Shown here: piece by piece, positions 1-64,000 of the stretch
How positions within the stretch are numbered: position 1 is the first letter of the stretch
Layout: each line of letters opens with the position of its first letter
NCBI GenBank assembly: GCA_903913285.1
Contig: CAIWKO010000038.1
Location: 1-64,000 of the forward strand
Length of the DNA stretch: 64,000 bases
Direction: 5' to 3'
DNA from: an uncultured Bacteroidales bacterium
GTDB lineage: Bacteria > Bacteroidota > Bacteroidia > Bacteroidales > CAIWKO01
Position numbers and translations under genes: made by a program
The notes under the pieces: generated by a model
The model's database searches: none
The model's input: the letters and a program-made list of their open reading frames with translations, nothing else
What the model was told of the DNA's origin: nothing

Positions 1-52
1 AAAAATAAGGTATAAATAAAACGATGTAATATTGCATTCAAAATTTTAGTTA

Positions 53-988
53 ATGGAGATTCAAGAAAAAATTTTAAAACTTAAAAAACAAAAAAATGCA
101 GTTATTCTTGCGCATTTTTACCAAACTTCCGACATTCAGGATATAGCAGATTTTGTTGAAGATAGTTTGGGTCTTTCGCAAAAAGCTTCTACAACTAAGG
201 CTGATATAATAGTTTTTGCAGGAGTTCATTTTATGGCTGAAACAGCAAAGATAATAAATCCACAAAAAAAAGTATTAATTCCAGATATAAATGCAGTATG
301 TTCACTTGCAGATTCATGTAAAATTACAGACTTAAAAAAATATAAAGAAAAATATCCTGATCATAAAGTAATTTCATATATAAATTGTTCTGCAGAAGTT
401 AAAACTTTATCTGATGTGATTTGTACATCAAGCAATGCAGTAAAAATTGTAAATTCTTTTTCTAAAAATCAGAAATTAATTTTTGCCCCGGATAAAAATT
501 TGGGTGCATACGTAAATAAAATTACAGGAAGGAATATGGTTTTGTGGAATGGAGAATGTAAGGTTCATGATTTATTAAGTACAGAATCAATTTTAACTAT
601 AAAATTAGATAACCCAGATGCGAAAATTATTGCACATCCTGAATGTAAAGCTATTGTTTTGGAAATGGCTGATTTTATAGGATCAACAGCTGCAATGTTG
701 GCATTTGTAAAAAAAGATTCTGCAAAGAGGTTTATTATTGCTACTGAAACTGGCATTATTCATCAAATGAAAAAAATTGCTCCTGAAAAAGAATTTATTA
801 TAGTCTCTAAAGATAAAACATGCAGTTGTAATGATTGTGAATACATGAAAATGAATACAATGGAAAAATTGTATGATTGTTTATTAAAAGAAACACCGGA
901 AATAAAATTACCTTTGGAAATTATTGTAAAAGCAAGAATTCCTCTACAAAAAATGTTGGATTTATCGAATATTGAAAAAAATAAGTAA
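53..988 (+). CDS. nadA: Quinolinate synthase A
   Basis: Condenses iminoaspartate with dihydroxyacetone phosphate to quinolinate in de novo NAD synthesis; cytosolic and iron-sulfur dependent. The 311-residue product has the family signature near its start (AHFYQTSDIQDIAD, from residue 20) and the three cysteine regions expected to hold the [4Fe-4S] cluster: C83 (NAVCSLADSC), C169 (WNGECKVH) and the C257/C259/C262 group (CSCNDCEYM). HPEC at 195-198 and ETGIIHQM at 232-239 are also typical. Length is normal for the family. nadB and nadC are not in the window. It is followed after 9 bases by the MORN-repeat gene on the same strand, so the two may share a transcript. The gene is strongly AT-rich compared with most of the window. 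Confidence 0.96.
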   Translation: MEIQEKILKLKKQKNAVILAHFYQTSDIQDIADFVEDSLGLSQKASTTKADIIVFAGVHFMAETAKIINPQKKVLIPDINAVCSLADSCKITDLKKYKEKYPDHKVISYINCSAEVKTLSDVICTSSNAVKIVNSFSKNQKLIFAPDKNLGAYVNKITGRNMVLWNGECKVHDLLSTESILTIKLDNPDAKIIAHPECKAIVLEMADFIGSTAAMLAFVKKDSAKRFIIATETGIIHQMKKIAPEKEFIIVSKDKTCSCNDCEYMKMNTMEKLYDCLLKETPEIKLPLEIIVKARIPLQKMLDLSNIEKNK

Positions 989-997
989 ATTTATAGT

Positions 998-2494
998 ATG
1001 AAAAAATTTTTCTTAATAATCTTAATATTCTATATTACAACTGGTTGTTACGCACAGGATACTATTACTAAAAACGGTTATAATGTGTTTTATTATCCAT
1101 CGGGAAAGATTTCAAGTCAGGGATATATGAAAGACGGTAAACCAAATGGTTATTGGAAAACTTTCTATGAAAACGGTGTAATAAAATCGGAAGGAAACAG
1201 GAGAGATTTACAACTTGACAGTATTTGGAAATTTTATAGCGATTCAGGAAAATTAAATCTTTCAATAAATTATTATCAAGGAAAAAAGAATGGCTTTAGA
1301 ACAACATTTTTAAAAACTGAAACAATTGAAGAATATTTTAAAAACGACGTAAAGGACAGCATAACCTATCATCTTTATCCCAATGGAAAAATAAAATCAA
1401 AAGTTAAATTTGTAAATGGTCGTGAAGAAGGTTTGGAAACAGAATATTCACCAGACGGTATAATTATAACATTAAACGATTATAAACACGGATACGTTAT
1501 TAATATAGAAAAAATAAACAGATTTAGAGATGGATTAAAACATGGAATCTGGAAAAAATTTTATAATAATGAAAAGATACAATCAGAGGGAAATTATAGT
1601 TATGGGAAGAAAGATGGATATTTTAAAGAATTTGATAAAAATGGAAACCTTACAAAAATAGAGAAGTATGAAAACGATAATTTGATTGATGATGCTCCAG
1701 AATTGGCAAGTTTAGAGGTAAAAACGGATTATTATAGAAATGGTAAACTAAAAATTGTTCAAAGCTATAAAAATGATATTCCGGAAGGTGTGCGTAGAGA
1801 ATATTCGCCAGATGGACAAATAACAAAATCGTACATTTTTAAGAATGGGATTATTGTTGGAGAAGGAATTGTTGATGAAAAAGGTTTGCGGCAAGGTTCC
1901 TGGAAAGAATTTTATGAGTCGGGAGAAAAAGAAGCCGAAGGAGAATATAAAAACGGACTGCATCAGGGGCAATGGAAATATTATTTTAGAAACGGTATCA
2001 TTGAGCAAACAGGTGTTTATGCAAATAATGGCAAACCTGATGGAAAATGGAAATGGTTTTTTGAATCAGGGAATTTAAGAAAGGAAGAAAATTTCTCAAA
2101 AGGTGTAATAAATGGACACTATAAAGAAGTTACAGATTCAGGAAAAATTATTATAGAAGGTGATTATATTGACGGAAAACAAGATGGACAATGGTTATAT
2201 GAAGTTGGTGACCAGAAAGAAGTTGGTTTATATCAAGAAGGTAATAGAGATGGGGTTTGGAAATATTATTTTTCAGACGGAAAACTTAATTTTGAATGCA
2301 ATTATACCGACGGAAATCCTAACGGAGATTATATAATCTATTGGGATAATGGAAAAATTCATGAAAAAGGAAAGTATGTTATGGGACAAAAAGAAGGTGA
2401 TTGGGTACTTTATGATTACGAAGGTATAAAAATAATCACAATTCGATTTGAAGACGGAATAGAGATTAGTTATGACGGAAATAAAATTGATTGA
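998..2494 (+). CDS. Exported MORN-repeat (YwqK-type) protein
   Basis: A 498-residue exported protein built almost entirely of MORN_2-type repeats, each about 23 residues and of the form YYxNGKxxxEGxYxxGKxxGxW. Roughly fifteen can be followed from about residue 28 to the C-terminus. The N-terminus is a hydrophobic signal; cleavage could be by signal peptidase I after CYAQ or by lipoprotein processing at C17 (TTGC). Repeats of this type occur in the so-called YwqK family, which some databases label antitoxin; nothing here supports a toxin-antitoxin role, since no toxin-like neighbour exists. A surface or periplasmic scaffold is more likely. It lies between nadA and a LytTR response regulator; no specific function can be assigned. 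Confidence 0.85.
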   Translation: MKKFFLIILIFYITTGCYAQDTITKNGYNVFYYPSGKISSQGYMKDGKPNGYWKTFYENGVIKSEGNRRDLQLDSIWKFYSDSGKLNLSINYYQGKKNGFRTTFLKTETIEEYFKNDVKDSITYHLYPNGKIKSKVKFVNGREEGLETEYSPDGIIITLNDYKHGYVINIEKINRFRDGLKHGIWKKFYNNEKIQSEGNYSYGKKDGYFKEFDKNGNLTKIEKYENDNLIDDAPELASLEVKTDYYRNGKLKIVQSYKNDIPEGVRREYSPDGQITKSYIFKNGIIVGEGIVDEKGLRQGSWKEFYESGEKEAEGEYKNGLHQGQWKYYFRNGIIEQTGVYANNGKPDGKWKWFFESGNLRKEENFSKGVINGHYKEVTDSGKIIIEGDYIDGKQDGQWLYEVGDQKEVGLYQEGNRDGVWKYYFSDGKLNFECNYTDGNPNGDYIIYWDNGKIHEKGKYVMGQKEGDWVLYDYEGIKIITIRFEDGIEISYDGNKID

Positions 2495-2546
2495 AACATT
2501 GTAAAGTAAAAATTTTTATTAATTTTATAGTCTAAATTTAATAACT

Positions 2547-3299
2547 ATGTTAAAACCCAGAATTTTAATTGTAGAAGACGAGGTTATTGTTTCAAAATAT
2601 ATTGAAGCATGCATTGCTAATCTTGGATATGAAACAGCAGAAGTTATTACATCTGGCGAAGAAGCTGTTTTAAATGTAGAGAAAATTAATCCGGATTTGA
2701 TATTGATGGATATCAGATTAAGCGGAAAGATGATGGGTACAGAAGCGGCAACTAAAATTAAAGAAAAATGTGATATTCCAATTGTTTTTCTAACAGCATA
2801 TGCAGACAGTAAGACAATAGAGATGGCAAAGGATTCTGATCCGTATGGTTATTTGGTTAAACCTTTTTATGAAAAAGAATTACACACTACAATTGAAATA
2901 GCAATTCATAAACATGAAAAAGTAAAACAAATCAGAAAAGAACGCGATTTGTATTACTCAATTATTGATAATAAAAATGCAGACGATTGTATATATATCA
3001 GGACAAATAGTCGGCTGCAGCGAGTTAAATTCAACGATATTTGTTATGTGGAAGCTTTGCGCGATTATATCACGATTGCTACCATTAATGATAATTATAC
3101 GGTTCGTATTAATATGAAAGAGATCACAAAATATCTTCCTGAGCGTGATTTTGTTCGTATCCACAAATCGTTTATTGTAAGACTTGACAAAATTTTCTCT
3201 ATAAAGTATTCAAGCCTCATCATTGAAGGGTCAATGAAAGAAATTTTGGTGGGTAATTTTTACAGGAAAGACTTATATAACCGATTAAACATGCTTTAG
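2547..3299 (+). CDS. LytTR-family response regulator
   Basis: A 250-residue two-domain transcription regulator. Residues 1-125 form a receiver domain with acidic residues near D11/E12, the phospho-acceptor D55 (LILMD), T83 (FLTAYAD) and K105 (YLVKP), so it should be phosphorylatable. Residues 145-245 form a LytTR DNA-binding domain (YVEALRDYITI, then FVRIHKSFIV). No histidine kinase gene is nearby, so its partner must be elsewhere or it acts as an orphan. Its stop overlaps the end of the convergent rnr gene by a few bases, with no terminator visible between them. Target genes cannot be told from the window. Confidence 0.93.
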   Translation: MLKPRILIVEDEVIVSKYIEACIANLGYETAEVITSGEEAVLNVEKINPDLILMDIRLSGKMMGTEAATKIKEKCDIPIVFLTAYADSKTIEMAKDSDPYGYLVKPFYEKELHTTIEIAIHKHEKVKQIRKERDLYYSIIDNKNADDCIYIRTNSRLQRVKFNDICYVEALRDYITIATINDNYTVRINMKEITKYLPERDFVRIHKSFIVRLDKIFSIKYSSLIIEGSMKEILVGNFYRKDLYNRLNML

Positions 3300-5461
3300 G
3301 CTTGTTTTACCAGAATAAAATCTATTTGTTTTTTTGCCAGAGTTATTTTTTTAACCTTAATTTTAACCGTATCACCTAAACGATATCGTTTTCCGCTATA
3401 TTGGCCAATTACTACGTAGTTATCTTCATCAATGTAATAAGCATCATCTTCCATGTCGCGAATTGATACCATTCCTTCGCATTTGTTTTCAATAATTTCA
3501 ACATAAATTCCCCACTTACTCACTCCACTGATTTTTCCCTCGAATGTTAGCCCTATTTTGTCAAGCATATATTCGGCCTGCTTGTATTTTATTGATGCAC
3601 GTTCTGCTTCGGCTGCAAGTTTTTCCATTTCGGAACAATGGTTACACTTTTCATCATAATCATGTTTATCGACAGATGATAAATTATTCATATATCGCTC
3701 TAGTAATCTATGCACCATTAAATCGGGATACCGTCGGATGGGAGAAGTGAAATGAGTGTAATATTTGAACGACAGACCATAATGACCAATATTATCGGTA
3801 GAGTAAATTGCTTTTGCCATAGTTCGGATGGCAAGTTGGTTAATCATATTCTCTTCACCTTTTCCTTTTATTTTTTCAAAAAGTAAATTAAAAGAATCGG
3901 CTATGGCCTTGTTCGATTTGTTGTTTATTTTATATCCAAGTTTTGAAACAAATTGAGTGAATGTTTGAAGTTTTTCGGGTTGAGGTTTGTCGTGAATTCT
4001 ATAAACAAAAGTTTTGGGAGTTTTATTTTCACCTGGGTTTCCGATTAATTCTGCCACCTTACGGTTGGCTAGTAACATAAAATCTTCGATGAGTTTGTTC
4101 GAATCTTTTTGTTGTTTAATGAACACTTCGATAGGTTTGCCGTTTTCATCGAGTTTAAACCGAACCTCTTCAGTATCGAATGCAAATGATCCGTTTTTGA
4201 ATCTATTTTCGCGAAGAATTCCTGCCAGACGGTTGAAAGTACTTATTTCATCTACAAATTGTCCTTCATTGGTTTCAATGATTAATTGTACTTCTTCGTA
4301 ATTAAAACGATAGTTAGAATTAATCACGGTTTTACCGTACCAATCTTTAATTATTACAGCATCATCTGTCATTTCGAAAACTGCAGAAAAACAAAGTTTG
4401 TCTTCACGTGGTTTCAACGAACATACATTGTTGGATAATATTTCAGGAAGCATTGGTACCACACGGTCGGCCATATAAATGGAGGTTGCCCTATCGTAAG
4501 CTTCCTGATCGAGCATCGTATTTTCTTTTACGTAATAGGATACGTCGGCAATATGTACACCAATTTCCCAGTTGCCATGTTTCAATTTTTTCAATGAAAT
4601 TGCATCGTCGAAATCTTTTGCATCCTCGGGATCGATGGTAATCGTGAATATATCGCGAAAATCCCGTCGCTTTTTTATTTCTTCAGCAGAAATAATTAAC
4701 GAAATACTTGCGGCATCCTTTTCAACTTTATCGGGGAATTTCAAAGGGAAACCATATTCTGCAATAATAGATTGCATTTCAACTTGGTTTTCGCCTGGTC
4801 TGCCGAATACATTGATCACCTCTCCTAACGGATTCTTTGAATTTTCAGGCCATTCAGTGATTTTTACCAATACTTTATCACCGTTTTTTGCGCCCAAAGT
4901 TTTATCATTCGGAATGTAAATATCAACCGGAACTCCGTAACTGTCGGGAATAAGAAAAGAGTAGTATTTGCTGACCTGAATGATACCGACAAATTTTTCT
5001 TTAGCACGTTTGATGATTTCAACAACCTGACCTTCGGGTTTTTTATTGTTTCGCCGGGGCAGTAACAAAATTTTCACTGTATCACCATTCAGTGCGCGAT
5101 TGGTGTTATTGGGTGCGATAAAAGCATCTTCTGCTAATTCGTCGGAAATAATGTAGGCCTTACCAGTAGATTTCATATCAACAATTCCGATAATATAGTT
5201 TCGTTTCGGAAAAAAGGCAGCGTGTTTTTCTGGATTAAGTTTATATTTTCCCTTCTGAACTTCAATCAAACTTTTGTTTCTTAATAATATTTCCAACTGT
5301 TTAATAACAAGTTCTCTGGCGCTTTTATCGTTAATATTTAAAGCTTTTGAAACCTGTTTATAATTTAAACTCTGTTGAGGATTTTTAAAGAAAATATTTA
5401 ATACAAGAGTTGAGGTTCCGTCGGAATGAGTGTTAATTTTTTGGGTTTTACTTTTCGACAT
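3296..5461 (-). CDS. rnr: Ribonuclease R
   Basis: A processive 3'-to-5' exoribonuclease of the RNase II/R family that degrades structured RNA. The preferred start is the ATG at 5461, giving 721 residues (MSKSKTQ); the open frame runs 17 codons further upstream, but that stretch is unlike the family. Order of domains: winged-helix-like region (about 12-75), two cold-shock/OB folds (90-260), RNB catalytic domain (about 265-595) with the metal-binding acidic motif DPEDAKDFDDAIS, and a C-terminal S1 domain (635-715, FEGKISGVSKWGIYVE). A basic C-terminal tail like that of E. coli RNase R is absent. It is divergent from fumC and converges on the response regulator. Confidence 0.95.
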   Translation of the reverse strand: MSKSKTQKINTHSDGTSTLVLNIFFKNPQQSLNYKQVSKALNINDKSARELVIKQLEILLRNKSLIEVQKGKYKLNPEKHAAFFPKRNYIIGIVDMKSTGKAYIISDELAEDAFIAPNNTNRALNGDTVKILLLPRRNNKKPEGQVVEIIKRAKEKFVGIIQVSKYYSFLIPDSYGVPVDIYIPNDKTLGAKNGDKVLVKITEWPENSKNPLGEVINVFGRPGENQVEMQSIIAEYGFPLKFPDKVEKDAASISLIISAEEIKKRRDFRDIFTITIDPEDAKDFDDAISLKKLKHGNWEIGVHIADVSYYVKENTMLDQEAYDRATSIYMADRVVPMLPEILSNNVCSLKPREDKLCFSAVFEMTDDAVIIKDWYGKTVINSNYRFNYEEVQLIIETNEGQFVDEISTFNRLAGILRENRFKNGSFAFDTEEVRFKLDENGKPIEVFIKQQKDSNKLIEDFMLLANRKVAELIGNPGENKTPKTFVYRIHDKPQPEKLQTFTQFVSKLGYKINNKSNKAIADSFNLLFEKIKGKGEENMINQLAIRTMAKAIYSTDNIGHYGLSFKYYTHFTSPIRRYPDLMVHRLLERYMNNLSSVDKHDYDEKCNHCSEMEKLAAEAERASIKYKQAEYMLDKIGLTFEGKISGVSKWGIYVEIIENKCEGMVSIRDMEDDAYYIDEDNYVVIGQYSGKRYRLGDTVKIKVKKITLAKKQIDFILVKQA

Positions 5462-5555
5462 TTTTATTGTAAAGGTACTAAAATATACGAAAAACGATTT
5501 TGGGTAATGCAAAATATAAATAAAATGGGATTTTATAAAAAAAATGAAAATAAAA

Positions 5556-5587
5556 TTTGTGTAAATAAAAAAATAGTTATACGTTTG
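5556..5587 (+). promoter_or_regulatory. Predicted sigma-ABfr-type promoter of fumC
   Basis: TTTG (5556-5559), a 20-base spacer, then TACGTTTG (5580-5587) match the Bacteroidota -33 and -7 elements (TTTG and TAnnTTTG). The fumC start codon is 28 bases downstream, a normal leader length. It is one of only a few sites in the window with both boxes. Confidence 0.55.
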
Positions 5588-5615
5588 AGGTTTAAATAAA
5601 TAATTTTATAAAATC

Positions 5616-6998
5616 ATGAATATAAGAATAGAACATGACACTATGGGACCGGTTGAAGTGCCAGCCGAAAAATATTGGGGCGCCCAAACCCAGCGCTCGA
5701 AAGATAATTTCAAAATTGGCGGACATTTGATGCCAAAGGAAATTATTGATGCTTTTGCGATTTTAAAAAAAGCTGCAGCTATCACCAACTTTGAACTCGG
5801 AGTGCTTGCTAAAGATAAGTGCGACCTGATTTCTGAAGTATGTGACGAAATTCTGGCCGGGAAACTTGAAGGGGAATTTCCCCTTGTTGTGTGGCAAACA
5901 GGTTCGGGAACGCAAAGTAATATGAACGTGAACGAAGTAGTTGCTAATCGCGCAGAAGTTTTGAGTGGTGGAAAACTAGGCGAAGGAAAAACATTTATTC
6001 ATCCGAATGACGATGTGAACAAATCGCAATCGTCGAATGATACGTTTCCAACAGCGATGAATGTGGCAGCGTATAAGATGATCGTGAAAACCACTCTTCC
6101 GGGATTAACCTTGCTCAGAAACACACTTGCTAAAAAATCGGCAGAGTTTCAACATATCGTAAAGATCGGCAGAACACATTTGATGGATGCCACACCGCTT
6201 ACTCTGGGGCAGGAGTTTTCGGGCTATGTTTCGCAAATCAATCATGGAATTATTGCTATAAAAAATACGCTGCCGCATCTGGCCGAACTTGCTTTGGGAG
6301 GAACCGCCGTTGGTACAGGGATTAACACACCTAAAGGTTATTCGGAACTGGTTGCAAAACATATTGCCACTCTTACAGGCTTACCTTTTATAACTGCTCT
6401 TAATAAATACGAAGGCTTGTCGGCACACGATGCTATTGTTGAAACATCTGGTGCTTTAAAAACTGTTGCTGTTAGCTTGATGAAAATTGCTCAGGATATA
6501 CGCATGTTAGGTTCGGGACCGCGTTGCGGCATTGGCGAACTGTTGTTGCCCGAAAACGAACCCGGCTCGTCGATCATGCCCGGCAAGGTGAATCCTACGC
6601 AATGCGAAGCCATGACCATGATATGCGCACAGGTGATAGGCAACGATGCCGCTATTAATATCGGTGGCATGAATGGACATTTTCAACTAAATGTTTTTAA
6701 ACCGGTGATGATCTTTAATTTGTTGATGGCAGCACGATTGATAGGCGATGCCAGCGTTTCGTTCAACGATAATTGCGCTGTTGGGATTGAAGCCCGCGAA
6801 ATGAATATTCAGCGAAATCTTGAAAATTCGTTAATGCTGGTAACGGCTCTGAATCCGCATATCGGTTACGAAAACGCCGCTAAGATTGCCAAGAAAGCTC
6901 ATAAAGAAAACCTAACCCTGCGTCAGGCGGCTATCGAGCTGGGATTGGTAACAGACGAACAATTTACGCAATGGGTCGATCCTAAAAAAATGATTTAG
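5616..6998 (+). CDS. fumC: Class II fumarate hydratase
   Basis: Iron-independent fumarase of the TCA cycle, a homotetramer that interconverts fumarate and malate. The 460-residue product is full length. The catalytic residues align with E. coli FumC: H188 in [16 protein letters not shown] and S318 in the mobile loop [11 protein letters not shown] (317-327). The substrate segments [10 protein letters not shown] and SSNDTFPT (about 95-145) are intact. Aspartase and argininosuccinate lyase belong to the same superfamily, but the loop and the TGSGTQ segment fit fumarase. It starts a co-directional run with dtd (23-base gap). A predicted promoter lies just upstream, in the gap shared with divergent rnr. 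Confidence 0.97.
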
Positions 6999-7021
6999 GA
7001 TATTGATTCTTAAATTTATTT

Positions 7022-7474
7022 ATGCGAACGGTAATCCAGAGGGTAACCCAAGCCTCGGTGCGAATTAATCTTTCCGAAACTAGGAATATCGGCAAGGGTT
7101 TGTTGATATTGCTCGGCATCGAAGATTCCGACACGCTTGAAGATATTGATTGGTTGTGCGGAAAAATTGCACGGTTGCGTATTTTTGGCGATGAGCAGGG
7201 CATTATGAACCTATCGGTGCAGGAAGTTGGGGGAGAGGCCATGGTAATCAGCCAGTTTACTTTGCATGCCAGTACCAAAAAAGGAAACCGACCTTCGTAT
7301 ATACGTGCATCGAAACCCGAAATTGCCATTCCGCTCTACAAAAAGTTTATCGAAATTCTGGAAACCGAATTACATAAAAAACCCGTTTGCGGCGAATTTG
7401 GCGCCGATATGAAGATTACACTTGTAAACGACGGACCGGTTACAATTGTTATTGATACAAAGAATAAAGAATGA
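7022..7474 (+). CDS. dtd: D-aminoacyl-tRNA deacylase
   Basis: Removes D-amino acids (and glycine mischarged on tRNA-Ala) from tRNA, a chirality-proofreading step of translation. At 150 residues it is the standard DTD size. Both family motifs are present: SQFTLHA (catalytic region) and the cross-subunit Gly-cisPro motif NDGPVT near the C-terminus. The N-terminus MRTVIQRVTQASV is typical and fixes the start. It follows fumC by 23 bases and its last bases overlap the possible upstream starts of the next gene. Confidence 0.97.
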   Translation: MRTVIQRVTQASVRINLSETRNIGKGLLILLGIEDSDTLEDIDWLCGKIARLRIFGDEQGIMNLSVQEVGGEAMVISQFTLHASTKKGNRPSYIRASKPEIAIPLYKKFIEILETELHKKPVCGEFGADMKITLVNDGPVTIVIDTKNKE

Positions 7475-7496
7475 GAAAAAAGCTTTTATCTTGTTG

Positions 7497-8318
7497 ATGA
7501 CTTTGCCGATATTTCTGCTCTTTTCGTGCAACAATCATTGTAAAAACAAGCCGATCATTATTAAAATTTCAAAGCATATTGACCATAATATTCTTGAGAT
7601 TTGTTTTACGCTTGAAAATAATACCGGAAAAAACATTTATTTAAGCCCGTTTTCATTCTCCTTCGATATTAAAAAAGAGATGAGTGGGAAAATATCTGAT
7701 GCACGATATGAATTTTATCAGGCCACTCCTTCCAGATATGGTGATGATAGTATTTCAATTGAATCTGCTTTTCGGGTACCTAAAAAGGATGAAAAAACAA
7801 TAGGATTATGCGGAGAAGTTAATGGAGGCGCGTTTGTTAAATCATACAAATTTAGAGATTCGTTAGTGAGAGAGCTGATTCGATATGTGAGCCCCTCTTT
7901 CAGGATTTTCGAGAAAAACCCTATACATAGATTTTTTATTTTGGATAAAAGCGATGGCGGTTATAAAAGCGATGTTGATAATGCTATTTATGAATACATT
8001 AATTTAAACCTCGATTGTGTGTTCATTCCAAAGGATTCGAAAATTGTTCTCAACACGATGAAGTTTGATCTGAATAAAATTCAGTTTAATAAATTGTACA
8101 TCAACTTTAAATATCCCAACAATACCCGGAACGAATATTCTCTTGATCAATACAGAAAAGATTTTAATTTTTTAAAATACCACTGGGATGACTATCTACG
8201 ACTTAAAAACCAAATAGACAGTTGCAAAATTGATTTCCCGAAACAATTGTTTGGTTACGAATTTTATTATGATTCGATCAAAAGTGAGGTTATTGAAATT
8301 AATAAATCCTACTACTAA
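7497..8318 (+). CDS. Hypothetical lipoprotein, start uncertain (possible frameshift)
   Basis: Unknown protein of about 273 residues beginning MTLPIFLLFSC, with a lipobox cysteine at residue 11, so probably a lipoprotein. The body has no motif I recognise. The start is problematic. The ATG at 7497 gives a signal sequence with no positive charge. The same frame runs upstream through codons for NEKKAFILL but has only TTG starts (7446). An ATG at 7471, in another frame, begins ATG AGA AAA AAG and soon stops. One extra A in the six-A run at 7476-7481 would join that ATG to this frame and give an ideal MRKKAFILL signal peptide. A one-base deletion, a sequencing error or slippage are all possible. 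Confidence 0.6.
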   Translation: MTLPIFLLFSCNNHCKNKPIIIKISKHIDHNILEICFTLENNTGKNIYLSPFSFSFDIKKEMSGKISDARYEFYQATPSRYGDDSISIESAFRVPKKDEKTIGLCGEVNGGAFVKSYKFRDSLVRELIRYVSPSFRIFEKNPIHRFFILDKSDGGYKSDVDNAIYEYINLNLDCVFIPKDSKIVLNTMKFDLNKIQFNKLYINFKYPNNTRNEYSLDQYRKDFNFLKYHWDDYLRLKNQIDSCKIDFPKQLFGYEFYYDSIKSEVIEINKSYY

Positions 8319-8431
8319 TTAATCAGTACACTCCACGGTCCACACCATACTTCGGCTAATTCGGAATGTTTGGTATTGATTCATCGGGCATAGAACTGAA
8401 AGATCTGACCGAAATATACAGATCTAATTTT

Positions 8432-8456
8432 TTCGGACTTCCTTAGATGATGGTAG
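8432..8456 (+). repeat. 25-bp inverted repeat, left arm
   Basis: Starts TTCGGACTTCCTTAGATG and ends TGGTAG. It is a perfect inverted match to 8864-8888. The arms enclose 407 bases holding one small gene and its likely promoter. Flanking sequence outside the arms does not match. Confidence 0.9.
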
Positions 8457-8473
8457 TTTTGTCATTTAATTTG

Positions 8474-8794
8474 TTATTGATGTTTGTTTTTGTGTGCAAT
8501 CAACTCTTGATTTTGATGTACTTGTTTTGTTGTTTCATTTATATAATCTACCGTCCCTGTTTTTTGCATAATTAATTCGAGAGTTCTATTGTGCCTTTTT
8601 ATTGCATTCAGGTTGTCTGTTATCCTTTTTGAAAGCATATAGTAAACTATTGTTGATGCTATTGCTATCAGCCCTATTGTTAAAATAAAGTATTCTATTG
8701 TGTCCATTGTTTTAAATTTGTTTATGATATAAATAACTGCATTTGGGATTAACCCTTCAATAATAATTACGAATATAAACTGAACTTTTTTCAT
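8474..8794 (-). CDS. Small two-helix membrane protein
   Basis: Unrecognised 106-residue protein. Residues 1-25 (MKKVQFIFVIIIEGLIPNAV) and about 33-56 (YFILTIGLIAIASTIVYYML) are hydrophobic helices. The C-terminal half is polar and probably helical, with several Gln/His/Lys residues, and may form a short coiled coil. The small size with two membrane helices recalls holin-like or small regulatory membrane proteins, but no family can be named. The gene and a candidate -7 box at 8817-8824 are wholly enclosed by a perfect 25-bp inverted repeat. It is codirectional with pbpC downstream, but separated from the preceding lipoprotein by strand. Confidence 0.6.
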   Translation of the reverse strand: MKKVQFIFVIIIEGLIPNAVIYIINKFKTMDTIEYFILTIGLIAIASTIVYYMLSKRITDNLNAIKRHNRTLELIMQKTGTVDYINETTKQVHQNQELIAHKNKHQ

Positions 8795-8816
8795 ACTTTT
8801 GAGTTTTTAGTTTGCT

Positions 8817-8824
8817 CAAAAATA
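8817..8824 (-). promoter_or_regulatory. Candidate -7 box for the small membrane gene
   Basis: TATTTTTG on the minus strand, 22 bases before the start codon at 8794. It fits TAnnTTTG but has no -33 box. It lies inside the segment bounded by the inverted repeat. Confidence 0.35.
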
Positions 8825-8863
8825 CTACTTTTATTTTATGAATAAACCCATATTTTCTACTTT

Positions 8864-8888
8864 CTACCATCATCTAAGGAAGTCCGAA
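8864..8888 (-). repeat. 25-bp inverted repeat, right arm
   Basis: Exact reverse complement of 8432-8456 (begins CTACCATCATCTAAGG). Together they bound a 457-bp unit. Confidence 0.9.
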
Positions 8889-8989
8889 TTTTTTTAAAAT
8901 AAATACAGTTTTTTTTGAAAATAAATTCTTTATTCCATTTTCAGATAATAGAAACAATAAGCAAATTAATAAAGAGTCATTAAAACCGT

Positions 8990-11383
8990 TCACTTCTTTT
9001 TATCAATTATTTCGAAGTTTATGCTTAAGGTTTGCCCTTTTTGATCGACTAAAGTAAGCTTGTGCATTCCGGCATTCGGCGCGAGTCCCATTTGATGAAA
9101 ATCCTGGGTGATTCCAAGAAAAACATTATCCAAATACCAATAGATCTTTGTTTCGGGAATATTGTCTGCAGCCTTAAAAACCAGTTTTTCGCGAACCCCG
9201 TTCAAATCAACAGGTATATATATACGGCTGTTATCTTTCGGATAGATCATATCAATGCTGTTTGTCGAATTTTCGGCAGGCATACAATCTTTGCGATAGG
9301 GTGGTAACAATTTATAGAACGGATTTTTCATTTTATAGAAATATTCCATCACAGGAGGCAAAACGAACCATTTTTGACAGATCATATTCGAAACCGATTC
9401 GCAATTGCTATTCACACGCCAAGTTCCGCTGGCATCGAGCAGCACATACTGATGATAAGGGCAACCTAGGGTTTTTGCTCCGTTTTTTTGCACCCAGACT
9501 GTGTCCACTGTCTCACAGATGTTAGTGGCTTTGTATCCACTGTTGTGGCAAACCGGAAGTCGGATCATATCGTCATAAGGCGCATCGAACCAATCCTGAG
9601 GTTTTAATGCTTTAAATATTTCGAGCATAATAGGCGCAGCATAGGTGAGACCGGTCACTCCTGGGCGACCCTCACCGTCGGAATTTCCAACCCAAACAGC
9701 AACCACATACTTTGGGTTTGTTCCGATGGCCCATGCATCGCGGCTTCCGAAACTGGTTCCGGTTTTCCAGGCAATTTTAGCGGAAGAGGTGAATTGTTGC
9801 CATTCGGCATCTTCATCGGGTCGCGAAACCTCATTCATAGCTTCAAATGTAAACCAGATAGAAGAAGCGCTAAGATAGGATGACTTATCTGTGCCCGTAG
9901 TTTTCCTAACATTTTCTTTAAACAGATAGTTAGCAGGGTGAAAATCATCTTTCGAATAACGCGAATTGAAAGTTTGATAATGATTCAAAGTGCGCGCCAT
10001 GCTGGCATAAGCTCCTGCAAGATCCCACAAATTTGCTTCGGCTCCTCCCAAAATAATTGACAAACCATAATGCGAAGGAGGTTTGTTCAGTGTCGTTAAT
10101 CCCACTTTTTTCAAAACATAGTTAAAACGATTAATGTTATAGGCCTGCAACATTTTAACAGCCGGAACATTCAGCGATCGCGACAAGGCACGTTTAGCCG
10201 GAACCGCTCCATCGTAAGTCAAACTAAAATTTTCGGGTATAAAACTGCCAAGTTGGATCGGAATATCAGGGACCAATGTGTTTGGAAGAATTTGTCCGTC
10301 ATTGAGCATGGCTGCATATAAAAAAGGTTTTAGAATGCTCCCCGTACTTCGTGCCGAAGTAATGATATCCATATCGCATCCGTATTCAGGATGCCCTGTT
10401 TCTTCTGTGTTTCCTATATATGCCAGCACATTTCCCGTTTCAACATCTAAAACCAAAGCTGCAGCATTATTAACTTTGTTGGCTTTTTGTTTTTCGTGAT
10501 AGCGGTCGATGATGGATTTCGCAATTTCCTGCAACGAAACTTCCAGAGTGGTTTTTATCAGCTTACCTTTGTTTCCTTCTCTAATGGCCCTGTCGAGCAA
10601 ATGAGTCGAGAGTTGTGGCAAAGGATATGGCTTTCCGGGCAGAGGTTCGTTTTGAGCAAGCCATAACTGATCGTCGCCAATAAATTTACATTTGTGAAGC
10701 AGCCTTAAAACCCGGTCTCGTTTATCTTTGAGTTTTTGTTGGTTCTTTCCCGGAAAAATCAAAGCAGGACTATTGGGCAAAACTGCCAGAGTTGCAGCTT
10801 CTGCCCATGAAAGTTTTTCGGCGCCTTTACCGAAATAGCGCCACGAAGCAGCATCGAGCCCGACAACATTGCTTCCAAAAGGAGCGTTTGCTGCATACAA
10901 CGCTAGAATTTCTTTTTTACTGTGAGTAAGTTCGAGTCTGATAGCAAGGTAAGTTTCGATCATTTTTTCGATTACAGTCCGCGATCTTCCTTTTCGGGAC
11001 ATACGTATCACCTGCATTGTGATGGTACTTCCGCCGCTAATAATCTTATTTGCTTTAATATCCCGATAAACTGCTTTGATCATCGAAATAGAATTAACTC
11101 CATTGTGCAGATAAAAATATTTATCCTCGAACAAAATCAGTGACTTTTCGAATTTATAAGGAACTTCGCTGTTTGGCGGAAACCTCCATTGTCCGTCATC
11201 GGCAATTCGTGCACCCATAAGATTTCCGTCGCGATCTTCTATCACCGATGAGGTCGGGTCGTGAAACAGTGGAGTAGGAAGAGAAAACAAAAACAGAATA
11301 AAAAAAAGGAATAATATAAGTAACCACCAATTTTTTTTGACGAATATTGCCGTTTGATATCGGGATGGAAAAAAATAATTCAT
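8990..11383 (-). CDS. pbpC: Penicillin-binding protein 1C
   Basis: Bifunctional peptidoglycan glycosyltransferase/transpeptidase anchored in the inner membrane. The start at 11383 (MNYFFPSRYQ, 797 residues) is preferred over an ATG 18 codons upstream. A membrane anchor (WWLLILFLFFILFLFSLP) is followed by the GT51 domain with EDKYFYLHNGVN and GGSTITMQ. The penicillin-binding domain has the active-site serine in SILK (within STGSILKPF) and the KTGT box. The last 90 residues (IYPKDNSRIYIPVDLNG) match the BiPBP_C domain specific to PBP1C. E. coli PbpC is often partnered by an alpha2-macroglobulin (yfhM); none is present here. Single gene between the inverted-repeat unit and the divergent T9SS protein. 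Confidence 0.95.
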   Translation of the reverse strand: MNYFFPSRYQTAIFVKKNWWLLILFLFFILFLFSLPTPLFHDPTSSVIEDRDGNLMGARIADDGQWRFPPNSEVPYKFEKSLILFEDKYFYLHNGVNSISMIKAVYRDIKANKIISGGSTITMQVIRMSRKGRSRTVIEKMIETYLAIRLELTHSKKEILALYAANAPFGSNVVGLDAASWRYFGKGAEKLSWAEAATLAVLPNSPALIFPGKNQQKLKDKRDRVLRLLHKCKFIGDDQLWLAQNEPLPGKPYPLPQLSTHLLDRAIREGNKGKLIKTTLEVSLQEIAKSIIDRYHEKQKANKVNNAAALVLDVETGNVLAYIGNTEETGHPEYGCDMDIITSARSTGSILKPFLYAAMLNDGQILPNTLVPDIPIQLGSFIPENFSLTYDGAVPAKRALSRSLNVPAVKMLQAYNINRFNYVLKKVGLTTLNKPPSHYGLSIILGGAEANLWDLAGAYASMARTLNHYQTFNSRYSKDDFHPANYLFKENVRKTTGTDKSSYLSASSIWFTFEAMNEVSRPDEDAEWQQFTSSAKIAWKTGTSFGSRDAWAIGTNPKYVVAVWVGNSDGEGRPGVTGLTYAAPIMLEIFKALKPQDWFDAPYDDMIRLPVCHNSGYKATNICETVDTVWVQKNGAKTLGCPYHQYVLLDASGTWRVNSNCESVSNMICQKWFVLPPVMEYFYKMKNPFYKLLPPYRKDCMPAENSTNSIDMIYPKDNSRIYIPVDLNGVREKLVFKAADNIPETKIYWYLDNVFLGITQDFHQMGLAPNAGMHKLTLVDQKGQTLSINFEIIDKKK

Positions 11384-11592
11384 AGAGGATACCAAGTTTT
11401 TTGCTGTAAAATTCGTTATAATATAAATTAAAAACAAAAGGATTTTTAATTAACTTTTTTTAAATAACTTACGTAAAAGGAAATAAAAATCTTCGTATTT
11501 TTGTTTATTGCTTTTAAAAAAAGAAATAGTTGCAAAAAATTAAATAATAAATTTATAGCCTATTTCGCTTATTTTTTATTTGAAATAATAAC

Positions 11593-14268
11593 ATGAAAAA
11601 ACATTTACACTTCTATTCATTAGTCATATCTGCCTTTTTTTTACTTTCTGCCATAAGCAATAAAAGTAATGCACAATTAACCGTCAGCACAGCAATGACA
11701 CCAGCACAATTGGTACAGAACGTATTGGTTGGTACCGGTGTTACGGTAAGCAATATAACCTATACCGGCTCGGCGAATTCTATTGGAGCTTTTACTACTG
11801 GCGCAACCCCAACAAATCTAGGTTTGACAAGCGGTATAATTATGTCTACTGGTTTTGTTAATGGCGCTAATGCAACCAGCATACCGCCAGCCATAGGGTG
11901 TGCTGCTACTAATTTTGAATCATCAATTTCAAGTTCAGCATCAGATCCGGATTTACAAGCATTAGTTTCATCAACCATTTCTGATGCTTGTGTTTTACAA
12001 TTCGATTTTTTACCATTATCTGATACAATAAAATTCAGATATGTATTTGCCTCAGAAGAATACCCTGAATTTGTTTGTTCAACATTCAATGATGTTTTTG
12101 GTTTTTTTGTAACCGGAGCTAATCCTGCCGGAGGTAATTATACTGCAAAAAATATTGCGCTTATTCCCGGAACGGCCTTACCGGTTGCAATTAACACTGT
12201 AAATACCGGAACGAATTCAGGAAGCGATCCAAGTTGTGTTTTGTTATACAGCATGTATTATGTTAACAATACCGGCGGCACTTCAATAGTGTTTGACGGA
12301 TTTACTACGGTGCTAACTGCTTGGTGTAAAGTAATTCCTTGTACACCCTATCATATAAAACTGGCAATTGGGGATGCAGGAGATGAAAGTTATGATTCAG
12401 GAGTATTTTTGGAAGCCAACAGCTTTTCGACAAGTGCCGTGACGATGCAAACACATTTTACATCACCATTAGCTTCTACAACAGATGCTATCGAAGGTTG
12501 TAATGATGCCATTATTACGTTCAGTCTCTCAGATCTGGCAACTTCACCCTATGTTATTAATTATACAATTGGGGGAACAGCCACAAATGGTGTCGACTAT
12601 ACCAACGTTCCCAATAGTGTTACTATACCAACAGGCCAGGATTCGGTTAATTTGATAATCCATCCCATTTTAGACGGTATTCCTGAAGGTGTGGAAACCG
12701 TTCAGTTGGTATTTCAAACAAGTATTTGCGGAGCTAGCGATACGCTTTCAATTAATATTTTGAATAACGACCCTTTTACCGTAACATCCAGTAATGATAC
12801 ATCAATTTGTGGAGGATCTGCAAATATTGCGGTTTATCCATCAGGAGGAATAAGTCCTTGTACTTATTTATGGAATAATGGTGCCGGAACAAATCCTACT
12901 GCCGTTGTTTCGCCACCCACCACCACCACCTATAATGTAACAGTAACTGATGTTTGCGGTTCAACGGCTTCCCAAAGTGTTGTAGTTTCTGTTGGTCAAA
13001 GCAATGCCGATGCCGGACCAAATGTGTCTATTTGCGCAGGCCAAACTACAACACTAAATGCTGGCGGTGGCGCTGCCTATATTTGGAGTACAACGCAAAC
13101 AACCCCATCTATCCTCGTGGGGCCAATGACCACTACAACGTATTATGTTACAGCAACAGGCTTGTGTCCTTCTTCAGATTCTATTGTGGTTACCGTTAAT
13201 CCATTACCTATAATTACGGCGACAGCCAGTCCTTCATCAATAATAATGACCCAATCATCCACCATTTGTGCTACCGGAGGAAGCACATATTCCTGGACTT
13301 CGGTTCCTACAGATATAACTTTAGCAGGACAGACAACAAATACTTGTCCGGTTGTTACTCCGGGATTGACAACAATATACATGGTTACAGGAACGGATAC
13401 TAACGGCTGTGTTGGTTTTGATACTGCTCTCGTAACGGTTATTCCTGTATTGCCGATAGTTAATTTTTATGGTTATCCATTATCGGGGTGTGAACCTCTG
13501 ACTGTTCAATTTCAGGACAGTTCGATAAAAACACTCCCTAGTAGCACTTATTATTGGGAATTTGGCAATAATACATATTCTTACGATCAAAATCCTATCG
13601 CCTATTATGACCATGCCGGAACATATGATGTTACTGAGACCGTAACAAATCCGGGCGGATTTTCTTCACAATTAACGAAAACCAATTATGTTACAGTATA
13701 TCCTCTTCCTGTAGCTATTTTTTCATCTGTGCCAACTGTTGCTCAGGCCTATGATCCTAATTTTAGTTTTTACGATTATTCTCTGGGTTATCCTACACAT
13801 TGGTATTGGAATTTTGGCGACGGAACCTACGATACGGTTCAGAATCCATTTCACAGTTATTCCGACTCCAGTATATATTATAACTTCAATTTTATGCAGG
13901 ACACCGGCGCTTATCACGTAACATTAATAGTTACTACAACATACGGTTGTATTGATTCAATGTCGGAAACTGTTTGGGTTGCACCATCGTTTGGAATTTA
14001 TGTTCCCAACGCATTTACACCGAACGATGATCCTAGTAATCAGGAATTTTGTGCGTCCGGTTACGGGATTCTGGATGAAAATTATTCTATACATATTTAT
14101 AATCGAGTGGGGCAGTTAATTTACACTAATAATGTCTGGGGCGAATGCTGGGATGGGACAATTAGCGGGGTAGATGCCGCCGAGGGTGTTTATATTTATA
14201 TCATTAAATTTATGGACCTTGAGCATATTGTTCATCATGTTAGAGGTGTTGTTACTTTATACCGCTAA
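11593..14268 (+). CDS. Secreted multidomain protein with gliding-motility-type C-terminus
   Basis: An 891-residue exported protein, probably an adhesin or surface filament component. After a signal peptide (cleavage after SNAQ near residue 28) comes a choice-of-anchor-L type domain (about 30-280; the SGIIMSTG segment is characteristic). A Calx-beta-like segment follows (about 300-395, NGVDYTNVPNSVTIP), then Ig/SprB-like repeats rich in Thr (400-615) and two PKD-like domains (625-800; WEFGN, WNFGDGTYDTVQNPFHSY). The final 85 residues (VPNAFTPNDD, then VYIYIIKF and GVVTLYR) are the type B T9SS sorting domain seen in gliding-motility-associated proteins. Export through T9SS follows from that domain. 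A strong terminator lies directly downstream. Confidence 0.9.
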   Translation: MKKHLHFYSLVISAFFLLSAISNKSNAQLTVSTAMTPAQLVQNVLVGTGVTVSNITYTGSANSIGAFTTGATPTNLGLTSGIIMSTGFVNGANATSIPPAIGCAATNFESSISSSASDPDLQALVSSTISDACVLQFDFLPLSDTIKFRYVFASEEYPEFVCSTFNDVFGFFVTGANPAGGNYTAKNIALIPGTALPVAINTVNTGTNSGSDPSCVLLYSMYYVNNTGGTSIVFDGFTTVLTAWCKVIPCTPYHIKLAIGDAGDESYDSGVFLEANSFSTSAVTMQTHFTSPLASTTDAIEGCNDAIITFSLSDLATSPYVINYTIGGTATNGVDYTNVPNSVTIPTGQDSVNLIIHPILDGIPEGVETVQLVFQTSICGASDTLSINILNNDPFTVTSSNDTSICGGSANIAVYPSGGISPCTYLWNNGAGTNPTAVVSPPTTTTYNVTVTDVCGSTASQSVVVSVGQSNADAGPNVSICAGQTTTLNAGGGAAYIWSTTQTTPSILVGPMTTTTYYVTATGLCPSSDSIVVTVNPLPIITATASPSSIIMTQSSTICATGGSTYSWTSVPTDITLAGQTTNTCPVVTPGLTTIYMVTGTDTNGCVGFDTALVTVIPVLPIVNFYGYPLSGCEPLTVQFQDSSIKTLPSSTYYWEFGNNTYSYDQNPIAYYDHAGTYDVTETVTNPGGFSSQLTKTNYVTVYPLPVAIFSSVPTVAQAYDPNFSFYDYSLGYPTHWYWNFGDGTYDTVQNPFHSYSDSSIYYNFNFMQDTGAYHVTLIVTTTYGCIDSMSETVWVAPSFGIYVPNAFTPNDDPSNQEFCASGYGILDENYSIHIYNRVGQLIYTNNVWGECWDGTISGVDAAEGVYIYIIKFMDLEHIVHHVRGVVTLYR

Positions 14269-14285
14269 GAATGTATTTTAATAAT

Positions 14286-14314
14286 AAAAAGGAAGCCACC
14301 GGCTTCCTTTTTTT
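14286..14314 (+). terminator. Rho-independent terminator after the large T9SS protein
   Basis: GGAAGCC-ACC-GGCTTCC hairpin flanked by AAAAA and a run of T. The A/T flanks extend the stem and make it potentially bidirectional. It separates the T9SS gene from gapA. Confidence 0.9.
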
Positions 14315-14316
14315 AT

Positions 14317-14324
14317 AATTTTGC
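14317..14324 (+). promoter_or_regulatory. Candidate -7 box of gapA
   Basis: TAATTTTG, 49 bases before the gapA start and directly after the terminator. It matches TAnnTTTG; no clear -33 box, because the terminator T-run occupies that place. Confidence 0.4.
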
Positions 14325-14373
14325 ACTCGATAAAAATTAATCTAAATTATTAAGCCAATTAAAAACTATTAGT

Positions 14374-15384
14374 ATGTCGAAGATAAAAATTGCAATTAAC
14401 GGATTTGGCCGTATTGGCCGCTTAACTTTCAGAGCACTATTAAAAAAGGACGATATAGAAGTTGTTGCTTTAAACGACCTGACCGATGCCAAAACTCTTG
14501 CCCATCTGTTTAAATATGATTCTGTTCACGGGCAGTATCAGGGCGAAGTAAGTTATGAAAATGATGTTCTTATTGTCGACGGAAAACGATATAAGGTTTA
14601 TGCAGAAAAAGACCCGGCATTGCTACCATGGAAAGATTTGGGAGTTATTGTTGTTGTTGAATGTACTGGCATATTCCGCACACGCGAAAAACTCGAAAAA
14701 CATATTACTGCAGGAGCACAAAAAGTTATTTTATCTGTTCCTTCCAATACGGCAGAAGATGTAGACAGAACTATTGTTCTTGGCGTAAACGATAACGAAT
14801 TGAAATCAACAGACCGTTTTATTTCGAATGCTTCGTGCACTACAAATTGTCTGGCACCCATTGCCAAGGTTTTGAATGATAGTTTTGGCATACAACACGG
14901 ATTGATCAATACTATCCATTCCTACACCAACGACCAGATTATACTCGATGCTCCCCACAAAGACCTGCGCAGGGCACGTGCAGCTGCCATGTCGATAATA
15001 CCGACTAGTACAGGTGCTGCCAAAGCAATAGGCTTAGTTGTTCCGGAACTTGATGGCAAACTCGATGGTTTGTCGATGAGAGTGCCGACACCCGATGGCT
15101 CTGTGGTGGACCTGACCTGTGTGCTTAATGTTCCCGTTACGAAAGATGAGGTTAATGCCGCCATGAAAAATGCTGCCGAAGGCCCGATGAAGGGAATACT
15201 TGAATATTGTACCGATCCAATCGTTAGTGTGGATGTAATTGGCAATAAACACTCTTCAATACTGGATTCGAAGCTTACACAAATCATCAGCGGCAACTTC
15301 GTAAAAGTGATAGCATGGTATGATAACGAAGGGGGTTACTCGGAACGCTTAGCCGAGATAACAGTAAAAGCTGCTTTATTATAA
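14374..15384 (+). CDS. gapA: Glyceraldehyde-3-phosphate dehydrogenase, type I
   Basis: Glycolytic/gluconeogenic enzyme converting glyceraldehyde 3-phosphate to 1,3-bisphosphoglycerate. The 336 residues include the Rossmann motif NGFGRIGRLTFRAL (10-23), the catalytic C155 in SNASCTTNCLAP and the partner histidine in TIHSYTNDQ. The nucleotide pocket reads LNDLTD, with Asp after the second strand, which favours NAD over NADP. The C-terminal AWYDNEGGYSERL is intact. It is a monocistronic gene between a terminator and convergent comM, whose end lies 5 bases away. Confidence 0.97.
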   Translation: MSKIKIAINGFGRIGRLTFRALLKKDDIEVVALNDLTDAKTLAHLFKYDSVHGQYQGEVSYENDVLIVDGKRYKVYAEKDPALLPWKDLGVIVVVECTGIFRTREKLEKHITAGAQKVILSVPSNTAEDVDRTIVLGVNDNELKSTDRFISNASCTTNCLAPIAKVLNDSFGIQHGLINTIHSYTNDQIILDAPHKDLRRARAAAMSIIPTSTGAAKAIGLVVPELDGKLDGLSMRVPTPDGSVVDLTCVLNVPVTKDEVNAAMKNAAEGPMKGILEYCTDPIVSVDVIGNKHSSILDSKLTQIISGNFVKVIAWYDNEGGYSERLAEITVKAALL

Positions 15385-15389
15385 AAAGA

Positions 15390-16928
15390 TTATCCTGCCC
15401 AGTTTTCGCGGTCTAAACTTCTGTATTGAATTGCTTCGGCCAGATGATGGTTTTGGATGTCTGTTGAACTATCCAGATCGGCAATGGTTCTTGCAACTTT
15501 AAGAATACGGTCGTAGGCCCTGGCCGACAAACTGAGTTTTTCCATGGCATTCTTCAGAAGGCTAAGCCCCGATTCGCTGATCTTACAATAGGTTTGAAGC
15601 AATTTCGTATTCATTTGGGCATTACAATAGATGCCCTGAACTTCGCCAAAACGTTCTTCCTGTATTAAACGTGCAGCAACAACGCGTTCACGCACTTTTT
15701 CACTTTTTTCGGACGATTGAGCCTTACTTAATTCCCGAAACGGAACGGGAGTTACTTCTACATGAATATCTATTCGGTCGAGCAGCGGGCCCGAAACTTT
15801 GTTTAAGTATTTTTGAACAACCCCCGGCCCGCATACACATTCTTTTTCGGGATGATTATAATATCCGCACGGACATGGATTCATGGCTGCCACCAGCATA
15901 AAACTTGCAGGATATTCAACCGTGAATTTTGCCCTCGAGATAGTAACCACCCTATCTTCTACCGGTTGCCGGAGCACTTCGAGAACGGTGCGTTTAAACT
16001 CGGGCAATTCGTCCAGAAACAAAACCCCGTTGTGTGCTAAAGAAATTTCGCCCGGCTGCGGAAAACTACCACCTCCGACCAATGCAACGTCGCTGATGGT
16101 ATGATGCGGCGAACGAAACGGGCGGACGGATATCAGCGAAGAATTCTTTGCCAGTTTGCCCGAAACGGAATGTATCTTTGTTGTTTCGAGGGCTTCGTGC
16201 AGATTGAGCGGAGGCAGTATAGACGGCAGCCGTTTGGCAAGCATGGTCTTTCCGGCGCCCGGCGGGCCGATAAATATAACATTATGGCCTCCTGCAGCTG
16301 CAATTTCCAAGGCACGCTTGATATTTTCCTGGCCTTTTACATCCGAAAAATCAAATTCGTATTCGTTCAGGCGGGAGAAAAACTCACCACGTGTGTTCAC
16401 AACAATGGGCTCGATATGAATATCGCCATTTAAAAAGTCAACAACTTGTTTTAAAGAGGAAACGCCAATTACTTCCAGATTGTTAACAATGCCCGCTTCG
16501 GCAGCATTTTGTTCGGGCAGAATGAAACCCTTGAACCCCTGATTGCGTGCTTCGATAGCAATGGGCAAAGCCCCTTTTATGGGCTGCAGAGAACCGTCGA
16601 GAGAAAGCTCTCCCATAATAATATATTTGCCCAGCTCATCGGGTTTTAGTTGATCGGAAGCAGCCAGTATGCCCAACGCAATGGGCAGGTCGTAGGCCGA
16701 ACCTTCTTTCCGGATATCGGCAGGGGCCATGTTGACCACGATCCTTCGCCCGGGATAATTAAAACCGTTATTTTTAAACGATGCAACGATACGCTGCTGG
16801 CTTTCTTTCACGGCACTATCGGGCAGGCCTACCAAAAAAAAGTTGATGCCTGTATCGATGTTCACCTCTATGGTTATGGTGATGGCATCGATCCCAAATA
16901 TGGCTGCGCCATAGGTTTTTATTAGCAT
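15390..16928 (-). CDS. comM: YifB/ComM-family AAA+ ATPase (Mg-chelatase-like)
   Basis: A 512-residue hexameric AAA+ protein. In naturally competent bacteria ComM drives branch migration during transformation; the family is widely conserved outside them too. The N-terminal ChlI-like domain ([18 protein letters not shown], 30-47) precedes the ATPase core, with Walker A GPPGAGKT at 221-228 and Walker [13 protein letters not shown] four-cysteine segment ([20 protein letters not shown]) is typical of this subfamily. The C-terminal Mg_chelatase_C domain ([18 protein letters not shown]) is complete. Subunits of true magnesium chelatase are absent, so that function is unlikely. It converges on gapA and is transcribed alone. 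Confidence 0.94.
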
Positions 16929-16956
16929 GGGTTTCTGTTTAGAATAAAAACGATAA

Positions 16957-16984
16957 CAAATATATTTTATTTAATTCAAACAAA
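16957..16984 (-). promoter_or_regulatory. Candidate promoter of comM
   Basis: On the minus strand TTTG (16981-16984), 16 bases, then TATATTTG (16957-16964), 28 bases before the comM start. The spacer is shorter than the usual 19. Confidence 0.4.
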
Positions 16985-17129
16985 ACGAAGAAATTTCAAA
17001 AATCATAAATATTGTTAAAACCCTGGTCTTGTGTAAAAGTAATATATTCGTTATTAGCAAATTGAAAAAGAGAAAACATATTGTTCTAAACTAAACGGTT
17101 TAGTAAGGCAATTAGTCTTTTTTTTTACG

Positions 17130-17137
17130 TAATTTTG
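17130..17137 (+). promoter_or_regulatory. Candidate -7 box upstream of the T9SS cargo gene
   Basis: TAATTTTG, 42 bases before the start at 17180. No -33 element is visible. The rest of the 16929-17179 gap is AT-rich with no other feature I can support. Confidence 0.38.
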
Positions 17138-17179
17138 CCGCCAAAATCAACAAACTAATTTATTATTAAATATAAAACA

Positions 17180-18172
17180 ATGAAAAAATTTACGCTTTCA
17201 ATTATGTGTGTGTGTGTTCTTGCTGCCGGTGCGGCAAAAGCCCAGCAAGTTAATAATTCGGGATTTGAGAACTGGGAAAATCTCGGCGCGGTAACCGAAG
17301 AACCAAACGATTGGAATTCGTTTAAAACTGCTTCCGGAGCATTAACATTATTTGCCCAACAACAAATTAAACATTCAACACAAACAAGACCCGGTTCGAG
17401 CGGAACAAAAAGTTGTCTTATTTGGTCGAGGTCAATAACTGTTGGTATTGTTGTTGTTGCTAATGGTAATGTTACTACAGGACAAATCAACATGGGTAGT
17501 TCAACCGCTACAAATGATTCCAACTATAATATTACACGTACCGCACAACCGGCTTTTAGCGAAACACTTAGCGACACACCGGATTCTCTTGTTGTTTGGG
17601 TAATGTTTAAACCATTTACTGTGGGGGGTACTGATTCTGCACGTATTCATGCAACAATTCACGATACTTACGATTGTAAAGATCCTATAAATACAGCATC
17701 TTTACCCCATGTGATGGGAGAGGCTACTTTAAATTTTGCAACGACTAATAATACTTGGATACGCAAGAGTATTCCTTTTATTTATAACGGGCTTGCTACT
17801 TCGCCCGATTTTATTTTAATTTCTATGGCAACCAACAAAACTCCTGGTGGAGGTGCTGGTGGAGACAGTTTGTTAATAGATGATTTGACTCTGATCTATA
17901 ATGATGCTAGTATTAATAATTTTGTTTCTTCAAAGAACATTAATGTTTATACAGACGCAAACGAGCTGGTGGTTAGCTTATCATACGACAAACAAGTACG
18001 GTCTGATATCACTGTTTATAATGTTCTTGGTCAGCAGGTATACAACGCTCAGGTGAACACTGCTTCAACCACAAAACATATTGCTACCAGCAGTTTCCAG
18101 AAAGGAATTTATATTGTTGAAATTAAAAACGAAAACGGTGACAGGTTCACCCGAAAAGTAGCCATCAAATAA
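17180..18172 (+). CDS. T9SS type A cargo protein with PCMD-like domain
   Basis: A 330-residue exported protein. The signal peptide ends after AAKAQ (about residue 22). Residues 25-255 have the layout of the PCMD (putative carbohydrate metabolism) domain: an opening SGFENWEN, internal SLVVWVMFKP and a closing GGDSLLIDDLTLIYN, suggesting a jelly-roll ligand-binding fold. Residues 262-330 form a type A T9SS sorting domain (DITVYNVLGQQVYN, GIYIVEIKN, FTRKVAIK), so the protein should be exported across the outer membrane and attached there. It stands 55 bases before a TonB-dependent receptor and a lipoprotein with a related-looking domain, suggesting a joint role in ligand capture. The PCMD label is a fold-level guess. 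Confidence 0.8.
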   Translation: MKKFTLSIMCVCVLAAGAAKAQQVNNSGFENWENLGAVTEEPNDWNSFKTASGALTLFAQQQIKHSTQTRPGSSGTKSCLIWSRSITVGIVVVANGNVTTGQINMGSSTATNDSNYNITRTAQPAFSETLSDTPDSLVVWVMFKPFTVGGTDSARIHATIHDTYDCKDPINTASLPHVMGEATLNFATTNNTWIRKSIPFIYNGLATSPDFILISMATNKTPGGGAGGDSLLIDDLTLIYNDASINNFVSSKNINVYTDANELVVSLSYDKQVRSDITVYNVLGQQVYNAQVNTASTTKHIATSSFQKGIYIVEIKNENGDRFTRKVAIK

Positions 18173-18182
18173 ATTATTTTGC

Positions 18183-18190
18183 TAACTTTG
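18183..18190 (+). promoter_or_regulatory. Candidate -7 box of the TonB-dependent receptor gene
   Basis: TAACTTTG, 37 bases before the ATG at 18228. Exact TAnnTTTG match without a -33 box. The receptor may therefore have its own promoter in addition to read-through from 17180. Confidence 0.4.
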
Positions 18191-18227
18191 GCGTTCGTTT
18201 TTGTTCGTATAATTTAATAATCCAACA

Positions 18228-20636
18228 ATGATATATTGTACTACAAAGCTCAGCATTGTAATGCTTTTTGTGATCGCAGGGATTATGATCCCTGCTGAAG
18301 TCTTTTCGCAAAACTGCGTTATTAAAGGCAAGATCACCGAACTGGATACCGATACTCCTGTTCCTTTTGTGAATATCGGCATCAAAGACCAGCACAAGGG
18401 AACCATGAGCGACATCAACGGGGTGTATGATCTGGAGGTTGCTCCCGGCGAATACACTTTGGTATTTTCGTCCATCGGATACGATAAATTATCGCAAACC
18501 GTCACAGCCAAAGCCGGGAAGCCCATCGTGCTGAATATATCGATGAAACCCGCAATTCATGAGTTGAACATGACGGTGGTTGCAGGATCAAAATACGAAC
18601 AAAAAATAGAAGACGCTACCAATTCGGTCGATATCATCCGGCCCGGGATGCTCGAAACCAAAAACATTCTTTCGCTCGATAAAGCCGTTGAATCGGTTCC
18701 GGGGGTTGCCATTGTCGACAACGAACCCCAGATACGGGGTGGAAGCGGTTTCAGCTCTGGATTGGGCAGCCGCGTGATGATACTGATTGACGAGATACCC
18801 ATCATGAGCCCCGACGCCGGAAGACCCGTTTGGAGTTTTCTACCCATCGAAGATGTTGAACAGATCGAAGTGGTTAAAGGCGCTTCGTCGGTAATGTACG
18901 GTTCGGCTGCTCTCAATGGCGCCATCAACATCCGCACAGCCTATCCGAAAGAAAAAACCCTTACAAAAATCACCTTAACTAGCGGTATTTACAGTGTTCC
19001 GCCACGCCGCTACACCAAATCGTGGGATGGTTTCAACCCCATCATCACCGGTGTAAGTTTTATACATTCGCAACGCATCAACAATTTCGACTATGTGATA
19101 GGCGGCAATTTTTTGAGCGACCCCGGATATATAGGCGCACCGCCTCACGACACCACGGGCGACTATACAAAAGGCGCTTTCGAACAAAATTTTCGCGTAA
19201 ATTTCGGCACACGAGTTCGCTCCATCAAAGTTGAAGGGCTTACTTATGGTTTGAACGGCAACTTCATGTATTCGAAAAACACACAGTCGTATTTCTGGAT
19301 GGATGCCGACTCCAACATCTTCAGGTCGTATCCGGGAGCCATCACCAATTTTAACGAGTTTCAGTTCTATGTTGATCCGTATGTAAAATATTTCGGGCCG
19401 AAAGGCGCCTCACATTCGCTGAAGAACCGGGTTTATTATGCCAACAACGGTGCCAGCAACAATCAGCAAACCATGTCGTATTCGGTTTACGACGAATACC
19501 AGTTCTCGAAAGTGTTTAAAAAGATAGGGAACATGGTTATCAACGCCGGTGCCATGAACTTTTATGCCTATTCTTACGGAAAGGTGTTCTCGGGTAATTT
19601 CAACCAGCCGGGTTCGAAGTCGTCCGACAATTTCGCGGTATATCTGCAGGCCGAAAAGAAATTCCTCAACTGGCTCACCATTTCGGGCGGGGCACGATGG
19701 GAATATTACTCTCTGGCCGATTATACCGACAACAAACCCATATTCAGGGCCGGATTGAACATGCGCGCTGCCAAGGGTACCTATATCCGCGCTTCGTTCG
19801 GACAGGGATTCCGCTTCCCGAGTATCGGCGAACGCTACATTTCGACCTTTTCGGGCAATTTCGGCATTTATCCGAACCCCGACCTGAAATCGGAAACCAG
19901 CTGGAACTCCGAGATCGGTATCAAGCAATTGTTCAAGATTAAGAAATTTGTCGGCTTTATTGATGTGTGCGGATTTTTGCAGCGCTACAAAAACTATATC
20001 GAGTTCACGGCTGCCTTGTGGGGCCGAAACATGCTTGCCGACAGTTCGGGATACGACATTTCGAAGAATCTGGGATATAAATTCCTGAACACAGCCGACG
20101 CACAGGTGTGGGGTATCGACTGCGCTCTGGTGGGCGAGGGTAAGTTCACCAAAAACTTTTCGATGACCATCATGGGTGGCTATACTTTTTCGAGACCTCA
20201 ATGTTTGGAGCCCGATAAGGTTTATTATACCGACCCGGTTTTGCACGAAGATTTCTCTTACATGAGCACCTCGTCGGATACCCGCAAGAACATCCTGAAA
20301 TACCGTTTCGAACAATTGGGCAAACTCGATATTGACTTCACCTGGAAAAACATTTCGCTCGGTTTCAGCGGAAAATACTACGGGTTTATGTATAACATCG
20401 ATAAGTTCTTTATGGAGAACGACCGCCCGGGCTTGTTCAATACAGGTATTAAAGAATATCGCAAAGAGCATCACAACGGCGACTACGTGTTTGATTCGCG
20501 TGTGAGCTACGAGATGAAGAAGCATTTCAGATTTTCGGTGCTGGTCAACAATATGCTCAATACCGAATATTCTTTGCGGCCCATATCGGTTCAACCGCCA
20601 CGGGTAACATCCATTCAGATCATTTATAAAGTTTAA
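18228..20636 (+). CDS. TonB-dependent outer-membrane receptor
   Basis: An 802-residue outer-membrane active transporter. The signal peptide ends after EVFSQ (about residue 27). A carboxypeptidase-regulatory-like domain follows (30-105, PFVNIGIKDQHKGTMSDING), then the plug domain (about 120-240), with PQIRGGSGFSSGLGSRVMIL and EQIEVVKGASSVMYGSAALNG, and the 22-strand barrel ending in a hydrophobic strand (VTSIQIIYKV). The substrate is not obvious. It is not a long SusC homologue and no SusD is adjacent, so an iron complex, vitamin or small glycan is possible. The downstream lipoprotein starts 5 bases after its stop, implying co-expression. Confidence 0.93.
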   Translation: MIYCTTKLSIVMLFVIAGIMIPAEVFSQNCVIKGKITELDTDTPVPFVNIGIKDQHKGTMSDINGVYDLEVAPGEYTLVFSSIGYDKLSQTVTAKAGKPIVLNISMKPAIHELNMTVVAGSKYEQKIEDATNSVDIIRPGMLETKNILSLDKAVESVPGVAIVDNEPQIRGGSGFSSGLGSRVMILIDEIPIMSPDAGRPVWSFLPIEDVEQIEVVKGASSVMYGSAALNGAINIRTAYPKEKTLTKITLTSGIYSVPPRRYTKSWDGFNPIITGVSFIHSQRINNFDYVIGGNFLSDPGYIGAPPHDTTGDYTKGAFEQNFRVNFGTRVRSIKVEGLTYGLNGNFMYSKNTQSYFWMDADSNIFRSYPGAITNFNEFQFYVDPYVKYFGPKGASHSLKNRVYYANNGASNNQQTMSYSVYDEYQFSKVFKKIGNMVINAGAMNFYAYSYGKVFSGNFNQPGSKSSDNFAVYLQAEKKFLNWLTISGGARWEYYSLADYTDNKPIFRAGLNMRAAKGTYIRASFGQGFRFPSIGERYISTFSGNFGIYPNPDLKSETSWNSEIGIKQLFKIKKFVGFIDVCGFLQRYKNYIEFTAALWGRNMLADSSGYDISKNLGYKFLNTADAQVWGIDCALVGEGKFTKNFSMTIMGGYTFSRPQCLEPDKVYYTDPVLHEDFSYMSTSSDTRKNILKYRFEQLGKLDIDFTWKNISLGFSGKYYGFMYNIDKFFMENDRPGLFNTGIKEYRKEHHNGDYVFDSRVSYEMKKHFRFSVLVNNMLNTEYSLRPISVQPPRVTSIQIIYKV

Positions 20637-20641
20637 CTTGA

Positions 20642-21403
20642 ATGAAAAAAACTCATCGTTATATCAGCATTATTGTTTTGGTGTCGTGCAGCGTTTTTGC
20701 TGTGCTGGCGTCGTGCCGTAAATATCTCGACGATTCGATAAACGGAAAAAATGTCGACCTGGTGTGCACCCTCGATATCACAGGAGGCTGTTTCGACCAA
20801 TGGGAATTGGTAGGCGATGGGTCAGGCAACTATTGTCTCGAACCCGCAGGCGAATATCTGCGCACACTAAATTATCTCACTACTTTGCCAAGTGCTGCAG
20901 GCGGCCCGGGACCGTTGACTACAGACTCGACTTCTGATGCCTATTCGGGAACTCATGCTGCGCTGTTAACTACAAAAAGCTTCAGCCCTATGGGAACTCC
21001 ATTAATTATTCCCGGACTAGTTGGAACCGATTCGCTCGATATTTCGATACAGAATATCCGTCTAGGCAAACGATACACTTTGCGCCCCACTTATTTTGAG
21101 GGATATTATAAATATGTGCCTGTGGGAGGCGATTCGGCTTTAATATCGGTGCTGCTGTCGAAATACAACTCGGGCCTGCACAAAAGAGATACTATAGGCT
21201 TTGCAAAGCGAATTTATAAAAACAAGGTGGTAAACTATAACCAGATACTTTTGCCGATAACGTATTTTAAAACCGAAACACCCGACAGTTTAACTCTGCT
21301 GATATGTTCGAGCGCCGGAATTAATTTTAACGATGTGATGAACTGTAAAGGGCAGGTGGGAAGCCAGCTATGGATAGACGAGATTTCGTTCATCATGCCG
21401 TAA
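20642..21403 (+). CDS. Lipoprotein, possibly surface ligand-binding
   Basis: A 253-residue predicted lipoprotein: hydrophobic signal then LASC with the lipid-bearing Cys at residue 25. The body includes DAYSGTHAALLTTKSF and ends QLWIDEISFIMP. This layout (bounded beta-rich domain opening with a ligand-type strand and closing with a D-E/D-D-x-x strand) resembles the PCMD-like domain of the T9SS protein encoded at 17180, though sequence identity is low. It is tightly coupled (5-base gap) to the TonB-dependent receptor. By analogy with SusCD-type pairs it could deliver ligand to the receptor; this is inference from context. Confidence 0.7.
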   Translation: MKKTHRYISIIVLVSCSVFAVLASCRKYLDDSINGKNVDLVCTLDITGGCFDQWELVGDGSGNYCLEPAGEYLRTLNYLTTLPSAAGGPGPLTTDSTSDAYSGTHAALLTTKSFSPMGTPLIIPGLVGTDSLDISIQNIRLGKRYTLRPTYFEGYYKYVPVGGDSALISVLLSKYNSGLHKRDTIGFAKRIYKNKVVNYNQILLPITYFKTETPDSLTLLICSSAGINFNDVMNCKGQVGSQLWIDEISFIMP

Positions 21404-21536
21404 AGATAATTTATGTTTGTTTTAGTGAAAGCCCAGGTTGGAAACGATTCGGGTTTTTTTATGAATTCAGAAGTCAGAAGGGGTGCAAGATTTTGTGTCT
21501 GCTTTTGTTTAAAAAAAGCTTCTTAATTGTTAGATT

Positions 21537-22454
21537 TTATTTTTCAGTACGCCTTTTTGGAATCGTTTTCCAGCCCAGATTTATACCAAAATGAATAGTT
21601 GGGACAAAATTGACGCTTGAACTTTTCACCCGATCGTCCGACCAATAATCTTTCATAATCGAGTGTGTTTCTATTGCACAAAGCACACCAATACCAACAT
21701 AAATTTCTCTGAAATAATTCGATCTTCGCTTGGTTTCGGTTCCATAAACAACTTGAAGATTTATATCGTAGCGGTTCATTTTTTCATTACGTTGGTCGTC
21801 TTCACGTTCGCCTATAAACACATTTTTATTAAAATTCAACCAATCCCCTTTGCATTTTACGGAAATAAATTTGGTGGGTTTGTAATAAAACTTAACTCCC
21901 AGATCGGCTCCCCAGCCTTTCAAATTCCAGCATTCTACCCACCGGAACTGATCTCCGCCAAAAGCGCCTAAGGTATAATAGGGCGCCGACCACGTAACTC
22001 CGGTACAATTATACAATAAGCCAAACTCTATGCCGGTATGTCTATTAATTTTATAATCAATGTAAACGTTCGGTTTTAGTCCCAGCAATTGAAACAACTC
22101 GGTTTTTATTCTGAACGAAGGATAGGTTTCGCTTGCAAGTAATGGTACTGTATCAGCTTTTTTGTCTGGCGAGGATGGCAACAGCGAATCGTATTTTATG
22201 CCGGGCTGAACACTGCTTTCACCACTTAAGGTATATTTTCTGACATCCTTCAATTTGATCTTTTTAAAATAAGGCCAATGATTATAAATGGTGCGACTGT
22301 AGATAAGATTATTTTCTATTTTAAGTATCGTGCACTTTAACACACTATCGTTTTTCATGAAGATCGAGTCCTTGTTTTGTGCGAAGCTTTGCGAAGCGGT
22401 AAAAAACATTGCGAGGAAAAAAAACCAAAAAACCGATCGTGATGTTTTGCTCAT
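21537..22454 (-). CDS. Hypothetical exported protein, probably beta-rich envelope protein
   Basis: A 305-residue protein with a clear signal peptide (cleavage after SQSFAQ, about residue 25). An early segment (SVLKCTILKIENNLIYSR) resembles the short N-terminal domain seen ahead of barrel-like proteins in Bacteroidota. From about residue 110 alternating polar/aromatic strands (VYIDYKINRHTGIEFGLLY, VKFYYKPTKFISVKCKG) and a late FVPTIHFGINLGWK strand suggest an outer-membrane beta-barrel of 8-10 strands. No named family recognised. It converges on the TonB-receptor lipoprotein gene; the 133 bases between them hold a short GAATTCAGAAGTCAGAAG dispersed motif (about 21463-21480). Confidence 0.65.
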   Translation of the reverse strand: MSKTSRSVFWFFFLAMFFTASQSFAQNKDSIFMKNDSVLKCTILKIENNLIYSRTIYNHWPYFKKIKLKDVRKYTLSGESSVQPGIKYDSLLPSSPDKKADTVPLLASETYPSFRIKTELFQLLGLKPNVYIDYKINRHTGIEFGLLYNCTGVTWSAPYYTLGAFGGDQFRWVECWNLKGWGADLGVKFYYKPTKFISVKCKGDWLNFNKNVFIGEREDDQRNEKMNRYDINLQVVYGTETKRRSNYFREIYVGIGVLCAIETHSIMKDYWSDDRVKSSSVNFVPTIHFGINLGWKTIPKRRTEK

Positions 22455-22869
22455 TTTATGTGAATTGCATTTCCGTTACACCTCTATTCCTCAACAAATC
22501 TAAGAAATATTTTTTGATAATACCTCTCTAATTCATTCTAAATTTTAACTATCCAAACTTTAACCACAGGGGCCATAATGAAAAAAACAGACCTGCCTGC
22601 CGGCTAGGCAGGGGAATACAGAGCATTTATCATCTATTCCTCCTTTTTAACCGCGAAGCCCGCAAAGTTTATTCGCAAAGCCTGCCTTGTCGGCAGACAG
22701 GCCCGCAAAGGCTTCTTTGCGCTCTTGGCGTTTTCCTTTCTTCGCGCCCTTTGCGGTTTATTTCTTCCATTCTTCTGAATTCTGACTCCTGAATTCTGAA
22801 TTCCCAACTCTAGGCACTTTAAATACTTTAGCTCACTTTAGGCACTTTAGCTCACTTTAGGCACTTCCC
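22455..22869. repeat. Composite intergenic repeat island 1
   Basis: 415 bases without a credible gene, made of short dispersed motifs. There is a palindromic CCTGCCTGCCGGCTAGGCAG (22592-22611) and a related TGCCTTGTCGGCAGACAGG (about 22683-22701). Runs of GCAAAG/CGCCC/TTGCGG words fill 22650-22760. GAATTCTGA-type words occur at 22776-22803 and multiple CTTTAGGCACTTTAGCTCA copies at 22810-22867. The same motifs recur in other gaps at 24.3, 35.1, 49.5, 51.2, 53.5 and 54.1 kb. Confidence 0.75.
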
Positions 22870-23592
22870 TTAAAACCTCCTCAACTTAATCCCCGTAACG
22901 CTCTTCGCCTCTTCCGACCTCGCCCCGAACAAACCCATCACATACTTCTTGCATTTCAGCGAAACATCGATCAGGCAATTTTCATTCTTATAAAAAGTTT
23001 TATTCCGCTCAATCAACAAATTTTCCGCGGCTATCTCGCGTTTTTCAACCGTTTCGTTCATCGCGTTGATATCAGTTATCAAATTTTGCATACTGCCCAC
23101 CTTCAAATCCGCTTCATTCGGCGCATAATTCGCATTTCCTGCATAAAAAATCTGCAATTGCACAAAATTATCCAGTCTCATCACAAAACCCAAATGACTA
23201 TTACTTCGCTCTTCCGCCCCTTCCTTTCTCTTCTTCGCACCCTTTTTCTTTCTCACGTTGCTGCCCGTAATCAGCCTCACCAAACTTTTCGCCCGCTCAA
23301 TTTCCCCTGTGTTCGCCTCCGAACTCTCCAACACACCCACCGACCGCTTCGCCACACTGATCAACTTTTCATACAAAATCGCCCTATCGTTTCTCGGACC
23401 CAATATTCGTGCCTTAGCCAGCATATAAGCGTCCTGCAATGCCGTTGCCGCATCAAGTTGAGCTTTCATATTCACAACAAAAATCAACGGATTCGTAGGA
23501 TTATACCACGCACCATGACCTTCACAGATCATAATTATTATCCCGAAATTCGCGATATTTACCGCGTGACCTGTCTCCGAATTTGAACTCAT
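22870..23592 (-). CDS. Hypothetical protein with internal Lys/Arg-rich patch
   Basis: A 240-residue protein I do not recognise. There is no convincing signal peptide (a short hydrophobic stretch FGIIIMICE lies at 16-24). Residues 45-110 are predicted helical (LDAATALQDAYMLAKARI), followed by a basic patch at 114-123 (RKKKGAKKRK). A second part (130-240) ends in a basic tail TGIKLRRF. It looks like two helical halves joined by a charged loop. It sits alone between two repeat islands on the same strand as the DUF5686 gene. The codon usage is unremarkable and the frame is uninterrupted, so it is probably a real gene, but orphan or lineage-restricted. Confidence 0.6.
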   Translation of the reverse strand: MSSNSETGHAVNIANFGIIIMICEGHGAWYNPTNPLIFVVNMKAQLDAATALQDAYMLAKARILGPRNDRAILYEKLISVAKRSVGVLESSEANTGEIERAKSLVRLITGSNVRKKKGAKKRKEGAEERSNSHLGFVMRLDNFVQLQIFYAGNANYAPNEADLKVGSMQNLITDINAMNETVEKREIAAENLLIERNKTFYKNENCLIDVSLKCKKYVMGLFGARSEEAKSVTGIKLRRF

Positions 23593-23639
23593 AACTTTAT
23601 ATTTAATGAAACAAAAAAACCAAAAATCCCTCTCATAAA

Positions 23640-24230
23640 ACTAAAACAACCTTCATAAAACCTAAAACTCTCGCACCAAAACCTCTTTCAACCCCAATAA
23701 AATCAAAAAATCACATAATAAAACCTAAAACTCACTCAATAAAATGTAAAAATAACGAAAATAAACATAACTTTGACAGAATAAAAACACTTTTTTCATC
23801 AATAAAAAGTAAAATCACTTCAGATCTTAAACGAAACCCTACAGTATTCAAACGATATCACAACGTATCCTTACGAACTTCCAACGTAATCTAACAATAT
23901 TCCAACGTTATCTAACGAAACCATGATGTATCCAAACAAAACTAAAACGTTTCTTGACGAAGTCCTAACGTATCCATACGAAATACCTTGGTAGCAAAAC
24001 GAACACATAACGTTCCCAAACGAAACCTCAACGTCATCTCTGGATTTTCCCCCAACCAAACCACAACTCCCATCTTCCATTCCGGAAGATCCATCTTCCC
24101 AACCGCAACTTTCGTCAGCCGGGCCAGATTTCCCATCTTCCTAACCACAACTCTCAATGTATAACCCCGAAATCGAATCATCCCCGCCCCCTTTCCCTCC
24201 AACCAAACCCATTCTCTCTTCTACCCTCTC
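23640..24230. repeat. Degenerate tandem array, 21-bp period (array B)
   Basis: A 590-base AT/C-rich tract in which similar words recur at about 21-base steps. Early units begin AATAAAA (for example AATAAAACCTAAAACTCAC). Middle units begin AACGT and contain ACGAA (AACGTATCCTTACGAACTTC near 23862; AACGTTCCCAAACGAAACC near 24009). Late units end CATCTTCC or ATCATCC (24072-24190). Several consecutive units are exactly 21 bases; others are 20 or 22. There are no unique spacers and no cas genes, so this is not a CRISPR. It lies upstream of the unknown gene that starts at 23592. Confidence 0.65.
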
Positions 24231-24371
24231 CGTCACTCAGGGTTACTTTCAACTTTATAAACTTTTAACTAAGTACTTTAGGCACTTTAGTTCACCTGCC
24301 CGACGGTCAGGCGGGCTTTAGGCACTTATAACTCTAGTCACTCAAGTTCACTCTAGCTCACTCCCAACTTC
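24231..24371. repeat. Dispersed-motif tract downstream of the DUF5686 gene
   Basis: Contains ACTTTAGGCACTTTAGTTCA, a palindromic CCTGCCCGACGGTCAGGCGG (24297-24316) and several CTCTAGTCACTCAAG / CTCTAGCTCACTCC words. These are the same motif families as in repeat island 1. No gene or hairpin terminator is clear. Confidence 0.7.
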
Positions 24372-26828
24372 CTACCTGCTTCCCGAAATCTTAATGCTGA
24401 GTTTCACGGCCACGTTGTCGAGGGGGGTGTCGTGAGGGCCGGTGAAAGCATAGTAGCCATAGCGATAAAAACCGCCGATGCCAACCTTGAGGTAGACGAG
24501 GTTGAGAAGTTTGATGCGGACGAGGTTGTCGAGTATAAGTCCCGATTCGAAATACCATTTGTCGGGCACTTTGAAATCGATGCCGGTTTGATATTGCGGG
24601 TTTGAGAGCTGCCCCCACAACATGGCGTGGCAGAGGCTGAGCTCGGGCCTGAAATGTTTGGTGCGAAACAGGTTGGCGCCGAAATTGTGGCTGACAAAGA
24701 ACATGGCATAGCGGTCGAACAGAAACTCGTCGATGCGCATGGTTTGAAAGGTGTTTTTGAAATAGAACACGAAACTGTTGCTGAACGAGCCCTGCCCTTT
24801 GAACAATTTGGAGCAGGGCAGGCTGCCGCTGATGAAACCCGTTTCGCCATAGAGGTTGAGTTTGCCGATGTGTTTTATGAGGAAACTTTTTTCGATGCCG
24901 AGTTCGGCTTTGTTGTAGTTGAACTGACCGCCCAACACGCCGCTGAAACCGTGAATATAGGTGAAATAGAGTATGGGATAGTTGGTGCCCATGCTGTAGC
25001 GCTGGTTGAAAGCGTCGACGAGTTTTTCGCGGTAGGCATAGCGCAAGCCGAGCTTTACTTCGGCAAAATGATAGGCATTGCCTGCAAAGGTGTCGCCCGG
25101 CGCGGGCAAATAGTAGTAGTTGTATTCGGGGATGCGGTTTTCTTTGGTGGCCGAAAGCGACACCTGCAAATAGCGCAGGGTTCGGAAACGGAACTGCAGC
25201 AGGTATTTTTCGTTGAAATCGATCTTGTCTTCGATATAGCCGAACCAGTAGTTGGTTCGATAGAGGTCGGAGCTGCCCGGCATCTCGAGGTCTTTGGTAT
25301 AGCTGAAGTTGAATTTTATCTCGTGTTTTTTCGACAGGGTGAATTCGGCGTTGCCGCCATATTTCCATTTGGTGTTCTTGTCCCAGATGCCGTAGCCAAC
25401 AAATCCGCCGAAGGAAGCCCAGCGCAGCACTTTTTCGTTGGTGCGCAACCCTAATCCCACGCGTATACCCTCGACGTTGTTGATCTTGAAAAGATACTGG
25501 AGGTCGAAATCGAAAATGCTGAGGGGCAGGTATCCGTCGACGATCTTTTCGACTGCTTTGGAGTAGTAGTCGAAGTTATCTTTTTTGCCCAGCGAATCGA
25601 CCTTTTTGTAGGTGGTGATTTCTTTGGAAGTGAGGAGTTCTTTGCGGTTTTGCTGCCAATAAACGGAATCGTGGAGGCCCGCCCCTTTTTGATAGATGAT
25701 GTTGCCGGGGCCGAAATCGCCGGGTTTGACGGGTGCATTGAAATCGACATCGGAAATATAGCTTCGTCCGCGGAGGATGAGGCCCACTTTTTCGGAAGGA
25801 TAGTTGGGCAGCACCCAATCGTAGTTGAGCTGGGCCGGAAACCAATAGCGGTTGTCGGCAAAGGTATACATCTGCTGTATTTTGATGGACCATAAACCTG
25901 CTTCGGCGGGTTCGGCAATGACATCCTGCAGAGCATAGAAATGCGAGTTGATGTAGAGCACGCCTTTGAGCGCGTCGAACACTTTGCCTTTGGCAGGTTT
26001 ATAGGAAATAACGAAGACGCTGTCGGCGTTCTCGTAGATGGTGTCTTCGATCTGGAAGTCGTAGCGGCCGATGCTTCCTTCGGCAATGGGGTTGAGATAA
26101 TCTTTGACGTCGGTGATGGTGAGGGTGATAAAATCTTTGTAGAAGGAAAAGGGTTGTACGTCGGTCGCCAGCGAGCTGAAGTTGGGATTTGAAAACCCCG
26201 ACACGCGCGAAGCCAGTACGGTTTCCTGACTTTTGCCATTGAGAAATATGCGTTGGGAGTTTGATTCGAGTATCATGATGTATTGCTGTTCGGCCTGCCT
26301 GCTCAGGCGCAGAAAGGTGCTGTCGTTCTTCAGCTTCGAGTCGGGGTCGGAATTGATGGTATATTTGGTGCGGTCGAGATAATATTCGGCGGTGACCTTG
26401 CTGTAGGTGTTGTATTTGAATGAAGGGATCTTTTCGGGGTCGTTGAGACCGCGGTTGGCCATAACTTTGCGGATGATGCGGTTGGCGGGGTTTTCGCCGG
26501 GGAATATCTCGACGCCTTTCAGCTCGATTTCGCGACGAACCAAAACGATGGAAACAGTCGGGGATTCGGGGTCGATCTTGACCACCTTGGACTGATAGCC
26601 GACATAGGAAATTTTTAGCTGGTGAATTTGATAGGTGGACCGGATAGAGAACTTTCCGTCGATGTCGGTGGTGGTTCCGTTGACGCCGCTGTTGACAACA
26701 ATGTTGACGAAAGCCAGGGGTTTTCCGGTTACGGAATCTTCGACCTTGCCACTCACCAAATGCTGTGCAAAGGAGCCCGCGCTTAGATAACACAGCAGTA
26801 AAACGAGTATGGAACGGCGAAAATTCAT
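24372..26828 (-). CDS. DUF5686 / carboxypeptidase-like regulatory domain protein
   Basis: A large exported outer-membrane protein common in Bacteroidota. The start at 26828 (MNFRRSILVLLL, 818 residues) gives a proper signal peptide ending GSFAQ; an upstream ATG adds five residues. Residues 25-110 are a carboxypeptidase-regulatory-like beta-sandwich (GKVEDSVTGKPLAFVNIVV, GTTTDIDGKFSI), followed by the DUF5686 region (EIFPGENPANRIIRKVM) and a predicted C-terminal barrel ending in SIKISGSR. Function is unknown; a surface scaffold is likely. It is the most G+C-rich gene of the window, which creates long antisense shadow frames. Codon usage differs sharply from the AT-rich nadA end. It is transcribed alone, divergent from yraN. 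Confidence 0.92.
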   Translation of the reverse strand: MNFRRSILVLLLCYLSAGSFAQHLVSGKVEDSVTGKPLAFVNIVVNSGVNGTTTDIDGKFSIRSTYQIHQLKISYVGYQSKVVKIDPESPTVSIVLVRREIELKGVEIFPGENPANRIIRKVMANRGLNDPEKIPSFKYNTYSKVTAEYYLDRTKYTINSDPDSKLKNDSTFLRLSRQAEQQYIMILESNSQRIFLNGKSQETVLASRVSGFSNPNFSSLATDVQPFSFYKDFITLTITDVKDYLNPIAEGSIGRYDFQIEDTIYENADSVFVISYKPAKGKVFDALKGVLYINSHFYALQDVIAEPAEAGLWSIKIQQMYTFADNRYWFPAQLNYDWVLPNYPSEKVGLILRGRSYISDVDFNAPVKPGDFGPGNIIYQKGAGLHDSVYWQQNRKELLTSKEITTYKKVDSLGKKDNFDYYSKAVEKIVDGYLPLSIFDFDLQYLFKINNVEGIRVGLGLRTNEKVLRWASFGGFVGYGIWDKNTKWKYGGNAEFTLSKKHEIKFNFSYTKDLEMPGSSDLYRTNYWFGYIEDKIDFNEKYLLQFRFRTLRYLQVSLSATKENRIPEYNYYYLPAPGDTFAGNAYHFAEVKLGLRYAYREKLVDAFNQRYSMGTNYPILYFTYIHGFSGVLGGQFNYNKAELGIEKSFLIKHIGKLNLYGETGFISGSLPCSKLFKGQGSFSNSFVFYFKNTFQTMRIDEFLFDRYAMFFVSHNFGANLFRTKHFRPELSLCHAMLWGQLSNPQYQTGIDFKVPDKWYFESGLILDNLVRIKLLNLVYLKVGIGGFYRYGYYAFTGPHDTPLDNVAVKLSIKISGSR

Positions 26829-26990
26829 GAGGCAAAGTAACAAAGAATATACGAAAAACTCCGGGATAATCGAATCCCGTCAACGAATCTCATACCATAG
26901 TAACGTAATTTGAGTGCAAGATAGTATGATGCGGAAGATAAATTTGAAAAATGCCTTTCGCTATTTTTCTCATTACTAAGGTATTTTGAT

Positions 26991-26998
26991 TACTTTTG
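26991..26998 (+). promoter_or_regulatory. Candidate -7 box of yraN
   Basis: TACTTTTG, 16 bases before the yraN ATG, an exact TAnnTTTG match. No -33 box is apparent. The implied leader is very short. Confidence 0.4.
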
Positions 26999-27014
26999 CG
27001 GAATAACAAGACGT

Positions 27015-27377
27015 ATGGCCGAACATAACGAACTCGGGAAACAGGGCGAAGATGCCGTTGCGGCTTATCTGGCATCGAAAGGATATCGCATTTTGCACCG
27101 CAACTGGCGTTTTTTGAAAGACGAGCTGGATATTGTTGCCGAAACAGAAGATCATGTGGTTTTTGTGGAAGTGAAAACGCGAAGCAATATCATTTTCGGC
27201 GAACCCGAAGAAGCAGTGACCAAAAAGAAGCAGCGCTTTCTGATACGAGCCGCCAACGCCTATATCGAGAAAAATAATTGCACAAAAGAAGCCCGCTTTG
27301 ACATAATATCCGTAATTTTGCCCTCGCATCCCGTAAAGATCAATCATATCGAGGATGCTTTTTATCCCACTCTTTGA
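27015..27377 (+). CDS. yraN: YraN family endonuclease-fold protein (UPF0102)
   Basis: A 120-residue protein of the UPF0102/YraN family. It carries the nuclease-like core of the PD-(D/E)xK superfamily: an opening Glu in GKQGEDAVAAYL, then DELDIVAE and VVFVEVKTR. Homologues are conserved in most bacteria and often lie near rnhB or DNA-processing genes; the substrate is not settled. Here it precedes the pseudouridine synthase gene by 11 bases on the same strand and probably forms an operon with it. Confidence 0.93.
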   Translation: MAEHNELGKQGEDAVAAYLASKGYRILHRNWRFLKDELDIVAETEDHVVFVEVKTRSNIIFGEPEEAVTKKKQRFLIRAANAYIEKNNCTKEARFDIISVILPSHPVKINHIEDAFYPTL

Positions 27378-27388
27378 AACTCTGAATC

Positions 27389-29056
27389 ATGAAAACCTCC
27401 GGCAGACCACCGAAAAAGAATACCGAAAAACGCACAAGTACCCGCAAACCATCCGAAAGAAAAACTTTCGACAAACCCAAATTCTCAAAACCTGCAGACA
27501 GGAAGTTTTCGCGCAGAGACGACGACACCGAGCCCAAAAAAGAACGTTACAGCGACCGCAAAACCTTTGACGACAAAGGCCCTTCGGAAAAGAGGACCTA
27601 TAAGCCCCGAGATACCGAAAAAAGTTATTCGGACCGTCCCCGTACGGATGAAAAAAGAAAACACGACGATTCAAAATATGGGGAAAAGAGGACCTATAAA
27701 CCCAGAGATACGGATAAAAGCTATTCGGACAGACCCAGCACAGACGATAAAAGAAAACACGACGATTCGAAATACGGGGACAAAAGACCCTACAAACCCA
27801 GAGATACAGATAAAAACTATTCGGACAGGCCGGCACCGCGTTATGATGATAAGAGAAAACGGGACGATTCGAAATACGGGGATAAAAGACCTTACAAACC
27901 CAGAGATACTGATAAAAGCTATTCGGACCGGCCAGCACCGCGTTATGATGATAAGAGAAAACGTGACGATTCGAAATATGGAGATAAAAGACCTTACAAA
28001 CCCAGAGATACAGAAAAGAATTATTCAGACAGACCTGTTGAGCGCTATACGGATAAAAGAAAATTTGATGATTCGAAATACGGAGATAAAAAACCCTATA
28101 CACCGAGAGAATCGGAAAACAGCGACAAAGACAGACCGATCGAAAAATACGTAGATAGGAGAAGCGACGCCGACAAACCGTATAGAAAATACGATAATGA
28201 CAGAAATTATACGGAAAATGATAAGAGCAAACGTCCGCGTATCGTTGAACAAAAAACCTATCAGGGTCGTGTACGCGAACGCCACGATGTAGATATCCTG
28301 GTGAAGGATAATACCTATTCGAAACGTCCATCGTTCAAAACTTCTTCCGACGGGGGAATACGCCTGAACAAATTTATTGCGAATGCAGGAGTTTGTTCGC
28401 GGCGCGAAGCAGATACTTTGATAGAGACCGGAGTTATTACCATAAACGGAAAAATAATTACACAATTAGGCACCAAAGTGATGCCCAACGATGAGGTTCG
28501 TTTCGGCGACCAGTTGTTGCGCGGCGAACAACTGCAATATCTGCTGTTGAATAAGCCCAAAGGATATATTACTACCACCGACGATCCGCAGGAACGAAAA
28601 ACCGTGATGCTGATCGTTGAAAAGGCCTGTAAAGAACGTATCTACCCCGTTGGACGACTGGATAAGAACACCACCGGTTTGCTGCTTTTTACCAACGACG
28701 GCGAACTTGCCAAGAAACTCACCCATCCGAAACACCGCGTTGAAAAGGTGTATCATGTTGAATTAGACAAAACCCTTACTCCTACAGACCTGAAGAAAAT
28801 TGCCGACGGCATTGAACTGGAAGACGGATTGATGGAAGTGGATGCCGTTGCTTACGGCGAAACAAAGAAAGAATGCGGCATAGAGCTTCATTCGGGTAAG
28901 AACCGCATCGTGAGACGCATTTTCGAGAGCCTCGGATATGAAGTGGTGAAATTAGACAGGGTGGTTTATGCAGGACTTACCAAGAAAGAACTTCCGCGCG
29001 GCAAATACAGGTTTCTGAGCAATGAAGAAGTGAATATTTTAAGAAGGATCAACTGA
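27389..29056 (+). CDS. RluB/RsuA-type pseudouridine synthase with long repetitive N-terminal extension
   Basis: A 555-residue enzyme of which only the last 230 are the conserved core. Residues 322-380 are an S4 RNA-binding domain (IRLNKFIANAGVCSRREAD). The catalytic domain follows (385-545), with the nucleophilic D425 in GRLDKNTTGLLL, LTHPKHRVEKVYHVE and NRIVRRIFESLGYEV. These fit the RluB/RluE/RsuA branch, so a 23S or 16S rRNA uridine is the likely substrate. Residues 1-320 are low-complexity and highly charged (K, R, D, Y, P) and include tandem repeats of 32-34 residues, likely disordered and RNA- or ribosome-contacting. Bacteroidota homologues often have such tails. Its end overlaps the convergent symporter gene by 18 bases. 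Confidence 0.9.
   Translation: MKTSGRPPKKNTEKRTSTRKPSERKTFDKPKFSKPADRKFSRRDDDTEPKKERYSDRKTFDDKGPSEKRTYKPRDTEKSYSDRPRTDEKRKHDDSKYGEKRTYKPRDTDKSYSDRPSTDDKRKHDDSKYGDKRPYKPRDTDKNYSDRPAPRYDDKRKRDDSKYGDKRPYKPRDTDKSYSDRPAPRYDDKRKRDDSKYGDKRPYKPRDTEKNYSDRPVERYTDKRKFDDSKYGDKKPYTPRESENSDKDRPIEKYVDRRSDADKPYRKYDNDRNYTENDKSKRPRIVEQKTYQGRVRERHDVDILVKDNTYSKRPSFKTSSDGGIRLNKFIANAGVCSRREADTLIETGVITINGKIITQLGTKVMPNDEVRFGDQLLRGEQLQYLLLNKPKGYITTTDDPQERKTVMLIVEKACKERIYPVGRLDKNTTGLLLFTNDGELAKKLTHPKHRVEKVYHVELDKTLTPTDLKKIADGIELEDGLMEVDAVAYGETKKECGIELHSGKNRIVRRIFESLGYEVVKLDRVVYAGLTKKELPRGKYRFLSNEEVNILRRIN
27590..28189 (+). repeat. In-frame tandem repeat in the pseudouridine synthase N-terminal tail
   Basis: Five full copies and one degenerate copy. 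Each encodes KR(T/P)YKPRDT(D/E)K, then YSDRP, a short variable part and DDSKYG(D/E). The first two are 32 codons, the next three 34 because of an inserted AP-RY, and the last has drifted. The last 34-codon copies are nearly identical in DNA, suggesting recent unequal exchange. Confidence 0.9.
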
Positions 29057-29938
29057 GCGTTTCTTAAAGATCAGCTTAATCAGATACACAAATAATACGG
29101 CGGTAAAAAAGGAAAACATGGCATAGACCACGGCCGGCTTTTCCATGTCCGGATTTTTCAGTATCGTTCCCGTTATCAGCAATGCCAATGCAGTATTGTG
29201 CAAACCCACCTCGATAGCGACCGTGAACTGGTCGGCAAAAGGTAATTTGGCAGAGCGTGAAATGATAAACCCCGTTAACATGGCTGCAAAATTCAAAAGA
29301 AGCATAAAAGGAAGTATCATGAAAGTTTCGCGGGAAGTTATTCCCGTGCCTCCGCTTGCTAAATTTAAAAAGATCTTCAAGGTAAACACTGAAACCAACA
29401 GCAGGGGAAGTATGACCTTCAAGGGTCGTTCTGCATTTATGGCGAAGCGTTCTTTTTTCTTTCTGATCAGCACACCAATACCGGCGGGAATGATGGTGAT
29501 CATGAAAATCTGAAATATGGTTTCGGGAACAGGCAGCCATATTTGTTTGCCGACACCTGTAAAAACATATAAGGCCAGGTCGGCCAAAAGCGGAATGCTG
29601 ACAAGCGTAATCAAACTGTTGATGGCGGTCATTGAAATGGCCAAAGCCACGTTGCCTTTAAACAAATGGGTTATCAGATTGGATGAGGCCCCGCTGGCAC
29701 ACAGAGAAACGACCACAATACCCACTTTAACGGGATAGGATAAACCCGAAACCGAGGCAATGGCAAAAGCCACAGCGGGAATAAGGATGAGCTGAATGCC
29801 CAATGCGGAGAACAACGAGCGGGGATGCGCAAAAAGTTTCTTAAAATCGAGGACGGTAAGCGACAAGCCGATGCCCAGCATGATGAGCGCCAGAACCAGA
29901 TTGATGAGAATATCAATAAAATTGTATCCTGTAAACAT
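29039..29938 (-). CDS. Bile acid:sodium symporter (BASS) family transporter
   Basis: A 299-residue inner-membrane protein with about nine or ten hydrophobic helices. BASS family markers are visible: CASGASSNLITHLFKGN (about 80-97, the discontinuous-helix region) and EVGLHNTALALL (about 235-246). Members carry organic anions (bile acids, pantoate, pyruvate, keto-acids) with sodium; the real substrate cannot be read from sequence, and the family name should not be taken to imply bile acids. It is convergent with the pseudouridine synthase gene (18-base overlap) and is the last of three minus-strand genes after the serpin and methyltransferase genes. Confidence 0.9.
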   Translation of the reverse strand: MFTGYNFIDILINLVLALIMLGIGLSLTVLDFKKLFAHPRSLFSALGIQLILIPAVAFAIASVSGLSYPVKVGIVVVSLCASGASSNLITHLFKGNVALAISMTAINSLITLVSIPLLADLALYVFTGVGKQIWLPVPETIFQIFMITIIPAGIGVLIRKKKERFAINAERPLKVILPLLLVSVFTLKIFLNLASGGTGITSRETFMILPFMLLLNFAAMLTGFIISRSAKLPFADQFTVAIEVGLHNTALALLITGTILKNPDMEKPAVVYAMFSFFTAVLFVYLIKLIFKKRSVDPS

Positions 29939-29969
29939 TTATGGGTCTTTTCATTGTAAAGATACGCAA

Positions 29970-30869
29970 TCAATACGTCTTTACACGCAGAAAAGTTCCA
30001 AGAGGCAAATTATTTCCTGCCCGGTCGGTGAAATATAATTCGCCGAATTCTTTTTGTTTGATGCCGGGAACAAATGAATTGACAAGATTGTTGGCCACCA
30101 AGGCCGAAAAGCCCATAGAATAGAGGTTCAGCACCACAAATGCTTTGTTGGGTTCGAGCAAATCCGAACAATGCTGCATCAGTTCGTTTATCTGTTCTTC
30201 CAACACCCATTTTTCTCCTTCGGGTCCGCGGCCGTATGCCGGGGGATCGAGGATAATTCCATTATATTTGTTACCGCGGCGCACTTCGCGTTTCACGTAT
30301 TTCATGGCATCTTCAACCAACCAACGTATGCCGTCGAGCCCGCTTGCTTCCATGTTTTCGTGCGACCAGTTGACCACCTGCTTCACCGAATCGACATGAA
30401 CCACATCGGCGCCAGCGGCTTTGGATGCCAACGACGCACCTCCCGTGTAAGCAAATAAGTTCAGGACTTTCGGTTGCGGAACATTGAGTTCGGAAACGGC
30501 ATCAAAGATATAATTCCAGTTGTCGGCCTGTTCGGGGAAAAGACCAAGGTGTTTGAATGAAGTCAAGCCGAGGCGAAAGCGCAATTTCATTTGTTTGTAT
30601 TGATAGTTTACGAACCATTGCGCTTTCATTTTTTTCAGGAACACCCACTGCCCTTTTTCGGAATTCATATCCTTATCTGTCGACTTGACAAATTTGGCAT
30701 GAGCAAGCTTTTCCCATCCGGTTTCGGAAAGCGATTTGTTCCAGCATGCCTGAGGTTCGGGACGGGAAATGGTGAATTCGCCGAAACGTTCTAATTTCTC
30801 GTATCCGCCTGTATCTATCAGTTCATAATCGGTCCAGCCCAAGGTTGGTATCAGTTTAAAATCTTTCAT
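29970..30869 (-). CDS. RlmI-like class I SAM-dependent methyltransferase
   Basis: A 299-residue protein with a class I methyltransferase core. Motif I is VLNLFAYTGGASL (about 136-148), followed by the acidic VVHVDSVKQVV and motif IV ILDPPAYGRGPEGEKW. The DPPAY motif and the N-terminal layout fit the RlmI/RlmK group of 23S rRNA cytosine C5 methyltransferases, but the PUA domain typical of RlmI is missing or divergent in the shorter N-terminus, so the substrate is uncertain. It begins 3 bases after the stop of the serpin gene and is probably co-transcribed with it. Confidence 0.85.
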   Translation of the reverse strand: MKDFKLIPTLGWTDYELIDTGGYEKLERFGEFTISRPEPQACWNKSLSETGWEKLAHAKFVKSTDKDMNSEKGQWVFLKKMKAQWFVNYQYKQMKLRFRLGLTSFKHLGLFPEQADNWNYIFDAVSELNVPQPKVLNLFAYTGGASLASKAAGADVVHVDSVKQVVNWSHENMEASGLDGIRWLVEDAMKYVKREVRRGNKYNGIILDPPAYGRGPEGEKWVLEEQINELMQHCSDLLEPNKAFVVLNLYSMGFSALVANNLVNSFVPGIKQKEFGELYFTDRAGNNLPLGTFLRVKTY

Positions 30870-30872
30870 GGG

Positions 30873-32102
30873 TCACTTTGTGGGGTTATAGATGTTTCCG
30901 GCAAACAATACGGAGTTGTAAGTATTTTCTTTGATGATGAACATAAACGGATGGTCGAACTTAAATTCAACCATATTCACCAGCACCGATTTCATTCTGA
31001 CCACTACCGCGGTCGCAGCGGCAGCTTCCGTTCCGGCTTCGTCCACGTTGATAAAGGTTTTGTGAATAACCTTGCTTATCTTCAAATCTTTTCGCCCTGT
31101 CATGCCCGAGAAATCGGCATTATCTGTAAACGCTTCGGGCATTCCCATCTTTTTCAGAACTTCGCTTAGTTCAAAAGCGGATGAGGTGTTGAATTTGGGC
31201 AAATACAGTTTTGCTTTAGCTGAGGCAAGTTTTGTTTCCAGGTCGTTATAAAAATCAACGTTCAGGTTTTTCTGCAACTCTTTTAACCCCGTCTTGGAAT
31301 TCGGCAAAATGAGCAGCATCGACATTTTTCCTTTTCCGTAAGGCAGTTCAATTGCTTTATAAGTATCGCCCTGATAAAGTTTATACGTGTTATCAGCTAC
31401 CATAAAATCGGTTGTAATCTTTGTAGTTTCGTCCGTATAAAAATCAATCTTTTTAGTTGCTTTCACATCAAAAGGCATATCCCAGGCAGCTTTAAAATAA
31501 ATGGCGTTCACCAGCACCAAACGCGTAAGGTCGTCGAGTATATGCGGCTGTATCAGGTCTTTTATCTTTTGATTGGTTTGTTGTTCAACCCAGGCGTTGA
31601 TATCGGTACGGCATTTTTCGGTTTCTTTAATAAAATCTACAGTTTTCACTTCGGAGTTAAAACTGTTTTTGATGTTATCGACAAAAGCGGTTTTGAACTT
31701 AAAGTCTTTCTGCGCCCAGATGGAGTTTGCCGTGTAAATATTGAGTATATCCCCCGCGTTCAAGCCGTTTATATAATTGAACAGAGCGTGGTATTTATTA
31801 TAGAGCGTCTGGTCGTTGGTGCCGAAATGAAACACATCGTTCATTTGCTTTTCGGTTTTTTCGCGGGCGCCGGTATAGGTCATGGCCAGAGCGGCCGAAA
31901 TGCTGTAGGGCGAACAGAACATGTTCTGCGGTTCGGATCCGATGTTGTTATACAATTCAAATGCAAAACGGTTGTTGTTCTTCACAAGCGTTGCATCGGG
32001 CAAGCCGACCTCAGTTGTTGATGTGCCGGGTGTTTTTTCGGTCGGAACAGTTCGGCAGCCCAAACAAGCCAATGAAACAAATATAAAAGGAAGTATTTTC
32101 AT
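30873..32102 (-). CDS. Serpin-family lipoprotein
   Basis: A 409-residue serine protease inhibitor homologue. The signal ends in SLACLGC (lipid Cys at 13 or 16), so it is probably tethered to the envelope. The serpin fold is well preserved: NMFCSPYSISAALAMTYTGA near the N-terminus, LVLVNAIYFKAAW mid-protein and the closing DHPFMFIIKENTYNSVLFAG. The reactive loop hinge EAGTEAAAATA (small residues P15-P9) is of the inhibitory type. By counting from the hinge, P1-P1' is Lys-Ser or a neighbour, but the distance to the C-terminal strand is three residues longer than in antitrypsin, so P1 is tentative. It is the first of a two- or three-gene minus-strand run. Confidence 0.93.
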   Translation of the reverse strand: MKILPFIFVSLACLGCRTVPTEKTPGTSTTEVGLPDATLVKNNNRFAFELYNNIGSEPQNMFCSPYSISAALAMTYTGAREKTEKQMNDVFHFGTNDQTLYNKYHALFNYINGLNAGDILNIYTANSIWAQKDFKFKTAFVDNIKNSFNSEVKTVDFIKETEKCRTDINAWVEQQTNQKIKDLIQPHILDDLTRLVLVNAIYFKAAWDMPFDVKATKKIDFYTDETTKITTDFMVADNTYKLYQGDTYKAIELPYGKGKMSMLLILPNSKTGLKELQKNLNVDFYNDLETKLASAKAKLYLPKFNTSSAFELSEVLKKMGMPEAFTDNADFSGMTGRKDLKISKVIHKTFINVDEAGTEAAAATAVVVRMKSVLVNMVEFKFDHPFMFIIKENTYNSVLFAGNIYNPTK

Positions 32103-32131
32103 GCGTGTGCTCTTTTTTACAATTTAGTTTA

Positions 32132-33946
32132 TCAATTTTCAATCCTTTTTTCGAAATACTTCAGAATAACTTCTGCTTTTTGTTTTCCCACCACGGGTTG
32201 CAGTTCTTCGTACGAAGCTTTCTTTATATTTTGAACCGATTTGAACTTACGAAGCAATTTCTGGGCCGTTTCGTATCCAATGCCTTCGATGTCGGTCAGC
32301 ACCGATTTTATGGTTGCTTTCTGTCGTTTGGCGCGATGATGCGTGATGCCGAAGCGATGAGCCTCGTCGCGCATTTGTTGTATCAGCTTCAGGGTTTCCG
32401 ATTTCTTGTCGATATACAGCGGAAACGAATCGCCGGGAAAATAAATTTCTTCGAGTTTCTTGGCAATGCCGATGATCGGAATTTTGCGCGCCAGCCCCAA
32501 TTTGTCGAGGCTCGATAAGGCCGAACTCAACTGCCCCTTTCCACCGTCAACGATGATGAGCTTCGGCAACGGCAAACATTCGTCGAGCAAACGTTTGTAG
32601 CGACGGTATACCACTTCTTCCATCGAAGCAAAATCGTTGGGGCCTTCCACGGTTTTGATATTAAAATGCCGGTAATCGTTCTTGGCAGGCCGCGCATTTC
32701 TGAAAACCACCATGGCGGCCACTGGGAAGCTTCCCTGAGTGTTCGAATTGTCGAAACATTCAATATGGTCGGGCAGGCTTTCCAGATGCAGGTCTTTCAT
32801 GGCCAGTTCCATAATGCGGTTCACATGGCGGTCGGGATCGACCAGCTCTTTTTGCTTTTCTTTATCGAGTTTAAAATATTTTGCATTGCGCTGCGATAGT
32901 TCCAGCAGCTTCTTCTTTTCACCTTTTTGCGGCACCGTTATCTTCACATCGGGTATCTTCACGCTCAGGTCGAAGGGGATGATGATCTCCGACGAATTGC
33001 TTTTCATGCGCTCGCGCAGGTCGGCAATGGCAAGTTCGAGCAGTTGCACGTTGCTCTCGTCGAGCTTTTTCTTCAGCTCAACAGTATGCGCCTGCACTAT
33101 GGCCCCGTCCACCACTTTCAGGAAATTGACGTAGGCACATTGCTCATCGTCGAGTATGCTGAACACATCCACGTTGCTGATGCCGGAGCTCACCACTGTT
33201 GATTTGCTCTGATATTTCTCCAGCAGCTCTATTTTTTCTTTCACATACTGCGCTTTCTCAAATTCGTAGGCGGTAGCGTAGTCGTGCATGTTTTTTTTCA
33301 ACTGCTGCTGCACCGAGTTGATGTTGCCTTTAATGATTTCCTTGATATTGGCAATAGTGTTATTGTAGTCGCTTTCCTGCTGAAGCCCTTCGCAGGGGCC
33401 CAGACACCGGCCGATATGATATTTCAGGCAACGTTTGTATTTCTTCAGCCTGATGTTTTCTTCCGAGAGATTGTAGCTGCAGGTTCTCACCTGATACAAC
33501 TGATAGATGAGGTCGAGCAGGGTGTTCATCATGCGCACCGAAGCGTAGGGCCCGAAATATTCCGACCCGTCCCTGACGAAGTTGCGCGTTACGATGAGCC
33601 TCGGAAAACGTTCGTTGCGGATGCATATCCACGGGTAGGTTTTGTCGTCTTTCAGCAGCACGTTGTAGCGGGGCTGATATTTTTTTATCAGGCTGTTTTC
33701 CAACAGCAGTGCCTCGTATTCGTTGTCGACCACGATATATTTTATTTCGACGATCTTCCGAACCAGCACATTCACTTTGCCCGACTGCGAAGCCTCTTCG
33801 CGGAAATAGCTTCTCACACGCTTTTTCAGGCTCTTGGCTTTGCCGATATAAATGATGGTGCCCTGTTTATCGAAATACTGATACACGCCCGCCTTGTCGG
33901 GAAGTATTTTCAGTATCTTCCTGATATGGTCCGATATTTCTGCCAC
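32132..33946 (-). CDS. uvrC: UvrABC system protein C
   Basis: Dual-incision nuclease of nucleotide-excision repair. The 604-residue product has all domains in order: GIY-YIG nuclease (GVYQYFDKQGTIIYIGKAKS, about 18-37), the interdomain cysteine cluster (KRCLKYHIGRCLGPCEG), the UVR motif (YATAYEFEKAQYVKEKIELL), the RNase H-like nuclease (ECFDNSNTQG onward) and a helix-hairpin-helix pair (DIEGIGYETAQKLLRKF). The start codon is GTG at 33946, directly abutting the TAG of gldH, so translation is probably coupled. No RNA hairpin or own promoter is seen between the two. Confidence 0.96.
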   Translation of the reverse strand: MAEISDHIRKILKILPDKAGVYQYFDKQGTIIYIGKAKSLKKRVRSYFREEASQSGKVNVLVRKIVEIKYIVVDNEYEALLLENSLIKKYQPRYNVLLKDDKTYPWICIRNERFPRLIVTRNFVRDGSEYFGPYASVRMMNTLLDLIYQLYQVRTCSYNLSEENIRLKKYKRCLKYHIGRCLGPCEGLQQESDYNNTIANIKEIIKGNINSVQQQLKKNMHDYATAYEFEKAQYVKEKIELLEKYQSKSTVVSSGISNVDVFSILDDEQCAYVNFLKVVDGAIVQAHTVELKKKLDESNVQLLELAIADLRERMKSNSSEIIIPFDLSVKIPDVKITVPQKGEKKKLLELSQRNAKYFKLDKEKQKELVDPDRHVNRIMELAMKDLHLESLPDHIECFDNSNTQGSFPVAAMVVFRNARPAKNDYRHFNIKTVEGPNDFASMEEVVYRRYKRLLDECLPLPKLIIVDGGKGQLSSALSSLDKLGLARKIPIIGIAKKLEEIYFPGDSFPLYIDKKSETLKLIQQMRDEAHRFGITHHRAKRQKATIKSVLTDIEGIGYETAQKLLRKFKSVQNIKKASYEELQPVVGKQKAEVILKYFEKRIEN

Positions 33947-34420
33947 CTAGTTCGTTTTTTTGGCTTTTTTCACGATAAGGCCCACGTCCATAATGTCGCT
34001 TATCTCGATGGCGGGCATCACGTTCTGCACTTCGAAGGTGTAGGTGCCTTTCTGCGCAAAAGTAACGTCGGTCATCACGGGGTAGGCCAAATCCCAAATA
34101 TCCCCCGCACCTTCGCCTTTAAAAGTGCCGTCGTCGTTGCGCAACACGATGTTATAATCTTTGGTGCGCATATCGCCTGCCGGATAGGTGGTGGTTACGT
34201 TGAGCAGGATGTTGGCAAAGGCATAATAGCTGGTGTGGCGCACGTTTAGCGTTACATCGTAGTTGGTGGTGGTGTCGGTGATCGGAACTTCAAATTTAAT
34301 GAGGTTGGCTCGTTTCCATTTGTAGTTATCAATGTCGATATATTTCTCAAAAACTTTGCGTTTCGAGCAGGAGGTCAGCAAAACTGCCGATATCAGGAAC
34401 AGATAGGCGTATTTTCTCAT
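33947..34420 (-). CDS. gldH: Gliding-motility-type lipoprotein GldH
   Basis: A 157-residue lipoprotein: signal MRKYAYLFLISAVLLTSC with lipid Cys at 18. The mature part has the GldH pattern of YDVTLNVRHTSYYAFANILL, TTTYPAGDMRTKDYNIVL and the closing ISDIMDVGLIV. In Flavobacterium johnsoniae GldH is needed for gliding and T9SS-dependent functions. Many non-gliding Bacteroidota keep it, so it does not prove motility. It directly precedes uvrC with no gap, and T9SS cargo genes are in the window. Confidence 0.8.
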   Translation of the reverse strand: MRKYAYLFLISAVLLTSCSKRKVFEKYIDIDNYKWKRANLIKFEVPITDTTTNYDVTLNVRHTSYYAFANILLNVTTTYPAGDMRTKDYNIVLRNDDGTFKGEGAGDIWDLAYPVMTDVTFAQKGTYTFEVQNVMPAIEISDIMDVGLIVKKAKKTN

Positions 34421-34488
34421 CGGGAATTTGAATTTTAAATGTAAATTTACACTGTTTTTTTTAAAACGGAAGTGCTTTGCCTTAAATT

Positions 34489-35121
34489 ATGAAGAAACTA
34501 AAATATTATGTGGTTTGGAAAGGGCGCAACCCGGGCATTTATTCCAACTGGGCCGACTGCGAAGAACAGATACTGAAATTCGAGGATGCGGCCTACAAAG
34601 CCTTCAATTCGCTTCACGAAGCCGAAATTGCTTTCGCGGGCGACAGCAAACGGTATATTCCGAATAAAAAAGCCGTTCCGCAGGTGTATATCAAAAACGC
34701 CAAAAGTTTTCTGAAACCCGATCTCAAAAGCATCAGCGTCGATGCCGCGTGGAATCACGTGAGCAAGGTGATGGAATATCAGGGTGTGAAAACCGACACC
34801 AAGGAGTTGATCTTCCACAAAGGGCCTTTCCGCGATGCCACCAACAATATAGGCGAGTTTCTGGCCATAGTGCATGCCCTGGCCCTGCTGAAACAAAAAA
34901 ACAGTAAGCTGCCCATCTACAGCGACAGCAAAACTGCCATCAAATGGGTGAAGGATAAACATGCCAACACCAAACTCGTCGAAACGCCCGACAATTCGGG
35001 GATATTCGAACTGATAAGCCGCGCCGAAAGCTGGCTGACAAACAACACCTTCGAAAACCGCATCCTGAAATGGGAAACCGATGTGTGGGGAGAGATACCG
35101 GCGGATTTTGGGAGGAAATAG
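34489..35121 (+). CDS. rnhA: Ribonuclease H with N-terminal viroplasmin-type domain
   Basis: A 210-residue protein that cleaves the RNA strand of RNA-DNA hybrids. Residues 1-50 (KYYVVWKGRNPGIYSNWADC) match the Cauli_VI/viroplasmin domain, which binds hybrids and double-stranded RNA and is common at the N-terminus of eukaryotic-type RNase H1. The catalytic domain shows the four carboxylates: D in ISVDAAW, E in NIGEFLAIV, D in IYSDSKTA and D in WETDVWGE. Divergent from gldH-uvrC across a 68-base gap. Confidence 0.9.
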   Translation: MKKLKYYVVWKGRNPGIYSNWADCEEQILKFEDAAYKAFNSLHEAEIAFAGDSKRYIPNKKAVPQVYIKNAKSFLKPDLKSISVDAAWNHVSKVMEYQGVKTDTKELIFHKGPFRDATNNIGEFLAIVHALALLKQKNSKLPIYSDSKTAIKWVKDKHANTKLVETPDNSGIFELISRAESWLTNNTFENRILKWETDVWGEIPADFGRK

Positions 35122-35289
35122 GGTAAATCAGTAGTGCCTAAAATGAACTAAAGTACTTAAAGTACCTAAAGTTGCTAATTCATAATGGGATTGATGATTT
35201 GATTAGTCATGAACCATTACTATCGGCTACGGACAATTGATTCCAATCCGAAAAATATTCATTGGCGATTATAACAATATCATATTATC
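35122..35289. repeat. Composite intergenic repeat island 2
   Basis: Contains GTGCCTAAAATGAACTAAAG followed by TACTTAAAGTACCTAAAG, i.e. the inverted form of the CTTTAG/GCACTTTAG family, then a stretch of unique AT-rich sequence with no open frame. It passes straight into array C. Confidence 0.65.
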
Positions 35290-35365
35290 GGAAAGTTCCA
35301 GGGAATAGCAGGAAACTTCCAGGGAACAGTAGGAAACTTTCAGGGAATACTAAGGAACTTTCTTA
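35290..35365. repeat. Tandem array, 21-bp period (array C)
   Basis: Three units of exactly 21 bases, each of the form GGAAA(G/C)TT(C/T)CAGGGAA followed by five variable bases (35290-35310, 35311-35331, 35332-35352), and a partial fourth (AGGAACTTTC). It sits downstream of apt and rnhA, which converge here, so it is between the ends of two transcripts. Confidence 0.8.
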
Positions 35366-35395
35366 TTTCCGTTGACACCAAAACAGCTAAACCCC

Positions 35396-35944
35396 TCAAA
35401 AAGTAACCACCGAAAACACCTCAACATCCTTGCTTATCTGTTGCACTCCGTTCAAAAAGCCCAGCTCACAGATAAAGTTCACGTATATTTTTTTTACACC
35501 AAAACGCTCGATCAACTCAATGGCTGCTTTGGCCGAACCTCCGGTTGCCAGCAGGTCGTCGTGCAGCAGCACCACGTCGGTGGGTTCGAGCGCATCCTGA
35601 TGTATGTGCAAAATATTTTCGCCGTATTCGAGGCTATACGATTTCGAAAACGTTGGAGCCGGCAGTTTGCCCGGCTTGCGGATGGGCACAAAACCCGCGT
35701 TGAGCCTGTCGGCCAGCGCCCCGCCCACGATAAACCCCCGCGATTCGATGCCCACCACCTTGGTGATGCCTGCATCCTTATATTTATCGAAGGTTTTATC
35801 GACAATATAACGGAATATCTCCGGCCTTTTGATAGCCGTGGTGATATCTTTAAAAAGTATGCCCTTCACGGGGAAATCGGGCACATTGCGTATACTTTCG
35901 GCCACATCGCTGAGCGTGATGGCGGGTTGGGGATTTAAGGTCAT
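35396..35944 (-). CDS. apt: Adenine phosphoribosyltransferase
   Basis: Salvages adenine to AMP using PRPP. The 182-residue protein has the purine-pocket segment VVGIESRGFIVGGALA and the PRPP-binding motif VVLLHDDLLATGGSAKAAIELI (shown in part: DDLLATGGSA). Its ATG overlaps the stop of rlmN by four bases (ATGA type), so the two are translationally coupled. With the adenine deaminase upstream, the operon offers two fates for free adenine. Confidence 0.95.
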   Translation of the reverse strand: MTLNPQPAITLSDVAESIRNVPDFPVKGILFKDITTAIKRPEIFRYIVDKTFDKYKDAGITKVVGIESRGFIVGGALADRLNAGFVPIRKPGKLPAPTFSKSYSLEYGENILHIHQDALEPTDVVLLHDDLLATGGSAKAAIELIERFGVKKIYVNFICELGFLNGVQQISKDVEVFSVVTF

Positions 35945-36993
35945 GATATATCGGGTTTTAAATTAGAGTTCTTCACCAATTGTCCGCAGGCCGCCAATAT
36001 GTCGGCGCCCTTACTTTTGCGTAAATTTACGATTATATTTTTGTTTTCGAGAAACTGAACAAATTTTTTGCTGTCGGCGGCCGTGCTGCTGCCAAAGGTG
36101 CCGAGCGAGGTGGCATTATACTGTATGAGGTTTATCTTCACGGGGAAGCTGCGGCAAAACTGCGCCAGTGCTGCTGCGTCTTCGGGGGCATCGTTGAGCC
36201 CGCCGAACAAAATATATTCGATGGTGATGCGGTTGCCCGTTTTGGCATGATAATGCTTCAGCGCGTCGGTGAGCATGGGCAGCGGATATTTTTGCGCCAC
36301 GGGCATCATTTGTTTGCGTTTAGCCTCGTTGGCCGAATGCAGCGAAATGGCCAGATGATACGGCAGGTTTTTGTCGGCCATGCGGATGATGGCAGGCACT
36401 ATGCCCGCTGTGGAGATGGTGATGCGTTGGGGCGAGAAATTGAGCGTGGTTTTGTCCGAAATGCGGTCGAGGGCGGTTATGGTGTTGTCGAAGTTGAGCA
36501 GGGGTTCGCCCATGCCCATCACCACGATATTGTCGAGGGTGGTTTGATATCGTGCTGCCGAAAGTTTCATCAGGCGGATAATTTGGTCGTGAATTTCGGT
36601 GAAATCCATATCGCGTACAAAGCCCATGCTGCCTGTGGCACAAAACCTGCAACCCAAAGCGCAACCTACCTGAGTTGAGATGCAGGCCGTGATGCGTCCG
36701 TCGGAAGGTATCAGCACGCTCTCTATCTTTTGGCCGTCGGCCAGCGCGAACACGAACTTGCGGGTGCCGTCGGCCGAAACTTGTTCGTCGGCAGTTTCAA
36801 GCGTATTCACCCAAAAGTCGGCCTCTAAGGCTTCGCGGAAACTCAGGGGAAGGTTGGTCATTTCGCCGAAGCTTTCGGCTTGTTTTTTCCAGATCCATTC
36901 GAACAATTGTTTGGCACGAAACGCTGGCTGGCCTTTGGCAAGGGCGTATTCGGTTATTTCGTTCAGCGAACGGTTTTTGATATGTGTTTTCAC
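35941..36993 (-). CDS. rlmN: Dual-specificity 23S rRNA/tRNA (C2) methyltransferase
   Basis: Radical-SAM enzyme that methylates C2 of A2503 in 23S rRNA and of A37 in some tRNAs. The 350 residues contain the radical-SAM cluster motif C111-ALG-C115-RF-C118 and the typical FCATGSMGFVRDM that follows. The mid-section has GMGEPLLNFDN and RITISTAGIVPAI, and a conserved Cys (ILAACGQL) near the C-terminus is the one that forms the transient protein-RNA adduct. It lies in the middle of the ade-rlmN-apt operon (12 bases from ade, overlapping apt). Confidence 0.96.
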   Translation of the reverse strand: MKTHIKNRSLNEITEYALAKGQPAFRAKQLFEWIWKKQAESFGEMTNLPLSFREALEADFWVNTLETADEQVSADGTRKFVFALADGQKIESVLIPSDGRITACISTQVGCALGCRFCATGSMGFVRDMDFTEIHDQIIRLMKLSAARYQTTLDNIVVMGMGEPLLNFDNTITALDRISDKTTLNFSPQRITISTAGIVPAIIRMADKNLPYHLAISLHSANEAKRKQMMPVAQKYPLPMLTDALKHYHAKTGNRITIEYILFGGLNDAPEDAAALAQFCRSFPVKINLIQYNATSLGTFGSSTAADSKKFVQFLENKNIIVNLRKSKGADILAACGQLVKNSNLKPDIS

Positions 36994-37005
36994 GAAGGGG
37001 TTTTT

Positions 37006-38034
37006 TTAGTGCGATTTAAATTCGCTGACAAAGGCATCCACCAGACCTAGGTAATGCTTTTTTTGTTCGGCGCTGATAAAAGATGCTTCGAAAGAGTTTT
37101 TGGCCAGCCGGATGATGTCGTCCTTTTGCAGGTTCAGGGCCTGTTGCACGGCGATGATGTTCTCGTTCAGGTAGCCGCCGAAATATGCAGGGTCGTCGGA
37201 ATTAACCGTGGCCACAATATCGTTGTCGAGAAAATGCTTCAGCGGATGTTCTTTCAGATCTTTAACCACCTGAAGCTTCAGGTTCGACAGTGGGCATAAA
37301 GTGAGCGGAATTTTATGAAGGGCAATTTTGCTGAGCAGGTGTGCGTCGTCCTTGCTGCGGTTTCCGTGGTCGATACGTTTTATCTTCAGCAGTTCGAGCG
37401 CTTCGTGAATGTAATCCACGGGGCCTTCCTCCCCTGCATGAGCCACGGGCATAAAACCGTATTGAACTGCTTTTTCGAAAACACGTCTGAACTTTTCGGG
37501 CGGGTTACCCTTTTCGGACGAATCGAGCCCGATGCCGATTATTTTATCTTTGAACGGCAAGGACTGCTCTAAAGTATCGAATGCCGAGGCCTCGTCGAGA
37601 TGGCGCAAAAAACACATGATCAATTCAACGCGGATGCCCAGAACTTTTTCAGCAGCCATGATGGCGTTGTATATTCCGTTGAAGAACACGGGAAAAGGAA
37701 CCCCGTTTTCGAGATGCGTTTGCGGGTCGAAAAATATTTCGGTATGCATGATGTGCTGGCCCGATGCTTTGGTAAGATAGGCCATGGTGAGATCGTAGAA
37801 ATCCTGTTCGGTTTTCAACACCCGCGAACCAATATAATAAATGTCGAGAAACTCCTGCAAGTTGTTAAAGTTGTAGGCAGCCTTCAGCTCGTCCACGCTC
37901 TGATATTTCAGCTTGATATGGTTGCGTTCGGCTATTTTGAACATCAGCTCAGGCTCGAAGGTGCCTTCAATATGCAGATGAAGTTCCGCTTTGGGAATTT
38001 TACAAATAAACTCAACAATATTGTTGTCTTCCAT
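37006..38034 (-). CDS. Adenine deaminase (type 2, adenosine-deaminase fold)
   Basis: Zinc hydrolase of the adenosine/AMP deaminase superfamily, 342 residues. Metal and catalytic motifs: AELHLHIEG (14-22), HAGEEGP, IDHGNRS and NSDDPAYFGG. The segments FNNLQEFLDIYY, TEQDFYDLT, FFDPQTH and SDDPAYFGGY are those of the adenine deaminase type 2 group (yeast Aah1, Pseudomonas PA0148) rather than of adenosine deaminase, so the likely reaction is adenine to hypoxanthine plus ammonia. Most automatic labels would call it adenosine deaminase. It heads a minus-strand operon with rlmN and apt; a terminator at 38055-38081 isolates it from the gene upstream. Confidence 0.85.
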   Translation of the reverse strand: MEDNNIVEFICKIPKAELHLHIEGTFEPELMFKIAERNHIKLKYQSVDELKAAYNFNNLQEFLDIYYIGSRVLKTEQDFYDLTMAYLTKASGQHIMHTEIFFDPQTHLENGVPFPVFFNGIYNAIMAAEKVLGIRVELIMCFLRHLDEASAFDTLEQSLPFKDKIIGIGLDSSEKGNPPEKFRRVFEKAVQYGFMPVAHAGEEGPVDYIHEALELLKIKRIDHGNRSKDDAHLLSKIALHKIPLTLCPLSNLKLQVVKDLKEHPLKHFLDNDIVATVNSDDPAYFGGYLNENIIAVQQALNLQKDDIIRLAKNSFEASFISAEQKKHYLGLVDAFVSEFKSH

Positions 38035-38054
38035 TCCGATAGTTTTTTACAAAG

Positions 38055-38081
38055 ATAAAAAAAGCGGAAGTTTTTCCGCTT
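38055..38081 (-). terminator. Rho-independent terminator of the DUF4468 gene
   Basis: On the minus strand AAGCGGAA-AAAC-TTCCGCTT hairpin followed by a run of seven T (plus-strand A-run 38057-38063). It lies 33 bases after the stop at 38115 and before the ade operon. Confidence 0.85.
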
Positions 38082-38114
38082 ATAAATAGTTGAACTGTGC
38101 TAATTCCCTGAATT

Positions 38115-38660
38115 TTACCATTGGTCGGGCACGGCCACTTTCGGCACCATGCCTTTCTTCAGGCTGGCTATCATATCATATACCCAGGTGTTCACCTGCT
38201 TCAGATATTCTTCGTTGGCTGGAGAATATTGCGGGTCTTTTTTATCGAGCCAGCGTTCGAGCGGGAATTTAGAGGTAGCTTCCACCGAAAAGTCGGTAAA
38301 AATATAACGGTATTTGTTGGGTTTGAATTCTAATTTCAGGGTATAGATTATCACTCCTACATCCGTTTTCTGACCTTTAGTATCGGTGTTGTATATCTTG
38401 AAGCGATGGCGAATGACCAGTTTGCCGTTTTCGGGTTCGCGCACCGTGGTGGCTTCGTTGGGGTTTTTGTAGTTGGCGTTAATCCAGGCAATGGCGGTAT
38501 TATAAAGTTTGTTCATATCGCCTTCCTGCTGCACCACTTCTTTATAAGTGATGAGTTTGGTGTTCGAGTCGATGGGAACTGCAACGGTTTGCGCACGGCC
38601 CGTCAGAGAAATGCAGGTTAATACCATTGAAAATGCTATGATGGCGGGATATTTTTTCAT
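38115..38660 (-). CDS. DUF4468 domain-containing exported protein
   Basis: A 181-residue secreted protein: signal peptide ending SLTGRAQ (about 24). The mature domain has the DUF4468 pattern: an opening ITYKEVVQQEGDMNKLYNTA, internal IRHRFKIYNT, and a closing YRYIFTDFSVE. The fold in known members is a TBP-like sheet-helix domain of unknown role, common in Bacteroidota periplasms. It has its own promoter with both boxes and its own terminator, so it is a single-gene unit between the M23 peptidase and the ade operon. Confidence 0.85.
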   Translation of the reverse strand: MKKYPAIIAFSMVLTCISLTGRAQTVAVPIDSNTKLITYKEVVQQEGDMNKLYNTAIAWINANYKNPNEATTVREPENGKLVIRHRFKIYNTDTKGQKTDVGVIIYTLKLEFKPNKYRYIFTDFSVEATSKFPLERWLDKKDPQYSPANEEYLKQVNTWVYDMIASLKKGMVPKVAVPDQW

Positions 38661-38681
38661 TGTCGTGTTATTTTAATTCAA

Positions 38682-38710
38682 CAAATTTAAAGCTTTTACT
38701 CAATTGCAAA
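38682..38710 (-). promoter_or_regulatory. Promoter of the DUF4468 gene
   Basis: Minus strand: TTTG (38707-38710), 17-base spacer, then TAAATTTG (38682-38689), 21 bases before the ATG at 38660. Both Bacteroidota promoter boxes are exact. Confidence 0.6.
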
Positions 38711-38738
38711 CAAAAATTAAACCAATTATCATTTAGTC

Positions 38739-40448
38739 TTAAAAGTTCAGAACGGTTTTAAACACGCGCAGGTTTTTCATTTTATCCGTTACACTAAGCT
38801 CCACATCGTTGTTGCCGCTTTTAAACTGCGAAGCATCCACCTTGTAGGTGAGCATATCCGATTTGGCATCGAAAACCGCCAACACCCAGACTCCGTTTAT
38901 TGTGAGCGTGTAAGTGTCGATACCCGAGAAATCGTCGGTTATTTTAATTTTAAGGGCTTCGTCGGGAAATACCTTTTTGGCTGCCGAAAACCCTTGAGGA
39001 ACAATTTCGGGAGCCACAGTGTCGGCCATGATACAATAATTTCCGAAGCGTTTTATCTTGGCAGATAAATATCCGTTGGCCCAATCGCTTTTCACATACG
39101 AGAACGACTTTTCGGTGATCTCTGCAATGGTCAGCTTCAATTGGAGTTTTGCGTCGGGTTCTTTGTCGGGCTTAATTTTTAACGAAACATACGAATGGAT
39201 CGGTGTAAGGCGATTATGGATCTGATAAATCCGTGAATAGGTTCGGGCATTCCCTTCGAGAGCTTTAAAATCGAAGTAAATGGAATCGTAAAGAGCATCG
39301 GAGGGCAGGTCAACGATAACATTGTCGGTATCAAAATGTTCATTCAGGCCGTAGCGGAAAAGCGGCATGGTGTTCTTCGGCTGCTTCGCGATCTGATCGC
39401 TTGGTGTTTTTGATCTCACGAGTTGTTCCACGGTTGAAACATTTCCCTGAAAGTTGTAAACAAAGAACTTTACACGGTGCAAAGCAGTATCGTTAAAAAA
39501 CCAAATACCATTGTTGACAGCGCTGATATTATTAAACAGGCGGTTGCCGGGGGCTACATAAGTTTGTATGATCCTTTTGCCGTGTAAAACATATTCTGGA
39601 TAATCTATTAGGGCATTGATATATCTGCCGTCGTCGAAGCTCAGCGAATCGAAATTCAGATCAAAAACAGGTACCGAATCTACAGTAACTTTCAGGGCAT
39701 ATATTCCGCAATTGCCGACATGATTGATGTTGTCGATAGCCGATATGCCAAACCAGGTGTTGCCCGAGACCGTTAAGGTGTCATCGTTTTTGGGTTTAAA
39801 GCCGGTTTTTGTATTTTCAACTTCAACATCGGTTCTGTATCTCCCCAGAGAGGTGTTCGAATAAAAAGCTATTTTTTCGATAGCAGGTTCGGTCTTAACG
39901 GGAGAAAATTCGTAAAAATATAGCGGATTGATGGGTAGTTCGGTTCGTGCGTTGCGTATCTCGAAATGCAGATGTGGCCCCGACGAAACGCCTGTATTTC
40001 CCGAATATCCTATAATATCGCCTTTTTTAATGCGAAATAAAGCAGGGTTCGGGAACAATTCTATTTCGAAGGTTTTTTGCTCGTATTGCTTTCGCTTCAC
40101 ATAATCTTCCACCACCACATTATATTCGTTCAGATGGGCATAAACCGACACGAAACCATTGGCATGAGTTACATAAATAGCCTTTCCATAGCCCGACGAA
40201 GATATTTTGATGCGCGAAACATAACCATCGCCAATGCAAAAAACGTTAAGGTTTTCTTTGTTCTGTGTAGAAAAATCAATACCCGTATGAAAATGGTCGG
40301 GGCGAAATTCGCCGAATGTCCCGCTGATGACAGGAGGAATTTCTAATGGAAATCTGAAATTGTTTTTAGTGAACCCTGTTTGTGAAAAAACCGAAGAAAC
40401 GCCGCATAGAAAACAAAAACAAACAGAAAAGTATTTATTAAAATTCAA
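38739..40448 (-). CDS. M23-family peptidase (LytM-type) with C-terminal extension
   Basis: A 569-residue exported zinc peptidase, likely a peptidoglycan endopeptidase or regulator. Signal peptide ends SSVFSQ (about 22). The M23 core is at residues 30-175: HFHTGIDF (metal His and Asp), GYGKAIYVTHANGFVSVYAHL, and GNTGVSSGPHLHFEI (HxH). All metal ligands appear intact. Residues 180-569 are beta-rich with no recognised domain. It follows the protease-like/TPR gene by 16 bases in the same direction and probably shares its transcript. Confidence 0.92.
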   Translation of the reverse strand: MNFNKYFSVCFCFLCGVSSVFSQTGFTKNNFRFPLEIPPVISGTFGEFRPDHFHTGIDFSTQNKENLNVFCIGDGYVSRIKISSSGYGKAIYVTHANGFVSVYAHLNEYNVVVEDYVKRKQYEQKTFEIELFPNPALFRIKKGDIIGYSGNTGVSSGPHLHFEIRNARTELPINPLYFYEFSPVKTEPAIEKIAFYSNTSLGRYRTDVEVENTKTGFKPKNDDTLTVSGNTWFGISAIDNINHVGNCGIYALKVTVDSVPVFDLNFDSLSFDDGRYINALIDYPEYVLHGKRIIQTYVAPGNRLFNNISAVNNGIWFFNDTALHRVKFFVYNFQGNVSTVEQLVRSKTPSDQIAKQPKNTMPLFRYGLNEHFDTDNVIVDLPSDALYDSIYFDFKALEGNARTYSRIYQIHNRLTPIHSYVSLKIKPDKEPDAKLQLKLTIAEITEKSFSYVKSDWANGYLSAKIKRFGNYCIMADTVAPEIVPQGFSAAKKVFPDEALKIKITDDFSGIDTYTLTINGVWVLAVFDAKSDMLTYKVDASQFKSGNNDVELSVTDKMKNLRVFKTVLNF

Positions 40449-40464
40449 TGTAATAGTTTTAGAA

Positions 40465-41484
40465 TTACTCCATATCGCAATACTTCTCTATCAACTTAAA
40501 GGCCGGATTGTATCCTTTTTCATACGACAGCTTCCAGTCTTCACAGGCACCGACCTTGTCGCCGAGCTCAGCTTTGCAAACACCCCGCATATCATAAACT
40601 TCGGCAAATTCGGGTTGCAACTCAATTGCTTTGTTGAAATCTTCCAACGCATCCTTATAACGTAGTTGAAAACATTTTGCCTGCCCCCTGAAAGCGTATG
40701 CATCGGCATCGTCTGGATTTAAGCGGATGAGCATGGTGAATTTTTCGATGGCGCTGCCATATTCTTTTTGATTTATGCGTAAGATTCCCTGATCGAGAAT
40801 TTCCTGTGCTGTTTTGTTCTTCACCTGTATGGCAACGGTGTGTTTGTTCTTGTTCTCGAAAAGCGATATCAGTTGGTCCGGATCTTTCAATGCTCCGGTA
40901 TCTTTCAGAACTTTCATCAGTTTTTCGGAAGGAATGGCAAAGCTGATCGCAGCATCTTCGATGGGTGGACTCACCGACATGCCCGTCACATTACCTGCCG
41001 AATCCAACACAGGCATCCCTGCCGTTTGAAGCTGTGAACCTGCTTCAAGCAGAAGCAGTTTAAAAGCTCCATAATCCTTAACTTCTTTCAGTTTGCCCTG
41101 CAGCATCTCGGGCTTCTCGTTATAGACCCTTTTCAACAAAACAATTTTTTGATCCGGTATGGGTGAATATGTTGCCATCGAAACCGGAACCGTGCTGTCG
41201 CTTTTAATTTTCAGAAGCACCACATCGTTATCTGCATCCACGGCTGTGTATCCGAGAATACCTGTTGTTTTTCCGTTACTGAACAATACCTGACCGTTTT
41301 TATATTTTCCGATGGTGGTTACGATGGTGTTTTTTGATATCAAAAAACCAAAATTGATCTTGGCATCACTTTTTATTACAACCAATGATGGAACTATTTT
41401 TTGTAAAACAGCTGATTTATCCTGCGAAAAAGCTGAAAGACTTAAAATAGCACCAATAAAAATCAAAGTTAGTATTCGTTTCAT
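40465..41484 (-). CDS. Trypsin-fold pseudo-protease with TPR repeats
   Basis: A 339-residue exported protein from the ATG at 41484 (signal MKRILTLIFIGAILSLSAFS; an upstream ATG adds 25 unlikely residues). Residues 25-190 have the S1C/HtrA-like chymotrypsin pattern, but the catalytic His position reads TTIGKY instead of TNxHV, and the Ser position reads TAGMPVLD instead of SGGPVL. The Asp (ADNDVVLLKI) remains. It is therefore probably inactive. Residues 225-335 hold about three TPR units (INQKEYGSAIEKFTMLIRLN, YKDALEDFNKAIELQPEF), which bind partners. The pairing with an M23 peptidase suggests a scaffold or regulator in the envelope. Confidence 0.8.
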   Translation of the reverse strand: MKRILTLIFIGAILSLSAFSQDKSAVLQKIVPSLVVIKSDAKINFGFLISKNTIVTTIGKYKNGQVLFSNGKTTGILGYTAVDADNDVVLLKIKSDSTVPVSMATYSPIPDQKIVLLKRVYNEKPEMLQGKLKEVKDYGAFKLLLLEAGSQLQTAGMPVLDSAGNVTGMSVSPPIEDAAISFAIPSEKLMKVLKDTGALKDPDQLISLFENKNKHTVAIQVKNKTAQEILDQGILRINQKEYGSAIEKFTMLIRLNPDDADAYAFRGQAKCFQLRYKDALEDFNKAIELQPEFAEVYDMRGVCKAELGDKVGACEDWKLSYEKGYNPAFKLIEKYCDME

Positions 41485-41643
41485 GCTAATTTTTTTTTCA
41501 AAGTTATACCAATATCCCAGATGAAACAAGAAATCAGGAAATATTTTCAATAATTTCACAAAAGAAACGAAAATAACTGCCCTTAAATTATAATTTGTGT
41601 ATAAAAAGTATCTGTTTTTACGTTTAATAAATAATACTTAATA

Positions 41644-41651
41644 TAAATTTG
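41644..41651 (+). promoter_or_regulatory. Candidate -7 box of the AsmA-like gene
   Basis: TAAATTTG, 14 bases before the GTG start at 41665; exact TAnnTTTG. No -33 box. Confidence 0.4.
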
Positions 41652-41664
41652 CATAAAAAATCCC

Positions 41665-44274
41665 GTGAAAAAATTCAGTTTACGGATAAGGAACCCCAAA
41701 ATAGCGAAGCGGCTCAAAAAAACGGCCATTTCGCTCCTGATAATTCTGTCGGTTTTTGGGTGTATCGGGATATTTCTGGGATATTATTATGAAGATACCG
41801 TTAAGCGTATTATCATCAGTGAGCTCAATAAGCGGTTAAATACCGAACTTATTGTTCAAAATGTTGACCGCGACATTCAATTCTCTATTTTTAAGAAATT
41901 CCCTTATGCTTCCGTAAGTTTCAATAACGTGGTCATGCTGGATGCCATAAAAGACAAAAAGAATAAAAAGAATCTGTTGGAGGCAAAAACCGTTTACCTG
42001 CAATTGAGCATCTGGGATATGATCTTCGGAGAATATCACATCAAGAAGATAGAGATCAGCGATGCAACGGTTACACTAAGAACCTATAAAGACCGCAGCG
42101 ACAATTACCATTTCTGGAAACCATCCACCGATACTACTCCTTCTAATTTTGCATTCGACCTTCAGAAAGTTTGGTTGAACAAAGTTCGGGTATCGTATCT
42201 CGATTACGGGCTGCGTCAAAACTTTTCCGTTGTTGCCAAAGATGTGATGTTTAAAGGCGATTTCTCTGAAGAGAACTATAACATGAAGATCGACGGCGAT
42301 ATTTATGTGTATAAAATAAAATCGGGCGACGATCTGTATCTTGCGAACAAAAATACTACGGTTGAAGTATTGTTGAACGTGAATAGTAAGCAGAAAAATC
42401 TTTTGTTCGAAAAGGCCCGGATCGATATCGGGAATATGGTTTTTTCGCTTAGCGGGAATATTTCGTATGCAGAAAATGAAACGTATACTAACCTCCAGAT
42501 CGAAGGGAAGAAGATGCAGCTGCAATCATTTATTAACGAACTTCCGCCACAATATTCCTCACACTTCAACGGTTACGAATGCAAGGGCGATTTCTATTTT
42601 CAGGCCGCCATAAAAGGTTATGTCGGCAGCACCTCCACTCCGGGAATAGTTGTTTCGTTCGGGTTAAACAACGGCGAAATTGTCCGCTCCGAAAACTCTA
42701 TTGCTTTAAAAAATGTTGGTTTCAAAGCATCCTACACCAATGGAGCACAACACGACGGTCAGACATCGTATTTAAAGATCGGCGGGTTTTCTTCGACCCT
42801 TAGCGATGGAACCGTCAACGGGTACTTTTCGATACGAAACTTTTTGAAACCCGAAATTGAACTTAATTTCTCGGCCAATCTGGGATTGAAAGATCTGGTC
42901 AGTTTCTTAAAAATAGATACAGTTGAATCGGGTGAGGGCAGAATGATCATGCAGGCGAATTTCAAAGGAACCATAGAGAACGCTGATAAGTTCACCATCA
43001 AAGATTTTATCGGCAGCACCACTTCGGGCAAAATGCAACTGCAAAATGCCAACATCATTATGAAAGGCAAGCAGCAGAAATTTACCAATCTGAACGGCAA
43101 CTTCATTTTTAACAATAATGATGTGGAGTCGCAAAATTTCACCGGTAGTTACATGTCGAACGATTTCTCCCTGCAGGGGCATTTCAAGAATATTTTCCCG
43201 TATCTGTTTCTCGAGCATCAAAATCTTATTATTGACGCCAATCTCGTTTCGCAGAACATCGACATGGGCGAGATCCTGAAGTTTTCGGAAGGCAAGAAAG
43301 ATACGGTTTACAAACTAATATTGCCCGACAATATCAACTTCAATCTGTCTTTACAGGTTAAAAAGTTTGTCTTTAATAAGTTCACGGCTACCAACATTTC
43401 GGGTATCATACAGATGAAAAACAGGCAGCTGGTGGCCAAAGATATTTCGTTGCAGGCTGTGAACGGCAAAATAGATTTCACCGGGCTTGTTGACGGTTCG
43501 CAACCCGACAAACTATTGATAAGCTTCGATGCTTCCGTTAAAAAAGTGAATATCCAGCGATTGTTCAACGAACTGAACAATCTGGGACAAAAAAGTCTGC
43601 AGGATAAGAACATCAAAGGGGTGCTGACCGCCGATGTGCAGTTTGCCTCGGTATGGTCGTCTACCTTCAAGGTTGAAAAGCCCACCATTTATACCAATGC
43701 CACTATCACAATCGAAAACGGGGAACTGATCGATTATGAACCCCTGAAAGGATTGTCGAAATACCTTAAAAACAGAGATCTTTCGCACGTGGTGTTCCAA
43801 ACGTTAAAAAACACCATCGTCATCAAAGACCAGCTTATCACCATCCCCGACATGGAAATAAACAGCACCGCTATCGACTTTAAACTAAACGGCACACACG
43901 GTTTCGACCAAACCATCGACTATCATCTGGCCGTATTGGTATCGCAACTCCGGAGCAGCGGCGAAAACAAGAACAACGTGATAAAAGACATCGGGCAAAT
44001 TGAAGACGACGGGCTTCACAAAGAAAAATACTTCTTCAGAATAACAGGCACCGTTGATAAACCCATTTATCACACCCTCGACAAGGAAGGCATCAAACAG
44101 AACATCAAGAGCAACCTGAGCAAAGAAAAAGAAAATCTGAAAACTATTTTAAACCGCGAATTCGGCTGGTTCAAGAAAGACAGCGTTGTGAACAAAAACG
44201 TTAAACCGAAAGATAAATACGATTTCAACGTCATCTGGGACGAAGATGATCCGAAAGATAAGAAAGAAAAATAG
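41665..44274 (+). CDS. AsmA-like envelope protein
   Basis: An 869-residue protein with one N-terminal transmembrane helix (AISLLIILSVFGCIGIFLGY, about 22-41) and a very long periplasmic beta-rich body. The N-terminal NTELIVQNVDRDIQFSIFKKFPYASV and the C-terminal repeat-like region (LKDLVSFLKIDT through GTVDKPIYHTL, 420-800) fit the AsmA/TamB-type group of bridge proteins that move lipids across the periplasm or assist outer-membrane assembly. It ends in a charged Lys-rich tail. The start codon is GTG. It lies 99 bases before the acyl carrier protein gene on the same strand; joint regulation is possible but not shown. Confidence 0.85.
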   Translation: MKKFSLRIRNPKIAKRLKKTAISLLIILSVFGCIGIFLGYYYEDTVKRIIISELNKRLNTELIVQNVDRDIQFSIFKKFPYASVSFNNVVMLDAIKDKKNKKNLLEAKTVYLQLSIWDMIFGEYHIKKIEISDATVTLRTYKDRSDNYHFWKPSTDTTPSNFAFDLQKVWLNKVRVSYLDYGLRQNFSVVAKDVMFKGDFSEENYNMKIDGDIYVYKIKSGDDLYLANKNTTVEVLLNVNSKQKNLLFEKARIDIGNMVFSLSGNISYAENETYTNLQIEGKKMQLQSFINELPPQYSSHFNGYECKGDFYFQAAIKGYVGSTSTPGIVVSFGLNNGEIVRSENSIALKNVGFKASYTNGAQHDGQTSYLKIGGFSSTLSDGTVNGYFSIRNFLKPEIELNFSANLGLKDLVSFLKIDTVESGEGRMIMQANFKGTIENADKFTIKDFIGSTTSGKMQLQNANIIMKGKQQKFTNLNGNFIFNNNDVESQNFTGSYMSNDFSLQGHFKNIFPYLFLEHQNLIIDANLVSQNIDMGEILKFSEGKKDTVYKLILPDNINFNLSLQVKKFVFNKFTATNISGIIQMKNRQLVAKDISLQAVNGKIDFTGLVDGSQPDKLLISFDASVKKVNIQRLFNELNNLGQKSLQDKNIKGVLTADVQFASVWSSTFKVEKPTIYTNATITIENGELIDYEPLKGLSKYLKNRDLSHVVFQTLKNTIVIKDQLITIPDMEINSTAIDFKLNGTHGFDQTIDYHLAVLVSQLRSSGENKNNVIKDIGQIEDDGLHKEKYFFRITGTVDKPIYHTLDKEGIKQNIKSNLSKEKENLKTILNREFGWFKKDSVVNKNVKPKDKYDFNVIWDEDDPKDKKEK

Positions 44275-44373
44275 CAACTTAGCCCGAAAGCCTGCCGAAT
44301 AAAAACTACATTATTTTGTTATGTTCTAAATTATTACGACCTTTGCACCTATTTTTTAAAATCCTGCACAATT

Positions 44374-44619
44374 ATGCAATACGACGAAATTAAATCCCGC
44401 TTGAATAAAGTCTTCTGTACAGTTTTTAAAGACAATACCATTGTCATTACCGAAGAAACCACGGCCAATGATATTGAGAAATGGGATTCGTTGACCCATT
44501 TGATGTTAATTTCAGCCACCGAAACCGAATTTGGCATTAAGTTTAAACTGAAAGAACTTATTGCCATGAAAAACGTGGGTGATTTTATGAAATCCATTGA
44601 AACCAAGCTTGCTGTTTAA
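44374..44619 (+). CDS. Dedicated acyl carrier protein
   Basis: An 81-residue acyl carrier protein. The phosphopantetheine attachment serine is S39 in KWDSLTHLML; the surrounding helices (MQYDEIKSRLNKVF, LKELIAMKNVGDFMKSI) are typical. It is not the fatty-acid acpP (which is more acidic and sits with fab genes), and it is not beside any synthase. Instead it precedes two SGNH proteins and an MBOAT acyltransferase with only a 12-base gap, so it probably carries the acyl group used by that cassette, like DltC in the Dlt system. Confidence 0.92.
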   Translation: MQYDEIKSRLNKVFCTVFKDNTIVITEETTANDIEKWDSLTHLMLISATETEFGIKFKLKELIAMKNVGDFMKSIETKLAV

Positions 44620-44631
44620 ACCTGTTCTGTT

Positions 44632-46110
44632 ATGAGGAATAAGCCCTTTGAGGTACTCATCATCATTCTGATATCGGAATTATTGCTTGTTGGTTATTCG
44701 TTCTATTATAATTCAACGGGCGCTGCATTTATCAAAGAGAATGTACGCTTTCTTTCTCCCGATAAGCTTGCCGATTTTTCGCTGAAAGACGCCAACAAAA
44801 ATGCCGACAGCCTGCTGAAGAACTATCTGTCGAATACGCTGAGCGACGATAAGATCATCAAACGCACCAATCTCTCTAAAATAGGCCCCAAGAAACAAAA
44901 TGCCTTTTTGGTGAACCCCGTAACCGAAAACGGAAGCGCCCTCGACAATTTCTTTAAATCGCTGCTGCACCAAAAAGATTCCACAACGGTTCGCATTGCC
45001 CATTACGGAGATTCGCAGCTGGAAGGCGACCGCATGTCATATATCGTCCGCGAGAAGTTTCACGAAAAGTTCGGCGGCTCGGGTATAGGATATGTTCCGC
45101 TGAAAGACCTCTCGCCCGTTAGCTATGTGCGAAAAAGCAGCGGAAACTGGGCCAAGTATACCGTTTTCCACGACAGGTCGTCGAAAAACGATTACGGTAT
45201 ATCGGGAGCCGTGTTCCGGTTCAGCAAATTCTCGGTTCATCAAAGCGATGATGCCGAAAACGACACCTCATCCTCGAAAAAAGATACGCATCAGATAACG
45301 GGCGGAAAGCCTTTTTATAATGCCAGCGTATCGATGAAAATGGGCAGCCAGTATGCTTATAACAGCGTTTCCATCCTTTACGGCCATGCCACCGATAAAT
45401 GCATCGTGAACTATTACGACAATGCTAGCGGCGAACGCGTTAAAACCGATACGCTTGCTGCATGCACCAAAGTATGTATGCACAAAACCCAGCTGGGCGG
45501 CTATTTGAATGTGAAGGTGGAGTTTGCGGCCGACAATAGCCCCGATTTCTACGGTATGTATTTCGACAGCGGCAAAGGTGTGCAGGTTGACAATTATGCC
45601 ATACGCGGCCATTCGGGCGACGGGCTGATGATGATAAACGACGATGAACTTACCCAGATGCTGGACCTGTCGAATACCAAACTCGTCATTTTCCAGTATG
45701 GCGCCAACGTGGTACCGTATATACATTCCGACGAAGCCTGCGAATGGATTAGCGGAATCTATTATAAGCTTTTCATGAAGTTTAAAAAGGCCAAACCCGA
45801 TATCAGCATCCTCGTTATCGGTGCAGGTGATATGGCCAAGGGCGGCGAAGGAAGCTATTCATCATATCCCTGGTTGCCCAAAATTACCGAAGCTCAGAAA
45901 CGGGCGGCTCTGAAAGCCGGCTGCGCTTATTGGGACCTGTTCAACATGATGGGCGGACTAAACTCCATCATTACCTGGACCGACAAAAAACTTGCCGTCA
46001 CCAATGGACATTTCTCCGAAAAGGGACAAAAGATCATCGCCAACGAATTGGTTGAAGCACTAATGGTAGAATACAACATTTACGTTCACAAACAGCGGAT
46101 GAAGAAATAG
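44632..46110 (+). CDS. SGNH-hydrolase-like membrane-anchored protein
   Basis: A 492-residue protein with an N-terminal hydrophobic anchor (FEVLIIILISELLLVGYSF) and a periplasmic SGNH-like domain from about 115. Block I is HYGDSQLEGDR with Ser in GDS. Block III is QYGANVVPY with Asn. The last block is VTNGHFSEKGQKI with His, but the usual Asp three residues before that His is Thr. It could be a degenerate member or use another acid. Size and anchoring recall DltD, AlgX and PatB, acyl transferases working after an MBOAT. It is second in the ACP-SGNH-SGNH/LysM-MBOAT cassette. Confidence 0.8.
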   Translation: MRNKPFEVLIIILISELLLVGYSFYYNSTGAAFIKENVRFLSPDKLADFSLKDANKNADSLLKNYLSNTLSDDKIIKRTNLSKIGPKKQNAFLVNPVTENGSALDNFFKSLLHQKDSTTVRIAHYGDSQLEGDRMSYIVREKFHEKFGGSGIGYVPLKDLSPVSYVRKSSGNWAKYTVFHDRSSKNDYGISGAVFRFSKFSVHQSDDAENDTSSSKKDTHQITGGKPFYNASVSMKMGSQYAYNSVSILYGHATDKCIVNYYDNASGERVKTDTLAACTKVCMHKTQLGGYLNVKVEFAADNSPDFYGMYFDSGKGVQVDNYAIRGHSGDGLMMINDDELTQMLDLSNTKLVIFQYGANVVPYIHSDEACEWISGIYYKLFMKFKKAKPDISILVIGAGDMAKGGEGSYSSYPWLPKITEAQKRAALKAGCAYWDLFNMMGGLNSIITWTDKKLAVTNGHFSEKGQKIIANELVEALMVEYNIYVHKQRMKK

Positions 46111-46112
46111 TG

Positions 46113-47969
46113 ATGAAGCGAATGCGGCCATATCGATTCTGGATACTCATGCTCATACCCGTTATAGGTATGCTGCTCGCGTTCCGCAATTATATAAAAC
46201 CCCCGGCAGCATTCCATGTGAAACTTATCGAAGATTCTATCAACAGTCCGAAATACATGAACGACCTGGTGAAGTATCAGAACTATTACCCGTTTATTAA
46301 CTACGACAGAAACTTCGTGGAATGGACCAACATTTCGGCCATCGATTCGTTCTTCCGGAAAATACCACAAACCCCGCATCGCAAATTAAAGATACTGCAC
46401 ATAGGCGACTCGCACCTGCAGGCCGACTTCCCGTCGGGCTATATACGCGAACGCCTGCAAGACATATTCGGCTACGGCGGACGCGGCCTAGTGTTCCCCT
46501 ACAGAGCCGCAGGCACACATTCGGCCTACGACTACAAGACCTATTGCACCGGAGCCTGGCAATATACGCGCAACACCCAGCGCGACGCGGTGCTCGATAT
46601 GGGCATGATAGGCGCTACCATCTATACCAACGATTCGAACGCGAGTTTTAAACTGGTGTTTCGCGAGGGTTTTATCCGCGACAACTTCACCGTGATAAAA
46701 CTTTACTGCAAGCAGGATAGTTTGAGCTACGACGTGAAACTGAAAACCTGTTCGGGTTCGGTTCCTATTTATTGCGACTGCAGCGACAACGGCGCCAAAA
46801 AGCCCTACATCCTCGTCAAACTATCGAAACCTTCGGACACGATAGAGGTGACCGTGAACAAGACCAAAAAGAAGCAGAACTTCTTCGAATGCTACGGCCT
46901 GATGATAGAAAGCAGCGACAACAGCGGCGTTTTGTATTGCAGTACGGGCATCAATGGCGCGGGCTACAGAAGCCTGTTGAAACAACGCCTGTTCGAACAG
47001 CACGTGGCCGAGTTCAAACCCGACCTGGTGATACTCGACCTCGGCGCCAACGATTTCTACGGCGGAGCATTCCGAACCGAGGAGATGGAAAGCAACCTGG
47101 TTAAAATTGTCGACATGATACAGCGCGCAACACCCGGCACCGCCATCCTCATCTCGAACTCGCAGGACATACTCTACCGCCACCGCAAAGATATTGCCGA
47201 ATGCAACGATTTTATGCAGATGACCAAACGCGTGGCTGCCTACCGCAAATGCGCCTTTTATAACTATTACGACGTGAGCGGCAACAAAGGCTCGATGATG
47301 CAATGGTATAAGCGCGGACTTTCGAAACCCGACAAGATACACCTCACCACCCTGGGCTATTATACCAAGGGCGAACTGTATCTGAATGCCATACTCAACT
47401 CCTATGTGTTGTGGCTGCAAAATAAATCGGACAGCCTTTCGGCCGACAAACACCAAATGGACACCACGCAACTCAAGCAATATTTTGTCGACGATATAAG
47501 TTTCAAAAAAGAGAACACCCGGGTTGAACACGCTCCCGTTTATTCCGAACTAAGCACCGACACCGAAGGCACCGACAAGGTTTACTATGTGGTGCGTTCG
47601 GGCGACAACCTCGGGGCCATTGCCGACCGCTACGGAGTTTCGGTGAAAGACCTGGAATACTGGAACGGCCTGTCGGGCACCAAAATAATAGCAGGCGAAT
47701 CGCTGGTTATCTTCAAAAAGTCGCATACCACGCCGCCCGACCCTATGCCGAAAAACGCCGAAAAAACCGTTATTCCGCAAAATCAGGCAGCCATCCGCCC
47801 CACCAACACCACCCGCCCCGTGCAGCGCAAAGCAGCCTATAAAGTGACATCGGGCGACTCGTTGTGGTCGATAGCAAAGAAATACAATACCACGGTAGAT
47901 AAAATTAAACAACTTAACAAACTAAAATCCGAAAAGCTCAGCATCGGACAAACGTTGCTGATACCATAA
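46113..47969 (+). CDS. SGNH-hydrolase-like protein with two LysM domains
   Basis: A 618-residue protein; the ATG at 46113 is preferred to the in-frame GTG at 46110 that overlaps the previous stop. A hydrophobic N-terminal segment (FWILMLIPVIGMLLAFRNY) anchors or exports it. The SGNH domain has a full set: GDSHLQADFP, GANDFYGG and DKIHLTTLGYY (Asp-x-x-His). The C-terminal part carries two LysM modules, at about 488-533 (YYVVRSGDNLGAIADRYGV) and 573-618 (YKVTSGDSLWSIAKKYN), which bind peptidoglycan. So the acyl-transfer step may act on or near the cell wall. Third gene of the cassette, 3 bases before the MBOAT gene. Confidence 0.85.
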   Translation: MKRMRPYRFWILMLIPVIGMLLAFRNYIKPPAAFHVKLIEDSINSPKYMNDLVKYQNYYPFINYDRNFVEWTNISAIDSFFRKIPQTPHRKLKILHIGDSHLQADFPSGYIRERLQDIFGYGGRGLVFPYRAAGTHSAYDYKTYCTGAWQYTRNTQRDAVLDMGMIGATIYTNDSNASFKLVFREGFIRDNFTVIKLYCKQDSLSYDVKLKTCSGSVPIYCDCSDNGAKKPYILVKLSKPSDTIEVTVNKTKKKQNFFECYGLMIESSDNSGVLYCSTGINGAGYRSLLKQRLFEQHVAEFKPDLVILDLGANDFYGGAFRTEEMESNLVKIVDMIQRATPGTAILISNSQDILYRHRKDIAECNDFMQMTKRVAAYRKCAFYNYYDVSGNKGSMMQWYKRGLSKPDKIHLTTLGYYTKGELYLNAILNSYVLWLQNKSDSLSADKHQMDTTQLKQYFVDDISFKKENTRVEHAPVYSELSTDTEGTDKVYYVVRSGDNLGAIADRYGVSVKDLEYWNGLSGTKIIAGESLVIFKKSHTTPPDPMPKNAEKTVIPQNQAAIRPTNTTRPVQRKAAYKVTSGDSLWSIAKKYNTTVDKIKQLNKLKSEKLSIGQTLLIP

Positions 47970-47972
47970 CCC

Positions 47973-49466
47973 ATGCAAACACTTACCGACTTTTTTAAAT
48001 CGCTGCTCTATAATCAACATGCACCCCTGCTCTACAACTCGGTATTGTTCTGCGTGCTGTTCTCGGTTTTGTATCTGGGCTATATTTTCGTTTATAACGA
48101 CATCAAAAAACGCAACCTGCTGCTGCTGGCCTTCAGTTTGTTTTTCTACTACAAACTGAGCGGGGTATATGTGTTGCTGCTCATCGCCATGGGCACTTCC
48201 GATTATCTGATCGGCAGGCAGATGTTTCGCGTAAGCACCCAGCGGAAAAAGAAAATGCTGCTGTTGCTCTCCATCTTCATCAACGTGGGAGCCCTCATAT
48301 TGTTCAAATACACCAATTTTCTGCTCAACACCTTTTTCGGCATCACCACGGGAAGTGGCTCGCCGATGGTGCTCGATTTGCTGGTGCCCGTGGGCATTTC
48401 GTTCTACGTGTTTAAAACCCTGTCGTATATTTTCGATATCTACCGCGAGGTGATAGACGAACCCGAAACCAACTATTTCAACTATCTGCTGTATGTTTCG
48501 TTTTTCCCCAACATTATGGCGGGCCCCATTTCGAAAGCCCGCGACCTGCTGCCGCAGTTCAACAGCCAGCTCAAGTTCAGCAGCGACCTTATCGGTAAGG
48601 CTTTTTTGCTGGTGCTTATCGGGGCGTTCAAAAAAGTGTTTATCGCCGATTTTCTTGGTGCCAACCTCGTCGACCGCGTGTTCGATTCGCCCGAGTTTTT
48701 CACGGGTTGGGAAGGCCTAATGGCCATCTACGGCTATGCCATGCAGATCTATTTCGACTTTTCGGGCTACACCGACATCGTTATCGGGCTGGCCATGCTG
48801 CTCGGCTTTAAGGTGAACCCCAACTTCAACAAGCCATTTATGGCCGACAACGTTGCCGATTTCTGGCGCCGCTGGCATATAACGCTGTCGGGATGGTTCA
48901 ACGAATACGTGTTCTACCCCCTGTCGTATACTTTCCGCCGTTTCAAACAGTTTGGCGTGATACTGGCGGTGCTCATCACCTTTTTCATTTCGGGTTTCTG
49001 GCACGGGGCCGCGTGGACCTATATTTTGTGGGGCACTTCACACGGGCTGGCCATCGCGCTCACATTTGCCACGGTGAACCTGCGCTCGAAACTTGCCAAA
49101 CGCAACACCTGGGGCATCTACAAGTTTTTGAGCATCTTCATCACCTTCCATTTTCTGGCGTTTTCCATGGTGCTGTTTCGCGCCGAAAGTTTGCAGGCCG
49201 CCGGCAAATTGTATGCGCTGGTGTTCAACCATTTTAGCTTGAGCGTGGCGGGGCAGTGGGCAAGCCTCTACACCAAACCGCTTATCATACTAGCTGCTGC
49301 CTACATTTTGCATTATATGCCACTTTCGTGGAACGAGTTCTTCACACGGCGGTTCAGCGCGCTGCACTGGTCGATAAAAGCGCTGATAGTGGTTCTCGGC
49401 ATCTTGTTCATCTATCAGGGCTTTTCGTCCGACACGCAGCCGTTTATTTATCTCGAATTTAGTTGA
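47973..49466 (+). CDS. MBOAT-family O-acyltransferase (AlgI/DltB-like)
   Basis: A 497-residue integral membrane protein with about eleven helices. The MBOAT signature is clear: FWRRWHITLSGWF (His about residue 302) and SGFWHGAAWTYILWG (catalytic His about 343). Family members pass an acyl group through the membrane to an extracytoplasmic acceptor (alginate by AlgI, peptidoglycan by PatA, teichoic acid by DltB). The adjacent ACP, two SGNH proteins and LysM modules suggest acylation of peptidoglycan or a wall-linked glycan. It is the last gene of the cassette; no terminator hairpin follows, only repeats. Confidence 0.95.
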   Translation: MQTLTDFFKSLLYNQHAPLLYNSVLFCVLFSVLYLGYIFVYNDIKKRNLLLLAFSLFFYYKLSGVYVLLLIAMGTSDYLIGRQMFRVSTQRKKKMLLLLSIFINVGALILFKYTNFLLNTFFGITTGSGSPMVLDLLVPVGISFYVFKTLSYIFDIYREVIDEPETNYFNYLLYVSFFPNIMAGPISKARDLLPQFNSQLKFSSDLIGKAFLLVLIGAFKKVFIADFLGANLVDRVFDSPEFFTGWEGLMAIYGYAMQIYFDFSGYTDIVIGLAMLLGFKVNPNFNKPFMADNVADFWRRWHITLSGWFNEYVFYPLSYTFRRFKQFGVILAVLITFFISGFWHGAAWTYILWGTSHGLAIALTFATVNLRSKLAKRNTWGIYKFLSIFITFHFLAFSMVLFRAESLQAAGKLYALVFNHFSLSVAGQWASLYTKPLIILAAAYILHYMPLSWNEFFTRRFSALHWSIKALIVVLGILFIYQGFSSDTQPFIYLEFS

Positions 49467-49707
49467 TCGGCGGGATTTGGGAAGGCGATTAGCGATTTGT
49501 GATTGGCGATTTGATTAGCCAAAAGCCACGAGCCATGATTTTGTGATTGGCGATTTGTGACCCGCCTGAATGACTTCAGTCGGGCAAGTTGGCGATTTGA
49601 AAGAAAAACCACAGAGGTCACGGTGAAAAAACAGAGTGACACAGAGTAATTCTTCGGACTTCGGGCTTCCGACTCCCAACTCGTAATTCGTAACTAATAA
49701 CTCGTAA
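49467..49707. repeat. Composite intergenic repeat island 3
   Basis: Repeated GCGATTTGTGATTGGCGATT words (49479-49560), a CCTGAATGACTTCAGTCGG palindrome (49564-49582), ACCACAGAGGTCACGGTG (49609-49626) with further CAGAGTGACACAGAG words, and TCGTAATTCGTAACTAATAA words (49681-49700). No gene. It separates the convergent MBOAT and T9SS genes. Confidence 0.7.
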
Positions 49708-51111
49708 TTATTCCTTAATGAATTTCCTCACCTCCGTGCCTTTTTCCGATGTGGCTTTAATAAAATAGATGCCCGCGGGCAACCCCGATACATCTATCGT
49801 GGTGGTGGGTTGGGCATTGGGCAGGGTTTTAAGGCATTGCCCTTCCAGATCAAATATCCCGATGGTGGATGTTAGCGGGGTTTGTATGGTGAGATTGGTG
49901 GTGGCGGGGTTGGGAGAGATGGAAATAGTATTATTCGTTATTTTAGAGTTTTCTGCAATTGCAGTAGCAAATCCATTTTCATCGGTTTTTATTAAATAGA
50001 AGTCGTTATCAAGGGCTCCATAACTATTGCTCATTCCCCCGATGGCAAATCCTCCGTCGCTGGTTTTAACCATACCCAAATGTCCCCCATCGTAAAGCGC
50101 TCCTCCAAAAGTGCGTGTCCACAGCGTATCGCCAACAGAATTGATCCTAACCAGATACACATCTTCGTTACCGGCACCAAAACTATACGTAATACCCGCC
50201 AATGCATATCCTCCATCATTGGTTTGAACTATCGAACTCAGTTCATCGATATCAATGCCTCCGTAAGTTCGAGTCCAAAGTGTATCTCCATTGGCATTCG
50301 TTTTTATGGCATAAAAATCATTCGATCCTGCTCCATAACTGCCTGTTGTGCCTCCTACAATATAACCGCCATCGTTGGTGGGTACGACATCCCACGAATA
50401 GTCTGCCTGAGTACCCCCGTAGGTTCGTGTCCAAAGGGTATCGCCTGTTGAGTTGGTTTTAACCAGGTATACATCTTCTTGATAAGAAGTATAATTTTCC
50501 GAACTTCCGCTAATAATATACCCGCCATCAGTTGTTTGATGCACGGAATGGGAATAACAGTGATTTTGATTCCCGATCTTCCGTTTCCATAACAGATTTC
50601 CATTTGTATTGGTTTTTACCAGAAATATACACGATACGTTTGTCAACGAATCGTTGGTTTCGCCTGTCACAATATATCCGCTATCGATGGTTTGTGCCAC
50701 GCAAAACCCGACATCATCACGTTTGCCACCAAAACGCCGTGTCCAAAGTGTGTCGCCGTTCGGGTTGGTTTTAATTAAATAAAGGTCACGATTAATGCCT
50801 CCGGCAGTATCGGGATTTAGTGTGCTTCCGGTAATGATAAAACCACCGTCGATGGTTTGTTTAACAGAATATGCATCAATATATCCCAGATGCCTGCTCC
50901 AGATAGTGTCGCCATAAGCATTGGTTCGGATAATAAATATATTGTTTAGGTCTGTTGATCCGGCAAGAATAAAGCCCCCGTCGGTACATTGGGCAACATC
51001 ATAAGCTGCATCGTTGCCAATGCGGTTATAGATACGCTCGAAAGTAATTTGCGCCTTCGCAGCAAAGACCGATAAAATACTTATTAAGAAAACCGATAAC
51101 CATTTTCTCAT
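49708..51111 (-). CDS. T9SS type A protein with seven propeller-like repeats
   Basis: A 467-residue exported protein. The signal peptide ends VFAAKAQ (about 21). Seven repeats of about 50-56 residues follow (25-380). Each has the pattern of a DGGYIVxG strand, then DVYLVKTNxxGDTLWTRTYGG, typical of a seven-bladed beta-propeller with W/G-rich strands. Residues 385-467 are a type A T9SS domain (ISPNPATTNLTI, GIFDLEGQCLKT, GIYFIKATS, VRKFIKE). Function is unknown; a surface-exposed binding propeller is likely. Monocistronic, flanked by repeat islands. Confidence 0.92.
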   Translation of the reverse strand: MRKWLSVFLISILSVFAAKAQITFERIYNRIGNDAAYDVAQCTDGGFILAGSTDLNNIFIIRTNAYGDTIWSRHLGYIDAYSVKQTIDGGFIITGSTLNPDTAGGINRDLYLIKTNPNGDTLWTRRFGGKRDDVGFCVAQTIDSGYIVTGETNDSLTNVSCIFLVKTNTNGNLLWKRKIGNQNHCYSHSVHQTTDGGYIISGSSENYTSYQEDVYLVKTNSTGDTLWTRTYGGTQADYSWDVVPTNDGGYIVGGTTGSYGAGSNDFYAIKTNANGDTLWTRTYGGIDIDELSSIVQTNDGGYALAGITYSFGAGNEDVYLVRINSVGDTLWTRTFGGALYDGGHLGMVKTSDGGFAIGGMSNSYGALDNDFYLIKTDENGFATAIAENSKITNNTISISPNPATTNLTIQTPLTSTIGIFDLEGQCLKTLPNAQPTTTIDVSGLPAGIYFIKATSEKGTEVRKFIKE

Positions 51112-51321
51112 TATAACGAGATATTAAATAATACCAGAATGTAAATCAACTGTTATTAACGAAAGAAATGATGCTGGTATTGGGTTTTAGGTAATAGATA
51201 ACTGATAATTATTAGTTATTCACCGTTCTTCCTGCCACAAACCTACCTGCCGGCAGGCAGGGGCACCAAGACACGAAGTAACACGAAGAAAAAACAAGCC
51301 TCCCCAACCCCATCTATTCAC
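51112..51321. repeat. Composite intergenic repeat island 4
   Basis: Contains ACCTGCCGGCAGGCAGG (51246-51262), GCACCAAGACACGAAG (51263-51278) followed by TAACACGAAG, and otherwise AT-rich sequence. No open reading frame. Upstream of the T9SS propeller gene, whose promoter is not obvious. Confidence 0.65.
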
Positions 51322-51367
51322 TAAAAAAAAACTCCCGCATCTTTTTATCAACACGAGAGTTTTTTTG
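51322..51367 (-). terminator. Probable terminator of the 127-residue unknown gene
   Basis: AAAAAACTC (51322-51334 region) pairs with GAGTTTTTT (51357-51366); with one mismatch the stem continues inward CCCG / CGAG. On the minus strand it lies 42 bases beyond the stop at 51409 and ends in T's. The same AAAAACTCCC...GAGAGTTTTT design is found at 52221-52263. Confidence 0.6.
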
Positions 51368-51408
51368 TAGCAGATACCACATACCAGCTACCACATACCT
51401 TTTACCGT

Positions 51409-51792
51409 CTACATAATTATTCCGTCCCAGGGCTCGCTGGGCGAGCTGTATCTTTGGTCTTTGCCTTTAAACATGATGCGCACAATATACCAGACGCGTT
51501 TGCCTTCCTGCGAAATATCGAACTGGCGAACGTATTTTCCGCGTTTCACCATGCCGTCATACACAAATGTGCTGATATCGGGCACAGTTTTCACGCTGGC
51601 CTCGGTGATAGATATAAACACGTGGATGTTTTCAACCCCGTTGCCCTTAGCCTTGCTTTTTTGGCCGGGTACACTCACCTGATTGTAATGAACTAAATAT
51701 GTTGCTTTTTTAATTTTACCGGCTAAATCATTACCGGGATGAAAACCATGTACATACGGGTCGAGTTTATCAACCGGAACCGTGAGTCTCAT
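51409..51792 (-). CDS. Hypothetical small protein, possibly fibronectin-III-like
   Basis: A 127-residue protein with no signal peptide. Residues 43-52 carry a K/G-rich loop (GQKSKAKGNG). The C-terminal GKRVWYIVRIMFKGKDQRYS and the final PSEPWDGIIM look like the last strands of a fibronectin type III-like domain, as in a multi-copy unknown family of Bacteroidota whose members end in a GPWSE-like stretch. That link is from memory and is weak. It lies in the repeat-rich 51-54 kb zone with its own terminator. Confidence 0.55.
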   Translation of the reverse strand: MRLTVPVDKLDPYVHGFHPGNDLAGKIKKATYLVHYNQVSVPGQKSKAKGNGVENIHVFISITEASVKTVPDISTFVYDGMVKRGKYVRQFDISQEGKRVWYIVRIMFKGKDQRYSSPSEPWDGIIM

Positions 51793-52220
51793 TTCGCCCT
51801 GTTGTGCGAAGTTTGCAACTTCGCACTAAATATTTTAAATTAGCACCTGTACTGCTTCCCCCGCGTCTCCCGACGCGTGTGCCTCATCTAATTACTCTTG
51901 TAAAAATACAAATTAATTCAATACCAAATTTCTGAATTCAAAAAAAACTCCCTCAGCCCAACCTTTTACTTTTTTCGAAGAAAAAAAGTGCGTTGGCACG
52001 TCCAAACGGCGGGCCGGCGTTGGCTGTGAATGAAAAAAATAGTAGAAAATCGTAAAAGGCGTTTACGTTTCCCGATGAAATCGGGACTACTTTTACTGAT
52101 TTTCTTATTTTTTTCAGAGCGCGCTGAAGCGTCGTTTGGACAAGTCCTTTTCTTTTGGTTCTTTTCTGGCGCCTGTCCCGACACGCAGTGTCGGGGGACT
52201 AGCAAAAGAAAAGAATAATC
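51793..52220. other. Gap with hairpins, no supported gene
   Basis: 428 bases. Contains a TGCGAAGTTTGCAACTTCGC hairpin (51804-51823), CCCGATGAAATCGGG (52073-52087), CCCGACACGCAGTGTCGGG (52177-52195), and a lone AAAAAACTCCC half-terminator near 51942-51952. Small frames on both strands (51966-52205 minus, 52030-52218 plus) are built from these repeats and are not called. The composition is patchy (T-runs with GC-rich palindromes). Confidence 0.5.
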
Positions 52221-52263
52221 AAAAAAAAACTCCCCCAGCCATCACAACCAGGAGAGTTTTTTT
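52221..52263 (-). terminator. Probable terminator of the 325-residue unknown gene
   Basis: Plus strand AAAAAAAACTCCCCC ... GGAGAGTTTTTTT; the stem ACTC/GAGT plus CC/GG pairs around one mismatch, with long A/T flanks. On the minus strand it follows the stop at 52298 by 35 bases. It closely resembles 51322-51367. Confidence 0.65.
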
Positions 52264-52297
52264 ACTTTATAAACTTTCAACTTTATAAACTTTCAAC

Positions 52298-53275
52298 TCA
52301 AACTACCTCATCAATAGCAATTTCCCCGCCTTCGGCATTACTTTCATTTGCCACGAACAAATAAACCTTATCAGGGTAACCCAGATCAGCATAACTCTGT
52401 GTAGCTTCATCCCCCGAAGTCAAAACTTTGGCGGTGCTTGGTATCGTCGTGGGCACATCGGGCGTGGCCTGTGCCCAGTATTTCAGATCAGCGTTTCCCA
52501 AATTGCTGAACAAATATATTTTTCCGTTAGCTACCTGAAAATCCATCGGAACAATTTTCAGCATCGGGATAACTTTATCATACTCTCCGCTCGCGCCTCC
52601 CGTATCTCCCTTCTTTCTTTTCCGGTGTCCCTGCAAATGCAGCTTGCGGCATTTCTTATATAAAGTATAAAAAACACTATCTTTTTTCTTCAGCGGTTTT
52701 GCGGCGCTATCCAACTGATTTTTCATAAAATCAACCAATTTCTTATACTTATCGTCGCGCGTAATAACTTCCGTTCCGTGCGTTTTAATTGCAAATTCAG
52801 GCGTATTCAGGTCAGCCTCAAATTGTGTCAGAGCATCATGCAGGTCCGTATAATCGGTTGCCAGATATCCGTGATCTTTCAATGCCAAAACCGTCAGGTC
52901 GGCAATCTTTGTATCCAAATTTTTTCCCGCTTCCAGCAAAGCCTCTCCCGTCATCTTTTCCAGATCCGACGGCGTATAATGCGCGAATTCTCTCAGCGTA
53001 TTATTCTGCGTTTCTATTGCCAGCGATGTAATTGCATCATAGCCCAACTCAATTTCAACCGTCGCCGTTTCTCTCGAAACCTGCTTATCCAGTGCAATTC
53101 CCGTTATGCTGGGCGTCACCAGCAAATCCGCGTTCAAAAAATCATCTAGCAGTGTTTTGCCAATCACGATGCGCGTAACCATTATCGGAACCAAAGCTGT
53201 CGATGCCTGGTTAGCATCGCAGGCGCTAAAAGTAACTTTGGTCGATCTTACAAAAATCTTTTGTCTGTCGTTCAT
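52298..53275 (-). CDS. Hypothetical protein with basic patch
   Basis: A 325-residue protein not assigned to a family. No signal peptide or membrane helix. Residues 1-110 are beta-like with scattered acidic residues. A helical part follows (110-205). A basic patch lies at 207-222 (KKCRKLHLQGHRKRKK), then GDTGGASGEYDK, and a beta-rich C-terminus (YLFSNLGNADLKYW, KVYLFVANESNAEGG) that reads like a fibronectin-type or jelly-roll strand set. Position and design (unknown gene, basic patch, repeat tract just upstream) parallel the gene at 22870-23592, but the two sequences do not align by eye. Confidence 0.6.
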   Translation of the reverse strand: MNDRQKIFVRSTKVTFSACDANQASTALVPIMVTRIVIGKTLLDDFLNADLLVTPSITGIALDKQVSRETATVEIELGYDAITSLAIETQNNTLREFAHYTPSDLEKMTGEALLEAGKNLDTKIADLTVLALKDHGYLATDYTDLHDALTQFEADLNTPEFAIKTHGTEVITRDDKYKKLVDFMKNQLDSAAKPLKKKDSVFYTLYKKCRKLHLQGHRKRKKGDTGGASGEYDKVIPMLKIVPMDFQVANGKIYLFSNLGNADLKYWAQATPDVPTTIPSTAKVLTSGDEATQSYADLGYPDKVYLFVANESNAEGGEIAIDEVV

Positions 53276-53731
53276 AATTATTTTTTTTGGTTTATACTTA
53301 GTTCAGATACACGTGTACAAATATAAGATATCTATAAGCTGAAGTCAAGTTTTCATTCAAAAAATTATTAACAAAAAATAAAAAAATGTTAATAACTCAA
53401 AACCATACCCTTTACCCCTTTCTTACTTCCGAATTCTGACTTCCAAATTCCCGACCAATCAAAACTTGTCCGCCTTTTGGCGGATTAATTTTCCTCCGTG
53501 TTCTCGGTGTCTCTGTGGTTTTCTAACTCCCAACTCTAATTACTCTAGCTCACTCTAGTCACTTCTATTAATCCATTCTTACTTCTGAATTCTGACTTCC
53601 ATACTCTCTGCCAAAATGTCATAATTTCAACCTCACCCTCAAAAAAACCAAACCACCTTCCCCTCACCCCCAAAATCCCTTCCGAAACCACTTTTTTCCT
53701 CTAAAACTATCAATATACTGATATCCAAAGC
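53276..53731. repeat. Composite intergenic repeat island 5
   Basis: 456 bases without a gene. The first 120 are AT-rich and may hold the promoter of 52298-53275. Then come GAATTCTGACTTCC (53432-53445 and again near 53586), TCCGTGTTCTCGGTGTCTCT (53495-53514), AACTCTAATTACTCTAGCTC (53532-53551) and CTCTAGTCACTTC (53553-53565), the same families as in islands 1, 3 and 4. Confidence 0.7.
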
Positions 53732-54075
53732 GTTTACATAAAATCGGAAGCTCATTTACATAAAATCGGAGTCCATTTACATGAAATCGGAGCCCGTTTA
53801 CATGAAATCGGAAGCCATTTACACGAAATCGGAGGGTATTTACATAAAAGAAATTAAGCTGCGAGCAAAATCGGAACCCGTTTACACGAAATCGGAAGCC
53901 ATTTACAACAAATCGGAACCCGTTTACAAGAGCGCGGAAGCTCGGCGCGTAAAATCAGAAGCCATTTACATGAATTTTTCACCGCTTACATAAAATCGGA
54001 AGCCGTTTACATGAAATCGGAAGCCATTTACACGAGTTCGGAAGCCTCTTTACATTGTCGAAATCAGACATTTTG
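53732..54075. repeat. Tandem array, 21-bp period (array A)
   Basis: About twelve units with core TTTACATGAAATCGGAAGC, each 21 bases in the well-preserved parts (53754-53774, 53775-53795, 53796-53816, 53817-53837). Between regular units are three insertions near 53850, 53935 and 53975 that keep the core. The plus strand reads as heptapeptides of the type KSEPVYM/KSEAIYT in one frame (53781-53993), but the 22-base first unit shifts frame and there is no start signal, so no gene is called. It lies between the unknown gene's upstream region and terC. Confidence 0.9.
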
Positions 54076-54152
54076 TCAAAAACCCTTCTGAATTCTGAAA
54101 TTAACTCTAGTCACTCCCAACTCTAGTCATTTACCTGCCGGTTAGACAGGCT
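54076..54152. repeat. Dispersed-motif tract before terC end
   Basis: CTTCTGAATTCTGAAATTAA, CTCTAGTCACTCCCAACTC and TACCTGCCGGTTAGACAGG occur in succession. Same families as other islands. No terminator hairpin for terC was found here. Confidence 0.6.
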
Positions 54153-55211
54153 CTAGTTCACTTCCTTTTTCTCCGGAAAAACAACCGACGCCACAATACT
54201 GATCACCAAAATGCCCAAAACAATATAAAGCGACATGGCGGTGGTAAATCCTATGCTTTTCAGCCACACGTTGAGCAGTATTTTCACCCCGATAAACGTG
54301 AGAAGCACCGCCAGACCGTATTTCAGGTAGTGGAACACATTGATGACATTCAGCAGCAAAAAGAACAGCGAGCGCAGGCCCATGATGGCGAAAATATTCG
54401 AAAAGAAAATGATGAAGGGATCTTGTGTGACCGAAAAAATGGCGGGCACGCTGTCGGTGGCAAACAGTATATCGGAAAATTCGATAACCAGCAGCACCAG
54501 AAACAGCGGTGTGAAATAAAACTTAGTGTCGTGCCGCCTGATATAAAACCGGTTGCCCACGTAGCGCGGATACACCCGCAGGTATTTCGACGCGAAACGC
54601 ACCACGGGATGTTTGCTCACGTTGATGCTTTCTTCTTTTTTGTTACGCTCCACGAACATTTTTACGCCCGTGTAGACCAGCAGCGCCCCGAACAGATATA
54701 AGAACCAACTGAACTGCTGGATGATGGCCGCACTGCCGAAAATAAAGATGAACCGCAGCACCAGCGCCCCCAGTATTCCCCAAAACAGCACCCGTTTGTA
54801 GTATTTTTTCTGCACTCCGAAGGCGAAAAATATCATGATCATCACGAAAAGGTTGTCGACCGAAAGCGATTTCTCGATCAGGTAGCCCGTGATGTATTCG
54901 AGCGAGAGGTTTTTGTTGTAGGCTTGCAGCGCGTCGGCATAGCTGAGGCCGCGTATGTCGACGGGTTGATCGTATTTGCTGATGGTGTGCTGCAGATCGC
55001 TCATGTTTTTGATGCCGTGTATCCACTGTCCCTGGCTGCGGATGAGAAAATAGAAGGTGAAGGCTATCAAGATCCAGAAAACCGACCAGAGTATGGCTTC
55101 TTTGAATTTCACCACGTGGTTTTTGCGTCCGATAACTTTCAGATCGAGGAAAAGCATCAGCAAAACGAAAATGATGAAGCCGGTGAACACAAGTATCTCG
55201 TCGAGATTCAT
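54153..55211 (-). CDS. TerC/Alx-family membrane protein
   Basis: A 352-residue integral membrane protein with about nine helices. The TerC pattern is present: YITGYLIEKSLSVDNLFVM (about 104-122) and EFSDILFATDSVPAIFSVTQ (about 238-257), with the acidic residues in both helices that are thought to bind metal. Homologues take part in metal (manganese) homeostasis or tellurite resistance, and Alx-like members respond to alkaline pH. Followed after a 39-base gap upstream by the metallophosphoesterase gene, same strand. No regulatory riboswitch (such as yybP) is recognisable near its start. Confidence 0.93.
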   Translation of the reverse strand: MNLDEILVFTGFIIFVLLMLFLDLKVIGRKNHVVKFKEAILWSVFWILIAFTFYFLIRSQGQWIHGIKNMSDLQHTISKYDQPVDIRGLSYADALQAYNKNLSLEYITGYLIEKSLSVDNLFVMIMIFFAFGVQKKYYKRVLFWGILGALVLRFIFIFGSAAIIQQFSWFLYLFGALLVYTGVKMFVERNKKEESINVSKHPVVRFASKYLRVYPRYVGNRFYIRRHDTKFYFTPLFLVLLVIEFSDILFATDSVPAIFSVTQDPFIIFFSNIFAIMGLRSLFFLLLNVINVFHYLKYGLAVLLTFIGVKILLNVWLKSIGFTTAMSLYIVLGILVISIVASVVFPEKKEVN

Positions 55212-55250
55212 GAAAAACGATTTGAAAACAAAGGTAATTAAAATAGGGAT

Positions 55251-56408
55251 TTAGTTAAATGTTAGATTGATGTTGACGATCTCGGGATTATTGCCGATGC
55301 GCATGGGCGGGCCCCAGGTTCCGACGCCGCACGACACGTAATATTGCGTTTGGTTGATGCGGCGGTAGCCCCAATCGGGGTGATAGATGGCGCGGGTTAC
55401 GTAGTTGAGCGGGAATATTTGCCCGTCGTGCGTGTGACCCGACAGTTGCAGGTCGACACCGGCTTCGGCGGCCTGTTCGAGATGAAAGGGCTGATGATCC
55501 ATGAGGATAACAGGAAAGGACTTGTCGACCGTAGCCATCAGTTGGGCCAGCGGTTTGCGGTCTTTTTTGGTGAAACGCACCATATCCTTGTCGTTGCGAC
55601 CCACGAGCCAGAACGCGCTGTCGATAAGCACGGCCGTGTCGCGCAAAAAGGTGATCTTATGTTTTTCGAGATAGCTGACAGCAGGTACAACGCCCCCGAT
55701 ATATTCGTGGTTGCCGGTGATGGCATACACTCCGTATTTGGAAACGATGTTTTCGAGCAGGGCGCCCAGATTTTTCTTAATAACGGGAACGATGTTCTCA
55801 TCGACAATGTCGCCTGCCAGCAGCACGATGTCGGGATGCAGCGAATTTATCTTTTCGACGATGTGCCCGAGCTTGTTTGGGCCGATGATGGTTCCAAGAT
55901 GCAGGTCGGAAAGCATGACGATGTTCACCGAACGGTGGTTTTTCACTGTTTTGTTGACGGCTATATCGAGATGTTTGATGCGCACGATGGTGGCGTTGAT
56001 GTATCCGTAAAGTATCAGAAGCCCCACGAAACCGAAGATGCTCACCAGGGTGATGAATTTGGTTTTGGCGTAGTTGGCATAAAAGGCGGCGGGCATAAAA
56101 TGGATAAAATGATTTGCCGCGCGGACGATATCGATGAGCAAAATGAACAGAAAGAAATACAACATGGCGGCAAACCAAAACGACCCCGACCAATTCAATA
56201 TCTCGGTAACGGCCGAATGCCCGAAACGTTCGGAAACCCGCGCGATGATGTAGGCCAGGAAAAAGAAAATAAAAAATCCGATATAGTAGGGCCTGATTCC
56301 GGGGTGCAATTCAAGTCCGTGCCAGCCGCGGATGAAGATATAGAAGTTTACTAAAGAATGTATGGACAGAATTATCAGCAAAAAAATAAGCATCGAAAAG
56401 GTTTTCAT
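55251..56408 (-). CDS. Membrane-anchored metallophosphoesterase
   Basis: A 385-residue protein starting at the ATG 56408 (MKTFSMLIFLLIILSIHSL); the in-frame start upstream adds 11 residues overlapping a terminator. The first 155 residues contain four to five transmembrane helices. The calcineurin-like domain (about 165-385) has the full motif set: SDLHLG, LLAGDIVDE, ITGNHEY and SGHTHDGQ. The layout fits YkuE-like phosphoesterases. The substrate is unknown; a lipid or nucleotide phosphoester at the membrane is possible. The last codons (VNINLTFN) end at 55251, 39 bases before the terC start on the same strand. Confidence 0.93.
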   Translation of the reverse strand: MKTFSMLIFLLIILSIHSLVNFYIFIRGWHGLELHPGIRPYYIGFFIFFFLAYIIARVSERFGHSAVTEILNWSGSFWFAAMLYFFLFILLIDIVRAANHFIHFMPAAFYANYAKTKFITLVSIFGFVGLLILYGYINATIVRIKHLDIAVNKTVKNHRSVNIVMLSDLHLGTIIGPNKLGHIVEKINSLHPDIVLLAGDIVDENIVPVIKKNLGALLENIVSKYGVYAITGNHEYIGGVVPAVSYLEKHKITFLRDTAVLIDSAFWLVGRNDKDMVRFTKKDRKPLAQLMATVDKSFPVILMDHQPFHLEQAAEAGVDLQLSGHTHDGQIFPLNYVTRAIYHPDWGYRRINQTQYYVSCGVGTWGPPMRIGNNPEIVNINLTFN

Positions 56409-56419
56409 AAACAGTGAAT

Positions 56420-56446
56420 AAAAAACCCCTTGTGTCGGCAAGGGGT
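56420..56446 (-). terminator. Rho-independent terminator of the paralogue pair
   Basis: Perfect 8-bp stem ACCCCTTG/CAAGGGGT (56425-56432, 56439-56446) with loop TGTCGG. On the minus strand it is followed by a T-run. It ends transcription 13 bases after the stop at 56460, before the metallophosphoesterase gene. Confidence 0.88.
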
Positions 56447-56459
56447 GTAAAAAATAGTT

Positions 56460-57155
56460 TTATTGATCTTTAAATTTGGTCATAAGGGTGTAGCTCATCA
56501 ATTTTCCTTTGGCATCGTAGTATTCTGTTTTAACGGTTCCAACGTTTTTGGCATACCATTCGGCCCCTTTGGTTTTGATGATCATGCCCATATTGGTTTC
56601 CACGTCGTAGGCAACCTTATAACATTGATAATCGCCCATATTGGTTTTAACAGTTTCAACAGCTTCAACTTTGCGGTTGTAGATTTTGATTTTAAAAGCC
56701 ATCATAGGAACACCTTCGTCAGATATCTCCATTGTAACAGAAGTTTCGGGAAGTGCTTCGCCCACGGTCAGAGTTCCGGGTATGGCACAATCGGTAGCCT
56801 TAATATTTATACCCTTATCTTTATATTGATTTATTAGAGCCGGGTCAAGGATTTTTTTCATATCCAAATAAAAAACGCCGGCTTTGCAATAATATTGAAA
56901 AGTGGTATTGCCGTTTTTAGTGCCGTTGGCCAGGTAGGTATCGCTTGCAATAGTGATTGTTGTTTGGTCTCCGCTTACTTCTTTTTTAACAACCCGCTGC
57001 ACAGAGGTCCCGGTGAGGGTTCCTTTAGCATCATAGGATGAGGTTTCAACCGAAGCGCCTTCGGTGGTAGGGAAATAATACACGCAATCCTGAGCTTTTG
57101 CTGCATAAGCAAAAAGCATCGACATAATGACAAAACTAAGAACAGATTTTTTCAT
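56460..57155 (-). CDS. Exported DUF3108/TapB-like protein, paralogue 1
   Basis: A 231-residue secreted protein (signal MKKSVLSFVIMSMLFAYAAK, cleavage after AKAQ). The body (GASVETSSYDAKGTLTG, NRKVEAVETVKTNMG, CYKVAYDVETNMGM and KTKGAEWYAKNVGTVKTEYY) is beta-rich and has the order seen in DUF3108-like/TapB-type proteins. Exact family is uncertain. It is homologous over its full length to the gene at 57206-57901, clearly a tandem duplication; the two share N-terminal YYFPTTEGASVETSSYDA. A terminator follows. Confidence 0.8.
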   Translation of the reverse strand: MKKSVLSFVIMSMLFAYAAKAQDCVYYFPTTEGASVETSSYDAKGTLTGTSVQRVVKKEVSGDQTTITIASDTYLANGTKNGNTTFQYYCKAGVFYLDMKKILDPALINQYKDKGINIKATDCAIPGTLTVGEALPETSVTMEISDEGVPMMAFKIKIYNRKVEAVETVKTNMGDYQCYKVAYDVETNMGMIIKTKGAEWYAKNVGTVKTEYYDAKGKLMSYTLMTKFKDQ

Positions 57156-57205
57156 AACACAGGTTGTTTAAAATTATTAAACGAAAGTAGTATAGAAAAT
57201 AGTTT

Positions 57206-57901
57206 TTATTGATCTTTAAATTTGGTCAGCAACGTAGAGCCCATCAGTTTTCCGCTGGCATCGTAAGTTTCGGATTTCACCACGCCAACATTTTTTGTAT
57301 ACCATTCGGCTCCTTTTGATTTAACGGTAATGCCCATATCGGTTTCGACGTCGTAGGTAACCTTATAACATTCGTAGTTGCCCATGTTTGTTTTGATGGT
57401 TTCAACAGCATCGACCTTGCGGTTGAAAATACGCACTTTAAGATTCATAATCGAGATGCCATTGCTTTTAACGGTCATGGTAACCGAAGCTTCGTCGAGA
57501 CTTTGATTGGGAACAAAAGCCCGTGGAATAATATAATCTGATGAAGAGAAACTGATATCCATGTTTTGATATTGGGCGAAAATTGCAGGATCGATAAATC
57601 TTTTCATATCAACATGAAATTCGCCTCCTCTGCAGGCATACTCGAGGGTAGTGGTAGTTTTTTTTGATCCTTTAACATCGTAGTTTTCGTTTGCCACGCT
57701 TAGTTTCATTTGATTTCCGCCTTCTTCTTTTTTCACCACCCGCTGAATGTTGATACCGGTGAGTTTTCCGGTGGCATCATAGGATGAGGTTTCGACCGAA
57801 GCGCCTTCGGTGGTGGGGAAATAATACACGCAATCCTGAGCTTTTAAAGCATAAGCCCCAAGCAGAGAAATTATAACAAAACTTAAGAGGGATCTTTTCA
57901 T
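57206..57901 (-). CDS. Exported DUF3108/TapB-like protein, paralogue 2
   Basis: A 231-residue secreted protein of the same length and design as paralogue 1, with GASVETSSYDATGKLTG, NRKVDAVETIKTNMG, CYKVTYDVETDMGI and the identical end TKFKDQ. By eye more than half of residues match. The middle (residues 60-150) is the most divergent part, suggesting separate ligand specificity. It is transcribed first, 50 bases before paralogue 1, likely as one operon. Confidence 0.8.
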   Translation of the reverse strand: MKRSLLSFVIISLLGAYALKAQDCVYYFPTTEGASVETSSYDATGKLTGINIQRVVKKEEGGNQMKLSVANENYDVKGSKKTTTTLEYACRGGEFHVDMKRFIDPAIFAQYQNMDISFSSSDYIIPRAFVPNQSLDEASVTMTVKSNGISIMNLKVRIFNRKVDAVETIKTNMGNYECYKVTYDVETDMGITVKSKGAEWYTKNVGVVKSETYDASGKLMGSTLLTKFKDQ

Positions 57902-57927
57902 ATTACATGATTTTTAAATGAACAAAA

Positions 57928-57935
57928 CAAAAGTA
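57928..57935 (-). promoter_or_regulatory. Candidate -7 box of the paralogue pair
   Basis: TACTTTTG on the minus strand, 26 bases before the start at 57901. Exact TAnnTTTG, no -33 box seen. Confidence 0.38.
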
Positions 57936-57960
57936 CAAAAAATATACGAAGCTATGATGT

Positions 57961-58311
57961 CTACATTTCTAACAGAACGCTAACCTTATCGATCTTGCCG
58001 CCCAAAGGTGGATTTATTTTTGAAACTTTGATGCTGAGATGAGTGATCTGCGGAAAACGGTTCTTCACAGCCAGCCCGATGCGCGAAGCTATATGTTCGA
58101 GGAGTCTGGATTTTTTTTCCATTTCGTTTTTCACGATGGAGTATACTTCCTGATAATTTATGGTTTTGTGAAGATTGTCGGTAGTTTCGGCCTCCGAAGT
58201 ATCGGTTTCCATGATCAGGTCGACCAAAAAACGATTTCCGATGATCTGCTCTTCGGCGAAGCAACCATGATAAGAGTAAAACTCCATGTTTTCGAGAAGT
58301 ATTTTTCCCAT
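57961..58311 (-). CDS. folB: Dihydroneopterin aldolase
   Basis: Folate-pathway enzyme splitting dihydroneopterin to 6-hydroxymethyl-dihydropterin and glycolaldehyde. The start at 58311 (MGKILLENMEFYSYHGCFAE) gives 116 residues, the normal size; the longer frame up to 58632 overlaps glnS and is not protein-like. Substrate-binding features: YSYHGCFAEEQIIGN (Glu about 21), the central acidic pair in TINYQEVYSIV and the closing Lys in SIKVSKINPPLGG. No other fol genes are near. Divergent from glnS, with about 150 bases for both promoters. Confidence 0.95.
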   Translation of the reverse strand: MGKILLENMEFYSYHGCFAEEQIIGNRFLVDLIMETDTSEAETTDNLHKTINYQEVYSIVKNEMEKKSRLLEHIASRIGLAVKNRFPQITHLSIKVSKINPPLGGKIDKVSVLLEM

Positions 58312-58331
58312 AACCTTATTTTTTGCAAGAG

Positions 58332-58339
58332 CAAAGGTA
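58332..58339 (-). promoter_or_regulatory. Candidate -7 box of folB
   Basis: TACCTTTG on the minus strand, 20 bases before the folB start. Exact consensus; no -33 box. Confidence 0.4.
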
Positions 58340-58430
58340 AGAATAAAAGCAAGCAGAAAGCGGGTTTTTAGAATTGGGTAAATGCGGGAATTTGTGGTTG
58401 GCACTTCGCAATCGGGCAAGCAAAAATTAC

Positions 58431-58438
58431 TACCTTTG
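58431..58438 (+). promoter_or_regulatory. Candidate -7 box of glnS
   Basis: TACCTTTG, 26 bases before the glnS ATG at 58465. Exact consensus; no -33 box in the right place. Confidence 0.42.
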
Positions 58439-58464
58439 CAATTGTTTAAGAAAGTCAAATTATT

Positions 58465-60165
58465 ATGGAAGACCCCAACAAGCAACCCAATTCGGGACAG
58501 ACAGCAGGAGAAAACAAATCGCTGAATTTTATCGAACAGATCATAGAGGAAGATATCCGCACCGAAAAATACGGTAAAAGGGTTCACACCCGTTTTCCGC
58601 CCGAACCGAACGGATATTTGCATATAGGACACGCCAAATCGATATGTTTGAATTTCGGGCTGTCAAAAAAATACGGCGGCAAATGCAATTTGCGTTTCGA
58701 CGATACCAACCCCACCAAAGAAGATACCGAATATGTGGATTCGATCAAAGAAGATGTGAAATGGCTGGGTTTCGACTGGGACGGCGAATATTATGCTTCC
58801 GATTATTTCGAAACTTTGTATGAATATGCCGTTAAACTGATAAAAAAAGGAAAAGCCTACGTTTGCGACCTGACTCAGGAAGAAATTGCTGCAACACGGG
58901 GAACTGTGACAACAGCGGGAACTTTAAGCCCGTTTGCTCAGCGTAGCATTGATGAAAATCTGGATCTGTTTGCACGAATGCGAAAAGGCGAATTCGAAGA
59001 CGGAACAAAAGTGTTGCGTGCCCGTATTGATATGGCTTCGCCGAATATGCTCCTGCGCGACCCGATATTGTATCGTATTTTGCATGCCGAACATCACCGC
59101 ACCGGAAACGATTGGTGCATTTACCCCATGTATGATTTTGCACACGGGCAGTGCGATTCGATTGAGCATATTACACATTCCATTTGTACGCTGGAGTTTG
59201 AAGTTCACCGGCCCTTGTACGAGTGGTTCATCAAAGAACTTGAGATCTATGCTCCCCAACAGATAGAATTTGCCCGGCTCAACATCAACTACACAGTGAT
59301 GAGCAAACGCAAACTGTTATCGTTAGTGCAGGAAAACGTGGTTAATAGTTGGGACGACCCACGCATGCCAACCATTTGTGGTTTGCGTCGCAGGGGTTAT
59401 ACACCCGAAGCTTTGCAAAATTTTGCCGAAATCATCAGCGTGGCAAAACGCGATAATGTGATCGATGTTTCGTTGTTGGAGCATTGTTTGCGTGAAGATC
59501 TGAATAAAAAAGCCCAACGTGTTATGGCAGTGCTGAACCCGATAAAACTCATCCTGACCAATTATCCCGAAAACGGTGAAGAATTGCTGGATGCGGTGAA
59601 CAACCCTGAAGATATCAGCACAGGCTTGCGGAAAGTTCCTTTTTCGAGAGAACTTTTTATTGATCAGGACGATTTTATGGAAGTGCCACAGCATAAATTT
59701 TTCCGATTATCGCCGGGAAATGAAGTGCGCCTGAAAAGTGCTTATATTATCCGTTGTAACGATGTGATAAAAAATGCCGACGGCAGCATAAAAGAACTGC
59801 ATTGCACATACGACGCCAACACCCGCACCGGATTGTCCGACAGCAACCGCAAGGTGAAAGGCACCATTCATTGGGTTTCGGTTCGGCATGCTGTTGAGAT
59901 CGAAACGCGACTATATGATAAATTGTTTTTGCCCGAAAATCCGGAAGATATTGAAGAAGGCGAAGATTTCAGAAGCAATCTGAACCCCGACTCGTTGAAG
60001 ATCACAAGCTCGTTTGCAGAACCGTTTATTAAAAATATGAAGCCATTGGATAAAGTTCAGTTCGAACGGGTGGGCTATTTTTGTGTGGACGCCGATTCAA
60101 CATCCGAAAAGCCGGTTTTGAACAAAACTGTAGGACTGAAAGGTTCGTGGCAAAAAACGGTGTAA
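58465..60165 (+). CDS. glnS: Glutaminyl-tRNA synthetase
   Basis: Charges tRNA-Gln with glutamine; class Ib synthetase. The 566-residue product has the HIGH motif in [12 protein letters not shown] (about 48-59), [17 protein letters not shown], the KMSKS-like VMSKRKL (about 279-285) and the GlnRS anticodon-binding beta-barrels (about 350-560). The DTNP loop and the position of the C-terminal barrels separate GlnRS from GluRS. A GlnRS means that this organism can charge tRNA-Gln directly. The cognate tRNA-Gln(CTG) gene lies 60 bases downstream on the same strand. Confidence 0.97.
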
Positions 60166-60208
60166 GAATAAAAATAAAATTAAAGAATTAAAGTTTAAAA
60201 AACTTTTT

Positions 60209-60216
60209 TACTTTTG
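60209..60216 (+). promoter_or_regulatory. Candidate -7 box of tRNA-Gln
   Basis: TACTTTTG, 9 bases before the tRNA 5' end. Matches TAnnTTTG and gives a transcript starting near the mature end. Read-through from glnS is also possible. Confidence 0.5.
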
Positions 60217-60225
60217 CACTCACAA

Positions 60226-60298
60226 TGTCCCGTGGTGTAACTGGCAACACGTCTGACTCTGAATCAGAAGAGTTCAGGTTCGACCCCTGACGGGACAA
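60226..60298 (+). tRNA. tRNA-Gln (anticodon CTG)
   Basis: Full cloverleaf by hand folding: acceptor TGTCCCG/CGGGACA, anticodon stem TCTGA/TCAGA with loop CTCTGAA (anticodon CTG, reads CAG), T arm TCAGG-TTCGACC-CCTGA, discriminator A. CCA is not encoded and must be added. A hairpin terminator follows. The gene is adjacent to glnS, the enzyme that charges it. Confidence 0.96.
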
Positions 60299-60300
60299 CA

Positions 60301-60330
60301 AAGCCGCATCTGTTAAAGGTGCGGCTTTTT
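60301..60330 (+). terminator. Rho-independent terminator after tRNA-Gln
   Basis: AAGCCGCA (60301-60308) pairs with TGCGGCTT (60320-60327) around an 11-base loop, followed by T's. Placed 3 bases after the tRNA. Confidence 0.9.
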
Positions 60331-60391
60331 ATATGTTTTGAGGAAGGGATTTTTGAAAGAGTATTTTTGAAGGTTGCATTTTTCTGTTTCA

Positions 60392-61651
60392 CTATTTGCC
60401 GTGGAACTCTTTTTTTAAAGTGTTGACATTATAAAGAAGCAGCGAAATTAATCCAAAAAAATAAACACCCATTTGTCGTTCGAGCATTGCTTCGCTCATA
60501 AAAAACAACAAAATAGCTATGCCAAAATAGATACCTTCGTTTAGCCTGAAAATTTTCCGGCAGATCAAATAAAGACATCCGACAAAAATCAGGAGCATAA
60601 ATATGCCGTAGTTTATTCCGACAGACAAATATTGGTTGTGCGGGTTGAATTCCTGAGTGCTTCCTTGTGGCCAATTCTCAGAAACATAACAGGTGTTCAG
60701 TTGCTTTTGGAAGTTACGGCATCCGCATCCCCATAAAATATTATCGGAAAAGACCTGTAAAGAACAATTCAGAATAACGGCTCGTTGCGAAACTGTATTC
60801 GTATTGTCGACCCGTTCAGGATTCCACTTAACAAATTCGTTCAGGCGGTTATTTAACGAGGGTAGTGTTATAAAAATCATTATCAGTGTTGTTAAAGCAG
60901 AAAGACCGATCACAATCTTGCGTAAGTTAGAAAGATGGCTTCGCAATATCCATATCAAAATAAAAACCATTCCGGTAATGAAGGCGACACGCACAGCCAA
61001 TATTAAAACAGATAAGAACAGAATTATGGCTAATAGCAAATACGTAATGCGAAAAGTTCTTTTTTCTGAAACAGAAGACAGGCATAAAAAACAGGCTGCA
61101 GTAAGTGCGAAAATGGAATAATACGTGGGATGGAGTCCAGATATCTTTTCGAAACTGTCGCGGAGGATAAAAGCTCCGTTCTGAAAAGTGGAGTGTTCGA
61201 AAAGAATGTTTTCGAACAGCAAACCGAAAAAAGAATAGATTGTGAGTATGCACACAGAAAGTGAAAAGATCAGTAATGGTAATTTATAGTTCCTGAACCC
61301 GGTGACATTGATGAAAAGTGGAATTATGAAAGGAGCGGTAAAAAAAAATATTTTTTTCTCGAATTCGAAGTGTACAACTGGTTCAAGGCCATAAATAAAA
61401 AACTCAATCAAGTACGGAATAAACGGTATTACAAAAACCAGATTTTTCACCACCATTTTCCTTAAGGGGAAAGGTTTGATTAAGTATGCAGTTATTGTAA
61501 GAGCCGAAACTACCATTAATATTCCGTTGGAAAGTTTAAACGGGAAAAGCGGAAAGGCAAACAATGCTAGAAAAAACAGGCTTGTGATCAAGTGTAAACC
61601 ATGAACCTTAGAATTGCTTTCGGGCAATATGTTGGTTAATTTTATCATCAA
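60392..61651 (-). CDS. O-antigen ligase-family membrane protein
   Basis: A 419-residue integral membrane protein with about eleven helices and one large periplasmic loop (about 275-325) holding the Wzy/WaaL-type pattern WGCGCRNFQKQ and FNPHNQYLSVGINYG (conserved His-Asn). It could be a ligase that moves a polysaccharide onto lipid A core, or a polymerase; the two cannot be told apart from sequence alone. Its start overlaps the end of the glycosyltransferase gene by 44 bases on the same strand, so translation is coupled. Part of a surface glycan cluster extending past the window. Confidence 0.85.
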   Translation of the reverse strand: MMIKLTNILPESNSKVHGLHLITSLFFLALFAFPLFPFKLSNGILMVVSALTITAYLIKPFPLRKMVVKNLVFVIPFIPYLIEFFIYGLEPVVHFEFEKKIFFFTAPFIIPLFINVTGFRNYKLPLLIFSLSVCILTIYSFFGLLFENILFEHSTFQNGAFILRDSFEKISGLHPTYYSIFALTAACFLCLSSVSEKRTFRITYLLLAIILFLSVLILAVRVAFITGMVFILIWILRSHLSNLRKIVIGLSALTTLIMIFITLPSLNNRLNEFVKWNPERVDNTNTVSQRAVILNCSLQVFSDNILWGCGCRNFQKQLNTCYVSENWPQGSTQEFNPHNQYLSVGINYGIFMLLIFVGCLYLICRKIFRLNEGIYFGIAILLFFMSEAMLERQMGVYFFGLISLLLYNVNTLKKEFHGK

Positions 61652-62729
61652 TAAAGGTCTTGAGTTCTTCGCGGAATCGTTCGATACAAAATGATTTTAT
61701 GTTTTCTTCGAAGTCTTGGTGTATAAACATTCGGTTACTTTGATGAAAAGCCCGGATAGTGGCTACCATATCATCCACCGTTTTTTGCCGGAAGAACACC
61801 CCGGTATTTTCGTTCACTGTTTCGATATAGCCACCGACAGCCGGTATAATAACCGGGGTACAATACGATTGGGCCTCAACAATTGAAATTCCGAAATCTT
61901 CGGTTGCTGCTGCAACGAATGCTTTTGCCTGAGCAAGCTTGCTACGCTTTGTTTCATCGTCGATATAGCCCAAATAGGTAACATTAGGCGGGAGGGTTTT
62001 CATAATTTCATTGCGCATGGGTCCATCTCCTGCTATTTCAAGTTTCAGTTCGGGCATAAGGCGAAATGCTTCAACAATAAGGTCAACATTTTTATAGGTA
62101 ACAAGACGCGAAACAGAAACATAAACATCACGTCTTTCTACATTGGTTTTTTTCATTTCCACATCCACAGGTGGATAAATTACAATACTATCGCGATTAA
62201 AAAAACGTAGAATCCGATCGCGGACAAAGCTGGAATTGGCAATAAAATAATCTACTCTGTCGCTGCTTTTATAATCCCATTTGCGAAGCCTTTCGAAAAA
62301 GTATTTTAGAACAGCTTTTGTTAAGCGAGTTTTTGCTGCTCTCAGATAATCTTCTTTTAAATCCCATGCATAACGAGCCGGGCTGTGACAATATGAAATA
62401 TGCAATTGTCCGGGTCTGCGTTTAACACCTTTTGCCACACAAGATGAAGATGAAATAATTATATCATAATCTTTCAGATCGAGATGTTCAATAGCATAAG
62501 GAAATAATGGGAAAAGTGAGCGATATTGGCGTTTGACGAATGGAAATTTTTGAATAAAACTTGTATGCGTTTTCTTTCCAAATAAGTAATGATCGCGGTT
62601 TTTCTTTGTAAAGAAATCGAAAAGACAAAATACATCAGCTTCGGGATAACAATAAAGTATTTCACGCACCACCTGTTCTGCCCCACCTGCCTCATTGAAC
62701 CAATCATGCACTAACGCTATTTTTGGCAT
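61608..62729 (-). CDS. Glycosyltransferase family 4
   Basis: A 373-residue GT-B sugar transferase (start 62729, MPKIALVHDWFNEAGGAE; an upstream ATG adds eight residues). The N-terminal GGAEQV loop is typical of GT4. The donor site is visible in the C-terminal half: VSVSRLVTYKNVDLIVEAF, GDGPMRNEI and the EDFGISIVEAQSYCTPVI (E-x7-E) motif. The sequence resembles the mannosyl/glycosyl transferases of O-antigen clusters, but the donor sugar is not known. Co-transcribed with the ligase gene. Confidence 0.94.
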   Translation of the reverse strand: MPKIALVHDWFNEAGGAEQVVREILYCYPEADVFCLFDFFTKKNRDHYLFGKKTHTSFIQKFPFVKRQYRSLFPLFPYAIEHLDLKDYDIIISSSSCVAKGVKRRPGQLHISYCHSPARYAWDLKEDYLRAAKTRLTKAVLKYFFERLRKWDYKSSDRVDYFIANSSFVRDRILRFFNRDSIVIYPPVDVEMKKTNVERRDVYVSVSRLVTYKNVDLIVEAFRLMPELKLEIAGDGPMRNEIMKTLPPNVTYLGYIDDETKRSKLAQAKAFVAAATEDFGISIVEAQSYCTPVIIPAVGGYIETVNENTGVFFRQKTVDDMVATIRAFHQSNRMFIHQDFEENIKSFCIERFREELKTFIDDKINQHIARKQF

Positions 62730-62979
62730 TTTCAGATTATTTAATTTATGCAAATCTACTGAAAAAGTTGAAACGTTTATCAGGCTTGTTAAAATGAACT
62801 TTTATTAATGAAGATTTATAGAAAAAGTTCTTTTAGTATGCTAAACGAAATCATTAACATAATGGCGGAAATAGTTTAAATGATGGTATCCGCATCGAGA
62901 GTGAAGGAGTATACAATTAACGAAATTGTCGTTTTTTGGTGTTTATCACCAGAACTCTTCCTGTAAATTATAAAAGTTC

Positions 62980-62987
62980 TATATTTG
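62980..62987 (+). promoter_or_regulatory. Candidate -7 box of the ABC exporter genes
   Basis: TATATTTG, 15 bases before the ATG at 63003; exact TAnnTTTG, no -33 box. The divergent gap 62730-63002 shows no other signal I can support. Confidence 0.4.
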
Positions 62988-63002
62988 TTCAAAAATTTAT
63001 TC

Positions 63003-63758
63003 ATGCAAGGCAAACGCAGATATATTATTTTATTTTTGATCTATAAAAATCTGCAGCTAAAATATAAGCATTCTGTATTGGGATTTTTATGGAGTTTGCT
63101 GCATCCATTTATGTATCTATTGATTTTTTTGGCAATATTTTCTGCTGCATTTTCCACAACTGAAAATTATCCACTTTATGTGTTAAGCGGACTGGTGTTT
63201 TGGATATATTTTGCCGGTGCAACCGGGCAGCTTTGTAATGTTTTTATAAAAAATACGCATTTGATAAAATCGCTTAATCTTCCAAAAATTATTTATCCTT
63301 TGACCGAATTGGGCAGCGAGTTGGTAAGTTTTCTGTTAGGGTTGATACCATTTATGGTGTTGATGTGTTTCTTGGGCATGCACATTACTTTTAACCTATT
63401 GTATATTATCCCGGTAATATTGTTGTTCTCTATTTTTTTATTTTCTGTGGGCTTGATTTTGGGTTCATTAAATGTGTTTTTCAGGGACGTGGGCATCCTC
63501 TGGAATACAATAAGTCCGGCTTTGTTTTATCTTTCACCTATAGCATATGCGTTTAAATTAGTGCCCGAACGCTATAAGTTTATTGTAAAATATAATCCTT
63601 TATACCATTTTTTAGAATTGGTACGCAATGTGTTATGGCAAAATCAACCTCCCGACATGCATTACGTGGGTCGTTGTTTATTAATTACAAGTGTTACCGC
63701 AATATTGGCATTTTTGATTTATAGTAAAACGCGTAACGGATTTATTTCGAATTTATAG
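63003..63758 (+). CDS. ABC-2 type polysaccharide exporter permease
   Basis: A 251-residue inner-membrane protein (ATG at 63003 chosen over an in-frame TTG at 62985). About six helices with the ABC2 exporter features: an amphipathic start ([20 protein letters not shown]), [18 protein letters not shown], and an [24 protein letters not shown] segment near the end. This is the Wzm/TagG type, which exports O-antigen or teichoic acid-like polymers from the cytoplasm. Its ATPase follows after 5 bases. Divergent from the glycosyltransferase-ligase pair, supporting a polysaccharide cluster. Confidence 0.92.
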
Positions 63759-63763
63759 ATTTT

Positions 63764-64000
63764 ATGGACCCTGTGATAAAGTTAAATAATGTTTCGGTAA
63801 GCTACCTGCAAAACAGGAAAGGGGTGCATTCAATAAAAGATTTTGTGCTGAAAGCTTCTTTTATCTCTCCTTTTAAAAAGCACAGGGTTTTACACAATAT
63901 CGATCTGGAAATAAATAAAGGCGATTCGGTTGGTATTTTGGGCCCTAATGGGAGCGGAAAAAGCACACTGATGCGTACTATTGCCGGAATTATTAAACCC
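63764..64000 (+). CDS. ABC exporter ATP-binding protein (partial, runs off window)
   Basis: The first 79 codons of an ATPase, cut by the window end. The N-terminus [20 protein letters not shown] leads to an inserted helix ([16 protein letters not shown]) typical of Wzt/TagH subunits, and to Walker [10 protein letters not shown] followed by [11 protein letters not shown]. It is 5 bases after the permease stop. It should power export of the polymer together with that permease. Confidence 0.93.

What the first reader, a model, noticed from the sequence alone, without database searches (positions are those of the whole stretch)
44374..49466. ACP, two SGNH proteins (one with LysM) and MBOAT: a candidate wall/glycan acylation cassette
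The gene set recalls DltC (carrier), DltD (SGNH) and DltB (MBOAT), or AlgI/PatB, but no DltA-like ligase is present and two SGNH proteins are used. The third gene has tandem LysM domains, pointing to peptidoglycan. The genes are nearly contiguous (12, 2 and 3-base gaps), so they are surely co-expressed. What acyl group is loaded on the ACP, and on which acceptor it ends, is open.
Basis: partly seen in the sequence, partly recalled or inferred. Interest (0 to 1): 0.68.

Follow-up and report, generated by a model that had tools for sequence, protein, structure and literature searches.

The report
Carrier-protein-fed cell-wall acylation cassette
Four neighbouring genes, helped by two partner genes elsewhere in the same genome, look like a bacterial machine that loads a small amino-acid-type group onto a carrier protein, passes it through the inner membrane and attaches it to a sugar polymer, probably the cell wall; I found no report of such a combination.

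Summary
In detail: ACP (44374-44619), SGNH1, SGNH2 with two LysM domains, and MBOAT (to 49466), gaps 12, 2 and 3 bases. The reading is incomplete in one decisive point: the ligase is unlinked, not absent. In Bacteroidota relatives the cassette is the back part of a six-gene operon, ligase - GNAT - ACP - SGNH1 - SGNH2(LysM) - MBOAT (17 of 37 loci show all six in order, one with a cut ligase). The window's genome keeps orthologs of both missing genes elsewhere: ligase C45:87080-88582, GNAT C18:81284-81922; trees place both among the operonic ones. The ligase is an amino-acid adenylating enzyme near DltA and 4oxi (AlmE by recall). The MBOAT ends in FIYLEF, the motif whose Tyr carries the acyl group in PatA and DltX. 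Both SGNH models rank peptidoglycan O-acetylesterases first. Best reading: a Dlt-like donor side (probably glycyl or alanyl, possibly N-acylated by the GNAT) joined to a PatA/Ape1-like wall-acylating side. Acyl group and acceptor remain inferred. New variant of a known kind.

The parts
44374..44619 (+). ACP, 81 aa, free-standing acyl/aminoacyl carrier protein (Ser39 in WDSL, codon 44488-44490)
   Evidence: Ser39 and Trp37 invariant in 27 rows; best solved relative 2lml, E 1.4e-17
44632..46110 (+). SGNH1, 492 aa, predicted N-terminal helix (4-29, a membrane helix by my reading), Ape1-like fold; probable acyltransferase partner of the MBOAT. Ser128, Asn359, His460 kept; block V shortened and Asn458 where most relatives have Asp
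46113..47969 (+). SGNH2, 618 aa, Ape1-like fold plus two LysM; full triad Ser100, Asp407, His410. Probable wall-bound esterase or second transferase
47580..47720 (+). first LysM domain (about residues 490-536 of SGNH2)
   Evidence: boundaries approximate
47838..47966 (+). second LysM domain (residues 576-618 of SGNH2)
47973..49466 (+). MBOAT, 497 aa, DltB-like; His302 and His344 invariant in 24 rows
49443..49460 (+). C-terminal hexapeptide FIYLEF of the MBOAT (Tyr493), counterpart of the acyl-Tyr motif of PatA and DltX
   Evidence: 31 of 31 MBOATs over 450 aa in the LysM-type loci end in Y-x-x-F/Y; shorter, cut ones left out; motif function from PMC12148441

Best explanation
A six-component, carrier-protein-dependent envelope acylation system, four of whose genes are in the window. 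Step 1 (inferred from family and pocket motif): a DltA/AlmE-like ligase encoded elsewhere in the genome (C45) adenylates a small amino acid, glycine or alanine being likeliest, and loads it on Ser39 of the ACP. Step 2 (inferred, weakest): the GNAT encoded on C18 N-acylates (probably N-acetylates) the carrier-bound aminoacyl group. Step 3 (inferred from conserved residues and a mechanism demonstrated in PatA and Dlt): the MBOAT moves the acyl group from the ACP to Tyr493 of its own C-terminal FIYLEF motif. Step 4 (inferred): an SGNH serine, most likely that of SGNH1, takes the group and esterifies a sugar hydroxyl of peptidoglycan or of a glycan beside it. Step 5 (inferred): SGNH2, held on the wall by two LysM domains and with a complete Ser-His-Asp triad, removes the ester or acts as a second transferase. 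Shown here by computation: gene order, orthology of the unlinked ligase and GNAT, co-occurrence, motifs and folds. My step estimates: six-component pathway 0.85; aminoacyl donor 0.7; GNAT acting on the carrier-bound group 0.45; acyl-Tyr relay 0.85; peptidoglycan as acceptor 0.6.
For: Operon: of 37 best loci of one genome scan (L096-L132), 17 show ligase-GNAT-ACP-SGNH1-SGNH2(LysM)-MBOAT in order (ligase cut in L123), plus L105 cut inside SGNH2; outside that scan also L077 and L083. Unlinked orthologs in the window's genome: ligase 681 bits against at most 289 for its other AMP-binding proteins, GNAT 258 bits; same pattern in G002, G003, G081. The two loci with GNAT, room upstream and no ligase beside it (L100, L103) have a 635-bit ligase elsewhere. 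Trees: own-genus ligases sit with operonic L097/L099/L105 (87/85), G081's with L106/L108/L112 (100/100); own-genus GNATs with L099/L105 (95/92). Co-occurrence in 247 class genomes: all 10 GNAT genomes have a ligase match at E<=1e-95, against 21 of 237 others; 7 of 10 have LysM-type SGNH2 of >=500 bits, against 3 of 237. GNAT and ACP in one frame in L222. Ligase: FDLS invariant in 12 rows, FCGEA in 16 of 19 operonic and 4 of 4 unlinked ligases, pocket region nearest 4oxi. MBOAT motif 31 of 31. Folds: the first five matches of both SGNH models are peptidoglycan O-acetylesterase chains (E 4e-23 to 2e-20), next match E 6.5e-7 or 3e-8. Control: 0 of 43 loci L133-L175, whose SGNH2 lacks LysM, show ACP, ligase or GNAT.
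Against: No biochemistry: substrate, product and acceptor are inferred. LysM does not require the donor set: the genome of L098 has no ligase match above 271 bits and no GNAT match, and those of L115, L109, L110, L111 and L116 (only 1.2 Mb held) have neither. Nor is LysM confined to the carrier type: L133, L134, L138, L140 and L158 have an extra LysM-bearing SGNH protein upstream, L139 one downstream. In G001 and L101 an acetate--CoA-ligase-like enzyme stands in place of ligase and GNAT, which fits acetyl transfer there. Three genomes of the 247 (G019, G034, G225) have ligase-GNAT-ACP beside other MBOAT clusters (L221-L223), so the donor set is not tied to this acceptor. GNAT may regulate the ligase instead. 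SGNH1 of the window has lost the block V Asp. LysM binds GlcNAc-containing glycans in general (recall). Fisher values ignore relatedness; searches scored at most 6, 12 and 5 candidates a genome, and absence in draft genomes (G001 is 93% complete) is not proof.
Confidence: 0.5

Rival explanations
1. ACP-dependent O-acetylation: the ACP carries plain acetyl (or another short acyl), and the system is a PatA/Ape1-type peptidoglycan O-acetylation system in which acetyl-ACP replaces acetyl-CoA.
For: G001 (same genus) and L101 carry an acetate--CoA-ligase-like enzyme beside the cassette (G001 protein 653.7 bits to the NCBIfam model, cut-off 729; L101 743 bits to the G001 protein's model); both SGNH models rank O-acetylesterases first.
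Against: The window's genome and the six-gene operons have an amino-acid adenylating ligase with the FDLS Asp; the acetate-type ligase was found in only 2 of the 37 loci, and in L101 no ACP was seen in the locus.
Confidence: 0.2
2. Plain Dlt-like aminoacyl esterification (glycyl or alanyl with free amine) of an envelope glycan; the GNAT is a regulator that acetylates the ligase, as AcuA does for acetyl-CoA synthetase, and takes no part in the chemistry.
For: Ligase-ACP-MBOAT operons without GNAT exist in other Bacteroidia (L236, L237, L239); GNAT control of AMP-forming ligases is known (starts of abstracts in the listing: PMC11255334, PMC11619455).
Against: GNAT and ACP share one frame in L222; no GNAT match was found in the two genomes that use the acetate-type ligase, the class AcuA is known to control.
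Confidence: 0.2
3. The acceptor is not peptidoglycan but a capsule, O-antigen or exopolysaccharide; LysM only parks SGNH2 on the wall.
For: MBOAT-SGNH pairs acylate alginate, cellulose and secondary wall polymers (PMC12148441, passages); no peptidoglycan gene lies in the cassette; ABC-transporter-like and other surface-polymer-like genes begin on the same contig about 14 kb downstream (L020, by eye).
Against: Peptidoglycan O-acetylesterases are the nearest folds for both SGNH proteins; the own ligase gene lies beside genes I read as mraZ, rsmH and further division/wall genes; SGNH2(LysM) adjoins a RodA/FtsW-family gene in L232.
Confidence: 0.25
4. The four genes are a decaying remnant in this genus, since ligase and GNAT are unlinked and SGNH1 lost its triad Asp.
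For: Asn458 in the window and L096; operon broken.
Against: All four genes intact in G000, G002 and G003; MBOATs of the genus 54-81% identical to the window's; ligase and GNAT intact and conserved; FIYLEF kept.
Confidence: 0.05

Closest known systems
Dlt pathway (DltA, DltB, DltC, DltD, DltX)
   Same: Adenylating ligase, free-standing carrier, MBOAT and SGNH proteins; MBOAT is DltB-like (196 bits); two operonic ligases scanned hit the DltA subfamily at 272 and 321 bits; Tyr relay motif.
   Different: Ligases and MBOAT are below the curated Dlt cut-offs; the Tyr motif is fused to the MBOAT instead of lying on a DltX; two Ape1-like SGNH proteins, one with LysM, instead of DltD; extra GNAT; Bacteroidota.
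PatA/PatB/Ape1 peptidoglycan O-acetylation
   Same: MBOAT with fused C-terminal Tyr hexapeptide; Ape1-type SGNH fold; presumed wall acceptor.
   Different: Carrier protein and ligase instead of acetyl-CoA (other MBOAT-SGNH pathways are said to lack a carrier, PMC12148441); no PatB entry among the 50 rows shown for either SGNH model; LysM present.
AlmE/AlmF/AlmG (glycyl modification of V. cholerae lipid A)
   Same: Amino-acid ligase plus carrier feeding an envelope modification in a Gram-negative; the pocket region of the ligase is nearest 4oxi, which I recall to be AlmE; AlmE loads glycine on AlmF (PMC12930378, passages).
   Different: AlmG is not an MBOAT-SGNH relay (recall); acceptor is lipid A.
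SGNH1-SGNH2-MBOAT operons of Bacteroidia without ACP
   Same: Related three genes in the same order.
   Different: No ACP, ligase or GNAT in 43 of 43 loci L133-L175, many of them cut by contig ends; SGNH2 without LysM; SGNH1 keeps DxxH in 17 of 17 rows, against 2 of 26 rows from L096-L130 and the window.

Membership tests
Dlt D-alanylation | DltA-type amino acid:carrier ligase | tested here: inconclusive
   Present but unlinked; DltA-subfamily scores 272 and 321 bits for two operonic relatives against cut-off 476; the window genome's own ligase was not scanned against NCBIfam; amino acid identity not testable
Dlt D-alanylation | Free-standing carrier protein | tested here: met
   81-aa ACP with invariant Ser39
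Dlt D-alanylation | DltB equivalog | tested here: not met
   TIGR04091 196 bits, cut-off 375: relative, not member
Dlt D-alanylation | DltD SGNH protein | tested here: not met
   No DltD model among the Pfam and NCBIfam rows; folds rank O-acetylesterases first (50 of 77 and 50 of 76 significant rows seen)
Dlt D-alanylation | Teichoic acid acceptor | not testable with these tools
   Chemistry needed
PatA/PatB/Ape1 | MBOAT with invariant C-terminal Tyr hexapeptide | tested here: met
   FIYLEF, Tyr493
PatA/PatB/Ape1 | PatB-type transferase | tested here: not met
   No PatB entry (7TJB, 8TLB) in the 50 rows shown for either model, of 77 and 76 with E<=0.001
PatA/PatB/Ape1 | Ape1-type SGNH fold | tested here: met
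   TM-score by target length 0.79-0.80 (SGNH1) and 0.82-0.84 (SGNH2) to 4k3u; 8gkd and 8gld are titled Ape1 of C. jejuni
PatA/PatB/Ape1 | acetyl-CoA donor | not testable with these tools
   ACP gene argues against it
Alm | Glycine:carrier ligase and carrier | tested here: inconclusive
   4oxi nearest in pocket region; substrate not tested
Alm | AlmG transferase | not tested
   No search made; the cassette has MBOAT and SGNH proteins instead

The most novel reading that the evidence does not exclude
Bacteroidota decorate peptidoglycan (or a wall-bound glycan) with N-acylated aminoacyl esters, such as N-acetylglycyl, built on a carrier protein by a DltA/AlmE-like ligase and a GNAT and delivered by an MBOAT acyl-Tyr relay to Ape1-fold enzymes, one of them LysM-anchored: an envelope modification with no counterpart in the papers that my searches listed.
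Probability: 0.25. Interest if true: 0.82.

Novelty: new variant of a known kind. Interest (0 to 1): 0.62.

Why it matters
It would be a Gram-negative, wall-directed pathway with the donor side of Dlt (ligase plus carrier) and the membrane and periplasmic side of PatA/Ape1. A recent account of MBOAT-SGNH pathways holds that those outside Dlt lack a carrier because they use acyl-CoA (PMC12148441, passages); this cassette would be an exception. Named candidate genes for the missing ligase and the GNAT turn 'what is loaded on the ACP' into a simple in vitro loading assay.

Tried and rejected
Linked-ligase idea: the ligase and ACP about 25 kb downstream on the same contig (C38:74.9-76.8 kb, L020) were considered as the cassette's loader and rejected: a fatty-acyl-CoA/AMP-ligase-like enzyme (312 and 289 bits to two NCBIfam models, both under cut-off) with its own ACP and MBOAT, 34 bits to the cassette ligase model.

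The G001 ligase on C91 was considered as an ortholog of the operonic ligase and rejected: 316 bits, against 554 bits for the same C-terminal stretch of the window genome's ligase; it has its own ACP-like (13 bits) and GNAT-like (18 bits) neighbours.

In the ligase tree two rows, L114 and L115, were labelled 'operon6' by a loose filter; they are unrelated AMP-binding proteins from elsewhere in those loci. I do not count them as operon ligases; the tree was not rebuilt. In one search I dropped ligase matches under 110 bits for the same reason.

With the whole ligase as query, linear gramicidin synthetase (two adenylation domains) ranks first and DltA chains follow further down; the 4oxi result is from the pocket stretch alone, and for the window genome's own stretch no DltA chain passed E 1e-12.

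Paper searches gave no report of this operon; only open-licence PMC papers are held and I saw listings, so this is weak evidence of novelty. The PDB entry 4oxi is labelled 'Enterobactin synthetase component F-related protein'; that it is V. cholerae AlmE is my recall, and PMC12930378 does not mention 4oxi. That 4k3u is an Ape1 is recall too; its title says peptidoglycan O-acetylesterase. That the Cys of FCGEA equals Cys-269 of B. cereus DltA (bottom of the D-Ala pocket, PMC4176424, passages) was not tested by alignment.
Full report
What is there. The four genes are real and tightly packed, with gaps of 12, 2 and 3 bases. Families: carrier protein, two SGNH/GDSL proteins, the second with two LysM domains, and an MBOAT. 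The nearest solved relatives by sequence are 2lml for the ACP, the peptidoglycan O-acetylesterase 4k3u for SGNH1 and, after a LysM protein matched through LysM alone, for SGNH2, and DltB for the MBOAT. Co-expression is likely from the spacing but was not tested.

Where it occurs. In 247 genomes drawn from the window's class, 121 have an SGNH1 match at E<=0.001. Of 40 neighbourhoods that I fetched from these matches (from the top of the list and spread down it, not random), 28 have SGNH1, SGNH2 and MBOAT together, some with a gap or with SGNH2 fused to the MBOAT. Only 3 of the 40 (L056, L077, L083) have an ACP beside them; these have SGNH2 proteins of 589-606 aa with LysM. So there appear to be two kinds: a common one without carrier and with a short SGNH2, and a rarer one with ACP and LysM.

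The six-gene operon. A scan of named genomes with the LysM-type SGNH2 returned 80 loci, the best 80 of 545. Of the first 37 (L096-L132; 36 carry LysM on SGNH2, L105 is cut before it), 17 show ligase-GNAT-ACP-SGNH1-SGNH2-MBOAT in order on one strand (in L123 the ligase is cut by the contig end), L105 shows the first four and a cut SGNH2, 3 have GNAT-ACP-SGNH1-SGNH2-MBOAT, 2 have an acetate-type ligase after the MBOAT, 6 have SGNH1-SGNH2-MBOAT only, 1 has SGNH1 and SGNH2, and 7 have SGNH2 only. Several of the short ones are cut by contig ends: L114, L121, L127, L129, L131, L132. None of the 43 loci whose SGNH2 lacks LysM (L133-L175) shows ACP, ligase or GNAT, though six of them have another LysM-bearing SGNH protein nearby.

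The missing genes in the window's genome. Its eleven AMP-binding matches were scored with models of the operonic ligases. One, at C45:87080-88582, scores 681 bits; the others reach at most 289. It lies next to, and divergent from, genes I recognise as mraZ, rsmH, ftsL, a PBP, murE and mraY, and before lpxK (names are my reading of the proteins). The GNAT ortholog is at C18:81284-81922, 258 bits, the only match in the genome at E<=1e-6. G002, G003 and G081 show the same dispersed state. Two further genomes, those of L100 and L103, have GNAT in the operon and a 635-bit ligase elsewhere. G001, of the same genus and 93% complete, has an acetate--CoA-ligase-like enzyme beside the cassette, and neither a GNAT match nor a true ligase ortholog; the genome of L101 likewise. 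The genome of L098 has neither donor set as searched; an acetate-type ligase elsewhere in it was not looked for.

Trees. In the ligase tree the unlinked ligases of G000, G002 and G003 lie with operonic L097, L099 and L105 (support 87/85), that of G081 with L106, L108 and L112 (100/100), so the operon appears to have been broken at least twice (two mislabelled rows are explained under rejected ideas). In the GNAT tree the own-genus GNATs lie with L099 and L105 (95/92); that of G081 is unresolved.

Co-occurrence. Of 247 genomes, 10 have the GNAT at E<=1e-15; all 10 have a ligase match at E<=1e-95, against 21 of the other 237; 7 of the 10 have LysM-type SGNH2 of at least 500 bits, against 3 of 237 (G042, G082, G116) (Fisher 2e-10 and 1e-9). 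These values take genomes as independent, which they are not, and the searches scored at most 6, 12 and 5 candidates a genome. The three GNAT genomes without such an SGNH2 (G019, G034, G225) have ligase, GNAT and ACP together near other MBOAT clusters; that of G019 includes a weaker LysM-bearing SGNH2 relative. In G034 GNAT and ACP form one 299-aa frame (L222:1920-2819); this is one case on a 5.5-kb contig and could be a lost stop.

Chemistry suggested by the parts. The ligases have the FDLS motif invariant in 12 aligned rows; its Asp binds the amino group in amino-acid adenylation domains (recall). FCGEA is found in 16 of 19 operonic ligases counted (L107, L128 and L130 have LSGEA) and in 4 of 4 unlinked ones. 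In the pocket region the nearest solved chain is 4oxi for both an operonic ligase and the window genome's own ligase; I recall 4oxi as AlmE, which loads glycine (PMC12930378, passages). DltA chains also appear for the operonic one but not, at E<=1e-12, for the own one. Glycine or alanine is therefore my choice, not a result. The MBOAT keeps two invariant His (302, 344), and 31 of 31 MBOATs over 450 aa in the LysM-type loci end in Y-x-x-F/Y. PMC12148441 (abstract and passages) shows for PatA that this Tyr is acetylated and that PatB can use the acetylated peptide, and reports the same role for DltX.

The SGNH pair. Models (mean pLDDT 86.6 and 87.5) have peptidoglycan O-acetylesterase chains as their first five Foldseek matches, with a wide gap to the next. 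SGNH2 keeps the full triad (invariant in 42 rows). In SGNH1 the DxxH block is one residue shorter in 24 of 26 rows from the window and L096-L130 (D/E-G-H in 22, N-G-H in the window and L096; L110 and L119 have DxxH), while 17 of 17 rows of the kind without LysM on SGNH2 have DxxH. I read SGNH1, with its N-terminal helix, as the transferase and SGNH2 as the wall-bound esterase or second transferase; the reverse is possible.

Verdict. The claim that the system has no ligase does not. It is a new variant of the MBOAT-SGNH acylation kind: carrier-fed like Dlt, with a fused Tyr motif and Ape1-like enzymes as in the Pat system, plus a GNAT and LysM. Acyl group and acceptor need chemistry.

Noticed in passing
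L020:5378-13817 (G000:C38, about 4 kb past the window's end): A second MBOAT cluster: MBOAT ending PFIYFRF, a fatty-acyl-ligase-like enzyme and its own ACP, with ABC-transporter-like genes (by eye) at L020:4-1499.
   Followed up: partly
L221, L222, L236, L237, L239: Other Bacteroidia have ligase-(GNAT)-ACP-MBOAT operons followed by a 296-383 aa protein with no Pfam match above its cut-off: candidate Dlt-like systems with other acceptors.
   Followed up: partly
L232:36-3319 and L233:6193-9262: A LysM-type SGNH2 gene lies directly before a protein which in L232 is a FtsW/RodA family member (262 bits) and which looks alike in L233 by its first residues.
   Followed up: partly
L223:4900-11535: MBOAT, a DHHW/AlgX-like protein and a LysM-bearing SGNH2 relative run tail to tail with a ligase-GNAT-ACP set.
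   Followed up: no
L133, L134, L138, L140, L158: The carrier-less kind of operon has an extra, LysM-bearing SGNH-like protein upstream in these loci.
   Followed up: no
window 41665-44274: 869-aa AsmA/YhdP-like protein (weak matches, under cut-offs) just before the ACP on the same strand; its counterparts in relatives were not searched for.
   Followed up: no
window 53781-53993: Short ORF made of a repeated KSE-x-IY/VY pattern; may be a non-coding tandem repeat.
   Followed up: no
L122, L129, L131, L139: MAG names such as Sphingomonadales, Chryseobacterium gleum, Planktophila or Thalassobius on these loci may be misnamed bins.
   Followed up: no
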